Assembly: GCF_002104995.1 (NCBI RefSeq)
Contig: NW_024468255.1
Coordinates: forward strand, 372,001-436,000
Reading direction: 5' to 3'
DNA length: 64,000 bases
Source of the DNA: Linderina pennispora
Lineage: Eukaryota; Kickxellomycota; Kickxellomycetes; Kickxellales; Kickxellaceae
The notes beneath the pieces were generated by a model. That model searched no databases, was not told where the DNA came from, and saw only the letters and a program-made list of their open reading frames with translations. Below are positions 1 to 64,000 of the stretch, piece by piece. Positions within the stretch are counted from its first letter, which is position 1, and the number at the start of each line of letters is the position of its first letter. Both the position numbers and the translations under genes were made by a program.

Positions 1-971
1 GCAGCGCTGGCCAGCACGACCGAGGCTGCGATCTTGCGGCGGAACCGCTGAATGGCCGGCTTCTGCTGCAGAGCACGCAGCGCGTCGGGGTTGGCGATCT
101 TGCTGTGGAGCAGGCGGTTGGCACGGAAGTTGTTCCAGCCGTAAAGAGACAGACCGGCATACAGCAAGTAGGCTAGCGTCAAGTGCGATGTCAGGCGGTA
201 CTGGCTCACGCGCGGCACGGCGTCGGACCGCTCGCCCAGCTCCTTCTCGAGGCCCGATGCCACCATGTACCAGCCCATGGCGCCCTGGCCCAGCAGCAGC
301 AGACCCAGACCGCCGATTTTCATGGTGCCCGTGCGCGTCACCATGCCCTTCGACACAAAGTACGCTGCCGGCAGCAGGTACACCACACCAAACAGCCGCC
401 CGATGTTGCGGTGGAACCACTCCATGAAGTAGATCCGCTTGAACTCGTCGAGGCTGATTCCAATGTGCACCTTGTGGTACTCGGGGAACTGCTTGTACTT
501 TTCGAACTCTGACTCCCACTCGGCCTCGCTCGTCGGCAGCGTTGCACCGGTGATCGGCTTCCACTCGACAATCGACAGGCCCGACTCGGTCAGCCGCGTC
601 AGCCCGCCCCACACGATGATTCCAAACACCATCGATGCGCAGAACAGCGACCAGTACCCGACGATCGGCGCATCCACCGTGCGCTTGGCCTCGCCGGAGG
701 TGCTGTAGCTGCGCTTGAACGCATTAGCCGGGATCTGGCGCAGTATACCGCGCACCGCTGCATGGCTCCTGGATGCCTGGAGGAACTGTGCGCGCCCGAC
801 CATCGCCGGTACATGGCTGGGTCTGCTGGTGCTCAGATTCCGTGCGAACTGTGCGCTGATGGCTGTGAACGGCTGGCCAATTTTGCCTGCCAGCATCGGG
901 GCGATCTTGCCTGCCAGTAGCGAGCGCTGCGAGGCGCGTGCGAGACTGGTTGCCAGTGTAAACGAATTCAT
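1..971 (-). CDS. COX15: Heme A synthase COX15 (3' end cut by window edge)
   Basis: Oxidises heme O to heme A in the mitochondrial inner membrane for cytochrome c oxidase. The frame opens with ATG at 971 and runs 323 codons to position 1 without a stop, so the C-terminus lies outside the window. About 100 residues of basic, Ser/Ala-rich presequence come first (with RNLSTSRPS). A first membrane segment follows, then the family signature WGGLTRLTESGLSIVEWKP, then EWFHRNIGRLFG and RLTSHLTLAYLLYAGL, whose histidines match conserved heme ligands of the family. Glycine-rich hydrophobic stretches between these are further membrane spans. No intron is needed. The family is usually about 400-490 residues, so roughly a quarter or more is missing. 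Identification is firm; the exact presequence end is not known. Confidence 0.95.
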   Translation of the reverse strand, partial: MNSFTLATSLARASQRSLLAGKIAPMLAGKIGQPFTAISAQFARNLSTSRPSHVPAMVGRAQFLQASRSHAAVRGILRQIPANAFKRSYSTSGEAKRTVDAPIVGYWSLFCASMVFGIIVWGGLTRLTESGLSIVEWKPITGATLPTSEAEWESEFEKYKQFPEYHKVHIGISLDEFKRIYFMEWFHRNIGRLFGVVYLLPAAYFVSKGMVTRTGTMKIGGLGLLLLGQGAMGWYMVASGLEKELGERSDAVPRVSQYRLTSHLTLAYLLYAGLSLYGWNNFRANRLLHSKIANPDALRALQQKPAIQRFRRKIAASVVLASA

Positions 972-1847
972 GGTTTGGCCTGGGGTACGCTCCGTTGATT
1001 CTGGTCTGAATGCCTCTGAATTCTTTTGCGAGGAAATATAGCAGATAAAGAATAAGGCTGTTCGGGAGGATAATTCACAAAGAGGAAAAAGCCTGGTGGT
1101 GCGCTTCGCCAGAGCGATGAGATTTCTAGCTCTGCTGTGGGCTGGAGGTCAATTTTTTTATCGGCCGCCATTGGCGTAATACAGTGCTGCCGCAAAACCC
1201 GAGATGGTCCCACTTTTTCCCGACCAGTCCGATCCCAGATAAACAGTGGTCTCTGAATGTGTAGTGATCACACTAGTCACCCAAGGCCAATGCTTATGTG
1301 ACCCAGCCGATCACAGATGATGATGCCGATTCATCACCCCAGGCTAGGTCGTAAGAGTTACAGTCATAAAACAGACACCAGACCACTCCAAGAGTGGCCC
1401 GGAGAGGAATCATCTCTTCTTGTTTAATAATACCAGTTGTCACTATTAATTAGATAGTGTCTGGACGAATAGACGAAGCTCATGGCCCTTAAATAGGATC
1501 GCGACAAATGGTCTCCGCCACATTAGCATCAGGCGCTGACCATGTAGATAGTGATTGCGAGCATGCACTCTATGGATTTCTCTTCGCAGCCGCGTATTTG
1601 CAAAGTAGAGCATGTGCATTTGATCTTTTGTTTTAAGGCGACGGACCCACTGACATGCCTGCTGGTGTCCCTTCATGCATCACGTATTGAACATCGCATA
1701 TGCGAGGCAATAAAACCCAAGTAAATATTCCAATGTACGCATCGTCATACGTCAGTACACGCAGGTGCAGCAACAGCGGAGAGCAGCAGCATAACCCGGC
1801 TGACTTATTGATAACTATATGCAAGCAAATATAGAAATTACCAACAC
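972..1847. other. Intergenic, COX15 upstream / FKBP downstream
   Basis: 876 bases between the COX15 start and the 3' end of the FKBP gene. Both genes read leftward, so this must hold the COX15 promoter. Only short frames without family features are present. A GTGATCAC palindrome lies near 1266. I see no RNA gene or repeat. Confidence 0.5.
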
Positions 1848-2501
1848 TTAGTCGACGTTGACGAGCTCGACATCGAAGACCAGGGTGGCATGGGGCGGGA
1901 TGCCAGCCGCTTCATGGCCGTGCCTGCCGTACGCCCACTCCGACTCGATCGTCAGCCGTGCCTTCTCGCCCGCAACCATCGTCATCAGCGCCTCGTCCCA
2001 GCCACGGATGACCTGGCCAGTGCCGACCTTGAAGACCAGTGGTGCCATGGGCTTCCTCCCCTTAGTCTTCAGGTTCGTGTCAAACACAGTGCCGTCCTCC
2101 AGCATTCCGGTATAGTAGACGCTGACACGATCGCCCTTGCTGGGCATGCGCTGGCCGGTGCCGCGCTTCGTGGTCTTCTTGACATACTTGGGAGTCTCCG
2201 ACTCGTGCTGTTGCTCAGGCGCAGCAGATTTTTCGGCAGCAACCTTGGCGTGCTTGACCTCGGAGGCTGAGACTTCGTCGGCGGCGCGGAACTGCTTCGT
2301 GGCGAACAGCTCGTTGTAGGCGGTAATCAGCGCAGGCTTCTTGGCGGTTTTGGCCACGTTCGCCAGCTTGCCGTTCAGCTTGTGCGACAGCAGGAAGGCG
2401 TTGGAGGCAGACTCTTGCAGGTACGAGATCAGGTCCTTCTTGGACACATCGTCGCTAGCGAGCTCGGCGGCGGTCCACTTGGGCGATAGTTCTGCGGCCA
2501 T
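1848..2501 (-). CDS. FKBP25-type peptidyl-prolyl isomerase
   Basis: Predicted 217-aa FKBP. The start at 2501 (MAAELSPKW) is chosen over an in-frame codon 17 residues upstream because it matches the N-terminus of animal FKBP25/FKBP3. Residues 1-75 resemble the FKBP25 basic helical-bundle domain (KKDLISYLQE, LANVAKTAKK, TAYNELFATKQF). A charged linker with KKTTKRGTGQR follows. Residues about 115-217 are the FKBP fold, with YYTGMLEDGTVFDTN, FKVGTGQVIRGWDEAL, EWAYG and a C-terminal VFDVELVNVD. FKBP25 in animals is a nuclear protein that binds nucleic acid and pre-ribosomes; a nuclear role here is inference. The gene is intronless. It is divergent from the membrane-protein gene at 3418, with a 0.9-kb gap between them. 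Confidence 0.9.
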   Translation of the reverse strand: MAAELSPKWTAAELASDDVSKKDLISYLQESASNAFLLSHKLNGKLANVAKTAKKPALITAYNELFATKQFRAADEVSASEVKHAKVAAEKSAAPEQQHESETPKYVKKTTKRGTGQRMPSKGDRVSVYYTGMLEDGTVFDTNLKTKGRKPMAPLVFKVGTGQVIRGWDEALMTMVAGEKARLTIESEWAYGRHGHEAAGIPPHATLVFDVELVNVD

Positions 2502-3417
2502 TTTGTGTAGATGATCTGAGGGAAGAAGGTTGGGAGAGGCTAGGCGTGCCAAAGAAAAGCTGCTCGAAGAAAAGAAACTCTTTGGATGATCAGTTCTTTT
2601 GCACTCTTTCGCTTTTGGGGGATACGTCTGCCCATCAGCTCACCAGGACAGTTTTGGGGGCTAGGTCTAGGACGCCAGAGTATGCTGTTTAAAAGATATG
2701 TTAATAAGACGAGAGGCGTGTGCACTAAAGGTTTTGCCCCAGGTCAAACGACTGAACCACAGCACCGCTTGACGCGATATGTCGCATGTCGGAAGTCTGC
2801 CGGCAAGCCAATGTGACTGGCATGCGATCTACTACTCTGACCCCCTTTTGCAGCCAGGGATTCATGTTGTCTGTGACTTGCAGGTAACTGTCTTTCACAC
2901 CAAAGGAATGCGCCATTTATAAGCAGCCTGATCAGAAGTGGGGCAGTCTCAAGGCAATAGAACGCTGCCTATGACTGATTGGCAATGCCGTGCCAGAGGG
3001 ACACTGCACTGGAGCGATCGGCCAGCTAAAGAATAAAAAAGCTGCAGCAATACGCCTGGGTGATGGGGTGTACAGCAGCAGACGGTCCAAAACAGCCGGG
3101 GCGAGCAATCGGGGAAACAGATCGGCAGGAGAAGCAAGAATAGTTTCTCTTCGTCCCCTTTCGCCACCATTTGTTCCAAGTCAGGTGAAGACGAGGGGGG
3201 GAGGAAGAAATTAAAGAGGCCATTTGCGAACAGGAGGGCAAAGGCGAAGCCCAGCAACTAAAAAACAATAAATAGCATGTGCCGCCGCTGGCTACGTGCC
3301 GATCGGCAACTTCCTAACATCCACAGCAGACTTTTCCAGCAACCTGCCTGGGCCCTCTTTCCTTTTGTTCTTCTCAGTACTTCAGCTATTTCTTATCACA
3401 CCTAATATTTATTCCAC
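2502..3417. other. Divergent intergenic region
   Basis: 916 bases between two divergent genes, so promoters for both are expected. Pyrimidine-rich stretches precede the rightward gene (TTTCCTTTTGTTCTTCTC near 3358). Short frames here show no domain or coding bias. Nothing else seen. Confidence 0.5.
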
Positions 3418-4251
3418 ATGGGTATTGAGACAGAGCCAACGGCCGCGTACAACCGGGCGCACCGGGCGCTGCGCCTGCACACATTCGACCATACGCGGGT
3501 CGCCGGGTCGCGCATCGGCGGGCTATGGTTCCTCCTGGCGGTGCGTGCACTGATGTTTTCGTACGCCCTGTTCGTGTGGGTGTTTTCGCTGGTGCGCGAT
3601 GCGCGGGCAGGCACAGGCAATGTGCATTTTGCGTACTTTACGAATCTGTGCTACACCGGGCTGGTGGCATATCTGGCAGCATCCCTGTACCATACGGTGC
3701 GGGCGATCCGGCAGCGCTCGACCGCGTCGTTCTCAGACATGTGGCCGGTATTTCAGCTGATGCACTGGCTGCTGTATGGGTCGGTGGCGGTGTTTTCGGT
3801 GATCGTGACGGGCGTGTACTGGAGCATGCTGTATCCGTCAGCGCACAACATGAGCGGTAGGGATACGTGGATTAATGCGTCTGTGCACGCAATGAATACG
3901 GGGTTCTTTGTGGTGGAGGCTGTGGTGGGCGGGATGGTGCTGACGAGCCACTGGTCGCACCCGTGCGTGCTGGTAGCGGTCGGGTTCATGTATGTCATGC
4001 TGGCATACGTTAATGAGGCAGTTAACGGGTTCTTTACGTATGATTTCCTCAACTACAAGGAAAAGAAGGGTGTGGAGGCGGCATATATTTTTGGACTGCT
4101 GGCGGCCCTGTTCATCATCTACTATGTTGTCTGGGCGCTCCAGCGGCTGCTCGATCGGATGCTGCCGGTGAAGAGCCACTGCGCGCAGGCTGGGAATGAC
4201 TCTGAGTACCAGCAGGTCGAGTGCTCGTCGCCGCCCATGGAGCGTGTCTAG
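3418..4251 (+). CDS. AIG1/FAR-17a-like multi-pass membrane protein
   Basis: 277 aa with six to seven hydrophobic segments, at about residues 35-58, 72-95, 110-140, 152-175, 182-205 and 222-245. Two conserved positions of the AIG1/ADTRP family are visible: a threonine in YFTNLCY (T75) and a histidine in NASVHAMN (H157). In animal AIG1 and ADTRP this Thr/His pair hydrolyses fatty-acid esters of hydroxy fatty acids. The VYWSMLYP and SVHAMNTGFFVVE segments also recall the related rolling-stone proteins. The N-terminus is hydrophilic without a signal peptide, and the C-terminus is a short cytosolic-type tail. Lipid hydrolase activity is inferred from the two residues only; membrane topology and family membership are better supported. 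Intronless. Confidence 0.72.
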   Translation: MGIETEPTAAYNRAHRALRLHTFDHTRVAGSRIGGLWFLLAVRALMFSYALFVWVFSLVRDARAGTGNVHFAYFTNLCYTGLVAYLAASLYHTVRAIRQRSTASFSDMWPVFQLMHWLLYGSVAVFSVIVTGVYWSMLYPSAHNMSGRDTWINASVHAMNTGFFVVEAVVGGMVLTSHWSHPCVLVAVGFMYVMLAYVNEAVNGFFTYDFLNYKEKKGVEAAYIFGLLAALFIIYYVVWALQRLLDRMLPVKSHCAQAGNDSEYQQVECSSPPMERV

Positions 4252-4306
4252 CAAGTTTTTATAAAAAGAAAAACATTTATTACATATGTGTTATGCTCTA
4301 CATGGC

Positions 4307-4879
4307 TCACACTTTGACACCAGCGGGAATGGCCAGCAGCGCCGCATGCCTGCCCTCCTCGGCCAGCACATTGAAGGTGTTGCTGGCAAACTTTGTATTG
4401 GCCATCTCGACACTGATCCCAATGCTGGTCAGGTACTCGCGCGCCTCCTTGTTAACCGGCCATGTCTCAGCACCACCGCCCACGACCAGCATCTCGGGCT
4501 TAGGCGTCACCACATCGAGAATCCGCAAGGCATCGGGGGTAAGCTCGCTGAAGGGATGCACTGTGGTGCCGTTTTTCGTCTGTGGCGGCGCAATCTTCAG
4601 CTTAAAGGCCTCATTGTTGACTATCAGCAGTGGGCCGTAGACAGTGTGGCCAGAGCTCAGCTTGAAGCCGGTGGGCAGGATCTTGGAGATGCGCAGGGTT
4701 TTGTCGTCGACCAGGAAGAGGTTGGCCACGCCAGCGTCCAGCTGCGGCGCTTTCATGTCGTACTGGAAATGGCTGTCGTTGGCGGGCCGCTTGGGGGCCG
4801 ACGGTGCTGGTGTGGTGGTGAGGGAGCGGGCGGCCGATATCCGCCGGGCGGCTGTGCGTGCGACCAGCTGTCTGAACAT
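4307..4879 (-). CDS. NDUFAF3: Mitochondrial complex I assembly factor NDUFAF3-like (DUF498/AAMDC fold)
   Basis: 190 aa from the ATG at 4879, which begins a typical presequence (MFRQLVARTAARRISAARS); an upstream in-frame ATG would add 20 residues and bury it. After the presequence the DUF498 fold is recognisable: FQYDMKAPQLDAG, then GPLLIVNNEAFKLKIAPP, LRILDVVTPKPEMLVVGGG, EYLTSIGISVEMANT and SNTFNVLAEEGRHAAL. In animals NDUFAF3 works with NDUFAF4 in early assembly of respiratory complex I. If function is conserved, this organism should have complex I. Intronless. It is divergent from the neuroguidin gene at 5117 with 237 bases between starts, suggesting a shared promoter region. Confidence 0.88.
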   Translation of the reverse strand: MFRQLVARTAARRISAARSLTTTPAPSAPKRPANDSHFQYDMKAPQLDAGVANLFLVDDKTLRISKILPTGFKLSSGHTVYGPLLIVNNEAFKLKIAPPQTKNGTTVHPFSELTPDALRILDVVTPKPEMLVVGGGAETWPVNKEAREYLTSIGISVEMANTKFASNTFNVLAEEGRHAALLAIPAGVKV

Positions 4880-5116
4880 TATTGCTTGTGAATGCTGAGG
4901 AGCTGGAAAAATAGAGAGGTTTCTAGGTTGGCGAGGCAACGCTAGAGTTCACTATCTCGGCAGCCAGACTATGTCCTGATCACTGCCTGGATCTGATTTC
5001 TGATCAGTGCCAAGTTTTTCGTTTTTTTTTTTGAAGCATGCCTGTAGCGTGCACAGGCTTGTTGCTCTCCTCAGTTTTCAGCATTTCGCATACACACCAT
5101 TCACACAACCTGGAAA

Positions 5117-6205
5117 ATGCCGCAGACAGACATTGACGAGCAGGTCAAGGTACGGTTGACAACGATGACGACCAACGCAGACCAGGTGCGGGAGCTGGTT
5201 GACAAGCTCAAGGAGCGCGTGGAGTCGGGAGAGCTTGCGACTGGCAACGGGATCAGCTTCCTTGAAGTGAAACACCACACGCTCCTCTCATACATCAGTG
5301 GGTTGGCGCAGTTCTCGCTGATGAAGCTGCACGGCCAGCAGATCAACGGACACAAGGTCGTGCGAGATCTGGTGGAGGACCGCACGGTTCTGGAGAAGAT
5401 GAAGCCGCTGGAGCAGCGGCTCAAGTACCAGATCGACAAACTTCTGCGTAACGCCGTGGTGGGTGGGCGCGAGACAAAGCCATCTCTGGCGACCACGGAC
5501 GACCCGGAGGCGCAGCACGTGGACGACAGCGCCAAGATCGCCAAGATGCTGCAAGACGACGCACTGGCGGACCCGACGGCATTCAAGCCGAACCCCGAAG
5601 GGCTGGTTGTGGATGCTGGGGAGGCCGTGGAGGCCACAGACGGCGTGTATCGGGCGCCCAAGCAGGTGCCGGTTCACTACGAGGAGGAGGGCAATCTGGC
5701 GGCGAAGCGCGAGCGCGCCGAGCAGCGCATGATGGAGAGGGCTGCGCGGTCGCGGCTGGTGCGGGATCTGATGAGCGAATACGACGACCGCCCCGAGATG
5801 GCCACGGCGTCGGGCAATGCGTCGGTGGGCGTGCGCGATGTGCGGCTGGAGCAGCTGGCCGAGGAGCGCAAGCAGTACGAGGAAGACAACTTTACCCGAC
5901 TCAGCGTCTCCAAGAAGGACAAGAAGGGACTCAGGGCCGCGTTTGCTGACCTGGACGACGAGTTTGCGCATCTCAACGACTTTGCCGGTATGGAGTCGCT
6001 GACGAAGACGGCCCGGGAGGGAAGCGCCAAGGCAGCGATTCTGGAGCGGCTCAAGCGCAAGCGTGATAACGAGAGCATGGCGGAGAAGCAGAGGCGGCGG
6101 CGGAGGGGTGCTGCGAGCGATGAGGAGGAGGAGAACGAGATGCAGGACAGGACCAAGTTCCAGAAGGCCAAGCGCAGACTTAACCGCAAGCAGCGCAGAA
6201 ACTAG
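5117..6205 (+). CDS. LCP5: Neuroguidin/Lcp5-type SSU processome protein
   Basis: 362 aa of the Sas10/Utp3/C1D family. The N-terminal domain (residues about 15-120) has LVDKLKERV, GISFLEVKHHTLLSYISGL, the RTVLEKMKPLEQRLKYQIDK core and LRNAVVG, matching neuroguidin and yeast Lcp5. These act in the U3-containing small-subunit processome in the nucleolus. The middle carries a YRAPKQVPVHYEEE segment typical of neuroguidin. The C-terminus is highly charged and ends in a basic run (KRRLNRKQRRN) suitable as a nuclear/nucleolar signal. Intronless. It converges with the methyltransferase gene; only 22 bases separate the two stop codons. Confidence 0.9.
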   Translation: MPQTDIDEQVKVRLTTMTTNADQVRELVDKLKERVESGELATGNGISFLEVKHHTLLSYISGLAQFSLMKLHGQQINGHKVVRDLVEDRTVLEKMKPLEQRLKYQIDKLLRNAVVGGRETKPSLATTDDPEAQHVDDSAKIAKMLQDDALADPTAFKPNPEGLVVDAGEAVEATDGVYRAPKQVPVHYEEEGNLAAKRERAEQRMMERAARSRLVRDLMSEYDDRPEMATASGNASVGVRDVRLEQLAEERKQYEEDNFTRLSVSKKDKKGLRAAFADLDDEFAHLNDFAGMESLTKTAREGSAKAAILERLKRKRDNESMAEKQRRRRRGAASDEEEENEMQDRTKFQKAKRRLNRKQRRN

Positions 6206-6227
6206 GATTTTTAGCATTGCTTTTTTT

Positions 6228-7370
6228 TCAAATATCCAAAGGCACGATTTCTTGCTCCAGACACTCGTTGCTGGGGGTGGGCGGCTTCTGGATGCGCGCA
6301 ATGAACATACCCGACGTATTGGACACCAGCGGGTCCAGCCGGACGGCATGGTGCATGCGATCAAATAGCCGACGGATTCGGTCATCATCGAACGCGTGCG
6401 GGCTCCAGATCGGCGACACGGCAATGGAGCTGAGGGCCGGAATGGGCAGCAGGACGGCGTCCGAATGGCGGCTCAGGAACCCACCCACCACGGCCTCGTT
6501 CTGGCGCCGCGACAAACTGCATGTGCTATACACCAGTGAGCCGCCGGGCCTGAGCAGCCGCCAGGCGTTCTCCAGCAACTGCGACTGCAGCAGCGGCACA
6601 TGGTCTGCGTCGTTAGTGACCTGATCAGCCAGCCGCTCAAACCCCCAGTGCTGGTACTTTGCCACATGCACCAGCGACCCGTCATGTGTGCATTCAGCAT
6701 CCACCAGCACGCGATCATACAGCTCTGTGCCCGAGCCTGCAAACCCCGCCGCCAGCATCTTCGAGGCAAACCACGGCCTGGCTCCGCCACTTTGGCGCCC
6801 GGCCTCCTTTACTGTCTGCGGATCGTCCCAGCCGAGCCTCGGCGCATACTCATCAAAACTAGTCCCGTCACTGACAAACAGGCGGATGCGGATTTTATCA
6901 TCACCCGCATGTTTTTTGACCAGGCTGCGGCAAATGGCCATGCGGTGCTCGGCAATGTCGACGCCGGTTACCGAGCCCTTCCCTTGCAGGTGCTCGGCCA
7001 GCAACAGGAGCTTGGCACCCGGCGCGCAGCACAGGTCCAGGACATTGTCCCCAGGTCTAACCTCCAGTGCCAGGGCTGCAATGCCCGAGCTCACGTCCAT
7101 ACCGGTGATTGCCCCGCGTGCATAGGCTCGCAGTTGCTTTAGCTTCACCGACGAGTCGGAGATCAAGAGGAAGCCGGGGAGACCCGGGATCGCATGGACT
7201 GGACAGTGGGCGTCGGCAGCGAGCTCGGCGATCAGCTGGTCGGGCGACGCATCGGCGGGGCGGATGATGCGGACATACCGTGGCAGGGACGGGGTTTTTG
7301 CGTAGATCGCCGGGTCGATGTGGTTGTCCTGAAGGAACTGCAGGAACGGGGCAGGGAACGATAGTGTCAT
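6228..7370 (-). CDS. NSUN (NOL1/NOP2/Sun) family RNA cytosine-5 methyltransferase
   Basis: 380 aa. The SAM-binding motif I is clear (VLDLCCAPGAKLLLLAE, about residues 115-132), followed by TGVDIAEHRMAICR. Motif IV reads VLVDAECTHDGS, giving one of the two family cysteines, and motif VI reads YSTCSLSRRQNE, giving the catalytic Thr-Cys pair. The target (tRNA, cytosolic or mitochondrial rRNA) cannot be read from this sequence. No mitochondrial presequence is evident; an N-terminal segment of about 100 residues (VRIIRPADASPDQL onward) may be the usual RNA-binding portion. Intronless. It diverges from the Sel1-repeat gene with 183 bases between starts. Confidence 0.85.
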   Translation of the reverse strand: MTLSFPAPFLQFLQDNHIDPAIYAKTPSLPRYVRIIRPADASPDQLIAELAADAHCPVHAIPGLPGFLLISDSSVKLKQLRAYARGAITGMDVSSGIAALALEVRPGDNVLDLCCAPGAKLLLLAEHLQGKGSVTGVDIAEHRMAICRSLVKKHAGDDKIRIRLFVSDGTSFDEYAPRLGWDDPQTVKEAGRQSGGARPWFASKMLAAGFAGSGTELYDRVLVDAECTHDGSLVHVAKYQHWGFERLADQVTNDADHVPLLQSQLLENAWRLLRPGGSLVYSTCSLSRRQNEAVVGGFLSRHSDAVLLPIPALSSIAVSPIWSPHAFDDDRIRRLFDRMHHAVRLDPLVSNTSGMFIARIQKPPTPSNECLEQEIVPLDI

Positions 7371-7553
7371 GATGGAAAAATATAGGAAATATGTGCAAAT
7401 AATATGTGCAGGTATTTGGTGAGTTCATCCCGGCAAGGGCGAGCCATGCGAGTCCCGTGATAGAGGAGTTCGGTTATGGCGAACATGCAACGACCGGTTT
7501 TTGATCTCTTATCACTGAACTCTTCCAAATTCAAGTATTTTGTAAACAGCATA

Positions 7554-8669
7554 ATGTATGCGCACAGGGCAATTCAGCGCATTGCACAGCAGACCCCACG
7601 GGCCCTACTGTTCAGCACCAGCAGCGCGCAGGCGCCGCAGACAGTCGAGATCCAGAAGCGGGCGTTCCCCAAGTTCAGCATAACGGCGTCGGGGCTATCG
7701 AGCCTGATCCCGCGCTCACAGCAACTGGCAAAGGCACTCACCCTGGGCAAGTTCACAGTGACGCAGCCCGAGCTGACCCGGCTGGCATCGCAGTTCCTGG
7801 CGGCGAACGAACATGCGAGCATGGAGGAGTGGCGTACGCAGGCACTGGGGGTGTTCCACGGCGACGTGCGGGAGATCACCCGCGCTGCCAGCCTATTTGC
7901 GAAGCTGTCGCCAAACAAGTCCCTGTCGTATGCGCTGTACAAGGTCGCAGCCGAAGAGGGCCATGCGAATGCCGCCTACCACTACGCGGTTCTGCTGGGC
8001 ACCGGGGAAATGCGCATGGAGGGTGGGCGCGGCGTGGGCGGGCAGATTATCAAGGATTTGGCCAAGATCGGACATCCGCCCGGCCTGATGCTTCTGGCCG
8101 AGACGCGGCTGGCCCGCAACGACGCTGCAGGCGCATATGCAATGCTGGAGCAAGCAGCCAAAGGGGGTGTGGCGGCGGCAGCGTTCCAGCTCGGCAAACT
8201 GATGCGTGACGGACGGGTGGGCGAGCCGGACCAGGCCAGAGGGTGGTTTGAGGAGGCCGCGCGGCTCGGCTCGCCAGAGGGCCTGTTTATGGCGGGCACA
8301 GTGTTGGCGGGTGAAGAAAAGTTTGGCGAGGCATTGGATTACTTTGAGCGCGCGGCGGCACTGGGCAATGTCGAGGCGCAGTACAATGTTGGGCTGTACT
8401 ATCTGCAGGGCACTGGATGCGAGAAGAACCCTGAGCTGGCGGTCGAGTACTGGACCATGGCGGCTGCCGAGCGGTTCCCGGTGGCCATGCTGAATCTGGC
8501 TAAGCTGCTGATGGAGGGCAAGGAGGTAGCGCGCGACCGCCGGCGCGCTAGGCGTCTGTTGGAGGCAGCCGTGGAGGCGTCAGACAAGGACGGGTTTATC
8601 AAGGATCAGGCGCTGGCGCTGATGGAGCGGATGGGCAAGGGGAGCGATTCGCGGTGCAATGTAATGTAA
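7554..8669 (+). CDS. Sel1-repeat protein, probably mitochondrial
   Basis: 371 aa from the ATG at 7554, which begins a presequence-like stretch (MYAHRAIQRIAQQ, then FSTSSAQAP). A start 78 bases upstream is possible but would give an atypical N-terminus. From about residue 120 the protein is a run of Sel1-like helical repeats with the usual A-x-x-x-A-A and G-x-x-Y spacing, for example YKVAAEEGHANAAYHYAVLL, WFEEAARLGSPEGLFMAG, YFERAAALGNVEAQYNVGL and YWTMAAAERFPVAMLNLAKL. Such repeats are protein-binding scaffolds. The last four residues are CNVM, a CaaX-like sequence. No specific orthologue is assigned. Intronless. Confidence 0.75.
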   Translation: MYAHRAIQRIAQQTPRALLFSTSSAQAPQTVEIQKRAFPKFSITASGLSSLIPRSQQLAKALTLGKFTVTQPELTRLASQFLAANEHASMEEWRTQALGVFHGDVREITRAASLFAKLSPNKSLSYALYKVAAEEGHANAAYHYAVLLGTGEMRMEGGRGVGGQIIKDLAKIGHPPGLMLLAETRLARNDAAGAYAMLEQAAKGGVAAAAFQLGKLMRDGRVGEPDQARGWFEEAARLGSPEGLFMAGTVLAGEEKFGEALDYFERAAALGNVEAQYNVGLYYLQGTGCEKNPELAVEYWTMAAAERFPVAMLNLAKLLMEGKEVARDRRRARRLLEAAVEASDKDGFIKDQALALMERMGKGSDSRCNVM

Positions 8670-8926
8670 ATTTATATACGGGGGATTGGGACGGCGCGTG
8701 GCGGTGTGGTCAAGCAATGAAAAATGATGGAGATTATTGGGATGTGGTCAATGGCCAGCGGGATGGGGGGACAATATACGGGAGGGTAGGTGGGCGAATA
8801 TACAGGGGTGGCCAGAGATGAAGGAGGAGCCGTGAAATAGACCCTTCATACCCTCCTAGCCCTCTGGACGTGCTCTTTTCCGACTGCAGTCCTAAACTCT
8901 ATTTTCCTCCTGTTCGCAACATAGAC

Positions 8927-10258
8927 ATGAAGCTCATTCCTTTCCTCGCGCTGGCCATCGGTGCGTGTGCGCAGTCAGCGACCATCGGCATGAACGCGAT
9001 TGACCAGCCGATCGACCATTTTGCGCAGCACTCGGCCAACTTCTCGCAGAAATACCTGGTCGACTCGCAGTACTACCGGCCACCCGGCCCGATCCTGCTG
9101 TACCTGGCTGGTGAGCGGGCGATCTCGTCAGCCGACCTGGAGACCACGGGGCTGGTGGATCTGGCGCAGGCCACGCACGCGATGATCGTGGTGCTTGAGT
9201 CGCGGTTCTTTGGCGAGTCGGTGCCAAACGCCGACATGGAGTTCCTGTCTGTGGAGCAGATGCTGGCCGACGTGCGGCGGTTCGTGCAGCACTCGGACTA
9301 TAGCAGCCCGGAGGCGCACTGGGTGGTGATTGGCGCGTCGTTTGCCGGCAGCCTGGCGGCGTGGACAAAGTTCCAGTACCCGGAATTGAACCTAGGCGTG
9401 ATCGCGTCCAGCGCACCGATGGTGGTCAAGGACGCATACTGGGAATTTGACCGTGCGGTGGCCGAGCGCCTGCCTTGTGCTGCGCAGCTGGCCACGGCAG
9501 TGGAAGAGGTAGACCGGATCCTGGACTCCCGAAACCGCACGCGCATCATGCAGCTGAAGCGGCTGTTTGGGCTGGCTCAGCTGCGCGACGACGCCGAGTT
9601 TGCCGCGGCGCTGGCGCTGCAGCAGTCGGAGCTGATGCAGGACCCGGTTCTGAGCGACCAGCCGAGCCCCGACGTGCAGAATTTCTGCCACGACCTGTCG
9701 CACGCCCCCACTGCGCGCCTGGCCCTGGCAGCGTTTGCCAATGCGACGCGTCGGTACCCCGTGCATGCGCCCGCAGCCTGCCCGGCCGATGACGACTCGT
9801 CGTGGTTCTGGCTGCAGTGCTCGCAGCTCGGCCTGTGGCAGACATATGGCGAGTCGCATCTGCGGTCGCGGCGACTGACATTGCGGCGCATCACAAACAT
9901 GTGCTCGCGGTGCTTCCCCGAGTACCAGGCGGAGCAGCGCAAGCGTGATTTCCATGTGTTCGCCAGGCGCGCGCAGTTCTACTATTCGGCGTGTGTGCCG
10001 GACGCGCTGTTTACTGCGGGGTCGCTGGATCCGTGGCGGTTCCTGACTATGCCGTTTGTGCGCCAGTGCGAGCGCTCTATGGTTGTTGATGGCGCGTCGC
10101 ATGCCCAGGACCTGCTGGATCCGGATGAGCTGACTATGAGGTGGATGGTCCGTGTGGTCGAGAGCGTGCGGACCCGTGCTGCCAGAAAGTCGGCCGCCGC
10201 AAGAATGTGGAGCGGGCAGCTGGCGGCCGCTGTATTAGGGCTGGCGCTGCTGGCTTGA
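8927..10258 (+). CDS. Secreted S28-family serine peptidase (lysosomal Pro-Xaa carboxypeptidase-like)
   Basis: 443 aa from the ATG at 8927, which starts a signal peptide (MKLIPFLALAIGACAQS); a start 57 bases upstream would hide it. Catalytic residues are identifiable. The nucleophile is S138 in GASFAGSLAAW, the acid is probably D368 in AGSLDPWRF, and the base is H392 in VDGASHAQD. The N-terminal DQPIDHF...YLVDSQYYRPPGP and YLAGERAIS follow the S28 pattern (PRCP, DPP7, thymus-specific serine peptidase). Cysteines in NFCHD, WLQCSQL and NMCSRC suggest disulphides. The C-terminus ends in a hydrophobic GQLAAAVLGLALLA, which could be a GPI-attachment signal. It probably removes Pro-Xaa or dipeptides outside the cell or in the vacuole. 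Intronless. Confidence 0.88.
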   Translation: MKLIPFLALAIGACAQSATIGMNAIDQPIDHFAQHSANFSQKYLVDSQYYRPPGPILLYLAGERAISSADLETTGLVDLAQATHAMIVVLESRFFGESVPNADMEFLSVEQMLADVRRFVQHSDYSSPEAHWVVIGASFAGSLAAWTKFQYPELNLGVIASSAPMVVKDAYWEFDRAVAERLPCAAQLATAVEEVDRILDSRNRTRIMQLKRLFGLAQLRDDAEFAAALALQQSELMQDPVLSDQPSPDVQNFCHDLSHAPTARLALAAFANATRRYPVHAPAACPADDDSSWFWLQCSQLGLWQTYGESHLRSRRLTLRRITNMCSRCFPEYQAEQRKRDFHVFARRAQFYYSACVPDALFTAGSLDPWRFLTMPFVRQCERSMVVDGASHAQDLLDPDELTMRWMVRVVESVRTRAARKSAAARMWSGQLAAAVLGLALLA

Positions 10259-10469
10259 AAAAAAATCAAGAGGGCTCATGCAGCCTGGGCTGTCTGGAGT
10301 AGGGGGCTGTCAAGCCCATGCGCTTGGACTGCTTGGCTACTATACGCGCCTGTGCAACCCCCTCCTGCGTATTTAACCACCGATTCAACGGTTATTTTTC
10401 TACATCCCACTTTGCCTTCTTTTTCTTTTCATTTTCCCGCGCAACAAAAAACCCCTTGTCTTCAAAACC

Positions 10470-11150
10470 ATGTCTGGATACGGTAACTCTGGCAGCCCAT
10501 ACGGTGGTCCTCCCCATGGCGGACCTGGCGGTCCCCCTCCTGGAGGTTTCATGCAGGGCGGCCCCGGTGGACCTCCTCCCCAGGGCGGACCGTATGGCGG
10601 GCCTCCTCAGCAAGGCAGGCCTCCTCAGGGCGGACCTCCTCAGGGCGGACGGCCTCCGCAGCAGCAGCAGCAGCAGCAGCAAGGCGACCCAAGCCGGGCA
10701 TTCCAGTGGGTGTCGTGCTCGAACGGCCACATCCCGCCGAACGCCGTGCAGGGCGGCATCGAGCGTGACGGCAAGCCGCTGTTTGTGGCCCGCGCTATGT
10801 ACAAGGGCGGCCTGCACCCGGGCAAGGCAGCACCGCATCTGGAGGACGGCGGATGCAACATCGGCTGGGGCCACAAGGAAATTACTGTCAGCGACTACCA
10901 GGTGCTGTGCGGAGACGCGAGCCGCCTGCGGTGGGTCAAGCAGGAGGGTTCTCTAAGCATCCAGGGATTTGTGCCTGTGCAGGCTGGCCATGAGGAGTCG
11001 GGCGAGCCGCTGTACATTGCAAAGACACTGGTGGATGGCTCGCAGCAGCTGGGCAAGTGCGCCCCGCATATCAAGAAGGGCATGTCGTACCCGTACGGCC
11101 ACAAGGAGCGCGACGCCAGCGAGTACATGGTTCTGTCGTATGTCAACTAG
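10470..11150 (+). CDS. DM9-domain lectin-like protein with Gly/Pro/Gln-rich N-terminus
   Basis: 226 aa. Residues 1-75 are low complexity: repeated GGPP/GGPPQ units and a run of eight glutamines. Residues about 78-226 form two DM9 (DUF3421) repeats. The first has HIPPNAVQGGIERDGKPLFV, the second FVPVQAGHEESGEPLYIAKT, and each is followed by a G-K-x-x-P/A-H-x element (GLHPGKAAPHL, QLGKCAPHIKKG). DM9 proteins of bivalves bind mannose; a carbohydrate-binding role here is inference. There is no signal peptide, and the N-terminus resembles calcium-responsive or prion-like fungal linkers. Its 3' end lies 34 bases from that of a paralogue on the other strand. Confidence 0.85.
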   Translation: MSGYGNSGSPYGGPPHGGPGGPPPGGFMQGGPGGPPPQGGPYGGPPQQGRPPQGGPPQGGRPPQQQQQQQQGDPSRAFQWVSCSNGHIPPNAVQGGIERDGKPLFVARAMYKGGLHPGKAAPHLEDGGCNIGWGHKEITVSDYQVLCGDASRLRWVKQEGSLSIQGFVPVQAGHEESGEPLYIAKTLVDGSQQLGKCAPHIKKGMSYPYGHKERDASEYMVLSYVN

Positions 11151-11184
11151 GATGTTTATTTTTGGAATATATACAACATGAGCC

Positions 11185-11763
11185 CTACACATATGCCAGC
11201 ACCATGTACTCGGCAACAGCCTTTTCGCGGCCATTGAACGCAAACGACGCGCCGTGCTTGATGTGCACACCGCACTTTCCGAGCTGCTGCGCGCCGCCCA
11301 GCACCGTCTTGGCCACATACAATGGCTCGCCTGTGTGCTCGAACCCCGCAAGCAAAGGCACGAATCCGTTGATCTCCAACGGACCCTCCTGTGCAACCCA
11401 CCGTAGCTTTGTCCCCTGCCCACATAGCACCTGGCACTCTGTGACGTCCACCTCCTGCCACCCGTACCCGATGCTGGCGCCAGTGCGCAGATGCCTTCCG
11501 GCCCTGCCCGGATGCAGGCCGTCGCGATGGTATGCCCGGCAGATAAACAGCGGCTCGCCGGTGCGCTCCACTCCGCCCTGCACGGCATTCATTGGGATGT
11601 GGCCCGAGATCACCGGCACCCACGCAAAGTCATCTGGAGTCTTGAGAGCTGCTGGCTGGCTGTCGCAGAGCGTCTGCTGAGTGCTGGCGTCTGAGGTCCG
11701 TCGATGCCAGGAAATGCGCTTGGTCAAAGAGTTTATGCTGCTTGAACGAGACCGGAATCCCAT
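11185..11763 (-). CDS. DM9-domain protein, convergent paralogue
   Basis: 192 aa with the same two-repeat DM9 domain as the gene at 10470 (HIPMNAVQGGVERTGEPLFI, then FVPLLAGFEHTGEPLYVAKT, QLGKCGVHIKHG and EYMVLAYV). Aligned by eye the domains agree at roughly half of positions. The N-terminal 45 residues are unrelated to the neighbour: a short Ser/Arg-rich stretch instead of the Gly/Pro/Gln-rich leader. There is no signal peptide. The tail-to-tail placement indicates an inverted duplication followed by divergence. Function is inferred from the fold only. Confidence 0.85.
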   Translation of the reverse strand: MGFRSRSSSINSLTKRISWHRRTSDASTQQTLCDSQPAALKTPDDFAWVPVISGHIPMNAVQGGVERTGEPLFICRAYHRDGLHPGRAGRHLRTGASIGYGWQEVDVTECQVLCGQGTKLRWVAQEGPLEINGFVPLLAGFEHTGEPLYVAKTVLGGAQQLGKCGVHIKHGASFAFNGREKAVAEYMVLAYV

Positions 11764-13495
11764 GGTTTTTGTAAGAATTTGAAGTGCTGTTGGAAGAGAG
11801 TCGAAGGAAGCGCAATGCGCTCAGAGATATTTTGAACCCCAACCTCGGCGACCAGCGGCCAGCGTGATTTTTTTGTTGTTTGCGCAGTACGGCCTATATT
11901 TCTTCACCTTCACTGAGGCATAAGCAAAAAAGCCCAAGCTAAGAAATAAACACTCAACAATGTGCAACCAAAAAGCTTCTCCCATCACATCTGGCACCAC
12001 TAATCCATACCCACCAGCTGCATACGAACCTGAAGGGCACTTTGTCATTTCAGAATACGTCTGGGCTAGTATAACAGAGCATCAATGGATGCACATCCCC
12101 CACCACGACATAGTAATGCTGCATGCAGCACCAGTGCGCTGGATAAGACCCAGGTATGTATTGTCCCTATTGGATACACATGTAGATTTGCGCAACACTC
12201 CTGGTGTTCTACCGGCCTATACCCGGAGGGCTAGGCCGCAGATACATCGGCAATGCTAGCTATAATGGGCGCATCAGGCGATCCAATGCAACTCAGTTGT
12301 GCTACACCGCTCCGGGGACCTCTTGGTTGGAATCCACATCCCCCCTTCAAGTGTTTACAATGGGTGCAACGCCTGAGGCAGCTTCAAGTGGCTTTCTCTT
12401 CGTATCTGGCAATTCCGCCGGGCGGGAGAAGAACACAGAGATCTGTCCCACCCCCTTGCCTACTAATCCAGATTTAAAAAATAAGGAACCACTCCGCACA
12501 GAAAGCGAACCAAATTCGATGATGCTTCCTCAATACACAGCGGGTTTTTTCTTACTTGCCTAACCGCTGTGTGGGTGGGGAATGTATTTACGGGGGAGTA
12601 TCTTGTAAAAATAGACTGCACCAGTTTCACAGAAATCCGTGTTTGTAGCCAAACTCGTACCTGTCACTATTTTTACTGATGAGCTTACCATGGCCAACTC
12701 CTTCTCTGTTTGCTGTAAAAGAAATTTACTCTGGCACTCAGGATGGATAGCGTCATTGCAGCCCCTCCCCCTGAGCGCTGAGTGCTGAGCGCGTCAATGA
12801 ATGCCACAGACATGGGCGCTCGGCCAGTTGTGATTTTCACGTGATCAACCCCGGCTCCTCAATTTCCATTGGCCCCCTCCCCAGGGCAGGCCGAGCCGGT
12901 CAATTGAGCAATCAGCTGAACTCACCCCAAAGTAGTATTTTTAGCATCCTTCCTTTCGCTGTTGCTTTTTTTTTTTTTTAAAACGTATTTTCGTCCACCT
13001 CGTATTTTTGGACACCTTTTTCTCTTCCTCTATAGCGTAAAATCCATCTACACGCCTTTTTCCCTCACTATTTTACTCACCACATAGACCTTCTAGCAGG
13101 TTGAAGACAAGGCTAAGCGCTCAGGCCTGTAGTTCTCTAAACATTGTATCGCCACAGTAGCACGCTGATAAAACAAATATCAACAGTAGAGCCCTTTGGT
13201 TAAAAATAGGGCAGCCATTTTCCTGCAACCTGCCTTCTCCACACGCTATATCTCCCATTCTATTTCCTGCTTCTTTCCCCCCACCACCAACGCATAGGCG
13301 GTCCGGCCAGTAACTTAGACTTGTTCGCATCCTTGCCTGCCTTCTATTTATACACCTTGGTGTGGCTGAGTGCTTTTCTTGGCAGCATCTTTCTCCCCTG
13401 TTCTACTAGCATACCCATTACATTAACCGGCATAACTATTAAGCAGCTTTTATACTTATTCAGACCCACCATACACCAATAATAACAGACCAACA
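11764..13495. other. Long gene-free region upstream of the MADS-box gene
   Basis: 1732 bases with only short frames. The part nearest the MADS gene is rich in pyrimidine tracts and short A/T runs, including a T-tract near 12967. A TCACGTGA palindrome (E-box core CACGTG) lies near 12837. The length is consistent with a large promoter or a long 5' leader; no splice-supported exon was found. Confidence 0.5.
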
Positions 13496-15088
13496 ATGGG
13501 CCGCAAGAAGATCAGAATCCAGCGCATCACAGACGAGCGCAATCGCCAGGTCACATTCCTCAAGCGCAAGGCCGGGCTGCTCAAGAAGGCGTACGAGCTG
13601 TCGGTGCTGTGCGACTGCGAAATCGCTGTGATCATCTTCAGCTCGCAAAACAAGCTGGTACAGTACGCATCAACAAACATGGACAAGGTGCTGATGCGGT
13701 ACACGGACTTTGGCGAGCCGAACGAGAGTCTGACCAACACACAATGCGCGTCCATATACCGCGACGGCGACGCCGACGACCACCCGCTCAGCGCGCTGGA
13801 CGCGCCCAACACAGCCAGCACGCCAGGCATCGCCCACAGCGACATGCCGAGCGAAGTGCACTCGCCAGAAATGCACCGGTACCAGGGAGCGCAGAACGGT
13901 ATGCTGGGAGGGCAGATGCTGGGCGTCGCGCAGCAGTACATGCCGAACCAGGGCTTTTCGCCAGCGCTGGGCGACGAGGCCGGGCTGTCGGGCTCGCCAT
14001 ACTATTCGTCGCTGCCATACCCGAACGCTACCACGCAGCCAGGCATGTACCAGCCGCGCGTAATGCCACAGACCACTCTACCAGGCTCCATGCCCGCCTA
14101 CCCGCAGTACCCGGCGCAGCGCACAGCGACGCAGCCGCTGGCGTACCCGCCTGTGCAGCGTGCCTACTCGACGCTGGCCGGCTATCAGCAGCCCGTGGCC
14201 AGCATGGCCAACATGCCACCGGCGATTGCGCAGCAGCTGGGTGCCAGCGATTCACGCCAGTACGGTATGTATCAGGTCGGTCAGCCGTACCAGCCGGGCC
14301 AGGTCATGGGCAGGCCGCTGGACTCGTTCCGCACGCGGCTGGCGGCGCCGCCCGCTGCGTCCGCCGGCGTGCCCCCGCAATACATGGTCTACCGGATGCC
14401 CGATGGCTCGCAACCTGCCGACCCACAGCAGGCATTGCACACTATTGCCGAGGACGAAGCAGACGAGGAGCCGCAGGAGGAGCCGCATGCCGAGCTGCAG
14501 GAGGAGCCGCAGGCGAGCCAGGATGAGGATCCGTCGGCATCCGCCAGCCCGGCGCGCCAGCCGTCCGATGCCGAGGCTGAGGGCCTGCGCGTCGAAATCC
14601 CCGCCACCCGGTCGCGCTCCGATGCCGGTCTCTTGCGTCGATCGGCGCGCAGCGGCCAGTCGACGCCCGCCACTGCCCGCACCAACCAGACTGACCCGTC
14701 CGCCGCCAAGCCCGCCCGCCGCCTGCCGCCTGCCGTCAACACCTCGGCGCGCCTGGCCAACCCGCTGAACGAGCCCGGCCCGCAGACCGCCATGCTGCTG
14801 GAGATGGCCCAGAACCTGCCTTCCCCATCCACCTTCTATCCGCAGATCTACCAGCAGAACGAGAACTTCAGTCCGCTCGAGTTTGGCACCACGCCGATTA
14901 TCGGCCACCAGCAGCAGAGTGCCTTCCAGTGGCCCGTGCCCGGCTCCGTTGCTGGAACCAGAGCTCCGCACCAGCCGTCGCCCCTGAAGCGCTCGGTCGA
15001 GAAGGGCGCGTCACCTGGCCCATCCACCAATGCAGCCACGGATCTTCCGTCACCACGGAAACGCACTCGGACTTCCCAGCCAACATGA
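13496..15088 (+). CDS. MADS-box transcription factor, MEF2/Rlm1 type
   Basis: 530 aa, intronless. Residues 1-60 are a canonical MEF2-class MADS domain ([50 protein letters not shown]). A short MEF2-like extension follows ([15 protein letters not shown]). The remaining 440 residues are low complexity: Pro/Gln/Tyr-rich, then an acidic Glu-rich stretch (about residues 318-345), then basic SP-rich segments ending in [10 protein letters not shown], a likely nuclear signal. Fungal members of this class (Rlm1, Smp1) are activated by the cell-wall-integrity MAP kinase through docking and SP/TP sites in the C-terminal region. Many SP motifs are present, but a MAPK docking site is not obvious. Orthology to Rlm1 is inference. 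Confidence 0.9.
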
Positions 15089-15189
15089 GCCAGGCAAATA
15101 ACAATCTTTCTCCTATTCTAGTACCGTTATATATTCTTATGTAGAGTGCACACGCTTTATCAACGACTTGTCAAACGGCACTATCTTCC

Positions 15190-15380
15190 TACTAGAATTA
15201 CCTCGCTCGCGATGCGAGCTCAGCTGCCAGTCAGCATAGCTTGACACACCGATAAAAAGTATCACAGCAAACCAGCCATTTGAACGTGTCCGATGATTGC
15301 TAGTGTAATGGTTATCTTGGACATCTCTTGTCTTGATGGCCTGCTCAGCGCAGGTGTTTCAGCAGTGGTTTGCCGCTGCT
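15190..15380 (+). repeat. Left arm of the inverted-repeat element
   Basis: Contains a small internal hairpin, GCTCGC-GAT-GCGAGC, at about 15206-15220. The inner 20 bases match the other arm only imperfectly. Confidence 0.8.
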
Positions 15381-15887
15381 GGCAGTGGAATCGCCTGCTG
15401 CTGCTGCACGCCTCTTGCGCGGCCTCTTTGTTGCCGGAGTGGTACCAGGTCTCTCTACCACATAAGATTTTATAGCCCAAAAAGTGTCCGACCATCCACT
15501 ACGGTACTTTTTGTATTGACTAAAATGATTCCTGCTCTTTTGAGCCTCACAACGAGCATGCGTGACTCGCTCTGTGGCCTCTTAACAATAATATTCTCTC
15601 TTTGGGCCGATGAATTCAGATCTGAAGGAGCCAAATATACACCCTAATACCACACGAAAAATCGAAGCTGGAGCCATATATCAAAATGCCATTCATCTTA
15701 GCTCCTTCCCAGCTTGTAGGTCCAGCAGTCCAATAAACAAATCATTCAACATCTACATCTTCAGTGCTCAGAATTGAAACTGTTGGCTTGCCACGAAACT
15801 CAGGAGCAAGTTCAGTCCGGATCCGGTATTAATCATAGGCGATTGGGGTGCACCGATGGCCCGACACTATGTGCCGGTTCTGCTTCT

Positions 15888-16078
15888 ATCAGCGACGAAC
15901 CACCGCTGAAACACCTGCGCTGAGCAGGCCTTCAAGACAAGAGATGTCCAAGATAACCATTACACTAGCAATCATCGGACACGTTCAAATGGCTGGTTTG
16001 CTGTGATACTTTTTATCGGTGTGTCAAGCTATGCTGACTGGCAGCTGAGCTCGCATCGCGAGCGAGGTAATTCTAGTA
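15888..16078 (-). repeat. Right arm of the inverted-repeat element
   Basis: Reverse complement of the left arm, one base different within the outer 171 bases (A/T difference near 15931). Carries the same internal hairpin. Confidence 0.8.
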
Positions 16079-16824
16079 TGCAAATGTATTTACACAGTAA
16101 AAGTTATGAAAAGTGAATCGCTATCTTGACTTTACCTATTGTGAAGATTCAAAAAAAAAAACCACGAGTTAGCGATATGCTGGTATGGATGCGCATGCTG
16201 CTAATATATCCTGCGACACTTGGTATTGGGCTCAGATATATAATGATTCTAGGTGTATTCGTGTATATCCACATGCGGACAAGTATGCCCATTGAGCGTG
16301 GTGCACGACTGAAACATCACAGCCAACAAGAGACAGCACTAGCAAGAAATGTATAGCATACCTGTTTAGCCTTGCCTGCTGAGGAAAAGACGCCTCCCCC
16401 TGCCCCGCACAGGCATCCACTGAGGACCAGTCTTCCTATAGAGTAGCGAAATTATCAAGATCGAGAGCAGTGCTGGAAAGAAAGAGTCAGCCCGCAACCG
16501 TCGGAAAATTTTTTCGCAATCTTATATACCCCCTGCCGGCCAGCCGATGCTCAGTTTCAATTTCCGCTGATTTACTGATCAATCACGGGTGATTCTTGCC
16601 CTTATCTTGGGCAGCCTCCATGTGTTGAAAAACAATCTGGTATTCAAAGACTCGGCTAAGAAACAAGTTATAGAAGGAGAAGAAAAATGAAAAGAAACTA
16701 GGTCAAGCGAAACGAAAAATGGCCAGAGCAGACGCAAATGGAATATAGGCGACTGCCCCAAGCTGCATCCTCCACTTCACCGGACACTTGCGACGGAGAA
16801 AACAATGCTGTCTGCCAAAGCCGT
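16079..16824. other. Intergenic, element to ATP1 3' end
   Basis: About 745 bases with only short open frames and A/T-rich tracts. I see no gene, RNA or repeat; the right part is ATP1 3' flank. Confidence 0.5.
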
Positions 16825-18842
16825 TTACAGGAACGACTTGACAAAGTCACCGGTGATCTCGCGCAGCTTCTTGTCGGTGGCCTCGTCGATCTGGGCCTTG
16901 GTGCGGATGGTCTCGAGGATGTCAGCGTGGTTCGAGGTGATGAACGGCAGGAACTTCTGCTCGAACTCGACGACACGGTTGGTCGGGACCTTGTCCAGGA
17001 AACCGTTGACACCGGCGAAGATGATGGCGACCTGGCTCTCGACCGACAGGGGCGAGTACTGCGGCTGCTTGAGCATCTCAGTGAGGCGGGCACCACGGTT
17101 GAGCAGGAACTGAGTCGAGGCATCGAGATCGGAACCGAACTGGGCGAAAGCGGCAACCTCACGGTACTGGGCAAGGAAGAGCTTGAGCGAACCAGCGACC
17201 TGCTTCATGGCCTTGGTCTGGGCAGCCGAACCGACACGCGACACGGAGATACCGACGTTAATGGCCGGGCGGACACCCTTGAAGAAGAGCTCAGCCTCAA
17301 GGAACACCTGTCCGTCAGTAATCGAAATGACGTTGGTAGGAATGTAAGCCGACACATCTCCACCCTGGGTCTCAATGATGGGCAGAGCAGTCAGGGAGCC
17401 GGAGCCAAAGTCCTTGCTCATCTTGGCAGCACGCTCGAGGAGACGCGAGTGAAGGTAGAACACATCACCAGGGTAGGCCTCACGACCAGGGGGACGGCGC
17501 AGAAGCAGCGACATCTGACGGTAGGCAACAGCCTGCTTCGACAGATCGTCGTAGATGATCAGGGCGTGCTTGCCGTTGTCACGGAAGAACTCACCCATGG
17601 CGCAGCCCGAGTACGGAGCGAGGTACTGCAGGGGAGCGGCCTCCGAGGCGGTGGCGGCAACGACGATCGAGTACTTGAGGGCGTCGTTCTCCTCGAGGGT
17701 CTGGACGAACTGGGCGACAGTCGAGCGCTTCTGGCCAATAGCGACGTACACACAGTACAGCTTCTTGGACTCGTCGTTGCCATCGTTCCAGCGCTTCTGG
17801 TTGAGGATGGTGTCGAGAGTGACCGAGGTCTTACCGGTCTGACGGTCACCAATGATCAGCTCACGCTGGCCACGACCGATGGGAAGCATAGAGTCGATCG
17901 ACTTGGTACCGGTCTGCATGGGCTCGTGCACGGACTGGCGGGGGATGATACCCGGAGCCTTGACCATGGCACGCGAGCGCTTGGCGGCCTTGATCGGGCC
18001 CTTGCCATCGATGGGGTTACCCAGAGCGTCGACAACACGGCCGAGCAGACCCTCGCCGACGGGCACGTCGACAATGGAGCCGGTACGCTTGACAGTGTCA
18101 CCCTCCTTGATCAGACGATCGTTACCGAAGACGACAATACCGACGTTATCAGCCTCAAGGTTAAGGGCCATACCCTGAACACCGCTGGAGAACTCAACCA
18201 TCTCCTCAGCCTGGACGTTCTTCAGACCGTAAACACGGGCGATACCGTCACCGACGGACAGAACGCGACCGGTCTCCTGAAGGTCGACCTTGTTGGCAGC
18301 GCCGAGGATGCGCTCCTCGAGGATCGAAGTAACCTCCGAAGCACCTACAGACAGCAGTGCGCGTTAGTGCGGATCCGCCTAGTCAATAAATCGAGAATCT
18401 AAAACATCCACCACAGGAGATAAGAGGGCGGCTACTTACCAGCCTTGGCACCAGCCATGGTCGGGGTCGAGGTAGAGAGGGCACGGACCACAGCAGGGGT
18501 GGAAGCGCGGGCCTATTATGAACAGGTGCAAACAATTTGGTTGTTATCAGTACACCCGCTTGAAAAAAGGCGAGGGGCAGAATGGGCAGGCTGAATCTCT
18601 TTACTGAATCTGGCGTGGCCGGCGTTATTATTCTGAATCTCGACTACGAAATTCGCAGACAGTCGCCATGAATCAGGCCGAGATTCAGAAGCAAGTCGGC
18701 CAACCCTTCCTCGATTAAAAATATTCAGTTGTGCGTGCGGTGGGTCCTGCGCGATAAGCACAGGGCAGGGTGTGCTACTTACCAGAGCGCGGGCAAGGGG
18801 CACGCGGGTAGCGGAGGCAAGACGGGTAACGTTCTTGAGCAT
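16825..18842 (-). CDS. ATP1: Mitochondrial ATP synthase F1 subunit alpha
   Basis: Three exons: 18842-18783, 18512-18440 and 18344-16825, giving 550 aa. Exon 1 encodes a presequence ([20 protein letters not shown]); exon 2 adds [17 protein letters not shown]. Exon 3 encodes the bulk of the subunit: [15 protein letters not shown] at the start, then [11 protein letters not shown], the Walker A motif [40 protein letters not shown] and the [17 protein letters not shown] signature. It ends in GDFVKSFL. Introns are 270 and 95 nt with GTAAGT donors and TAG acceptors; frames join without a break. The product is the catalytic-core alpha subunit of complex V in the matrix. Codon use is strongly biased, as expected for a highly expressed gene. 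Confidence 0.97.
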
Positions 18843-19526
18843 CTTATAAATGAGGCGGCTTATAATCGGTGCCTTTTTAGAATCTCTAAATTCAAAAGAG
18901 GGAGTGAAAAAAGTAGAGAGGTGTAAGAGCAAAGGAAGGCAGAGGACGAGGAAATCGCTCTATAGCTCACGATAAAGGCCCCCACCTCGCTAGTGGCAGC
19001 AGACTCGGCGCGGGCAAAAAATGCCCACCACAGATAGTGAAATGCCGGTTCAGATCGCCAAAATGCTGGAAATTCCGCGCCGACTCGCGGTTCGCCGTCA
19101 CAATCAGCTGCTGTGCTTGCCAACAATGCATAGCAGGCCGCAAAAACACTGGCGAGACTGCCAGCAGCAGAGATGCTGGTGTTTGCGATTGAGCCCGGCT
19201 ACAGTTGCCTGATCGGTGGTGCATGGCCTGGCATGGTCGAGGTGCATGCCCCTTTTGCTAGGATCCGTAGCTGCATGGCCCAGGACGACAACCTTATCTT
19301 CAAAACGCCATATGGAACCAGCTCGGTGCACAGATACTTGCCGGCTCGGCCAGGCTAATCGCCAATCTGAATTATACTCCTTGCCGATCAATCAAGTCTG
19401 CTGATTCGATCCCAGAGCGTGATAGAGAGCCCAAAGCGTGCCCTTAGTTTGCCGAGCGATTTCGCTAATGTCTGTTGAAATTATTTTTCCCGCTCTAACG
19501 CACTCTCACATTCACAGAAACCAAAA
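18843..19526. other. Divergent promoter region between ATP1 and bL21m
   Basis: 684 bases between two divergent nuclear genes for mitochondrial proteins. Only short frames without features. A shared regulatory region is plausible but no motif is decisive. Confidence 0.5.
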
Positions 19527-20006
19527 ATGTCGCTCGGACTAATCGGACGCCGTGCCCTCGGAGGACTCTCACAATCCGCTCGCCAGTACGCAACAGCAGC
19601 CGCTGCCACTGCGCCCGCTGTGAAATGGTCCTCAGAGTCGACCGACCTGATCAACCGCCTGCGCGACCAGCAGAAGTACTACGCGACCGTGCTGATCAAG
19701 GGCCGCCCGTTCACGGTTACTCAGAACGACGTTATCATCATGGATCGCATCAAGGAGCTTGAGCTTGGCGATGCCCTGGCCCTGAACCAGGTCACAGAGA
19801 TTGGCTCCCGCGACTACACGATCAAGGGCCAACCGCTGGTGGACCCGAGTCTGTTCAAGATCCAGGCCACTGTGATCGAGCACCCCGACGGCAAGCTGTT
19901 CAAGGTTGTTAAGAAGAAGCAGCGCACTGCGCACCAGCGGACAACCCACCACCGCAACCACCACACAATGCTGCGTATCTCTATGCTTGACGTTAACAAG
20001 ATCTAA
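19527..20006 (+). CDS. Mitochondrial large-subunit ribosomal protein bL21m
   Basis: 159 aa, intronless. Residues 1-40 are a presequence (MSLGLIGRRALGGLSQSARQ). The bL21 domain follows: YYATVLIKGRPFTVTQNDVI, LELGDALALNQVTEIGSRDY, PLVDPSLFKIQATVIEH and the basic rRNA-binding tail KVVKKKQRTAHQRTTHHRNH, ending LRISMLDVNKI. Yeast calls the orthologue Mrpl49. It binds 23S-type rRNA in the mitoribosome. Divergent from ATP1. Confidence 0.9.
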   Translation: MSLGLIGRRALGGLSQSARQYATAAAATAPAVKWSSESTDLINRLRDQQKYYATVLIKGRPFTVTQNDVIIMDRIKELELGDALALNQVTEIGSRDYTIKGQPLVDPSLFKIQATVIEHPDGKLFKVVKKKQRTAHQRTTHHRNHHTMLRISMLDVNKI

Positions 20007-20105
20007 AAATATATACACATAGCAGAATTCAAAGCTAGTCTCGATATGGCTGATGCCCTTTGCACGCTGCAAAAAGATATCGCTCACAAAAATATGCAAA
20101 AGATG

Positions 20106-20176
20106 TGCTGTTGCCTGGAATCGAACCAGGGTCGACACGGCCACAACGTGATGTACTGCCACTATACTACAACAGC
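20106..20176 (-). tRNA. tRNA-His (GUG)
   Basis: Reads GCTGTTG ... CAACAGC plus A discriminator on the minus strand. The 7-bp acceptor stem is perfect, the T-arm is CCTGG/CCAGG with loop TTCGATT, and the anticodon loop TTGTGGC has GTG (His). A T-run follows 3' (ATCTTTT). No intron, and no encoded CCA. The same 71 bases recur at 26521 on the plus strand. Confidence 0.93.
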
Positions 20177-20355
20177 CTGAACTATGCTCGTTTTCTGAGT
20201 TTTGAGCGAAAAATGAGTGTATAAGAAATAGCTATTCTGCGCTTTTCTGCATATTTTTGTGCCATCTCCAGCACATTCCCGTTTGTGACGAATTCAATGC
20301 TGCTATCAATTGAGTAAATGCACTCTCAATGGGAGCATTCGCAACGATTTATTCC

Positions 20356-23300
20356 TTATTTTGCTTTGCAGATATTCTCTAGAACCTTGATCCCTGTGGT
20401 TTTGACAAAAGCATCAGTGTACGAGGAGACGCCTGTGCTATCGGTCGACATCTGAGCAACCATATCCCGGACACTTGCCTCCTTAGTATCGCTATCCGAA
20501 TTGACCATCTTCGTCAAGAGGTCGAGCCACCCTTGTCTGCGCTTCACTCCACCGTCAAAGTACTTGTTGAACCTGTCCTGAATCCCCTGGAACCGGTACA
20601 AACCAAGCACCGGCCCTTTCTTTTGCTCGGCCTGTTCCAGCTGCCCAAACAAATCGCTCAGATCGTTCTTGATATCGCTGTATGCCTTCTCCTTTTTGTT
20701 CATGTACTGCTTCAGCGCCTTGAGCTTGGCACTGTCATTGAAATCTTCGCCGGGGAAGTTGCTCAGGAACATCTGGCGCTTGAGTGACTTTAGTTCTTTG
20801 CCGATTACGTCCAGGTTCTTGGGGCCGTTAATAACTGCACGCACTTTGCTGTTGAACTCGGGCATGAATGTATCCACTCTTGTGCACATCTGCTTTACTA
20901 TCTCGGGGTTGTCAGATGCGGTGAAGATAATCAGCTCGCTGGGCTCCCAAATGAAGTTGCATGTAGGCGTAGAGTCAGTCTTTTCGTACCCATCTAGCTC
21001 TTCCAATGCATTGTACATCATGTTTGTCGGATTCACAGTCCTACCGTCTAGGCACTGGATGCTCTGGGTTGTAGTTGAAAGCGCCTTGCCCCCGCTGCGC
21101 TGGCAACCGCAGTACTTGTAGTCCTGTGCGTTGCTGTACCCGCGAATTTCGCTAGTGGTGATGAGTCCAAATACACAGCGGTCCTTCCGCGACGAGGTAG
21201 TAACCTCAGTCCGCCTAGTAAGAGCCTGCTTGTCTGTGCGAGCCTGCTTCTTTGCAACATTCGTGCTGGGAGAGAATGACACCGAGCTGCTGAGCACCGA
21301 TTGGTCGCTGGGAATATCGAAGCCGACAAAGTGCTCAATAGCGTCGCATCCATGGCTCTTGACCAGCCCCTTTGCCTTCTCGAGCTTTGGTGCGAGCCTA
21401 GTGAACTGGCCCTGGACATTCTTTGGCAGTGTCCCCCATATTTTGGTAAACATCTCCTTCGAAATTTTTGCGCCTTCCGCAGCAAGCTTCACAACCTTGC
21501 TGACGCCCTTCATCTGCTCAGCAGCCTTCAGCGCGCCTCCGATCTCCTTTGCGAACTTTGCGAACGTGGTTGCTGCCTTTATCGCCTGGGCAGCCGCCTT
21601 GATTGCTTGGCCAATAAGCCCAATGCCAAAGTCGATAATTCCGCCGATCAGCGTGCCGATAATGAGCTCGATAATGAAGTTCTTTAAGAAAGCATCCATC
21701 TCCTTCTGCTCCTCGACCCAGTTCTGGTAGCGATAGAATTGATCCAATGTGTCGTTGCCGGACTGCGTGCGCACAATTACTTGGATGACGCCCTGGTAGA
21801 GGTCGTTGAGGTCAGTGTTTCGCGAGTCAAGTCTGTACTGCATGTCCTTCAGAGACGCGGTCGCACTGTTTGTGAAGTTTGACAGAACGACACCCATCTT
21901 GGGTGGATAGTCAGCAACGAGTCCTGGCAAAAAGTAGTGCCCGCCGCTGCACGACTTTGGCCGGCCTTGAACTACCGGTCGGGCTTCAGTCTGTCGCCTA
22001 TGCCGTCTGTTTGGAACAGATTTCTGATTCCGCCCCTCAGGAGGGTCATAGCATACATAAACCACCTTTTGGTTATACTCGGCGTGCATGTCAATAACCC
22101 CCATATCCATCCCGAGCGTGCCATTGACATAGTCTGCAAACTCTGACTCCTTGTCTGACCTGAGATCGTATGTGATGTCGTACCTGTCCTGGTACTGCAC
22201 CGACGGACACTTGATCTCTGAGCCGTTCTTGTTGTTTTTGCAGGTGAACCAGTCACGCTTCTCAATACAAGACACCTCGAACTTCTCAAACACAGATGTC
22301 CGGATGGTCGATTGATACCGGTCTTGCCACTTTTTCTCCATATCCTCGTCGTTGAGGTCCTCTTTGGCTGCATTGAGAAGCAGCTCCATCATCTTTGATC
22401 CGGCGAGGATATATAACTGGTAAACACGTTCAGGAGCCAGCCCGTTTTTCTGCGTGATTACATCGTTGACGCGGTCGAATATGGTATCCCAGAAATCGTC
22501 AGGCATGTACTTCTTGTCGCGCAGTACCAGATTGTCCTTAACCATACCCAAAAAGTCTGAATCGCTGATATCACCCACGCCTTGTACATTGTAAAAGCCA
22601 AGGGAGACGTCAACGTCGTCGTCATCGTCATCGTAATCCTTACTGTTGCTGATACTGGTATCATTTTTGTTGTCGCTACCAGCACTGATCACAACATTAG
22701 GGGCAGAGATATGCGCTGGCTGATAGTTGATACCTGTAACAGCTGAAACCAGCGACCCATCCTTGTCATCCATATCGATAGCCCACATGGCAGTACCCGC
22801 TAAGCAAAGCGATTTGGCCCCCATCACTTTCCTTTTCAGAGAAGCCGGGTCGTCGTACGAAACATAGTTCGAATCGCCATAAACCATGATGTTGACCATC
22901 GCATCCTGCTCGTAACGCATGTCGCTCGCAATGCTCTTGAGTTCGGCAATCTCCGCGTACGACAGGACTCCGCTAGCATTGGTACATTTACCTGGAGCAC
23001 CCCCTTCGGTAAACTTGCACCCAGTCGTCGAGCACCTTGAGTCGGCCATCTTAAACGAGCGGCCGTAGAACCCGAGACCCATCAGAATCTTGTCAGATTT
23101 AACGCCGGCGCGCTCGAGAATCTTGATGGCCGTATTTACCTCAGTAATGTTGGCATGCGGGTTCAGGTAAGGACCAGCAGACTTGACGTTAGCGTCCCAT
23201 GTACCATGTAGATCGTAGGTCATGTAGACGATGTAGTCAACGAGCTTAGAAAGAGCAACAATGTCATACCCCTTCAAATAGTATGGGCTTGCTGGAGCCG

Positions 23301-24516
23301 AGATGGAGATTGACCCACTGCCGACGGCTTCACGCAGCTCCTTGATCCAAGTGACAAAATTCTCATAGTCCTCGGGACGACCTCCGTGGTCAGGAGATGT
23401 GGGGTATTCCCAGTCAATATCGACACCATCGATCAGATTTTGCTTGATCCAGGTTGCAATGACGGCGTTGAACTTCTTGCGACCCTCTGAAGAGGCAGCC
23501 AGATCACTGAATCGATGCTGAGTAGGTCCTGGGTCGTTAAAAGCCCAGCCGCCGACTATTCACATACCAAAATTACAAATTAGTGAGGCTGAATAAACAG
23601 ATGTGTCTACATACGTCAAATGGCTCATATGCCGCTTACCTGAAAGGATGACCTTGAGTGATTTGTTGATCTCTTTAAGCTTTCTCATCGACCCGAGCTG
23701 CTGCGCTTGATTGTCGTTCAGATTTGGGGCAAAATCGGCATTGATGTCGGCGAAAGCAAAGTGCAAATGGGTGAATTGCTGCGGGTCGATATCACCAACC
23801 TCATACTTGCCGCAGGTGCGGTTGGAAGCCCACGATTCGAAATATCCGATGCGCTTGGACATTGCGTTATCGCATACCTTATTCTCTGTTGGCCACGTCA
23901 TATCGCAGTTTGACTGGCATCCAGGGCCAGTCAGCGGTGTATATGGATCACAGAACGCATAATCAAAGCCACAAAAGCCTGCAGCAGAGCAGCACAGGTT
24001 CAGTGGACACGATGAATTGCCTTTCGATGCAATACCGCACTGCGCCTCAGGGTTGATATCTGGGAGTGGCGGGCTGCCCGATGAAATGCATATTTTGGTA
24101 CCAGCTTGCAGCCCGTCGCAGCTAGTCCATCTCCAGGTGTTTTTGTTGAAGTCAGCAATATCAGAGTCACTCAGATCCAATGGCCTACCAATTGAAGAAC
24201 AGGTCTCATCCTTCATAACGAGATGCCACTTGCAAGAGCCATCAGCATTCGCAGCTGGTTTGTTGGATGGAAGCGAGCCAGCGGAGATGCATAGCCTCTG
24301 TCCTATTTGAAGATTATCGCAGTTGATGTCCTTGTTAAATGACTTGAGAGTATTGTCGTCAATGGTGTTCTTGGATGCGATTGATGAACATGTGTCACCA
24401 GATGAGATAGTGTGCACTGTGCATAGTTTAGCTGCTGGCGATGACAACTCGGGAAAGCTATCTGCAAGAGCCAGCACAGCCTGGGTGATAAGAATGATAG
24501 GAAAATGCAGGTTCAT
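20356..24516 (-). CDS. Secreted LysM-CBM18-GH18 chitinase with long C-terminal region (killer-toxin-alpha-like)
   Basis: Two exons, 24516-23640 and 23555-20356, give 1358 aa; the 84-nt intron joins CTTTCAG to TCGGCGGC and restores the GH18 motif SVGGWAF. A signal peptide comes first (MNLHFPIILITQAVLALADS). Two LysM-like modules follow (HTISSGDTCSSIASKN and HLVMKDETCSSIGRPL, each ending in GxxxCIS), then a cysteine-rich CBM18/hevein-like module (CPLNLCCSAAGFCGFDYAFC). The GH18 domain spans about residues 230-580, with catalytic DGVDIDWE at 335-342 and MTYDLHGTWD. The remaining ~780 residues include an Asp-rich spacer, CYDPPEG and a hydrophobic/Ala-Gly stretch at about 914-960 (IIELIIGTLIGGIIDFGIGL). 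This layout matches subgroup C fungal chitinases related to the alpha/beta subunit of yeast zymocin. Chitinase activity is well supported; toxin delivery is not shown. Confidence 0.9.
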
Positions 24517-25653
24517 GATAAAATAATGCAAGGTGTGGAATGCATGCAAATGAGTAATGAAGTGAATAGGTGCAGCGAACCATGGGTGCTGTGCTTCATT
24601 ATATACCAGAATCGCTCAAAGCTGTTTCGTCATTTGAAGGGCTGCTTGATTTCCTGAAGATTTCCTTAGTAATCTACAAAGTTGGGACCATTTACTTTCC
24701 AGAGCCTCTGCATGCGTTTCGTTGAGGGATACCCATGGCTGTCGATCCAGGAGTAGCTATTAATAGTTCCTTATTTATGAGAGGAAATCAATTCTGCGCG
24801 ACGATCCCATGTACTGAGACCGATAAGCTGGCACAAAAGCATTTCATGATATTGCATAGCTGTTGCGTGGGACCCTATATTTAGCTTCTGACGTATCTAT
24901 CATTAGCTTGGTAGATTTTTGCACATCGCTGCTTCTAATTTTCAGCGAATTTGAAATTTTTATGCATTGATTTCTAAGGATACATGATTTATTGTAGATG
25001 TAGGTGGTAGGGCAAAACTACCAAAGTATGAATTATCTAAGTTTCAGTCATTTCAATGCTACCCCTTTAACTGGAAGCTACTAGATCCCAGAATTCTCAC
25101 AGTGATACCTGTGACTATCTATTTAATGATATTTCTTATCTTTTCCTCTTCTAACCCCACAAAGTCACTTAATTCCTAGCAGTTACTATAGGAGCTGAGA
25201 GTAAGCAGTGCATTATACAAAGTAGCATCTTGTGAGTATTCTCTTAGGTCTGTTACTTTTGTGTTCCTACTCCTGATACTAATATATTCACTATAAATAT
25301 ATGATTGATTTGACTTATAGGGAAATCTATTGTTTAATTCATATTTGGTAGAGTAAGCATCACTACCAGTGATACCTGTATGAATAAATAGACTGCACAC
25401 ACTCTCTATATTGAAAGGTATTGTTAGGCTGTTTGAGGTTATAAACTATTGAATTGGGCTGGGCTATCCTACCTAAGTAAAAGAGAATATATCAGGAAAA
25501 GACAGACTAAAGCTATCTTAAAGAGAAAATTGGGAGTTAGTAAAAAAGGAGAAGGAGAGACTAGACCAGTGACTAGACTGATTTGAGGATAAAAGAAAGA
25601 ATAAGAAAAAGATCAGGAGAAGTAAACTAATGTTCTAATAGAGGTAACTAATT
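24517..25653. other. AT-rich region upstream of the chitinase, with degraded coding-like sequence
   Basis: About 1.1 kb that is clearly more A/T-rich than the flanks. A minus-strand frame from about 25440 to 25173 is open for roughly 85-90 codons (with TGSDAYSTKYELNN and TKVTDLREYSQDATLYNALL) but has no ATG and no recognised domain. The motif ACAGGTATCACTG occurs twice on the minus strand (near 25110 and 25370), suggesting an eroded repeat. No intact gene. Confidence 0.45.
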
Positions 25654-26350
25654 ACTAAAGATTGTGGTGAACAGAAGCTCTATACATAGAATATGGAGTG
25701 TGCGATTAGAGCTTATGAGCATATTTATAAGCATAGAGGGCATCCTAACATCTACACCTACTATGGCATCTATTCGTCATAAGGAATTGCATTAGGTATT
25801 GCTCTTACAATCTAATCAAAGGAGGTCTATTTTATGCCCAATTTGGATGAAGAAAAGGTTGAGAGCATTGTGCACCAACTTCCAAATCCTATCAAACAAC
25901 TTCATTCAATTGATGTCCATCACACCAACTTCAGTCTAGGTAGTATATTGGTCAATGCCAAAGGAAACCCTATCATTACCGATTTCGACTTGTCTGGAAA
26001 AGTCGGTGGCAAGGGCGGAACAAGTGGGTTTATGTGTAAGGAATCATACTGCAAGTCGGTGTAGGATGGCTTCTACTCATTGGACAAGTTGCGCATGTTC
26101 CTTTTGGAAAGACATAGAATGAAGCCTTGGGAACCGGGGGCCCATGGGTAGTATGAATATATTGGTATACTCGACCTGCAAATTGCAAACATGGGATTGC
26201 CAGCCAACAAACAGATATCGCTTGCAGAAACATGTAACGGGATAAAGGAGATGCTGGCACATGATGGGGTATCTGGAATGGGAAAGCGGAAGCAAATGAT
26301 GATGTGTTTGTGGTGGAATACAAGTAGCAATAGGAATATGTTTGCAACAT
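25654..26350 (+). pseudogene. Protein-kinase pseudogene
   Basis: One reading frame carries kinase landmarks interrupted by five stops (TAG 25687, TAA 25780, TAA 25813, TAG 26062, TAG 26149). In order: AIRAYEHIYKHRGHPNIYTY (N-lobe), SKEVYFMPNLDEEKVESIV, IKQLHSIDVHHTNFSLGSIL at the catalytic-loop position (HRD not intact), GNPIITDFDLSG (DFD in the DFG position), GTSGFMCKE near the APE position and DGFYSLDKLRMFLLERHRMK (C-lobe). No frameshift is needed to follow the homology from 25654 to about 26350. The lesions and the lost catalytic Asp make it non-functional as a kinase. Its subfamily is unclear; it does not look like the FunK1 genes at 37-44 kb. Confidence 0.65.
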
Positions 26351-26520
26351 CGCAGTTTCGCCACTTTATTTTAGTTCAATTACGATATTCCCATCATTCC
26401 CTTTTCCGTCTACAACAATCAGTTGGTGTGGTGGAGGCAAGGCAAAAATTGTGGCACAGTAACCGAAAATTCCTGTAGAGTATTTTTTGGCAAGAGACCA
26501 AGAGATTGACATCAATTCAG
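26351..26520. other. Short gap before tRNA-His
   Basis: No gene seen; 3' flank of the pseudogene and 5' flank of the tRNA. Confidence 0.4.
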
Positions 26521-26591
26521 GCTGTTGTAGTATAGTGGCAGTACATCACGTTGTGGCCGTGTCGACCCTGGTTCGATTCCAGGCAACAGCA
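26521..26591 (+). tRNA. tRNA-His (GUG)
   Basis: Same 71 bases as the minus-strand copy at 20106-20176, including anticodon GTG. Identity extends at least from TTCAG just upstream to ACATCTTTT downstream. A TTTTT terminator follows at about 26596. The two copies point away from each other. Confidence 0.93.
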
Positions 26592-26787
26592 CATCTTTTT
26601 GGTCAGAAAACAAAAGTCACATGATCGATGGGTGGGGCCAGTAGGCGGGCGCGGCCATCGTCGTTTCGTCATTGATTTCAGCGCACAGTCGTTTTTTGTC
26701 GTCGCGAAATTGGCTTGTTTCTGTACTTTTCCTGAATTTTGCTTTCTTATAAACTAGGCTACTTATACAACGATTGCGTAGTGAGAA

Positions 26788-27255
26788 ATGAGCGCTGGAG
26801 TTAAATCGTAAGGGCATCAAATTCGCTGCTAGAGGCAACATTCTGGAGTGGTTTCGGGTCAGGCACTAATTCCAAGGTTTACTTTTGTTAGAATTGTCGT
26901 GCTGTCGGTGTGCTTGGCGGCAGGGTTCTTGCTATCGATTCTCTCCTGTGCGCTGTACGGCAACTGGTGGCCACTGGCGGTGGTATTTACATATGCGCTG
27001 GCGCCGCTGCCGAATGCAGTGTTTGGGCGGTATGTGTCGTCTGACCCGCTGGCGGACGTGAGCTCGTCGGTAGCAGACGTGGGCAGGTTTTTGACGTCGA
27101 TTTTGGTTGTGTCTGGATTCGGGTTCCCAATTGTGCTGGCGCACTCTGGTATCATTACGTCGATGGCGATGTACATGAGCATTGTGGGCGGGCTGCTGGT
27201 GTACGGAACAATTATTGTGTACTCGTCGCTATTCCGCGCGCAGCAGGAGTTTTGA
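26788..27255 (+). CDS. VPS55: Vps55/LEPROT-family endosomal membrane protein
   Basis: Two exons, 26788-26807 and 26892-27255, give 127 aa. The seven-residue start MSAGVKS joins IVVLSVCLAAGFLLSILSCA, closely matching the LEPROT/Vps55 N-terminus; reading through without the 84-nt intron leaves no ATG in frame. Four hydrophobic segments follow, with CALYGNWWPLAVVFTYALAP, LTSILVVSGFGFPIVLAHSG and a final span. In yeast, Vps55 with Vps68 moves cargo from late endosome to vacuole. The donor is TC|GTAAGG, the acceptor TTAG|A, with a CTAAT branch-like site near 26864. CDK10-like kinase follows 127 bases downstream on the same strand. Confidence 0.88.
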
Positions 27256-27382
27256 AGCGTCTTTTGTAATGTAACTGCCAAGAAATAAAATGGCTCCATA
27301 GTCGCGTAGGAAGTGGGCCTCCAAATGAATGTACACCCGTGTGGGTTGAGCCCAGCATGGATGCCCAGCATATTTTATCACA

Positions 27383-28459
27383 ATGGAGGGCGAATGCGAG
27401 CAGCTGGTCGACTTTTCAGGCAATGCGACGATGGTGCCGAGCCGCGGGTTCTTTGGGACATGCACAGATGTGAGCGTGTATGAGAAGCTTGGGCGTATCG
27501 GCGAGGGCACGTACGGTATCGTCTACAAGGCACGGCACCGGCGCACCGGCAGAATCGTCGCGCTGAAGCGCATGCGCGTCAACATGGACGACAGCAGCAG
27601 CGGGCTCCCGCTGTCGAGCTTCCGCGAAATCGCGCTGCTGACAAAGCTGCGGCATCCAAACATAGTCAGCGTGCTGGAGATAGCGGTGGGCACCAGCATT
27701 GACAAAGTGTTCATGGTAATGGAGCACTGCGAGTGCGACCTGGGCACATTGCTGGATAGCCGGGCGGTGCCATTCACAGCGTCGGAGGTCAAGAGCCTGG
27801 TGGGTCAGCTGCTGCGCGGGCTCGAGTTCTGCCACCAGAACTTTGTTGTACACCGAGACCTCAAGCTGCCCAATGCACTGCTGACAAAATCGGGCGACGT
27901 TAAAATAGCCGACTTTGGCCTGGCCAGGCTATTCCATCAGCCGCGTCGTCCGATGACGCCGCGCGTGGCTACTTTGTGGTACCGCGCGCCGGAGCTGCTG
28001 TTGGGTGCTGTTGACTACTCGCCAGCAATCGACATGTGGTCGATGGGGTGCGTGTTCGGCGAGCTGCTTGTCCATAAGCCGTTTATGCCGGGGTCGTCGG
28101 AGCAGCAGCAAATGAATCTTATTGTCGACATGATCGGTGCGCCCAACGAGCGCATCTGGCCTGGCTTCAGGAATCTGCCGCTGGCTGAGTCAATGCAGTT
28201 CCCTGACAACAAGTTTAACAACCTGAAGCTGGCTGTGCGCGGCGTCGGCTCCAACACAATTATGCTGCTGAATTCGCTGCTGACGTATGACCCGCGAAAG
28301 CGGTTGACAGTCCGACAGGCACTGGACCATCCGTATTTCTTTGAGATGCCTGCAGGTAAGGCCGCTTCTCTCCACAGAACTTGGTCGGGTTGGATCTACT
28401 GTCCTGTGTATTGACATGCTCTCTCCGTACTCTTTGTAGCTGCCAAGCCGGTTTTATAG
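27383..28459 (+). CDS. CDK10-like cyclin-dependent kinase
   Basis: Two exons, 27383-28355 and 28440-28459, give 330 aa; an 84-nt intron near the 3' end replaces a read-through tail with AAKPVL and a stop. The kinase domain starts at about residue 33: glycine loop GEGTYGIVYKA (40-50), catalytic K62, cyclin-binding helix PLSSFREIALL (the PSTAIRE position; CDK10 has PISSLRE), HRDLKLPNALL with HRD at 157-159, DFG at 177-179, T-loop TPRVATLWYRAPE, and DPRKRLTVRQALDHPYF. The PMTPRVATLWYRAPELLLG and GFRNLPL segments resemble CDK10 more than CDK11 or CDK9. CDK10 pairs with cyclin M in animals; the partner here is unknown. Orthology to CDK10 rather than a neighbouring CDK class is likely but not certain. 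Confidence 0.85.
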
Positions 28460-28629
28460 ATGCCACGGAACCATGTGATGCTAATTGCGGCTCGCAGTGA
28501 ATGCCGCAAATCCACTGGTAAAGGTGCCCTTTTCGTCCCACGGTTCTGACGTTTTTCTGCTACACTTTTGTTTCTCCACTGCTTTTTTTGTTTCTTTTCT
28601 GTATACACTTTTCTGTACCTCTGAAGCAA

Positions 28630-28635
28630 TATAAG
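28630..28635 (+). promoter_or_regulatory. TATA box of the bleomycin hydrolase gene
   Basis: TATAAG 45 bases before the chosen start. It argues against an in-frame start at 28588, which would lie upstream of the promoter element. Confidence 0.5.
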
Positions 28636-28674
28636 AGCCCTCGACTATTCTTCAAGCCATCTTTCTTCTCTCCG

Positions 28675-30132
28675 ATGACTGTTATCTATAACCACGCTCC
28701 GGCCAGTTCCTCCTACGCGCGTCACGTTCTGACCCAGCAACCGCAGCAACGCGGGAAGCACGATACACCCATGACCGTCACTACCAACAAGCCCAAGGCG
28801 TCCCAGGACATCACGCTGGGGCAGCTGGACCACTACAAGGAGAACTTTGACGCCGACATCAAGAACAAGCTAGCAACACTGACAATCTCTCGCGAGGGTT
28901 ACAGCAATGCACTCGAGAACCGCTATGTGTTCACGCAGCACCCGCCAGTGTTTTCGAACAAGCTTGCGATTGACGCGCCGATCACGAACCAGAAGAGCAG
29001 CGGGCGGTGCTGGCTGTTTGCCGGCCTGAACATGCTGCGGCAGGGCATGATGAACGAGCACAATCTTGAGGAGCTCGAGCTTTCGCAGCCGTATCTCTTC
29101 TTCTACGACAAGCTAGAGAAGGCAAATTGGTTCCTGGAGAACATCCTGACGACCATCGACGATGACCTTGAGGGGCGGGTGGTGCAGTACCTGCTGAAGG
29201 ACCCGGTGGGCGACGGCGGCCAGTGGGACATGTTTGTGGCTCTGATTGAAAAGTACGGTGTGGTGACCAAGGCTGCGTATCCTGAGACGTTCCATACGTC
29301 GAGCTCCGGGCAGATGGACAAGCTGATTACGTCCAAGCTGCGCGAGTACGCAAAGGACCTGCGCGGTATGCATGCCAAGGGGGCGAAGGTCTTGCAGCTG
29401 CGCGCAATGAAGGACCAGATGCTCGAGGAGATCCACAAGATCCTGGTGATCTCGCTTGGCCACCCGCCGGCAAAGTTCGACTGGGTGTTCTACGACAAGG
29501 ACAAGGGGTTCCACGAGTTCTGCAACCTGTCGCCGCTGCAGTTCTACCATGACCACGTCAAACTCGACTGCAAGCAGACGGTGTCGTTGATCCACGACCC
29601 ACGCAATGCATACATGAAGAAATACACGGTCAAGTACCTCGGCAACGTGGTGGGTGCCGAGGATGTCCACTATATTAATCTGCCTGTGGAGGAGCTCAAG
29701 AAGTATGCAGCCAAGGTGATCAAGGACGGGCGGCCCGTGTGGTTTGGGTGCGATGTAGGCCAGTTCCACTCGCGCGACAAGGGCATGATGGACACGGAGC
29801 TGATTGATTACAAGACCGGGTTTGGGTTCGGCATCAATGTGACCAAGGCCGAGCGCCTGCAGTATGGAGATAGCATGATGACCCACGCCATGGTTCTGAC
29901 TGGTTTGCACAGCGAGGAGGGCAACAAGGTTGTGCGTTGGCGTATCGAGAACTCATGGGGCGAGGACTACGGCAACAAGGGGTACCTGACGATGACGGAC
30001 CGCTGGTTCGACGAGTTTGTGTACCAGATCGTGCTCGAGAAGAAGGACCTGCCCAAGGAGATCCTGGATGTGCTTGACCAGGATGCGGTGGTTCTGCCGC
30101 CGTGGGACCCAATGGGGGCTTTGGCACAGTAG
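28675..30132 (+). CDS. LAP3: Bleomycin hydrolase (C1B cysteine aminopeptidase)
   Basis: 485 aa from the ATG at 28675 (MTVIYNHAPASSS); a later ATG (MTVTTNKPK) 31 codons on is also possible. Papain-like catalytic residues are clear: Cys112 in SSGRCWLFAGLNMLRQ, His in MMTHAMVLTG and Asn in IENSWGEDYGNKGY. Family segments include SQPYLFFYDKLEKANWFLE, GDGGQWDMFVALIEKYGVV and PVWFGCDVGQF. The yeast enzyme (Lap3/Blh1) is a cytosolic hexamer with aminopeptidase activity whose C-terminal tail sits in the active site; here the C-terminus extends past the fold to WDPMGALAQ. Intronless. The CDK10-like gene ends 215 bases upstream. Confidence 0.95.
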   Translation: MTVIYNHAPASSSYARHVLTQQPQQRGKHDTPMTVTTNKPKASQDITLGQLDHYKENFDADIKNKLATLTISREGYSNALENRYVFTQHPPVFSNKLAIDAPITNQKSSGRCWLFAGLNMLRQGMMNEHNLEELELSQPYLFFYDKLEKANWFLENILTTIDDDLEGRVVQYLLKDPVGDGGQWDMFVALIEKYGVVTKAAYPETFHTSSSGQMDKLITSKLREYAKDLRGMHAKGAKVLQLRAMKDQMLEEIHKILVISLGHPPAKFDWVFYDKDKGFHEFCNLSPLQFYHDHVKLDCKQTVSLIHDPRNAYMKKYTVKYLGNVVGAEDVHYINLPVEELKKYAAKVIKDGRPVWFGCDVGQFHSRDKGMMDTELIDYKTGFGFGINVTKAERLQYGDSMMTHAMVLTGLHSEEGNKVVRWRIENSWGEDYGNKGYLTMTDRWFDEFVYQIVLEKKDLPKEILDVLDQDAVVLPPWDPMGALAQ

Positions 30133-30758
30133 TGCAGTTCATCTATATGGAATCTTAATTTCAGTACCTCTCATCTGACCTTGCTACTGCATATATCTGC
30201 AATTCCCAGAGATGTCTGCTGACCGTGTCTTGCAGAAGTTACCTGCAGTGCTTAGTCCCGGTATATGAAGCTATTGTTCCCCTCTGCTGGTTCCCTCATT
30301 TGCTCGTGGCCCACGTTGCTGAATGCCATCCAGGCAATTCCACAGATGTTTGTGGCTAGAGGGATGTTGGCCGTTAAGCCGAGCTTGCTTACCGGAATAC
30401 AGCCCTGCGGAATGCCAGACTCCATATTGCGCTGTGACTGGCCGAAAAGTAACACAAAATCTCGGGACCACGGATGGAGATCCTAATTGATATTTGCAAA
30501 AGTCACAAAGTTTGTCCGGAGCAGCCAATTGGGGAAGATCGGTGCAGATTGGCGCAGGCTTTCCTGGCAGCGAACGGGGCAGAGGGAGTGAGGCACTGAG
30601 GAACTGTTGTGGCCCTCTCCCCCCAAATGTGTCTGCAGCAAAAAAAAAAGCGTCGTGACAACCAACTGCTTCTTTTGTTCTTTTTTTGCTGGGCATCCTT
30701 AGCATTGAGCGTAGACGCCTCCCCAAACACGGCACTGCTGCAGCTTCACATGGGGGCA
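30133..30758. other. Intergenic, hydrolase 3' end to desaturase promoter
   Basis: About 630 bases with no supported gene. An A-run near 30643 and pyrimidine tracts lie in the right half; presumably desaturase promoter. Confidence 0.5.
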
Positions 30759-30764
30759 TATAAA
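30759..30764 (+). promoter_or_regulatory. TATA box of the desaturase gene
   Basis: TATAAA in CATATAAACAGG, about 86 bases before the desaturase ATG at 30850. Confidence 0.5.
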
Positions 30765-30849
30765 CAGGCAGAGGTGTCGCCCGGCTCTCCACTGCTCTCC
30801 TTCACTTCATTTCGTTACTCTAGAGGTATCTCGGTTTTTCCTATACACC

Positions 30850-32161
30850 ATGGGCGGCAAGCAGACCATCGTTGACCCGGAGAAGGACTTTGAGCCTCCC
30901 AATTTCACCATCAAGGAGCTGCGTGACTGTGTGCCGAAGCATTGCTTCGAGCGTGACACCATGCGGTCGTTCAGCTATGTGGCGTATGATATTCTGGGAG
31001 TCATTGCGCTGGCCACATGCGCGACGTACATCCACCAGCTGCCGCTGTTCCTGCGCGCTCCGGCATGGATTGCGTACTGGATCGCACAGGGCGTGGTGTG
31101 CACCGGGCTGTGGGTTATCGCCCACGAGTGGTAAGTGGAAAATTTTTCTTATCTGCTAGATGCTGGGACTGGGTTCTGAATCGCCGGCGATCGCCCCACG
31201 GGGCTCTGTTGGGATTTTTTTAAAGCCACTATGAAACCGATTGCGTGGTGGTTTTCAGTTTGCTACTGGTGACTAAAACGGTTATTTCCGTAGCGGCCAC
31301 GGAGCGTTCTCAGACTCCAAGGCTATCAACGACGCTACTGGGTGGGTGCTGCACTCGGCGCTGCTGGTGCCGTACTATGCGTGGAGGCATACGCACTCGC
31401 AGCATCACAAGGGCACCAACAGCATGACGCGCGATGAGGTCTTTGTGCCGCGCACCAAGTCGTACCGCGGGCTGCAGGGTAAGCCGTCGACGCCGGCCTG
31501 GAGGACCGACACGCTGTTTGAGGAGACGCCGCTGTACCACATCTACCTGTCGATTGGGCAGTCGCTTGTTGGCTGGCCCGCATATCTGTACCGCAACGCA
31601 TCGGGGCCCAAGTATGCGCGCGGCGCCTCGCACTTCAACCCGAACGCAGTGCTGTTCCGGCCTGACCAGTTCTGGCAGATCGTCATCAGCAACGTCGGCG
31701 TGCTGCTGACGGTGCTGGTGCTGACCTACTCGGCGTGGGTGTTCTCGACGGCTTCGGTGTTCTTCTACTATCTGGTGCCGTATCTGTTTGTCAACTTCTG
31801 GCTGGTCACCATCACATTCCTGCAGCACACCGACCCTGTGGTGCCGCACTACGCCGACGACTCGTGGAACTTTGTGCGCGGCGCGCTGTGCACTGTCGAC
31901 CGCGACTACGGATGGGTGCTCAACACCATGCTGCACCACATCCAGGACACCCATGTTGCCCACCACGTGTTCTCGCAGATGCCGCACTACCACGCTGAGG
32001 AGGCCACCCGCCACCTCAAGAAGAAGCTGGGAAAGTACTATTACTACGACCGCACCAACTTCCTCTATGCGCTGTACCACAACCTGCGCCACTGCCAGTT
32101 CGTCGAGGACTCGGGCTCCGTGCTGTTCTTCCGCAACACATCGACCCCGGCCGCCAACTAG
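30850..32161 (+). CDS. Delta-12-type membrane fatty-acid desaturase
   Basis: Two exons, 30850-31130 and 31294-32161, give 382 aa. The 163-nt intron splits the first histidine box; joining GAGTG to CGGCCAC restores HECGH at residues 92-96. The second box is HTHSQHH and the third HVAHH in DTHVAHHVFSQMPHYHAEEA. The N-terminal EPPNFTIKELRDCVPKHCFE and the LQHTDPVVPHYADDSWNFVR segment match fungal oleate (delta-12) desaturases, which make linoleate in the ER. Hydrophobic spans lie near residues 45-85, 215-255 and before the third box. A delta-15 or bifunctional enzyme cannot be excluded from sequence alone. Converges with TAF11; stops are 25 bases apart. Confidence 0.93.
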
Positions 32162-32186
32162 GTCCATTTCTTTCTTTAGTTACACA

Positions 32187-32867
32187 TTAAAACAGTCGCT
32201 TAGTGAATCCCGAGCTATTGGCCGCCATGCCTGTCTCCTTCTTGTGCTGCCGGTACGCCTCGCGCAGATGCGCCGGCGTCAGTGGCCCAGAGTCGCCGCG
32301 CTCCTGCTGAACCGCCACTGCGCGCTCGACGATCTCGCCGACGAACACCTTGGAGAACCCGGCAATGACAAACGACAGAGTTGGCGAGATCTGCTGCCCC
32401 AGCACGCTGCTGGCCAGCCGCCGAACCGCGCCCTTGCTGAGCGCCGTCCGTCTGTACACGCCATACCGCTGCTGCTGCTCCGCCGACAGCTGGTCCCACA
32501 GCTCCTTGACCTCCTCCTTGCTCTGCTTGACCAATGTGACCTCGTCGTCCCCTAGCATCTCCTCCTCGTCGTCATCTGCCTCCGTGTCCTCGTCGTCTGG
32601 AATGCCAGTGCGCTTTTTCAGCTTCTCCGTTATCGCTGCTGTGTCGGGCGCTGTGGGCTTGGGCTTTATTGGCGTTGCTGTGCCGGAGCGTGCTATGGTG
32701 GGCTTGCGGCCCGAGAGCGTGGTGCCGCCGCGCTTCCGCTTTTGACGCAAAAGTGCGGCCGGTGTCAGGAGTGTACGGGCACGCTTTTTGCCCGGCTGGC
32801 CGGGTGTTGCTGGGTGCGGTGTGGAGCCTCCTGATGTGGGTGTGCTGGATGTCAGGTCGTTTGGCAT
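32187..32867 (-). CDS. TAF11: TFIID subunit TAF11
   Basis: 226 aa. The first 105 residues are disordered: Pro/Thr/Gly-rich, then a basic KKRARTLLTP...RQKRKRGG stretch that could be a nuclear signal, then an acidic run (DDEDTEADDDEEEMLGDDE). The C-terminal half is the TAF11 histone fold: LSAEQQQRYGVYRRTALSKG, AVRRLASSVLGQQISPTLSF, VIAGFSKVFVGEIVERAVAV and PLTPAHLREAYRQHKKE. TAF11 pairs with TAF13 in TFIID and contacts TBP/TFIIA. Intronless. Confidence 0.93.
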   Translation of the reverse strand: MPNDLTSSTPTSGGSTPHPATPGQPGKKRARTLLTPAALLRQKRKRGGTTLSGRKPTIARSGTATPIKPKPTAPDTAAITEKLKKRTGIPDDEDTEADDDEEEMLGDDEVTLVKQSKEEVKELWDQLSAEQQQRYGVYRRTALSKGAVRRLASSVLGQQISPTLSFVIAGFSKVFVGEIVERAVAVQQERGDSGPLTPAHLREAYRQHKKETGMAANSSGFTKRLF

Positions 32868-33347
32868 GGCGAAAGGGGCTGAGTTGTGTGTTGGATTTAT
32901 GCCAATATTTTTGGCTGGTTTGAAACAAGCGTGCGGCTAGTGATATGCCGTGATTTTGGGGCATATATACAGCTTTGCATTTTACTCGTGCTTTTCAACT
33001 ACCACCTTCCATGAAGTCTCAGATCTAAACTGCTCAGCGCCCGCCATTATTCCCAGCCCCGTGCCCGAAAAAGAAGCCTCAGGACTTGCTCGACTTAGGC
33101 TCAATGGCAGGGGTTGCTGCAAATATATGCATGTGCCGCCTTGGACGATTGAACAGTAGAGCAGCGCTTCAGGTGTTTGGGCAACAGGCTCGTAGATCTG
33201 TACATGGCCAGCAGCATTGTGACGTCGGCACACCCTGCTGTTGGGCCAGGGGAGGTGTTGAAGAGAACACAGAGATGGGCATGGAAAAAAGACAAGGCCA
33301 CATTCTCTTCCTCTATTTTTTCATCAACTCTATATACTCTACCTCTC
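32868..33347. other. Intergenic between TAF11 and a small ORF
   Basis: 480 bases holding the TAF11 promoter. No supported gene. A TATATA motif lies at about 33331-33336, 17 bases before the small ORF's ATG. Confidence 0.4.
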
Positions 33348-33470
33348 ATGAACGCCGACCAGCTTCCCGTCGCAGCTCGCCAGAAGACTATCATCAAGGG
33401 GTGCCCCAAGACCCAGACTGCAACTGACAACACCAGCGGCATGTACTCGTCGCTGGTGTGGGCGTTCTAA
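33348..33470 (+). CDS. Small ORF, 40 aa, unknown
   Basis: ATG at 33348 after a pyrimidine-rich leader (CTCTTCCTCTATTTTTTC). Encodes a 40-residue hydrophilic peptide beginning MNADQLPVAARQKTIIKG and ending SGMYSSLVWAF. It follows local G/C-ending codon preference. No signal peptide, membrane span or known family. It could be a genuine short gene, the first exon of something unspliced here, or chance. The TATA-like motif just upstream is too close to the ATG to serve a normal start site. Confidence 0.35.
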   Translation: MNADQLPVAARQKTIIKGCPKTQTATDNTSGMYSSLVWAF

Positions 33471-33666
33471 GCGAATACAGCTTTCTTATACAGGTGCTAG
33501 CCTGTGCATTTTAAATGTAGTTGATTTGTACCATAAAAAATGTTGCCAAAAGTATCTCAGCCATGCCAGGCTCCATCGCACACACTATCTTGCCACCGCC
33601 ACTCCAGCGGCATTCCACAAAACGTCCCATGAAATGCCTCATTAAAGCCTACAGTGGGGGGTTTTA

Positions 33667-35183
33667 TTACCGGCGCATGCGCATCCTGCGCTCACGCTCC
33701 CTCTCCTCGGCGGCCAGACGCTCCTCTTCGCGCTTGTCCTCGAGCTTGCCAATCTTGGCGCTCCGCCGCTCCTCGCTCATCTGCTGCATGGCTGAGCTCT
33801 CCATATTGTAATCATCGTCGTCGTCTACATCACGGTAGCGCACACCAAACATCTCGCGGATCGCCCCCACGCGATACCGGCTCTCGTCCTCGTCGTCCAC
33901 CACAAAATCATCCAGTGAATCATACTCGCTCTCGTCCTCATAGTCATCCTGCCGCCCACGGCCACAGGGCGCCCGTCGTTGGCCCATCTGTCGTCGGTCA
34001 GCGGGTCGCCGCACGCCGCCGGGCACTGGCCGCCGGGCCTCTGCGTGACGCGCATGCTCGCGCGCCGCACCGGCGCTGCGCGGTGGGTCATTGCGGCGAA
34101 TGCCAGAGGCGCTGGCTGGCCGAGATGCCGGCCGGCCGCCGATTCCCCGATCTCTCGCACTGTCGCGGACGCCAGGCCGGGCACTGGGTGCATCCCTAAG
34201 CGACTTTGACCGCACACCGAACCGATCGATTTCGCGCTCTGGCGGCCTGCGCACGCGCTCCGGCGGCGGCGAGGCCTTCCTTTTTCCCGCCTTTGCCCGG
34301 GCTGCCTCGGCCGGTAAGCACCGGTCGCCCGCTGCCGGCCGGCTCCTTGGTACCGGCGATACGCGCTGCCGACCAGCTGCCGCCGTTTTGTTTTCCCTGG
34401 CGCTTGGCCGTGTCATGGGCTCTTTGCGCGATGGCTCTGTAGCTCTTTTCCGCTCGGCCACCGGCGACATGGTCCGTTGCCGATCTCTCGGGGCTGCCCG
34501 CACATCAGCTGAACGCATTGGCTTTGCCTGCTCCCGGCTGACAGCGCTGACAGGCTTTCCCGACGCAATCTGCATCAGCTGGTCATACGACAGGGGCTTT
34601 GCCACCGGCTTGGGTGCTGCCGGCTTGGGTGCTGCCAGTGTTCGCTGCCCGGCCGCTTCTGCACGGGGTTTCCGGGCGGCTGCATTCCGGGCCTGCTGCG
34701 CAGCCAGCTTCCGCTTTGCTTCCTCGGCTCGCTCTGCTTCAATCCGCTTCCGCCGCCGGGCCTCGCGCTCTGCCTGCTCGCGCCGCTCTGCCTGCTCACG
34801 CTCGCGCACCCGCTGCTCCAGCTCCTTGCGCTGCCGCTTTTCCCGTGCCTCGCGATCCGTGTCTCGGTTGCTGGTCGTATCTGTCCGCTGCCGCTTGCGC
34901 TGCAGTGTCATTTGCTGCTGCATGTCAACTGTATTTTGCTCTGCCAAGCGCAGCAGCCGTTCAAACTACAAAAAAGGTTAAATGCGTGAACTTTAGCGGA
35001 AATGATTGGCAGCATGCTGTATGAAATAAGAACACAAGGGCTTGAAAGAAGAGTAGGGCTGGTTGTTGACGTGGACCCACGTATAAATGTGCTTTGGTCA
35101 TTCCATTGCATTTTGCTGGCACCAAGCACCAGCGTGCCCCTACACCACCATGGACGGGCCCATGTCCTTACCTCTGCGCCCAT
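33667..35183 (-). CDS. SPT2: SPT2 chromatin protein
   Basis: Two exons: 35183-35172 (only MGAE) and 34965-33667, giving 436 aa. The first ATG inside exon 2's frame is absent until MQQQ, and the upstream FERLLRLAEQNTVDMQQQ is preserved only with the 206-nt intron (CAGAG|GTAAGG ... TTTTTGTAG|TTTGAA). The protein is very basic and Arg/Lys/Glu-rich in residues 20-100 (a likely coiled coil), then disordered. The conserved SPT2 C-terminal region has EYDSLDDFVVDDEDESRYRV, IREMFGVRYRDVDDD and a final RREEER-type helix ending RRMRMRR. Spt2 is an H3-H4-binding chaperone that acts during transcription and also binds cruciform DNA. Divergent from the RabGAP gene at 35450. Confidence 0.88.
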
Positions 35184-35449
35184 TTTGAAAGTAGAACGTC
35201 GTGTTTTTGCAAGGAAGAAAAAGTGTACAAGCGCAAAATAGTAGAAAATTAAACTGGGTGACAGAGAAAGTGAAGGAGAGGCAATGCAACTGGTGGTTTT
35301 GGCTCCGTGGACACTTTGGCCACCGTTTTTTTTAACGCCGTCTGGCATCTGGTGGCCACAAAATTTTTGGACCAGTTTGGGCGATTTTTTTCTTCTTCCT
35401 CAACTCAAAAAGGTTGTCTAATTCGTCCACCTTCTAACCCCCCAAAGAC

Positions 35450-36691
35450 ATGAAAACTCACGGCCGGTTGCGGCAGCGCAAGAAGAGCCAGCGGATAGCG
35501 AGTAGCGCTGGGCAGTCATCGGACGACGTTGGCCGGCGGCTGTCCAAGGCCAAGCGCATATCCATGGCCATTAGCAGTCTGGACCTGGCCACGCTAAAGG
35601 ACCTGGCGCGTACCGGCAACGGCCTGCAGACTCTGCGGTTGCGGCGGCGGGCATGGCCGCTATTGCTGAATTTTCGGTCTCTGACCGACACCGGCGACAA
35701 GCAGAATGCACACCCTGACGAGGGCCAGGTTGACCTGGATCTGCGGCGAACCAGCCTGCCCGAGTCCTCGGAGCTGCGGCGCGACCCCAAAACAACCAAG
35801 CGGCGGCAGCACCAGCTGGGCACGGTAGTGCGCAATGTCCTGCGCAGTTACCCCTGGCTTAGCTACTACCAGGGATACCACGAGCTGGCTCTAACCTATC
35901 TGCTGGTGTTTGGCAGTGAGCAGGCGGCTGCCGAGGCGGCGAAAATGACTGCCCTGTTTTTTGTGCGCGATGCCATGGGCAGCAATCTCGACCATGTCCT
36001 GCAGCAATTACAGCTCCTATACGTGCTTCTGCAGCAGACATGCCCTAAAGTCCACCGGGTGCTGACGGAGCTCGATGTGCCGCCGTTTTTCGCCATCAGC
36101 TGGGTACTGACGTGGTTTGCGCATGACGTAGCATCTTTCGACGACATTTGCCGGATCTTCGATTTCCTGATTGTCAGCCCGACCATGCAGGTCGTGTATA
36201 TGGCCGCAGCCGTGATTGCCTGCCGCCAGGACGACATTCTTGCGTGCGAGCGCGATTTCGCCATCCTCCACACTATGCTGACCAAACTGCCGGCCGAGGT
36301 CACCAAGTGGGACGACGTCATCGCCGATTCATACAACCTGGAGCTCAACTACCCGCCGCTGAAGCTGCAGCACCTGGGCAACTGCCATTTGCCGAAGCTC
36401 TCCGATGTCAACACCTATGAGGCTACGTGGAAGCGTCTGGATCCTGTGCGCCCGGTGATGTTTACCTCCCTGGTACCCGCCACAAATGCACATCCGCTGG
36501 CACCGAAGGTAAAGGCGGAAGGGAAGGAAAATCGCATGGCCCAGGTCATTGAGCTCACTAATACTGCACATAAGGCGCGCGAGCTGGCCATGCAGCACAA
36601 GTGGCCGCTGCTGGTGGCCACTGTTGCCTCAACTACGCTGCTCATGTACATGTGGGTCATGATGCAACATCTGAACATAGGAAGTACATAG
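35450..36691 (+). CDS. GYP8: TBC1D20/Gyp8-like Rab GTPase-activating protein
   Basis: 413 aa, intronless. The TBC domain covers about residues 60-300. It opens with LRLRRRAWPLLLNF; the arginine-finger region is VDLDLRRTS and the glutamine-finger motif YYQGYHELALTYLLVFG. AISWVLTWFAHDVASFDDIC and RIFDFLIVSPTMQVVYMAAA follow. The C-terminus has one hydrophobic span (WPLLVATVASTTLLMYMWVM), a tail anchor. This is the TBC1D20/Gyp8 layout; those proteins sit in the ER membrane and act on Rab1/Ypt1-type GTPases. The basic N-terminus (GRLRQRKKSQR) is unassigned. Confidence 0.88.
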   Translation: MKTHGRLRQRKKSQRIASSAGQSSDDVGRRLSKAKRISMAISSLDLATLKDLARTGNGLQTLRLRRRAWPLLLNFRSLTDTGDKQNAHPDEGQVDLDLRRTSLPESSELRRDPKTTKRRQHQLGTVVRNVLRSYPWLSYYQGYHELALTYLLVFGSEQAAAEAAKMTALFFVRDAMGSNLDHVLQQLQLLYVLLQQTCPKVHRVLTELDVPPFFAISWVLTWFAHDVASFDDICRIFDFLIVSPTMQVVYMAAAVIACRQDDILACERDFAILHTMLTKLPAEVTKWDDVIADSYNLELNYPPLKLQHLGNCHLPKLSDVNTYEATWKRLDPVRPVMFTSLVPATNAHPLAPKVKAEGKENRMAQVIELTNTAHKARELAMQHKWPLLVATVASTTLLMYMWVMMQHLNIGST

Positions 36692-36887
36692 GCATGCACT
36701 TATAGAGTTTCCTAAGTTAGTCATCATAAATGCCATACAGATTGTTACATAACTAACCGCAGTACGTTATATGTGACTTCTTGATGTATAACTATAAATG
36801 TAGCGAGATGAATTATGTGCTAGATATGCAATTACTTTCCATATCTATGAGATGTACAAAAATCCAATTTCACACTACACTTGGATA

Positions 36888-39800
36888 CTAGCATTTATTT
36901 ATAGTACTAAGAAGAGTATGCACAATAGCGTCTTTTTCTCTTGCTCGTTCCTGGAATGGGTCAAACCACATCCCACCAGCAGATATGTCAGCAGTACCTT
37001 TGAAACGAATATCGCTGAGAGTCGGGTTCCAAAACAGGTTGGTGTAGATGCCTCTTGCTAATGTTCGAATATCCTCGACGTTGGGTTGATTACTGTTGAA
37101 ATTACAGACTACGTGCCGCTCAAAGCCAGGAAGGGATGCCAAAATTCCTGTCTTTAATAACCCAATAGACTGAGCCCTTCCAGTGCACCAATTTTTAGTT
37201 ACCAGCATCTCTATATCCTCAGGAGATCGTTCACAATTTTCTCCAATACCGACTGTTGCGCAGAGACACAGTAGGTAGAGTAGCGACTCCCAATCATCCA
37301 GCTCTGTCTGTTCCACATCCGTTCCCAATAGGTTGCTGATGCTCCTATAGGGGAGCACTCCAACAGTCTCTGGATTCGGCCTTTGACGCTCGCCTACATC
37401 CACTGCGCAGTCAAAATCTATCAGCAGTCCACGGGGTGGTTTGCCTTCCTCACGCACAACAAGGATGTTGTTGTTTGAGATGTCACGGTGGAGGATGTTG
37501 CACCGCCGCAGAACCTCGGTGTGGCAGCGCATCGCATCGCCTAGCACAACAATAAGCTCGTGGACAGAATCGACGGTTTCCAGCGGTTCGCCGATCGGTG
37601 ACATAACCAGACGCTTGTGGACGCGGAACGGTATTGCTGTGTTGTCTGGCTTGCGCAGCGAGTAAAGCGGGCCCAGTGCATTTCTCGTGTTGTCCTCAAA
37701 TCGGCCCCCGTCAGTATCTATCGAGACACGACCACCGGCTTCGAGCTTTGGGTAGACCAGGTCCTCGACATCTGAGTTCGCAAGCTCCCCCTTGATTCTG
37801 CGCATAAACATCACCTCGTCTCGCCTATCTCTGGCAGGGTCCTCTGTGGCCTCCGGCCATGTGTCCTTCAAAGCAAACTTGGGCTTGATTTCGTCGCCAG
37901 AAGGCCTCTCGTCTGTCACCAAAAAGCACCTCGTGTGCCGACCGAAAAGGCTGTCTGCTCCTAGTAGCACCTTGTCAAAGTAGTACATTTTTGTGGCTGC
38001 AGAACACGATGACTCGTCTGCTGTGTCAGGACACTCGATGGTCCCGTAGTTGTTATCCTTGTCCCAGTGGACTGTCGTGTCGAACCCCAACTGGTCCTCA
38101 TCGCAGAGAGACCAGTAAACTAGCAGCTCGATGAATTGTTGGCGACCAAATGCAATGGACATGTCAAGAGCGCTGGATGAGAAGACCACATCGTTGGAAA
38201 ATAGACACACCCGCACCTCATTGTCGCAGACGGTCAAGCCAAAAACAAAGCGCCGGTCAAACTGAACCTTATAGATGCTGCGTGTGCTCTGCATCAGCTG
38301 CGCATATGCCTTGTCGATGATGCGCCGAGTTTTGCCTGGTCGTGCCTCGATGACAGCAAATGCATCAGCACAGCAGAAGCTGTTGAGCGGCTCGATACTG
38401 CTGCCTCTGTGTTGTGTAGTGATGCCTGCTTCGATGGTTGGAGAGCTGCCTGTATTGCTGGGATGGCACTCTTGATTCATGCATGGTAGAAGACGGCGAT
38501 ATGTGGGATGCTCCCCAAGCGCGTCTGCATCTAGTGCGCTAATGAAACTGTCGATCTCCTGTGCGACGAAATAAATGAATGACTGCACTGATGTATGTAT
38601 CTGTTTAGCATCGTCCGTATCGTCACCACAGGTACTGTCTGGTGGTGTAGATGGTGCTCCAATAGGCTGATGCTGTATCGACTCGGGTGTAATCCACTCC
38701 TGAAACCCTGCAAATGCATTGGTCGTGGCTGCACTGCGCTCATCCTTGCTCATAGCAGATGTTGTGCCGGAGAGCAGCAGCTGTCGATAGTTGTTGTTTT
38801 GCATGGGCGCTTCCAAAGCCGACTGGGTTTTGCTAGTGTCAGCTATTGCGTATGTGCTAGCTGTGTTGAGCCGATGCTCCAGCTCAGCTGAGATGTGCTT
38901 GGAAATGTTGCTGGCAAGCACTCTCCCGGCAGCACTCTGCGGTTTTGCGATGTCGAGCACTGCATCTGCATCTCTAATGAGCCGCGTCTTGGCCCACATG
39001 TCTGCCTCAGTATCTGTCTCGTCATCGTCATCACTACACCACCTGCTATCGAGTGAGGATTCTGCTGTATATGATGCCATACTCGGTGCTGAGGATACTG
39101 TGAAACTGGAAGACTCGTTCAACCTGGCAGCGGTCCCAATCTCGCTGGACTCTGGAGACCACTCTACATTGTTCTGTAAATGTTAGCTGATCATCGTATA
39201 GTAAACAGCTATGTACTTGCAAAGACGATAGCCATGTGCTTACCTTTTGGTTGGCTTGAGGTGGGTGAGTTAATTGGCGACAGCAATTTATTGCCTGAGC
39301 TTGAAACTTGTGCATGAGCACTCTGTCTAGTGCGAATTCTGGGCTGCATGCCAGGGCCTTTAGTTTTGGCTGCTAAATGCTTCTTTTTGCGCGACTGGCT
39401 GCTAGTCTTTTTGGTAGATGATCGGGGACTAGGTATTGAAGACTCGCCTACACTTCCATATACAGATCGATTACTATCCACCACTACCATTTCCCTTCCT
39501 ACTAGTGATGCACACCATATCCTTACCTTCACTTGAAATTGTTGCCTGCGCTATTTTTGCTGGCGATGGCCTGTTGTTCTTCACCAGATCCTTGTCTGTC
39601 TGACGCATCTTGACACCAGAGCTTACCAGCTGATCAGTCGTTGGAGCAGCGGGCTGAGCTCCTGTTGCTAATGGTATGACTACGATGGAAAACAAATGGC
39701 AGTTCATTTTAATGGAGTGTTCTCGATGCTATCAAATCTACCACAAGCATAGACTTACCTCCAGTTGAAATCTGAATCTGCTCAGGGCTTGCCAGCGATG

Positions 39801-40837
39801 GCATGTCGATAGGGTGTGAGAGTAGTGCCTGAATACTCTGATTGGTGTGGGCGCTTGCTCGTCTGTCCGCAACCCTTTTTCTTGTGGCCTGGCGCTTCTT
39901 TGCGCGCATTTGGCTGACGTCCTTCCGGGAAACAATCCGAGTACGCAACACCAGCGATTCACCTATTGCGTTTTATACTGTGTGATTAGTATCTAAAAAG
40001 CAAGTGCACATGCCATGCTAGTGACAACAATGTCTTACCATCCATATCGCTTGAAGTGTGTGCCTTTTTAGGAGGCGATGGTCCTTCATCAGATGAATCC
40101 TCATCATTGGCAATCTTTCTCTTGGTGATGGAGCATTCTGCCTTGGAAGTCACTTCAGTAGCAGACTGAACTCTTGCTGCTGACAGTACGACTACAGTGA
40201 CAAATAAATAGCAGCTCACTTTAGTATGATGTTCTTGGTATAGGTACAACTACGACTAGCATACACTTACCTCCAGTTGAAGTCTGAGCCTGCTCTGCGC
40301 TTGTCTGTGACAGAATGTCGATAGGATGCACCAGTAGTGCCTGAATATTCTGCTTGTTGCGAGCGCTTACTCGTCTGCCCACAGTCTTGTTTCTTGTGGC
40401 CTGGCGCTTCTTTGCGCGTAAATGGCTGTCAGTTTTGCGGGCAATAATCTGGGTATGCAACACCAACGAGTCATCTACAATGTCATGTATCGTGTGGTTA
40501 GTGTCTGAGGGGTCAGTACACCTACTGCTCCAACAATGCGAATGTCCTACATACCTTCCGCGTCACCATATGTGCGTGTCTTTTTGGCAGGCGACGATCC
40601 ATCATCATCGAGCGAACTGTCATCATCTGTGAACTTTCTCTTGGTGCTGGGGTTGAGCGCTTTGCTGGTGTCACTCACACGAGAAATGCACACCCTCTTG
40701 GGTGGGTATATTTGCAGGTCGATGCCTGGCTGGTCGGGGTCCGAAAGCGGCCGCTTGGTGCCGATGCAGACTATGGAGCCACAGGTGTGCCCCTCGAGTA
40801 CCTGCTGTTGCTGTGCGGGAATTTGCTTGCTGCTCAT
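36888..40837 (-). CDS. FunK1-type fungal protein kinase with amplified N-terminal exons
   Basis: Seven exons (40837-40555, 40474-40271, 40191-40039, 39962-39759, 39679-39527, 39447-39244, 39163-36888) give 1158 aa. All six introns are phase 1 and 76-80 nt. Residues 1-400 are disordered, basic and Ser/Lys-rich, with repeated RAKKRQATR-type patches (nuclear-signal-like). Residues about 600-780 are the conserved FunK1 N-terminal region (DAFAVIEARPGKTRR, DRRFVFGLTVCDNEVRVCLF). The kinase has RCNILHRDISNNNILVV (HRD 959-961) and LLIDFDCAVDV, with DFD (983-985) in place of DFG. FunK1 kinases are a fungal-specific family of unclear substrate. It shares a nearly identical central stretch with the tandem gene at 41374-43855. 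No signal peptide. Confidence 0.83.
39244..40474 (-). repeat. Tandem exon cassettes inside the FunK1-type gene
   Basis: Exons 2, 4 and 6 are each exactly 204 nt and exons 3 and 5 each exactly 153 nt, all phase 1-1. Exons 2 and 4 encode clearly related peptides (RAKKRQATRNKTVGRRVSAR versus RAKKRQATRKRVADRRASAH; ALLVHPIDIL versus ALLSHPIDMP). Exon 6 is a diverged third copy. The end of exon 1 (STKRKFTDDDSS) matches exon 3 (ITKRKIANDEDSS). Confidence 0.8.
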
Positions 40838-41373
40838 TACAAATGAAGTAATTAGAGAAAATGCAGAAAATGTAAAGCTGGGAGGTCAAATAAGCGAGAT
40901 CAAGAGGCCGTCAACAGTCTACACTTCAACTAAGCTCTTTGAGCAGGTGTGTCTACCAGTGTGGTCTTTGCTTTGGTGCTATGCCATTGTTGTCATTAAG
41001 ATCAAGCTGTTTATACTGCTTGAGCAAATCGAATCTGATTCAGCCAGGCATCTGTCATCCGAAATGTGGCTGATGATGAGGAATGCTGTACTATTACTAG
41101 CGAGACATTGGCTGCAGTCGACAAACTTGAGCTACGCATACTCTCTCCAACAATAGTCATTGCTCTTGACACTCAAGTCAGCAAAGGTTAAGCTAACCAG
41201 GTGAGCGAGCCACCTCTCGGCATTGAGGTATTGTGTACCATCAATGTGATATATACTACTGTAAGCTGCGATAATAGCACATGCTTTAACTATACTCTAG
41301 TCCTCAGTACCTGAGTTTCAATGTGGTGTGAAAGATAATAAACATGCAATTTAATAGAAAATGATTGAAAAAC
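40838..41373. other. Gap between the two FunK1-type genes
   Basis: 536 bases with no supported gene; holds the promoter of the downstream (left) kinase and the 3' flank of the upstream one. Confidence 0.45.
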
Positions 41374-43855
41374 TCAAGCATCTGAGTCTGCCAGTGCTTT
41401 AACCACCATCATCGAGTCCCTCCAGGCTTTTTCCATGATCTCAAGCAAGCTTGAAGCAATTGTGCCCCTTTGACTTGCTCGTTCCTCAAATGGATTAAAC
41501 CACATACCATCAATATGTATATCTGCAGTACCCATGCAGCAGCCATTGCTAAGAGTTGGGTTCCAAAACAGATTGGAGTAGATGTTACCTGCTAGTTTCT
41601 GCAAATCCTTGATATCAGGCTGGTCACTCTTGAACTGATGGATTGTGTACCGTTCAAAGGCACGAATGGTTGCCAAAGCCCCTGCCTTTGATATTCCGAC
41701 AGATTGAGTGTTACCAGTACGCCAATTCTTGATTTCGAACTTCCTCATCTCTTCTGGTGATCGCTGATATCTCTCTCCAATACCGACAATTGCATTAAGG
41801 CAAACGAGATAGAGTAATGCCTCCCAATCATCCAGCTCTGTCCGCTCCACATTTGGGCCTAGTAAGTTGTTAATACTCATATAGATATTTGACCCTGACT
41901 GAACCGTACGAGTGCAGTCATTAATCTTTTTCACATCCAGTGCATTATCGAAGTCCATCAGTAGTCCGCGAAGTGGTTTGCCTTCCTCACGCACAACAAG
42001 GATATTGCTGTCCGAGATGTCACGGTGGAGGATGTTGCACCGCCGCAGAACCTCGGTGTGGCAGCGCATCGCATCGCCTAGCACAACAATAAGCTCGTGG
42101 ACAGAACCGACGGTTTCCAGCGGTTCGCCGATCGGTGACATAACCAGACGCTTGTGGACGCGGAACGGTATTGCTGTATTGTCTGGCTTGCGCAATGAGT
42201 AGAGTGGGCCCAGCACATTTCTCGTGTTGTCCTCAAATCGGCCCCCGTCAGTATCGAACGAAACACGACCACCGGTTTTGAGCTTTGGATAGACCAAGTC
42301 CTCGACATCTGAGTTCGCAAGTTCCTCTGTGATTCTGCGCATAAACATAACCTCGTCCCGTGTGTCGTCATGGTCCTGTAGAACCTCCGGCCATGAATCC
42401 TTCACAACAAACTTGGGCTTGATTCTGTCACCAGCAGGGTCCTCATCTGTTACCAAAAAGCACCTCGTGTGCCGACCGAAAAGGCTATCAGCTTTGGCAA
42501 CTTCATCTCTGAAGTAGTACGTTTTTGTTGCCTGGCTGCCCGATGACTCGCCTGTAGTGTCAGGGCACTCGATGATCCAGTACTCGTGCTCACTATCCCA
42601 GGTCATCGTCGGATCATACCCCAGCTGGTCTTTGTCGCACAGCGAGAGGTTCACCAGTAGCCCAATGTACTCCCGACGACCTGCGCTTATTGACACGTCC
42701 ATGGGGTTGCTTGCAAATATGCAGTCGTTTGAGAACAAGCAGACCCGCACTTCAGTTCCACAGGAGGTCTGTCCCAGAATAAAGCGGCGATTCGGCTGGG
42801 CGGCATACATGTGGCGCGAGTAGTCCACAAGCTGCTTGTATGCGTCATTCTTGTCCTTGCGGGTGTTTGAGTACTTTGCCTCGACAATGGCGAATATATC
42901 TGCATAGGACATATCAGGCAGCTGCTCTTCCAAATCGCCAGGTCGACAGGTGGTCAACCCGATGTCAATCTTGCGGTCGTCGTCGCCGCATAGGGGCTTT
43001 CTGTTCGTCTTCGGATAGCAGATGATGCAGCGCTGATGAACGACAGAAGGGAAAAGCGTACCGAGACCAAGTTTGTCAAAGAGGAACTTGACAAATGGGG
43101 CAACAAAGTGAACGAAGGACTGGAAAGGGGTGTACAACTTTGTTTCTTTCTTGCCGCCGGCCTTGCCCTTGTTGTGGTGGCGGACCCACACCTGCAGCTC
43201 CTCCAGGATTCCTCGCAGACTTTCGAGGAACTCCCTCCTTTTAGCCTTATACCCTCTGGTTCGAAGTCGACGCGAGCGCGGGCTTTCGTCTTTGGCGTCC
43301 TTGTACAACAGGTTCATGGTGTGAGTGAGTATGCTGCTCGCATCAGAACCATCTGCATTGGGGTTCAGCAAATGTTCCAGCTCGAGGTGGATAATGTCGG
43401 CTATGGATGAAAAAACACTACCCGCCTCTCCCCTCGGAGCTATGATAATGTGGATTTGGTCGGTACCCTCGATGAGTTGGCCAGAGACAACACTCTCGGC
43501 GAGCTCTTCGCGCTCTGCCTGGATCTCTTTTTTGGTTAAGAAGCGATTCTGCAGCTGGTCTATATCCAGAGGCCTTTGCAGGAGTTCGGTCTGCCGGTGA
43601 CGACGATGCTGTCTCTTCCCTTGACCTTGATTGCTGCCTATTTGTCAAGTGTTGTGTTAGTAGACATGCTCTTTTGGTTAAAAACGTACGAGGATGTTTC
43701 CAGTACTTACTGTTGCTGCTGCTGTTTTGCAACGTGTTGTCGTTTGGCGCTGACGGCACCGGTGAGTGACTGAGCGCTTTGCTCACGTCGCTCCCTCTCA
43801 GGCGCTTGCCTGGACTGTTCTTGAGTGAGATATTGCTTGTGCGTTTGGCAGACAT
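41374..43855 (-). CDS. FunK1-type fungal protein kinase with nuclease-like N-terminal motif
   Basis: Two exons, 43855-43711 and 43637-41374, give 802 aa; the 73-nt intron joins NNSS to SNQGQGKRQ in frame. Exon 1 is short and disordered (MSAKRTSNISLKNSPGKRL) with SDVSKALS like the neighbour gene. Residues about 215-360 carry the FunK1 N-terminal domain: KIDIGLTTC, then IVEAK (299-303), then YKQLVDYSRHMYAAQPNRRF. The D...ExK order resembles a PD-(D/E)XK nuclease core. The kinase includes FVVKDSWPEV (candidate lysine), NILHRDISDSNILV (HRD 586-588) and LLMDFDNALDV (DFD 610-612). It lies upstream of, and in tandem with, its paralogue at 36888-40837. Confidence 0.83.
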
Positions 43856-45840
43856 GGTTTAAATATTAGGTGTAAGTAAAAAATAATGTCCAAAGGGCAA
43901 AAGTACAGGACACATAGGATGCTTGCGCAGCCAGGATTTGTAGGACGGCGACTGCAGCGGCACTGTCTACTGTACCTGCTTGAACCCACTCTGTCGGCAG
44001 TCCCTTTTTGCACATGCAGGCAGATGTGGCTTGTGTATGTGCCGTATTTCGGTGCACGACTAAGCTGCTGATGGTTTTTTTGTCACTTCAATTAGCCATT
44101 GTACCTGCTTCAGTTCGGGTTATCCACGCATTTCCCCATCTCCCCTGGCCTCTATCCATCGTTTCTGCATACCCATTTCTTTTATGTGAATACTAGCTCA
44201 TTTACGGTTTGAAAAATGTATTCATTTATATATAATTCACTATGTGTACATATCCAAATGCTCATGGGCGCAGGTCGGCACCAACATTCCGTAGAGGCCA
44301 CAAAAATGTCACTGACAATCTGCAAACCTCTGGGCGTCAGTGCCATCAAGTTCCTTTTCTGGAATAGAAATACTGATCAGCTATGGAGAACGTCAAGCCT
44401 GGCTGCACAGGCGAGTAAGGGGGCGCCTACCTACATCGCCTCCGCATACCTTTCCCCAAGAGAGTGACATCTGGCCACAAATGTGGTCGGGGATACTTGT
44501 TACCCACACACAAGGAGAGCAGCAACACATGTGATCAGCAAATGAGCTGCTGTCTATATTTGGATCCAGGGGTGGTTTAAGGCGCCCCAGATGCCACCCT
44601 TGCTGTGCTATAGAGCTGGGGCTAGGTTCTTGAGCCCAAAAAGGTGTGTGCAGCTCCTCCTGTGTACTATACCGTCTGCTCGGTTTTTGCTGAATGGCGC
44701 TCATGCCAGCGGGCTGCATGAGCGATTGGTAAAGCCGCTTTGCCAAATCATGGTCATTTTGCGCCGTGTCCCTCTTTTCCAGACAAATCACTCGTTACTC
44801 AGTTGGCTTGTAGTTGTCGATGGTGACGTTTCTTATTTGCAACTCTGCTCCGCATATAGGTCTTGGGTGCTGCCACAGCGAATAAGGAGTGCATCCTGCC
44901 CTGCTCAAAAGGCTTGCAGTGCCATTTGCATAATCTATTTCCATGCGGCTTACACAGTGTCTTGGTTGGAAATGCACGCCTGCCTTTATGCTGCTCACAG
45001 TCCATACTGTCAAAATCCCCTCCATCCCCTGCATGCTCGAAGCAAGCAGAACAGCGGGTTGTCACTGTCAAGTGTTTTGTGCATGGCCTTGCGCTGCGTG
45101 CTGCTGCGGATCATTGTGCAGCTGCTATTTTCGGTTAATTAAGCTCCTGTTGCGCAACCAAAAATGCTTGTTCTGCTCATGCCAATAGCCCCTGATTTTG
45201 GAGCAGACTGACACCACATGCACGGCCATTGTTCATACTCATTCTCGCTGCTCCATCTCCGCATGCTTCAGTGCTAAAAGTTGTTTTTGGCCTGCCAGTG
45301 TGGAATTCGAGCGATGCCAAACTTTTATTGCTCGGGACTTTCAGTCCAAGCTCCGGATCCACATAGACTGCAATGCATGCGTTGCCGCTGCTGCCCCTCA
45401 GAAGCAGTACAATGAGTCTTCTAGTGAAAACCAGCGTGCGTAGCAAAGGAATTACTCAAAGTTCTCTTGGCAGGTGATAGTACGGATAAAGTAAGCGGCA
45501 CACCCAGTGGTCTGTAGTGCCTGGTATCATGAAATAGTGTATCAATTTCTACTTTCTGTACGTCGTCCCACTATATAAGCTATTGAGGTATTCGAAGTAT
45601 ATGCCAGCAATTTCTTGTAGCAATCTTATTTTCGATATTTGCATGGCTAAAAAGTGGACTTCTGACTGGATTGCTCTTATATAGTCATCACTGGGACAAT
45701 AGGAGCTAGCGACTCTACAGACAAAAAACCACATACCAATCTCAGCATGTAAACTGCTGCAGGTGATGCTAACGGTACAAATATTCACTAGGATTTGAGA
45801 CACAGACCAGAAAATCAATAAATTGTGAATGAAACAGATG
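43856..45840. other. Two-kilobase region without a supported gene
   Basis: Longest unannotated stretch. Frames exist on both strands but none has a start, splice signals and a family together. On the minus strand, 45071-44799 has Cys/His pairs (CSAC, CEQH, CKPH, CKWHC) and is noted as a finding. A 183-codon plus-strand frame overlaps it. The left part carries the promoter of the FunK1-type gene at 43855. Confidence 0.45.
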
Positions 45841-46887
45841 CTAGGAAAAGAATACAGATGCTGTGGATAACACAATGAAATGCACTAACTGCCTGACTGC
45901 GGCGCTAAATATGACCACCAGTCCCGACCACATTATGTTGATGTCAAAGAGCACGGCCAAGGCAGTCGAGTGCGAAGTCAGCAGCAAAAGGTCGAGCAGC
46001 CATGGATAATATGGCTCGTTGTAGTCCCATATAACTAGCAAAATCATCAACACCTTGCCGAAGCTCGATATGATTAGTGCTGTCGATATGGTAGCCCAGC
46101 GCTTGACCTGCATGAAGCTGCGCTGGTGAATGATCGATGCTAATACAATGCCACACAGCTGTGATGATGCGTCAATGGCGGACAGCACCAGGATGAACAG
46201 GTACTGGAGCGTGAACGAGTGCTGCTTGCCAAACAGAAGCTCGTTCTGGCCACGCAGCCGACCACCTTCTTCAAGCCGGAACCAATCGATGTACACGTTG
46301 AAAAGAACTAGAAGCACGCCAAGCTTGGCCACATTTCGCTCAATCATCGACTGGCGGAACTCGAGCTTGTTAACTAGCAGGTGTCTGTACACTTGGGGCT
46401 TATGAAGCAGCATATCGATGAATATAACAACCACGTCATGCTCAATGTACTTGTCAGCAAAGTTTTTGCAGCTCTCGCACTGCGTCAACCGGATGTGCCC
46501 AACACCATATTCGGTATACAGACTGGCTACTGGGCTTCCGCACTCTATGCACACCTGCTTCTTTGGGCACTCGACGACATCTGCTTTTTGCTCCATTGCC
46601 TGAATCGATACTTGTGGCGACGATCTGCCGGACACTGACGGCGACTCAGCCATTAGCGGCGACTGCGGTGTTTGCGGACCGAATGTCAGCGTGAACGCGG
46701 TTAGGACCAGGACTATTATCAATGGAAACACGACTTTGTACTGGGAGTCATCAAGGACATGGCACTCGCAGCCCATGCGGTTGCAGCTGATGGTTTCGGT
46801 TGTGTTGAGGACTGTGACCGACGTTGCACTCAGCGTGCATATCACCGTGTGGATATAGTGTCGAAATGGCAGCAGGGGGGCAGACAT
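45841..46887 (-). CDS. ARV1: ARV1-family lipid-transport/homeostasis membrane protein
   Basis: 348 aa from the ATG at 46887, intronless. Residues about 110-180 contain the ARV1 homology domain: VCIECGSPVASLYTEYGVGH, IRLTQCESCKNFADKYIEHD and VVVIFIDMLLHKPQVYRHLL, with the zinc-binding CxxC pairs. Several hydrophobic spans follow to the C-terminus. ARV1 acts in the ER in sterol and GPI-precursor handling. Compared with usual family members (which begin just before the CIECG), about 110 residues precede the domain, with a hydrophobic VVFPLIIVLVLTAFTLTFGP; a shorter start at 46653 (MAESPSVSG) is possible. Codon use in the extension looks coding. Divergent from CSE1. Confidence 0.87.
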   Translation of the reverse strand: MSAPLLPFRHYIHTVICTLSATSVTVLNTTETISCNRMGCECHVLDDSQYKVVFPLIIVLVLTAFTLTFGPQTPQSPLMAESPSVSGRSSPQVSIQAMEQKADVVECPKKQVCIECGSPVASLYTEYGVGHIRLTQCESCKNFADKYIEHDVVVIFIDMLLHKPQVYRHLLVNKLEFRQSMIERNVAKLGVLLVLFNVYIDWFRLEEGGRLRGQNELLFGKQHSFTLQYLFILVLSAIDASSQLCGIVLASIIHQRSFMQVKRWATISTALIISSFGKVLMILLVIWDYNEPYYPWLLDLLLLTSHSTALAVLFDINIMWSGLVVIFSAAVRQLVHFIVLSTASVFFS

Positions 46888-47313
46888 TTGCAAAATGAAA
46901 GGGAACGGGAATTAGAAAACAAGCGGACAAGCGGAAAAGAGGATGGTTGTTGGCTGATGGGGGAGCTAGAATGGAAATCTTGACTTTTCGGCCTCGATCA
47001 TGGCAGACACCTATGGCGCAGGCCAGGTGGGAAGGCTGTGGTGTGGAGCCTGGGTTCGAGCAGCCTAGCCCGATCAATGTGCATCGCGTGCTGTCGCATC
47101 CTGCTGGATCTGTCACCGCAGAAAAGCACCATCTAGAAGCTGGCTGGCCGAGGCAGCAAAGATCACTCCCGATCAGCAGATCAGCGGGCGCTGCTTGTGT
47201 GTGTTTTTTCAAGAGCCGCTGCTGATATTTTCACAAGGCCATCCTTGTCTTCTTGTTCAACTCAAATTTCTTGTTTATTTCTCCAACCAACGTTTTCGAC
47301 TTCTTTCTTACCC
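46888..47313. other. Divergent promoter region ARV1/CSE1
   Basis: 426 bases between divergent starts. No gene seen; pyrimidine-rich leader just before CSE1. Confidence 0.5.
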
Positions 47314-50300
47314 ATGGCAACTGCGACGCCTGAGACACTGGCTGCGAGCCTTCAACAGTCACTAAGCGGGCATGCTCATGAGCGCAAGCAGGGTAGGGGC
47401 AGCAATAAAAGCAGACATTAAGCGTAAGCATTTGGCTCAAGCTAATGCACTATTCACCTTTATTGTAGCTGAGCAATATCTGGACAGCATGGAAAAGACG
47501 CCGCGGTTCGTGGTACCTCTGCTGCAACTGGTGAGCGACGCAGGAATAGATGCGAGCGTGCGGGTGGCCGCAGCGCTGTATTTCAAAAACTTTGTCAAGC
47601 GCCGCTGGCCACAGGACGAGGACACGGAGGACCTGCTGGCACTGGAGGACCGGCAGGCAGTGAAGAAGGAGATTGTGGGTCTGATGATATCAGTGCCCAA
47701 GAAGCTGCAGTTGCAGATTGGCGAGGCGGTATCGGTGATTGCCGACAACGACTTCCCTGAGCAGTGGCCGGACCTGATCCAGGAGCTGGTGACGAAGCTG
47801 TCACCAACGGATTTCCACGTGAACAATGGTATCCTGCAGACAGCGCACACGGTGTTCAAGGGCTGGCGGTCGGCGTTCCGGTCGGACCGGCTGTACACAA
47901 AGATCAACTACGTGCTTGGCCAGTTCACCGACGCGTACATGCAGGTGGTGGTAGCGACAGACCGGTTGATCGATGAGCACGCAAACGACAAGCAGGCACT
48001 GAAGATTCTGCTGCATTCGCTGATGCTGCTGTGCCAGATCTTCTACGACCTCAACTGCCAGGACCTGCCGCCGTTCTTCGAGGACAACATGGACGCGTTC
48101 ATGGCCACATTCCACAAATACTTGGTGTACTCTAACGCCAATGCAGAGAGCGACGATGACGATGTGGCCGGCGATCTAGAGGAGGTCAAGGCCAGCATCT
48201 GCGAGATCATTGAGCTTTATGCGCAGCGCTACGAGGACGTATTCAAGCAGCTGCCGCAGTTTGTCGAGACAGTGTGGAACATGCTGACCACTGTCAGCTC
48301 CGCGCACAAATATGACAGCATGGTGAGCCGCGGCATGGCGTTCCTGCGCACGGTTGTCAGGAACCCGCGTCAGAGGCAGCTATTCTCGTCGAGTGAATCG
48401 CTGAAGCTTATTTGCGAGCGCATTATCATCCCCAACACAGTGCTTCCCGAGGACGACGAGGAGCTGTTCGAAGACGACCCGATGCAGTTTATCCGGCGCG
48501 ACATCGAGGGCAACGAGGCTGGCAGCCGTCGCGAGGCTGCTGGCGATCTGGTGCGTGGTCTGCTGGACCAGTTCTCGAGCGAGACTACACAGGTCATGTC
48601 GATGTATATCCAGAAGGGGCTGGAGCAGTATGCGGTGAACCCGGTCGAGAACTGGCGTGACAAGGATGTCGCGCTATTCATGGTGACATCGGTGGCCGTC
48701 GTAGCCTCGGTGAACTCGCTAGGCGCGACCAAGATCAACGAGTTAGTCAACATCACCGACTTCTTTACTTCGCAGATTGTGCCGCATCTGCAAGACGTCA
48801 GCTCTGACCAGTCAGCACCGATCCTGAAGGTCGATGCTATCAAGTATGTCCACACATTCCGCAGCCAGCTGCCGCGCGAGTTTTTGGTGCAGGCGCTGCC
48901 GTGGCTCACCAGCCACCTGGCGCATCCTAACCCGGTGGTATCGACGTACGCTGCTATCACGATCGAGCGGCTGCTGATGCTGAAGAAGGAGGGCAAGCTG
49001 GTGTTTGGCCCAGGCGACATCCAGCCGCTGGCTGAGGGCATGCTGGTGCACATCTTTGGGCTGCTTGACCGTGCAGGCTCACCAGAGAAGCTGGCTGAGA
49101 ACGACTATTTGATGAAGGCGGCGATGCGCGTCATCTTGGCCAGCCGCACTAATATCACACCGCTGGCACCGGCGGCGCTGGGCAAGTTGGCACAAATTGT
49201 GGCCGAGGTCAGCAAGAACCCCAGCAATCCGCGGTTCAGCCACTTTATGTTTGAGGCAATTGGTTCGCTGGCCCGGTTCACGTGTGCGGCTGAGCCTTCG
49301 GCGATCGGTCAGTTCGAGAGTACGCTGTTCCCGATCTTCCAGACGATCCTGCAGCAGGACATTGCTGAGTTCATGCCATATGTGTTCCAGATCCTGGCCC
49401 AGCTTCTGTCTGTGCACCAGGCGTCGGGCAAGCTGCCCGATGCGTACATGGGCTTGCTGCCGATGCTGCTGGTGCCGGATCTGTGGGACTCGCAGGGCAA
49501 CGTGCCGGCTCTGGTGCGGCTTTTGCAGAGCTACCTGCAAATCGGCGCAGCGCAGTTGGCACAGCAGAACCAGCTGGCGCCGATTCTGGGCGTGTTCCAG
49601 AAGCTGATTGCCTCAAAGACAAACGACCACCTAGGCTTCAACCTGCTGCTTGCCATCACGCAGTTTACGCCGACCGAGTCGTTCAAGCAATATCTGCGGC
49701 CGGTGCTCACGCTGTGTCTGACTCGCCTTCAGTCGTCGCGCACAGGCAAGTTCACACGCAACTATGTCCATTACCTGGGCTCGCTCATGTGCAAGGATCC
49801 GCAGAGCGGCGCCGGCGTCGAGCTGCTGTACTCGACTATGGAGCAGATCCAGCCCGGACTGTTTGCCAATGTGTTGCAAAACGTGCTGCTGGAAGCCATC
49901 CCGCGCGTCATTGGTGCTGTGGAGCGCAAGGTCACTGTGGTTGGGTTTGGTCTGCTGGTTGCGTCAGCACAGTTCCAGAGCAACCCTGCCTATGCGCAGC
50001 TGACGGGTCCCACGCTGCAGCAGCTGGCTGTGCTGCTGATGGACACCAAGGTCAAGGAGACCAAGACAATTGCCGACCGTAGTGCGCTCGATGGCAGCGC
50101 TGCAGCCGCCTCGGCGTCGGCCACTGCGGGCGAGGAGGACCTGGACTCGCTTGAGATTGAGGACACCGGATACCAGGCGTCGTTTGCAAAGCTAGCGACA
50201 CTGGGTGACGTCAAAATTGACCCTTGCCCGCAGATCACCAATGCTGCAGTTGGTCTTGGACTGGTTCTGAAGCCGATCCAAGCCCAGCTTGTCGGCGCCA

Positions 50301-50359
50301 TGCAGCAGCTGGAGCCTGCCGCGCGCGATTTCGTGTCGGCCATCATTGCCCAGTCGTAG
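47314..50359 (+). CDS. CSE1: Exportin-2/CSE1, importin-alpha re-export factor
   Basis: Two exons, 47314-47392 and 47469-50359, give 989 aa. Exon 1 encodes MATATPETLAASLQQSLS and GHAHERKQ; the 76-nt intron joins to AEQYLDSMEKTPRFV, which completes the first HEAT repeat of the importin-N domain. VSVIADNDFPEQWPDLIQEL and RVAAALYFKNFVKRRWPQ match CSE1/CAS. The middle contains the CSE1 core region (for example SSDQSAPILKVDAIKYVHTF). The protein is a HEAT-repeat superhelix that exports importin-alpha with Ran-GTP through the nuclear pore. Length fits yeast Cse1 (960). Confidence 0.95.
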
Positions 50360-51109
50360 AAAGCACCTCCAATGTTTTAGCCATTTAAATAAATTAACAC
50401 GTGCGCTATAGTTTGAGCGAATCGCTGCAGCTTTATTGACGGTAGTTGGTTTTTTGGTTGAGCCCACATTCGGTGGTGACTGACTCCATGAGGGATTTAT
50501 TGGCGTCTAGGAAAGGACCCGCTGCACTGCTCTTGCTTTTACTTATTGCTTCTTTTTGTCGCTCTCTGCACCGCCCCAGAAACTTCCTTTTTACAATTGT
50601 CTATTCTGAATGCAGCCGCGTCTTGAGGCAGCAGCAGCAGCAACCTGAGAGAGAGGCCAGAGACGACTTTTTGTTTACCATTGCGTGTATTCTTCTTCCA
50701 AATTGTGGTCGTCCTTATTTGCCAAAAGGGAAATCCACAAGGCCTATTATTTGCCTCTAAACTTTTTTATTTTCGCCAGCGCACTTCAGCATTTGGTGCA
50801 AGGGATCCATTTTCGCCTTCCGCGTGATCAGCCCACGATTATTGCCAGTCTTTGGCGTCAAAAGCACGGCCCCCTGCCCAGCAAAGCCTGCTTGCATACT
50901 TCTCGATAAAAAAAAAAACTCGCGGATTATATACAGGATCCTCATTTTTTCGCTCCACTCTTTCCTTCTTTTCCTAGCCTATCTGCTCTTTCTTATTTAT
51001 TCGTTGCGAAGAGTGAGAGGTGGCTATTGAAATTTACCGCACACGCACCCACATTCATCACTAGCACTCCCACGCCCTTTTATATATTTCTGTCCGCAGA
51101 AACACAAGG
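50360..51109. other. Intergenic, CSE1 3' end to cyclin
   Basis: 750 bases. Contains CAG-repeat and poly-T tracts and the cyclin gene's pyrimidine-rich upstream region. No supported gene. Confidence 0.5.
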
Positions 51110-52209
51110 ATGACGGCACGGTTGAGACGGGGGACTGGGTCCATGCAGACGCTGGGCGCAAACATGGAACAGTGGCTGTTTAGAAAGGACGACATGCAGA
51201 ACACGCCGTCGTTGACAAGCAGCGACTACTCGACACCTGTGGGCAAGATCATTACGCTAGAGGACGAGCGGTTACGACGGAATAAAGGGTGTGGGTTTAT
51301 CCACAACGTCGTGCGCAGACTCGAGCTGTAAGTTTCGGCGGAAAGGGATTGGAGGGGTGTTTTCTTTTCCTTCTTGAGGCATACAGTACTTAACGGTAGT
51401 TTTATACGTAGGCCGCAGCTGGTAGCGTCGACAGCATGTGTGTTTTTCCATCGATTCTTTATGCGTCAGTCGCTGGCCGATTACCAGCACCTGGTAAGTT
51501 GATCAAAGGCGATTGGGCTTGGGCATGCGAAAGCCGTTGCGGCGCTTGTGAGAGCGCTGCCCTTGCGAATGCAAAAAGCAGTTAAAAATGTGCCCATGAC
51601 GAGCAGCGCCAGGGCAAACGTGGGAAGGCAGGCGTGGCTAACAGTCCAATTCTCTGCTAGGAAGTGGCTGGATCGTGCGTATTCCTGGCGACCAAGGTGG
51701 AGGAGCACAAGCGGAACCTCAAAGACGTCGCATACAAGTGCGCGCTGGTAGCGACCAAGGGCAACGAGGCCGAGTCTGTGCGCAGCCGGGACAACTGGGT
51801 CAAACTACTGCAGCGGCTAGAGATCACAGTGCTCGAGAACTGCTGCTTTGACATGCAGATTGTGCACCCGTACGAGTACATCTCGCAGCTGGTCATTGAA
51901 ATGAACATATCGGTAGATGTGGCCAAGGCGGCGATGGCGCATGTCAACGACTGCCTGCGGTCAGTGATTTGTCTGCTATATAGGCCCGAGGTGATAGCTG
52001 CGGCTGCTGTGGCGTTTGCGCTGGCGATCCGAGGCGAGAGAGTTCCAGTGGAGCAGCTGTTTCACAGCCCGGTGCTGGGCTTGACAGCGCAGGACGAGCA
52101 AGCAGTGAACATGTGCTTGGAGGATATAGCAGAGTTCTACAGCCGCGAGGCCGACTTGGCGATGGAGCATATGCGGCAAATGAGCAGTCGGCCGGGAAGT
52201 GGTGGATGA
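51110..52209 (+). CDS. Pch1-like (P-TEFb-type, cyclin T/K) cyclin
   Basis: Three exons, 51110-51327, 51412-51493 and 51661-52209, give 282 aa. Introns are 84 and 167 nt; joins give RRLELPQLVASTACVFFHRF and DYQHLEVAGSCVFLATKVEE. First cyclin fold: EQWLFRKDDMQNTPS, RNKGCGFIHNVVRRLEL, then the HRFFMRQSL and KVEEHKRNLKDV helices. Second fold: LENCCFDMQIVHPYEYISQL and LRSVICLLYRPEVIAAAAVA. This matches S. pombe Pch1, the partner of Cdk9, which phosphorylates Pol II C-terminal domain and Spt5. The C-terminus is short, lacking the long tail of cyclin T/K. Whether it pairs with a Cdk9 encoded elsewhere is inference; CDK10 at 27383 is a less likely partner. Confidence 0.87.
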
Positions 52210-52930
52210 CATGGGCAGTAGTCGGCTGCTCCAACAAAAATCATACAAATTACACGCACTAGTTTTCCCTCCCCCCTTTTGTCAGACAACAAAACGATAA
52301 TTCCTCTTTTCTATGTCTCTCCCGTCCTTCCTCAGATGATTTGTACAATATACCACCAGTCAAACGGCACCGGATAGATGGTATGTGCACCATGTTGACA
52401 TGTTCAGGGTGTGATATTGTCGGCCGGGTGTAACAATGGATGTGCGGTGTAGGCCACAGGCTAACAACATGGCTGCCTCTTGTTGTTTCAGCAGTAGGCA
52501 TCGCGCAGCTTCTTTTTCAGGACATCCCGGTAGGCAGTAGCTGGCAGCACAATGGCCCTCGGTGAGGTGGGGGGTGTTTGGGGGAGGGGAGAGTGCGGGC
52601 GTGCTCGGCCTATTACTGGCGCAATTGAGGCTTTGGTTGAGCCAACTATGGCAAGATGCAGATACGAGGGGCCATTGTTTGAGCCAAGTAGAGACATTTT
52701 TCTGCAAAAGCGTCAACAAAAAGCCCACATCTGGCTAGTTTTACTAGCGTTCAGCTTTCCCTTCCCACACACGCATCGCTGCGCCAGTTGTTAGTTGAAA
52801 AGGGCGCTTCTGCTTGGCTCAGTAGCGCATTTCAGCTCCTGCTATTCCTCTCCCTCCTCGCTTTCTACCATAGCTCCCAGATACATCCATTTGGTTTTAC
52901 ATATTCTGATAATCTCACTATACTACTATT
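52210..52930. other. Intergenic, cyclin to chitin synthase
   Basis: 721 bases, pyrimidine-rich towards the chitin synthase start. No supported gene. Confidence 0.5.
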
Positions 52931-55900
52931 ATGTCGCAGGTGCTCGAGGATGACGATCTGTCTCGTCTCTCCGAGGCAGCCAACATGGACTCGGAGGACA
53001 TTGTCAACATCCTTGTCAAGCGCTTTGAGCGACGCCCACACGGGCAGCCATACACCAACATTGGCTCGCGTGTGCTAATCGCAATGAACCCGTTCGAGGT
53101 CCAGGAGACCAGCTCCGACGACGGTGCCATGCGCTACGCCGACGACTACCGCGATATGTCGCCGGAAAGACCCGAGTTGCCACCGCATGTGTTCAAGACT
53201 GCCGAGCAGGCGTACCTGCATATGCGGCAGACTGGGCTGAACCAGAGCCTCATTTTCATGTAAGTAAGGAATGTTTGTAGCTGGTCAACACTTTATCCTT
53301 GGTTGGTGGTATCGCAGACAGAAAAAAGAGAGTGCGCCTATCTTGCACGGTGGCGCCGTGGTGAGCGGTATCAGCGCTCCCACCCCCGAGCTGTAAAAAA
53401 TAATATCACCGCTTGATAGCCAGGTATTGTGCAGTGGCAGGGGAGGGGGCGTTCGTATTGTTCGTATGCTCGAAAGCGGGCCACAAATAACAATATTAGA
53501 AACTAAAAATACAGCATCCAAATCACAACATCCATGTAGCGGCGAGTCGGGCAGTGGAACCACGGAGCAGCGGCGGCTGGCGTTCCGGTTCTTCTCGCTG
53601 CTGCGGTCGCACTCGAAGAAGGACGTGAAGCTGTTTGCGCGGCTGCAGCAGGCAGACCAGGTGCTCGAGGCGTTCTCCAGCGCGCGCACCATGGCGCACG
53701 GCAACGCTTCGCGCGTGGGCATCTATTCGGAGCTGCAGTTCGACCAGCGCGGGCGCGCAGTGGGAGCCAAGACATTGACGTACCTGCTAGAAAAGGCGCG
53801 CGTAACCGACGTGCCTGCCGACGAGCGCAACTTCCACGTGCTGTACTACCTGGCCAACGGCGCATCGGCCGAGGAGCGCGTGTCGTTCGGGATCCCGCAG
53901 GATATTGCTGCGTTCGAGTACCTGAGCCGTGCGGCTGGCGGGCACCAGCGCGCGGCGCATGTGGGTGATATCGAGCAGTTCAGCGATCTGTGCTCGGCTA
54001 TGAAGCACGTTGGACTGCATAAGCGGTACCAGCGACATGTATTCGCGGTGCTGGGCGCCATTCTGTGCCTTGGTAATCTGATGTTTGTGTACGAGAGTCA
54101 GAACGGATTCGACTCGGCGGTGGTGCGCAACACGGACCTGCTGCAGCAGGTCAGCAAGGTGCTGGGCGTCGATCCGATTTCGCTGGAGACGGCGCTGACC
54201 AACAAGACTCAGAGCGTGGCAAATGAATCGTGCACTGTCTACCTGGATGCTGTGGGCGCAGCGCAGCGCCGTGACGAGCTGGCGCGTGCGCTGTACTCGC
54301 TGCTGTTCAACTGGGTGGCGGAGTTCATTAACGCTCGGTTCTGCCGCGACGACAGCGAGCGCGAGAGCTTCATTGGCATGCTGGACTTTCCTGGGTGGCA
54401 CACGCAGCGACGCAACGGCTACGAGCAGCTGTGCACCAACTACGCCAACGAGCGCATCCAGCACTTCATGTTCCACCAGGTCTTCGAGGTTGGCAATGAC
54501 GAGTACAAGGCCGAGCGCATTGCCGCCAGCATCCCTAGCGTCGAGTTTCCGGATCGCACGCTGTGCCTGGACCTGTTTATGAAGCCAAAGACCGGCCTGT
54601 TCTCGATCATGGACCGGCAGGCCGCCGAGCTGATGGGCCGCAAGCCGCAGAAGAAGCGCAACCGGCGCGACTCAGCTAGCTCAGTGGCACCCGAGTTCGA
54701 CCCGGAGGCGACAGGGCGCGTGGCGACATTCCAGCTGCTCAGTGCCTTCAATAAGCACCACTCGGGTAAGGCCAGCGAGCGCAACCCGCACTACCAGTCG
54801 ATCGAGAGCAAGAACGAGATGAACTCGTTCACCGTGTCGCATTTCTGGGGTCACGCAACCTACGACATTGAGGGCTTTGTCGACAAGAACCTGGACCAAC
54901 TCAGCTCCGACTTTGTCGCCGTGTTCCGCGGCGATGGTACTGCCGAGAACGCGGGAACACGCAACGGCTTTGTGTCTGGGCTGTTCACCGACAAGTCCAT
55001 TGCCACCGAGGTGCACCCGCGCAACGAGAAGACAATCGTGCAGGCCCAGGCGCTCAATGTGCCGATGCGGGCGCCGTCGATGATGCGCGCCAAGAGCAAG
55101 CTGCCGGCGTCGCGGCTCAAGAAGATCGGCTGCCTGGCAACGCAGTTCAGCCGCGCCATGTCTGAGCTCATGGCCACGCTGGACGACACGCTACCGTGGT
55201 TCGTAGTCTGCATCAAGTCCAATGACCAGGGCAAGCCCAAGTGGGCCGATGCCCGCAAGGTGCTGGGTACTGTCAAGGGCTTTGCCCTCGACGACGCTGT
55301 CCGCCGCAAGCGCGTCGAGTATGCCGCCGCCATGCTGCCCACCGATTTCTGCGACCGCTACGGCGCTGTCATCAGCGAGCATGTGCCCACAGCCGCTGGC
55401 AAGCATGGCGATCCGCGTGAAAAGTGCCAGGCACTGAAATTGGCCATGGGCCTGGACGATGCCAGCATGATGGTTGGCGCATCCAAGGTCTTCCTGGACT
55501 TTGCCACCTGGCGCCGCATTGACGACCCGGTGCGTGCCCACGAGCGTGGCGCCCGCAACCTGCAGGACACCGGAGATCTTAGCGACTGGGCCGAGCAGCG
55601 CGGGCCGGACGACGCCAAGGAGGGCAATGTCGGTGTCAGCTTCAATGTCGATCCCAAGGACGATGCGTATGCGCGCGCCCTCAAGGACCGCGTCGACAAC
55701 GACACCCGCTCGTTCTACTCGGACGACGAGGCCTACCAGGATCTTCTCGGCAAGGACGGCTTCTCTGACATCCTCAGCGAGGGTGGCTTCCAGGCTGGGT
55801 TCTCCGATGTGCTGAGCAATGGCGACGCCGACGAGCAAAAGGAGAGCTTTGAGGACCAAGAGGACAACGCCCATTCGATGACCCTGGTGCGCCGTGTGTG

Positions 55901-58900
55901 GCTGGGTGTCGTTGCCTTCATGACCTGGATGGTTCCAAACAAATGCATTGCTACCTGCGCCGGTCGCAAGCGCAAGGACGAGCAGGTCGCGTGGCGCGAG
56001 AAGCTGACCCTGTGTCTGCTCATCTTCTGGAGCTGCGCCTTTGTGATCTTTTGGATCTGCGGCCTGGGCCTGCTGCTGTGCCCCCACCAGAATGTTTACT
56101 CTATCGAGGAGCTCGCTGACCACAGCACCGAGAAGGACGCCCTGATTGCCATCCGCGGCGAGGTCTTTGACATCAAGAACTTCAACCACATGAACATCGC
56201 CAACAAGTACATTGTCGATCACAACTACCTGGGCCGCGACCAGTCCGACATCTTCCCGCTGCAGCTGTCGTTCGTGTGTCCCTTCGAGAACATGGACCCG
56301 CGCCTGTCCACTCAGCCTAAACCGGTTCTGTACTCCGAGGCATACTTCCACGACCAGCGCTGGTGGCGTCACCCGACCGACAAGGGCTTCAACTACTACC
56401 AGTACCGTCTGATGCGCATCATGCGCGAGCAGTACGCCAAGGGCCACATTGCCGTTGACCCGAAGCTGATCAGGGACCAGGCTGCTGGAAACGCCAAGGG
56501 CCAGAATGACGGCAAGAACCTGATCCGCTGCATCATCAACGAGGAGGTCTTCGATCTAACCGACTATATTAGCGCCAATGGCGCCCCGTACGTTGTGGTT
56601 CCGGATGGTATGAGCAACTCGAGCAGCTTCAACCGCCAGTTCCTGGACTCCAACGTCGTCACCATGTTCGAAGAGAACAAGGGCAAGGACATTACCGACA
56701 AGTGGAATGCCTATTTCAGCAGAGATCCCAACATGCGCAACCTGCACTACCAGTGCCTGCGCGGTGCCTTCTATGTCGGCAAGGTCGATTTCCGCAAGTC
56801 TGCACGCTGCTATGCCGCCAACTACCTGCTCCTGGCCGGTTCAATCGCCCTGGTCTCTGTCATCTTCTTCAAGTTCATTGCCGCGCTGCAGCTTGGCAGC
56901 CGCCGCGAGCCCGAGCCTGGCGACAAGTTCGTTCTGATGAATGTGCCGTGCTATACCGAGGGCGAGGAGTCGCTGAAGAACACCATTGACTCCTTGGCCA
57001 GGACCAAGTACGACGACAAGCGCAAGCTGCTGTTCATTGTGTGCGACGGCATGATCATGGGCTCGGGCAACGACCGCCCGACCCCGCGCATTGTCTTGGA
57101 TATCCTGGGCGTTGACCGTGATCAGGACACCGAGGCCCTCAGCTACATTGCTTTGGGCGAGGGGTCCAAGCAGCACAATATGGCCAAGGTCTACTCCGGC
57201 TTGTACGAGATCGCTGGGCACGTCGTCCCCTACCTGGTTGTTGCCAAGTGCGGCACCCCGCAGGAGCGCACGCGTCCTGGAAACCGTGGCAAGCGTGACT
57301 CGCAGATCATGCTGATGGGCTTCTTCAACAAGGTGCACTTTGATCTGCCGATGACGCCGCTTGAGCTCGAGATGTACCACCAGATCAAGAACGTCATTGG
57401 TGTGGCACCGTCGCTGTACGAATATGTACTCATGATCGATGCCGATACCGTGGTGCTGCCGGACTCACTGAACCGGATGATCCGCACTATGCTGCACGAC
57501 GTCAAGGTCATGGGCCTGTGCGGCGAGACCAGGCTGGCCAACGCCAAGAGTTCGTGGATCACCATGATGCAGGTCTACGAGTACTTCATTTCGCACCACC
57601 TGACCAAGGCCTTTGAGTCGCTGTTCGGCTCCGTCACCTGTCTCCCTGGCTGCTTCTGCATGTACCGTATACGCTCAGCCGACGGCCGCCCCCTGCTGAT
57701 TTCCAAGGAGGTCATCCATGACTACTCGGAGAACATCGTTGACACGCTGCACAAGAAGAACCTGCTGCACCTCGGCGAGGATCGTTATCTGACCACCCTG
57801 ATGCTGAAGCACTTCCCGTACTTTAAGAACAAGTTCAACGCCGAGGCGCAGTGCCTGACGAATGCGCCGGACTCGTGGAGCGTGCTGATGTCGCAGCGCC
57901 GTCGCTGGATCAACTCGACTGTGCACAACCTGTTTGAGCTCGTATTCCTGCCGCAAATGTGCGGATTCTGCTGCTTTTCGATGCGCTTCGTTGTCTTCAT
58001 CGACCTGATCTCGACCATCATCATGCCTGCGACGCTTGTGTACTTGGCGTACCTCGTGTACCAGCTAACCAACCCCGACTCGACAACCTCGTACATCTCG
58101 CTGTACCTTTTGGCTGGCATCTACGGTATGCAGGCACTGATCTTCATCCTGAAGCGCCAGTGGCAGCATATCGGCTGGATGATCGTGTACATCATTGCCA
58201 TCCCGTTCTTTACCTTTATCCTGCCTGTCTACTCGTTCTGGCATTTCGATGACTTTTCGTGGGGCAATACTCGTGTCGTGGTCGGCGAGTCCGGTCGCAA
58301 GCATGTGTATATGGTCGATAACGAAAAGTTCGACACGACGACAATCCCGCAGCGCAAGTGGACCGACTACGAGCAGGAGCTGATGTGGGAGGCTGGCACG
58401 CCGTCGCAGCAAGGCGGCTCCGAGATGGGCTCCCGGCTCGACCACGTCATGTCAGGACGCCCCGGATCTGCCATTGGCAACTTCCCAAAGTCCATGAGTG
58501 GCGTGTACAACAGCGCCACAATGCCTGGCGCCTACGCAGCCTCCAAGACGGGATCGGTGTACATGGATGCCGGGTACGGCTATAACTCGAACTCGGCCGC
58601 CAACATGACCATCCGCAGCAACATGCCGCTAGTCGACAACATGGCGAATTCCGGGCGCATGACACCAGGTGGCACCAGTCCGCCAGCGCACATGTATAGC
58701 GGCGACACGTACGATGTCATGAGCTATGCGGCAGCGAGCTCACCGCCACTCGACTATTCTGCAGCGTTTGCAAGCCAGCACCAGCCAATGCAGCAGTCGC
58801 TGATGCAGGTCCAGCCGCAGCAGTTCATGCAGCAGATGCCACCCGGCTACGATCCGCGTGTGAGCCAGCTGATGACCTCGCAAAGCAGCCCGATGCCGCA

Positions 58901-59252
58901 GCAGCAGCCAGCGCAGCGCATGCCATCGCCGATCGTGGGCGGCATGCCAGGCGATTCCGCCATGTACGCCGGCACAGTCTATGGCCAGAATGCAGGCACA
59001 ATGATGCCGGGCGATGTGCAGCAGTTCAATACTGTTGCGTCGGCGCGCTCGGCCGGCCCAGTGACAGATGAGATGATTGCATTGCAGGTGGCACATGTGT
59101 TCAGCATGGCCGACCTGCAGACGTCGACGAAGAAGCAGGTGCGCGAGCAGGTGGCCAGGGACCTCGGAATGACTGCTGATGAGCTCAAGGCACGCAAGGA
59201 GTTCATTAACTCGTGCATTTCCAGCGAGCTGGTCAAGCGCGGTGGTGCCTAG
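52931..59252 (+). CDS. Class V/VII chitin synthase with N-terminal myosin motor-like domain
   Basis: Two exons, 52931-53259 and 53540-59252, give 2013 aa. Residues 1-850 are myosin-like: NIGSRVLIAMNPFEV, then the splice-restored SLIFIGESGSGTTEQRR (P-loop at 111-118 with Thr in place of Lys), and FIGMLDFPGWHTQRRNGYEQ near the switch-II/relay position. Transmembrane spans lie near 893-960 (LTLCLLIFWSCAFVIFWICG). A cytochrome b5-like segment follows (962-1027, YSIEELADHS...RGEVFDIKNFNHM), then the GT2 catalytic domain with DADTVVLPD, SVTCLPGCFCMY, EDRYLTTL (~1523) and QRRRWINS (~1562), further spans, a long Gln/Met/Pro-rich linker and a DEK-C domain (about 1950-2013). The enzyme polymerises chitin at the plasma membrane; the motor-like part acts in delivery to growth sites. 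Confidence 0.93.
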
Positions 59253-59346
59253 TTTCTCCATCCAAGATTCTCTTTCTCTTTTTCTCTTTCCCTTACTCTC
59301 TCTTTCAAATCTACCATTCCCATTCTTCAAATATAACCTCACATAT

Positions 59347-62148
59347 CTATCTCCGGCCCTTGCGCCCGCCCCGCTTGGATGGCTGGTTCGACCGTGCACG
59401 GCGGTTGTCCTTCTGGATGCGCTCCTTGCGGATCTGGTCGCGGCTCTTAAGCTCATTGCGCACCTTTTGGTTACCGCTGTTGGTAGCGGGCTTTCCAGCC
59501 TTGCTGCCCTTGCCGCCCTTGTCGCCCTTGCCGCCCTTGTCGCTCTTACCGCCCTTACCACCCTTGGCACGCTTCCCACGGCCACTCGATGTCTCATTAT
59601 CGCTGAATTCCACTGTGCCCTTGTACTTGTCTCCATTATCCTCTGCCTCAGCATGCGAGCGCTTCTTGAGCTTGCGCTCGTAATCGAGGGCCATCGGGTC
59701 CAGCGGCTTGGCAGCTGTAACCTTTGTATGCTTGAATGTGCCGGTTGCGTACTTCCCTCTGGCCATCATGGCCACAGCATCGTCGCGCTCCCTCTCGCCA
59801 GTCCGTGGCAACGCCGTGTGTGTCTTGTCCTGCCACTCCTTGAAGCTACCCGACTTGAACGACGCTGGCAGCATAGTGCCGTTCTCAGTGCGGATCATCT
59901 TCTTGTTATCCGATCCGATGCCCGTGCCGCGCACAAACTTCTTCTTCTTCGAGTCCCAGCGCATGACGTTCTTTGACTGCTTCGCGTGCTGCATTTGCAA
60001 CAGCGTCTCGTTCTCGTCGCCGTTGAGCGAAATAATCGCACCCTGAGCCTGCTCGGCAAACGAGCTGCCCTTGGGCATGGCGTAGCCACGCTCGGAGTTC
60101 AGGTCTGTCTTCGTGTACGGAATGTAGAAGTCATCGTCACGGAACGCCGACTTGTTGGTAGGGTTCAGAATCTGCTCGTCCTTGGCCTGCTTCTCGTCAT
60201 CGGAATCGTTGAATTTATCGAGCGGATCCTCGAGCTTCTCCGCCCGGCGCTTTTGCGTCTGTGCAATGAACCGTCCGGATGCCATGCGGTAGTTTTGCAT
60301 GATCAGGCCGGCAGTGGTCGCGTGCTTGGAGCCACGGTTACCGATTTCAAAAATGGTCTCGGAGGGCCGGAATCCCGAGAGGTGGCGGAGCATTTCCATG
60401 CGGCTCTTGTCCTCCGGGCGGATGAGTTTGGTGAGCAGCGAATGCGGCTCCGAGAAGGAGTCTGCCAGCATGATCTGCTTTGCGCGCTTGTAGCTCTCGC
60501 TGGCGGCTGTCTGCCTGCTCTTCTTGTACAGCTTGCTGCCATTAACTGCGGTCTTCCTCATGGCCTCCAGATTAATGCTCTCGCTGACTATGCGCGTCAC
60601 CCACTCGCTGTCTGCACCCGTCAGCTCGATCGGGACCTGGCCCAGCGTGATCTCCTTTGAATACGAGGGCGTTGTGTTCGACGAATTGCCAAGCTGCAGC
60701 GGCCGTCCCAAGAACAGCTGCAAGTCGAGGACGTAGGGCAACTCCTCGGTAGTCACCAACGAATACGCCCAGCCGCGCCGGCCAGCACGGGCAACACGAC
60801 CGACGCGGTGCACAAACACCTTGGACGAGTCAACGAAATCGTAGTTGACTACGTTCTCGAGGATCGGGATGTCGATACCACGGGCGGCGACATCGGTGAC
60901 AATCAGGATGTTGGTCTTGCCTGCAGTAAAGCGGGCGATCTGGATCTTACGCGCGGTCTGGTCCAAGGAACCGTAGATGTGCGAGACGTAGAAACCGGCT
61001 TCGGTCAGCAGCGAGTTGAGATACTCGACATGATGCTTGGTGGACACAAACACGATCGTCTGGCACTTTGGCTTGGGCGACCCGTCCTCGTTCGTCTCCT
61101 CGTCCTTCTTTCCCTTTTTGCCCTTCTTTTTCAAGTCTTTGGGCGGCTTGCTGCCGAACCGCCGCCACGCCTGGCTCTTGATCGACCGGTCCTGGTTGAT
61201 GGGTGCACCAATGACTTCGCGCAACAAGTAAATCAGCGCGCCGTCCTTGTCCTCGTTCTTCACGTTGAAGAACGCCATCTCCAGATCCTGACTGATCTTG
61301 GACTCGACGTCAAGACGGATCAGCTCCGGGTCCTGCAAGCCAGCCTTGGCGAAATCAACCAGGGTAGCTGGCAGTGTAGCCGAGAACAAAAGCGTCTGGC
61401 GGTTCGCTGACAGACGGCCAAGGATCTCATGCAGCTGCACAGCGAATCCCAGCTCGAACAGACGATCAGCCTCGTCAAACACAATGTACTCGACGGTAGT
61501 CAGATCCAGCCCCATCTCGACGACCAGGTGCAATAGACGTCCGGGCGTGGCAATAATAATATCAGGGTTCGACGCAATGATACCGAACTGATCCTCCATA
61601 CTGTCACCACCGACAATCGGCACAGCGCGCAGATCGGTGTACTTCACAAGGTCCTTTGTGACCTGGTGCGTCTGCAGCGCCAGTTCGCGACTCGGCGACA
61701 AGACAATGGCACGGGCACCAACCTTCACTGAGTGCGCTTTCAGATGCTGGATCATGGGGATCAAGAATGCCGCAGTCTTACCCGAACCTGTACGTGCCAT
61801 ACCCACGACATCGCGGCCCGAAAGCACCACTGGGATAGTCTTGCGCTGGATAGGCGTTGGAACTTTGAATCCCTTCTTCATGATGGCACGGAATAGCGCC
61901 GGGTCAAGACCCATCGACTGGAAACCACCAGACTTCTTCTTTTTGCGGTTCTGTGCCTGCATCGACTGCTTGATCATCTCATCCTCGCTTGTGTCCCCGT
62001 CTGAGCTGGAGGCAGCCTCCTCGGGCTCCTGCTTGGCTTTACGTGTGCCGAGCTTGGCGTTGGCCTGCGGAATGAGTGCCGAGGTTAGGTCAAACTCGCC
62101 CTCGCTATCGGAACCGCTGCCTGCGAACTCTAGCACGTCTTTGCCCAT
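59347..62148 (-). CDS. DBP10: DEAD-box RNA helicase DBP10 (60S ribosome biogenesis)
   Basis: 933 aa, intronless. The order is an acidic N-terminus, Q-motif FKVPTPIQRKTIP, motif I ARTGSGKTAAF, Ia SPSRELALQ, II VFDEADRLFELGF, III LLFSATLP, then domain-two motifs including QTIVFVSTKHH, VTDVAARGIDIP and VHRVGRVARAGRRG. The C-terminal half has DBP10-type regions (SSFAEQAQGAIISLNGDENE; a long charged stretch) and ends in a basic, Gly/Lys-repeat tail (GKGGKSDKGGKGDKGG; KRGGRKGRR). An insertion of about 30 charged residues (PPKDLKKKGKKGKKDEETNE) precedes motif IV. Dbp10 (human DDX54) unwinds pre-rRNA in early 60S particles in the nucleolus. Stops of this gene and the chitin synthase are 94 bases apart. 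Confidence 0.95.
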   Translation of the reverse strand: MGKDVLEFAGSGSDSEGEFDLTSALIPQANAKLGTRKAKQEPEEAASSSDGDTSEDEMIKQSMQAQNRKKKKSGGFQSMGLDPALFRAIMKKGFKVPTPIQRKTIPVVLSGRDVVGMARTGSGKTAAFLIPMIQHLKAHSVKVGARAIVLSPSRELALQTHQVTKDLVKYTDLRAVPIVGGDSMEDQFGIIASNPDIIIATPGRLLHLVVEMGLDLTTVEYIVFDEADRLFELGFAVQLHEILGRLSANRQTLLFSATLPATLVDFAKAGLQDPELIRLDVESKISQDLEMAFFNVKNEDKDGALIYLLREVIGAPINQDRSIKSQAWRRFGSKPPKDLKKKGKKGKKDEETNEDGSPKPKCQTIVFVSTKHHVEYLNSLLTEAGFYVSHIYGSLDQTARKIQIARFTAGKTNILIVTDVAARGIDIPILENVVNYDFVDSSKVFVHRVGRVARAGRRGWAYSLVTTEELPYVLDLQLFLGRPLQLGNSSNTTPSYSKEITLGQVPIELTGADSEWVTRIVSESINLEAMRKTAVNGSKLYKKSRQTAASESYKRAKQIMLADSFSEPHSLLTKLIRPEDKSRMEMLRHLSGFRPSETIFEIGNRGSKHATTAGLIMQNYRMASGRFIAQTQKRRAEKLEDPLDKFNDSDDEKQAKDEQILNPTNKSAFRDDDFYIPYTKTDLNSERGYAMPKGSSFAEQAQGAIISLNGDENETLLQMQHAKQSKNVMRWDSKKKKFVRGTGIGSDNKKMIRTENGTMLPASFKSGSFKEWQDKTHTALPRTGERERDDAVAMMARGKYATGTFKHTKVTAAKPLDPMALDYERKLKKRSHAEAEDNGDKYKGTVEFSDNETSSGRGKRAKGGKGGKSDKGGKGDKGGKGSKAGKPATNSGNQKVRNELKSRDQIRKERIQKDNRRARSNQPSKRGGRKGRR

Positions 62149-62461
62149 CGTATATTTCGGTTAAGAAGGAGTAGAGGAAGTGTATGGTTAGAATGCCAAA
62201 AGGAGCAATTGAGCAGACAGCAGAGTCTGCAAAGAGAGGCTAAGGCATACAATGTCCAAAAATTCGGCCGCAAAAAAATATAATTCTTGATATGATTATT
62301 GCAAATAAATCACTAGCACGATTGGAGAATTTATGTGATGTAATGGCTATGCAAGGTTTGATGCAGCGAAGCTCAGGCAGAGCATACACACCATTGGCGA
62401 TATCGATGCCTCGTCAACCCCTGGTATCAACATGGGCTGTAAGGCACAAAAAGTCGGGCGG
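62149..62461. other. DBP10 upstream region
   Basis: About 310 bases with no gene; holds the DBP10 promoter and an A/T-rich run near 62270. Confidence 0.4.
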
Positions 62462-62755
62462 TCAAATGCCTTGAGATTCGTCTATCCTTTCTGCAGTTCT
62501 AGGATTATAGAAGATGTTCCACATTAAAAATAACTTTGTTCTTGCAAAGTTTCTGCGGTTAAGCACTGTCTTTTGCGCCTCATCCATTGACAGCAGCCTG
62601 CGAATGTCAGAATAGTATATGTGGTCGCGCGTGTTGAGTGACAGCGTAGACAAATCACAACAGACAGTTACTCCGAATATGTATTTGTAAAGGTAGGTTG
62701 ACGGATGGCTAAACCCCTCCAGATCACAGCGAACGAGCTTTATTATAATATTTCA
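62462..62755 (-). pseudogene. Unassigned coding-like fragment (about 97 codons, no ATG near its open start)
   Basis: On the minus strand a frame is open from about 62755 to the stop at 62462. It reads as a plausible protein: LVRCDLEGFSHPSTYLYKYI, LSTLSLNTRDHIYYSDIRRL and LLSMDEAQKTVLNRRNFART, ending RTAERIDESQGI. The only in-frame ATGs lie well inside it. It may be a remnant or a last exon whose partner was lost. No family recognised. Confidence 0.35.
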
Positions 62756-63820
62756 GCAGGCAGTTCTCCTGCAGAACCGCCAGTGCTACTGAGATATCCC
62801 AGCCAACTAGCAAAAATAGTGTTAAGAAGGTTAAGAAGGTTAGCTATACGCAAAAAACCAATCTGAGAGACCGAGTAAACAGCTTCCGACAGAGCCATGG
62901 TAGCCTACCAGACCAGGGGAGTTATCCAGGACTCCAGAGCCGGCCAGTTCCTGATTTTGACCAGGACCAGGCAGCAATTGGCGTGAACTCCAAAGCGCAT
63001 CAAAGAAATTGGCCATTGTAGGCGGTGGCAAAACGGGCAGGAGTTCATGGGGGCATCTTGTTCATTTCTTTGTCATCATATGGCATGACGAGGCTAACGC
63101 AGAAGACCAGCACTGAGTTCCCACAGCTGCTGGAACTCGCGCGCGGCACGCAAGTGTTGTGAGATGCTGAGGTTGGTAGAGGCCATTAATGATAGTATCA
63201 GTAGTATTAGCCAGTGCCCCAGTGAGGGCTGTGGCCATGGGAAACTGGAACGGAGTCAAATCGGCGGTCAGGGACGAGGAATTGGCTCATCGAGGTCGGC
63301 GCTCAGGAGACTGATCTGATAATCACAATCTATTGATTCTGTGGCTTTTTCTAACACGTTAGGTGCCAAATCGCAGGCGGATTGGGCGAACCGAGGGGTG
63401 AACTGCGCTCTGGAAATGGCAGTGGACGGACAAGCACCTGCCAGGTGCTAGGGAGAGTCTCTGGTGCACCGCAGCGGCAGTGCTCTGAATGCCCTTGGAG
63501 GCAGTAGAGGGATGCACGGGCCTGGGGCGGTGCATTGACTCTGGCAGCGAGTAAGCATGATGTCATCTTCAGGATGTTGGTATAGAAACTGTGGAGACCT
63601 TGTGTCGTGGATGGCTGCTCGCATATATATGTTAGGCACAGTAGGGCCATATACCAACATCTCGTGATCGGATCCAGCTAAAGAATCATGCAATTTGGCC
63701 GAGTAAATAATCAAGCTTTGGCTGCGCGTTTCGTGTTCGTGTTTCTTGCTTTTCGCTTTCCCCTCTCCATCGCAATTCCTCTTGTCAATCACTTCTTTAT
63801 TCTTCACAGCTAATTCAACC
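62756..63820. other. Intergenic upstream of RFC subunit gene
   Basis: About 1.07 kb with no supported gene; a CATATATATG motif lies near 63622. Confidence 0.45.
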
Positions 63821-64000
63821 ATGGTCGAGGCAATGGACGTTGACACAGCTACGGTATCGAGAAACAAGGGCAAGCAGACCGACGTGTCACCGCAGCCCAA
63901 CGAGAACCTGCCGTGGGTGGAGAAATACCGGCCAACGACGCTCTCTGAGCTCGTGTCGCAAAAGGACATTGTCGACACGCTGCAGCGGTTCATCGACTCC
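63821..64000 (+). CDS. RFC3: Replication factor C small subunit, RFC5/yeast Rfc3-like (3' end beyond window)
   Basis: Only the first 60 codons are in the window. After a 28-residue lead (MVEAMDVDTATVSRNKGKQ) the RFC opening motif is clear: ENLPWVEKYRPTTLSELVSQ, then KDIVDTLQRFIDS. The LSELVSQKDI-type segment resembles human RFC5/yeast Rfc3 more than RFC2 or RFC4. It would be a AAA+ clamp-loader subunit that opens PCNA. The Walker A motif lies just outside the window. Confidence 0.85.
   Translation, partial: MVEAMDVDTATVSRNKGKQTDVSPQPNENLPWVEKYRPTTLSELVSQKDIVDTLQRFIDS

Follow-up and report, generated by a model that had tools for sequence, protein, structure and literature searches.

In the soil fungus Linderina pennispora, a member of the Kickxellales (assembly of 26.17 Mb in 222 contigs), we analyzed a stretch of 64,000 nucleotides from contig C190 (positions 372001 to 436000), here called the window. 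Reading of the sequence revealed a kinase gene on the minus strand at 40837-36888, whose seven predicted exons, once joined, would encode 1158 residues. Exon 1 (40555-40837; 283 nt, i.e., 94 amino acids plus 1 nt) begins with an ATG at 40837 and is followed by a GTATG donor at 40554. Between it and the kinase exon lie five cassette exons: exon 2 (40271-40474; 204 nt, phase 1-1, delimited by its splice sites), exon 3 (40039-40191; 153 nt), exon 4 (39759-39962; 204 nt), exon 5 (39527-39679; 153 nt), and exon 6 (39244-39447; 204 nt). Exon 7 (36888-39163, stop codon included) has an acidic and Ser-rich start and continues into the kinase. Introns 1 to 6 measure 80, 79, 76, 79, 79, and 80 nt, and all are of phase 1 and bounded by GT..AG; every cassette exon in the window is a multiple of 3 with phase 1-1. 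Exon lengths, intron phases, and coordinates were thus as an earlier note on this DNA had given them. An acceptor at 39173 for exon 7 was discarded as out of frame, and 39163, which is also used by database model P0001, restores phase 1. The PF17667 match in exon 7 (36891-39173) scored 181.7 bits, and the kinase part therefore lies far above the curated Pfam cutoff of 24.1 for FunK1/Pkinase_fungal. By this profile score the product is assigned to the FunK1 family as a predicted kinase. The exon 7 protein contains HRDIS, presumably the HRD of the catalytic loop, and IDFD, which we take to be the D-F-x metal-binding motif, with D in place of the G of DFG. Elsewhere in the window, two tRNA-His genes lie in opposite orientations, at 20105-20176 (minus strand) and 26521-26592 (plus strand).

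The region upstream of exon 7 is made up of a block of ∼512 bp (an A exon, an intron, a B exon, and a second intron) that is present three times on the minus strand. Repeat unit 1 (40192-40707) comprises the final ∼150 nt of exon 1 as the first A module, intron 1, exon 2 as the first B module, and intron 2. Repeat unit 2 (39680-40191; 512 bp, with a repeat spacing of 512) consists of exon 3 (A), intron 3, exon 4 (B), and intron 4, and the diverged repeat unit 3 (39164-39679; 516 bp) consists of exon 5 (A), intron 5, exon 6 (B), and intron 6. A 300-nt direct repeat with 512-nt spacing spans an exon-intron-exon stretch; the array was not reported by a tandem-repeat finder, whose longest period is 500. 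Units 1 and 2 are 73% identical (495 aligned bases), units 2 and 3 60% (489), and units 1 and 3 61% (482), and for each pair none of 400 control segments aligned as well.

Aligning exons 1 to 6 at the DNA level, the check named by the earlier note, revealed similarity beyond chance for corresponding exons and confirmed the relationships it had proposed. Exons 2 and 4, claimed to be related, share 78% DNA identity without gaps and 40 of 68 residues (0/2000 control segments as good). Exon 6, described as their diverged copy, was likewise unmatched by 2000 controls against either exon (ungapped peptide comparison, p = 1e-4 with exon 4 and 5e-5 with exon 2), and the same held for the tail of exon 1 and the exon 3 it was said to resemble. 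Exons 3 and 5 were also equaled by none of 2000 controls (ungapped peptide p = 5e-5; gapped peptide shuffle, p = 0.022). The homology of these adjacent exons, which are alike in order, orientation, and phase, runs into the introns: as good a match was found in 0 of 2000 controls each for introns 1/3 and 2/4, in 2 of 2000 for introns 4/6, and in 8 of 2000 for introns 1/5. No significant similarity was detected between the exon 1 tail and exon 5 alone (99 of 2000 controls as good), nor between the noncorresponding pairs exon 1 tail/exon 2, exon 3/exon 4, exon 2/exon 3, and exon 5/exon 6 (120 to 380 of 2000). The proposed growth by exon duplication thus holds as an internal duplication, but each copied unit comprises two exons and their introns (∼512 bp) rather than a single exon. 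Because the duplicated block has a common descent, equal exon lengths and phases call for no special constraint; the equality of exons 3 and 5 is partly coincidence, as exon 3 measures 156 nt on C157 and C57 owing to a 3-nt indel.

A tandem FunK1 paralogue lies next to the gene at 41374-43855 on the minus strand (PF17667 score, 187.1 bits). It has a first exon of 145 nt (43855-43711), a phase-1 intron of 73 nt (43710-43638), and a main exon, and no cassettes were found in it. For two other FunK1 types, at loci L010 and L020, an automatic listing gave several possible two-exon readings, of which those with a GTAAG donor are predicted to have a short first exon and a phase-1 intron. The first exon of L010 is similar to two exons of the window gene, exon 1 (p = 0.0016) and exon 3 (p = 0.0024), and all three have VCIGTKR and a KRK...SPPKK pattern in common. 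Loci L025 and L027 are 75% identical over exon 7; their DNA similarity ends near the start of this exon, and no cassettes were found in either. Derivation of the B exon from the start of the main exon of the tandem paralogue was not accepted (p = 0.015 for exon 2, 0.20 for exon 4, and 0.37 for exon 6).

Genome-wide, we counted 61 PF17667 matches, haplotype duplicates included, of which 24 had an E value below 1e-30. The 1674-bp cassette region recurs at four other places with 92-97% identity, on contigs C157, C57, C175, and C186, each copy having three repeat units as in the window. Searches with the exon 4 and exon 3 peptides retrieved the same five places, and the sole further match, on C112, had an E value of 0.18. 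The array had been thought specific to one gene; it is indeed absent from the tandem paralogue, but it is common to the four further assembled copies. Outside Linderina, no cassette-bearing protein was found among the ∼8000 candidates scored per protein search. The five assembled copies do not amount to five loci, for the flanking sequence of C175 is 98% identical to that of C57, and that of C186 is 99% identical to that of C157. We interpret these pairs as alternative haplotypes and therefore count three loci. In a tree of the 15 unit sequences, the units grouped by position (support of 100/98 for unit 1, 88/93 for unit 2, and 100/100 for unit 3), and the three units are therefore older than the parting of the copies. 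This topology indicates that the tripling predates the spread of the gene to other loci. Separate insertion of look-alike exons, shuffled in from elsewhere, would suit the lack of a clear source for B in the genome; however, introns 1/3 and 2/4 match in the same order as the exons, whole units align, and cassette matches with E <0.1 were confined to the five copies, and we regard such an origin as highly improbable. In a Pfam scan, a frame at L013:4930-6300 (minus strand) contained an intein end with a homing-endonuclease match (PF05204, PF05203) that runs into a V-ATPase A-subunit-like frame. L017 has a similar frame, and both loci hold single adjoining FunK1 copies.

The database protein models P0001 to P0005 disagree on the cassette exons. 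P0001 (C157 copy, 1185 aa) includes all seven exons, with the acceptor of exon 2 placed 30 nt upstream; exon 2 is thereby extended to 234 nt, and a CTAAC branch-like motif falls inside it. The window's own model, P0002 (730 aa), starts inside exon 7 and omits the cassettes, and P0005 (C186 copy) also begins inside exon 7. P0003 (C57 copy) begins inside exon 4, and P0004 (C175) covers parts of exons 1 and 2 only and looks chimeric. The frame across exons 1 to 6 is open on C190, C157, and C57, the indel in exon 3 being of 3 nt. On C175 and C186 it is broken in these exons by one-base indels, mostly in short runs of the same base as judged by eye, which reflect either decay or assembly error. The kinase frame of the C57 copy is shortened by an early end in exon 7.

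In the three copies with an open exon 1 to 6 frame, variable sites at codon positions 1/2/3 numbered 24/28/23 in exons 2 to 6 (918 sites) and 97/100/165 in exon 7 (2270 sites); no excess at third positions was found in the cassettes. Over ten pairs, dN/dS was 0.57-0.99 for exons 2 to 6 and 0.24-0.40 for the kinase exon, and exon 2 versus exon 4 gave 0.73-0.83 in three copies. The missing third-position excess and the dN/dS of 0.57-0.99 therefore indicate that amino acid constraint in the cassettes is weak. Across the five copies, none of 24 splice-dinucleotide positions was variable, versus 74 of 447 interior intron sites (Fisher p = 0.021). Exons were modestly more conserved than introns: variable sites amounted to 75/918 in exons 2 to 6 versus 58/473 in introns (Fisher p = 0.016 in three copies, 0.022 in five).

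Some of these observations would suit a decaying or noncoding upstream repeat, whose cassettes would for the most part no longer belong to the mature mRNA; the functional protein would begin in exon 7, and the open frames would be remnants. The exon 7 start of P0002, the lack of a third-position excess, and the frame breaks in two of five copies all point in that direction. The three open frames with their 3-nt indel, the invariant splice dinucleotides, and the lower variability of exons than of introns speak against it, as does the retention of splice sites, phase, and open frame across units that are 27-40% diverged. The support that sequence evolution gives to a coding use of the cassettes is weak. 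We consider the decaying-repeat explanation unlikely, albeit the most serious competitor.

By composition, five of the six exons 1 to 6 fall on the disordered side of the charge-hydropathy line, so the cassette region is probably disordered. A single-sequence structure prediction for P0001 was uninformative (mean pLDDT of 32.6, no residue reaching 70). The region had been called nuclear-signal-like, which proved a weak description: a simple nuclear localization signal consensus scan matched exon 1 (monopartite) and exon 4 (bipartite) only, but shuffled exons matched too, at rates that ranged from 0.05% to 28% of trials across exons and motifs. Nuclear targeting by the cassette region is possible, with no support from the motif scan; its composition suggests that its most likely role is that of a loosely constrained, basic, disordered arm in front of the kinase. 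Alternatively, the cassettes might form an in-frame splicing module, in which a varying number of phase 1-1 exons would yield isoforms of different N-terminal length and the copies would be kept for that reason. Excerpts of one account discuss duplicated exons as promoting alternative splicing (PMC3064661), and the exon symmetry in the window would permit it. However, this symmetry follows equally from tandem duplication of a phase-1 block, and the protein sequence evolves close to neutrally, with nothing to suggest constraint on particular isoforms, which leaves a splicing module doubtful.

The alternative-haplotype contigs (loci L014 and L024 on C186 versus L015 and L016 on C157; L018 on C175 versus L019 on C57) are 98-99% identical ∼9-14 kb downstream of the gene pair. 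Across the kinase pair, identity in the same contig pairs is mostly 90-97%, with dips at the 3′ ends of the kinase genes to 84-86% and 79% (C157/C186) and to 77% (C57/C175). Residue identity among six kinase copies is 89-96% up to the DFD motif and drops abruptly to 39-78% beyond it. The unit tree sets C186 and C57 apart from the other three copies, C190, C157, and C175, and thereby separates C186 from its haplotype partner, C157. Within the window, the tandem kinase genes are 92% identical over a 300-nt core (37396-37695 versus 41933-42232) and 69% identical over another 300 nt at equal spacing (36923-37222 versus 41457-41756), a difference that looks like gene conversion. Tentatively, and with the haplotype divergence, the identity switch, and the unit tree as hints, the cassette gene and its partner may form a polymorphic, exchange-prone kinase locus whose haplotypes and loci differ in N-terminal arrays and in swapped C-lobe types. 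By analogy with recognition or conflict genes, in-frame cassettes might then serve as raw material for variation, a notion we hold just as loosely. Against this, divergence extends beyond the genes (the 3 kb adjoining the C57 gene are 95% identical to C175), and silent sites diverge together with amino acids; haplotypes that are old or exchanged and under no selection would account for the pattern as well.

Homology of the gene-pair block (∼8.2-8.5 kb) to six other copies ends sharply at window positions 45430-45452 and, at the other side, between 36922 and 37245, depending on the copy. Past the first boundary, the five copies compared continue in mutually shared sequence that is absent from the window, and spread of the gene pair by a transposon was rejected on this ground. 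The repeats listed, which comprised 20 of 39 direct-repeat families and 25 of 34 inverted pairs, included no fitting terminal repeats. Segmental copying is the simpler reading.

Homology of the units, their order and phase, the retention of splice sites, and the three unit groups are established features of the array. We think it likely that a FunK1 gene was lengthened by two successive tandem duplications of an A-intron-B-intron block, that the cassettes are part of the mRNA, and that the gene was copied afterwards. The ancestor would have been a two-exon FunK1 gene with a short basic/acidic first exon (A), a phase-1 intron, and a kinase exon, to which a second small exon (B) and its phase-1 intron were then added. 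A first tandem duplication of the ∼512-bp block may have left the diverged unit 3, and a later one would have given rise to units 1 and 2. As the two introns, both of phase 1, were copied along, the added exons would be in frame, and the kinase frame would be preserved whether they were spliced in or left out. The outcome would be ∼300 extra residues of a basic, Ser-rich, probably disordered N-terminal arm, whose exons would be present in the mRNA and which might serve, under loose constraint, as a tether or for targeting. Later, the gene would have been copied to other places together with the neighboring FunK1 paralogue.

We read the array as the product of an ordinary tandem duplication of an exon pair, located in an N-terminal arm that evolves fast and is probably disordered. 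It resembles tandem exon duplication, a process to which papers on duplicated exons are devoted (e.g., PMC9741552, PMC3064661), in that tandem copies with their introns are in frame and of the same phase, and differs in that two exons were duplicated as one unit, with introns of 76-80 nt, in a fungal gene and a probably disordered region. According to the excerpted account of FunK1 families, these underwent lineage-specific expansion by duplication, and their function was left to further experiments; those excerpts mention no array in which phase-1 exon pairs precede the kinase (PMC3203195). Nor was such an array described in the titles and abstract openings of the papers listed on FunK1, Linderina pennispora, exon duplication, internal repeats, and Kickxellales.

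Judged from the sequence, the tandem exon-pair triplication is real and neatly preserved, and it represents a fresh example of a known process, exon duplication. It provides a clean, datable case of a short-intron fungal gene lengthening a flexible arm, in which phase-1 introns travel with the block and so keep each step in frame. The FunK1 cluster as a whole, with its divergent haplotypes, may be of more interest than the cassettes, the most interesting loose end being the haplotype divergence around the kinase pair together with the sudden change in identity at the DFD motif. With three diverged units in three loci, one could ask whether selection maintains such arms or only tolerates them, and the sequence evidence leans toward an arm that is tolerated at the amino acid level while its splice sites are kept.
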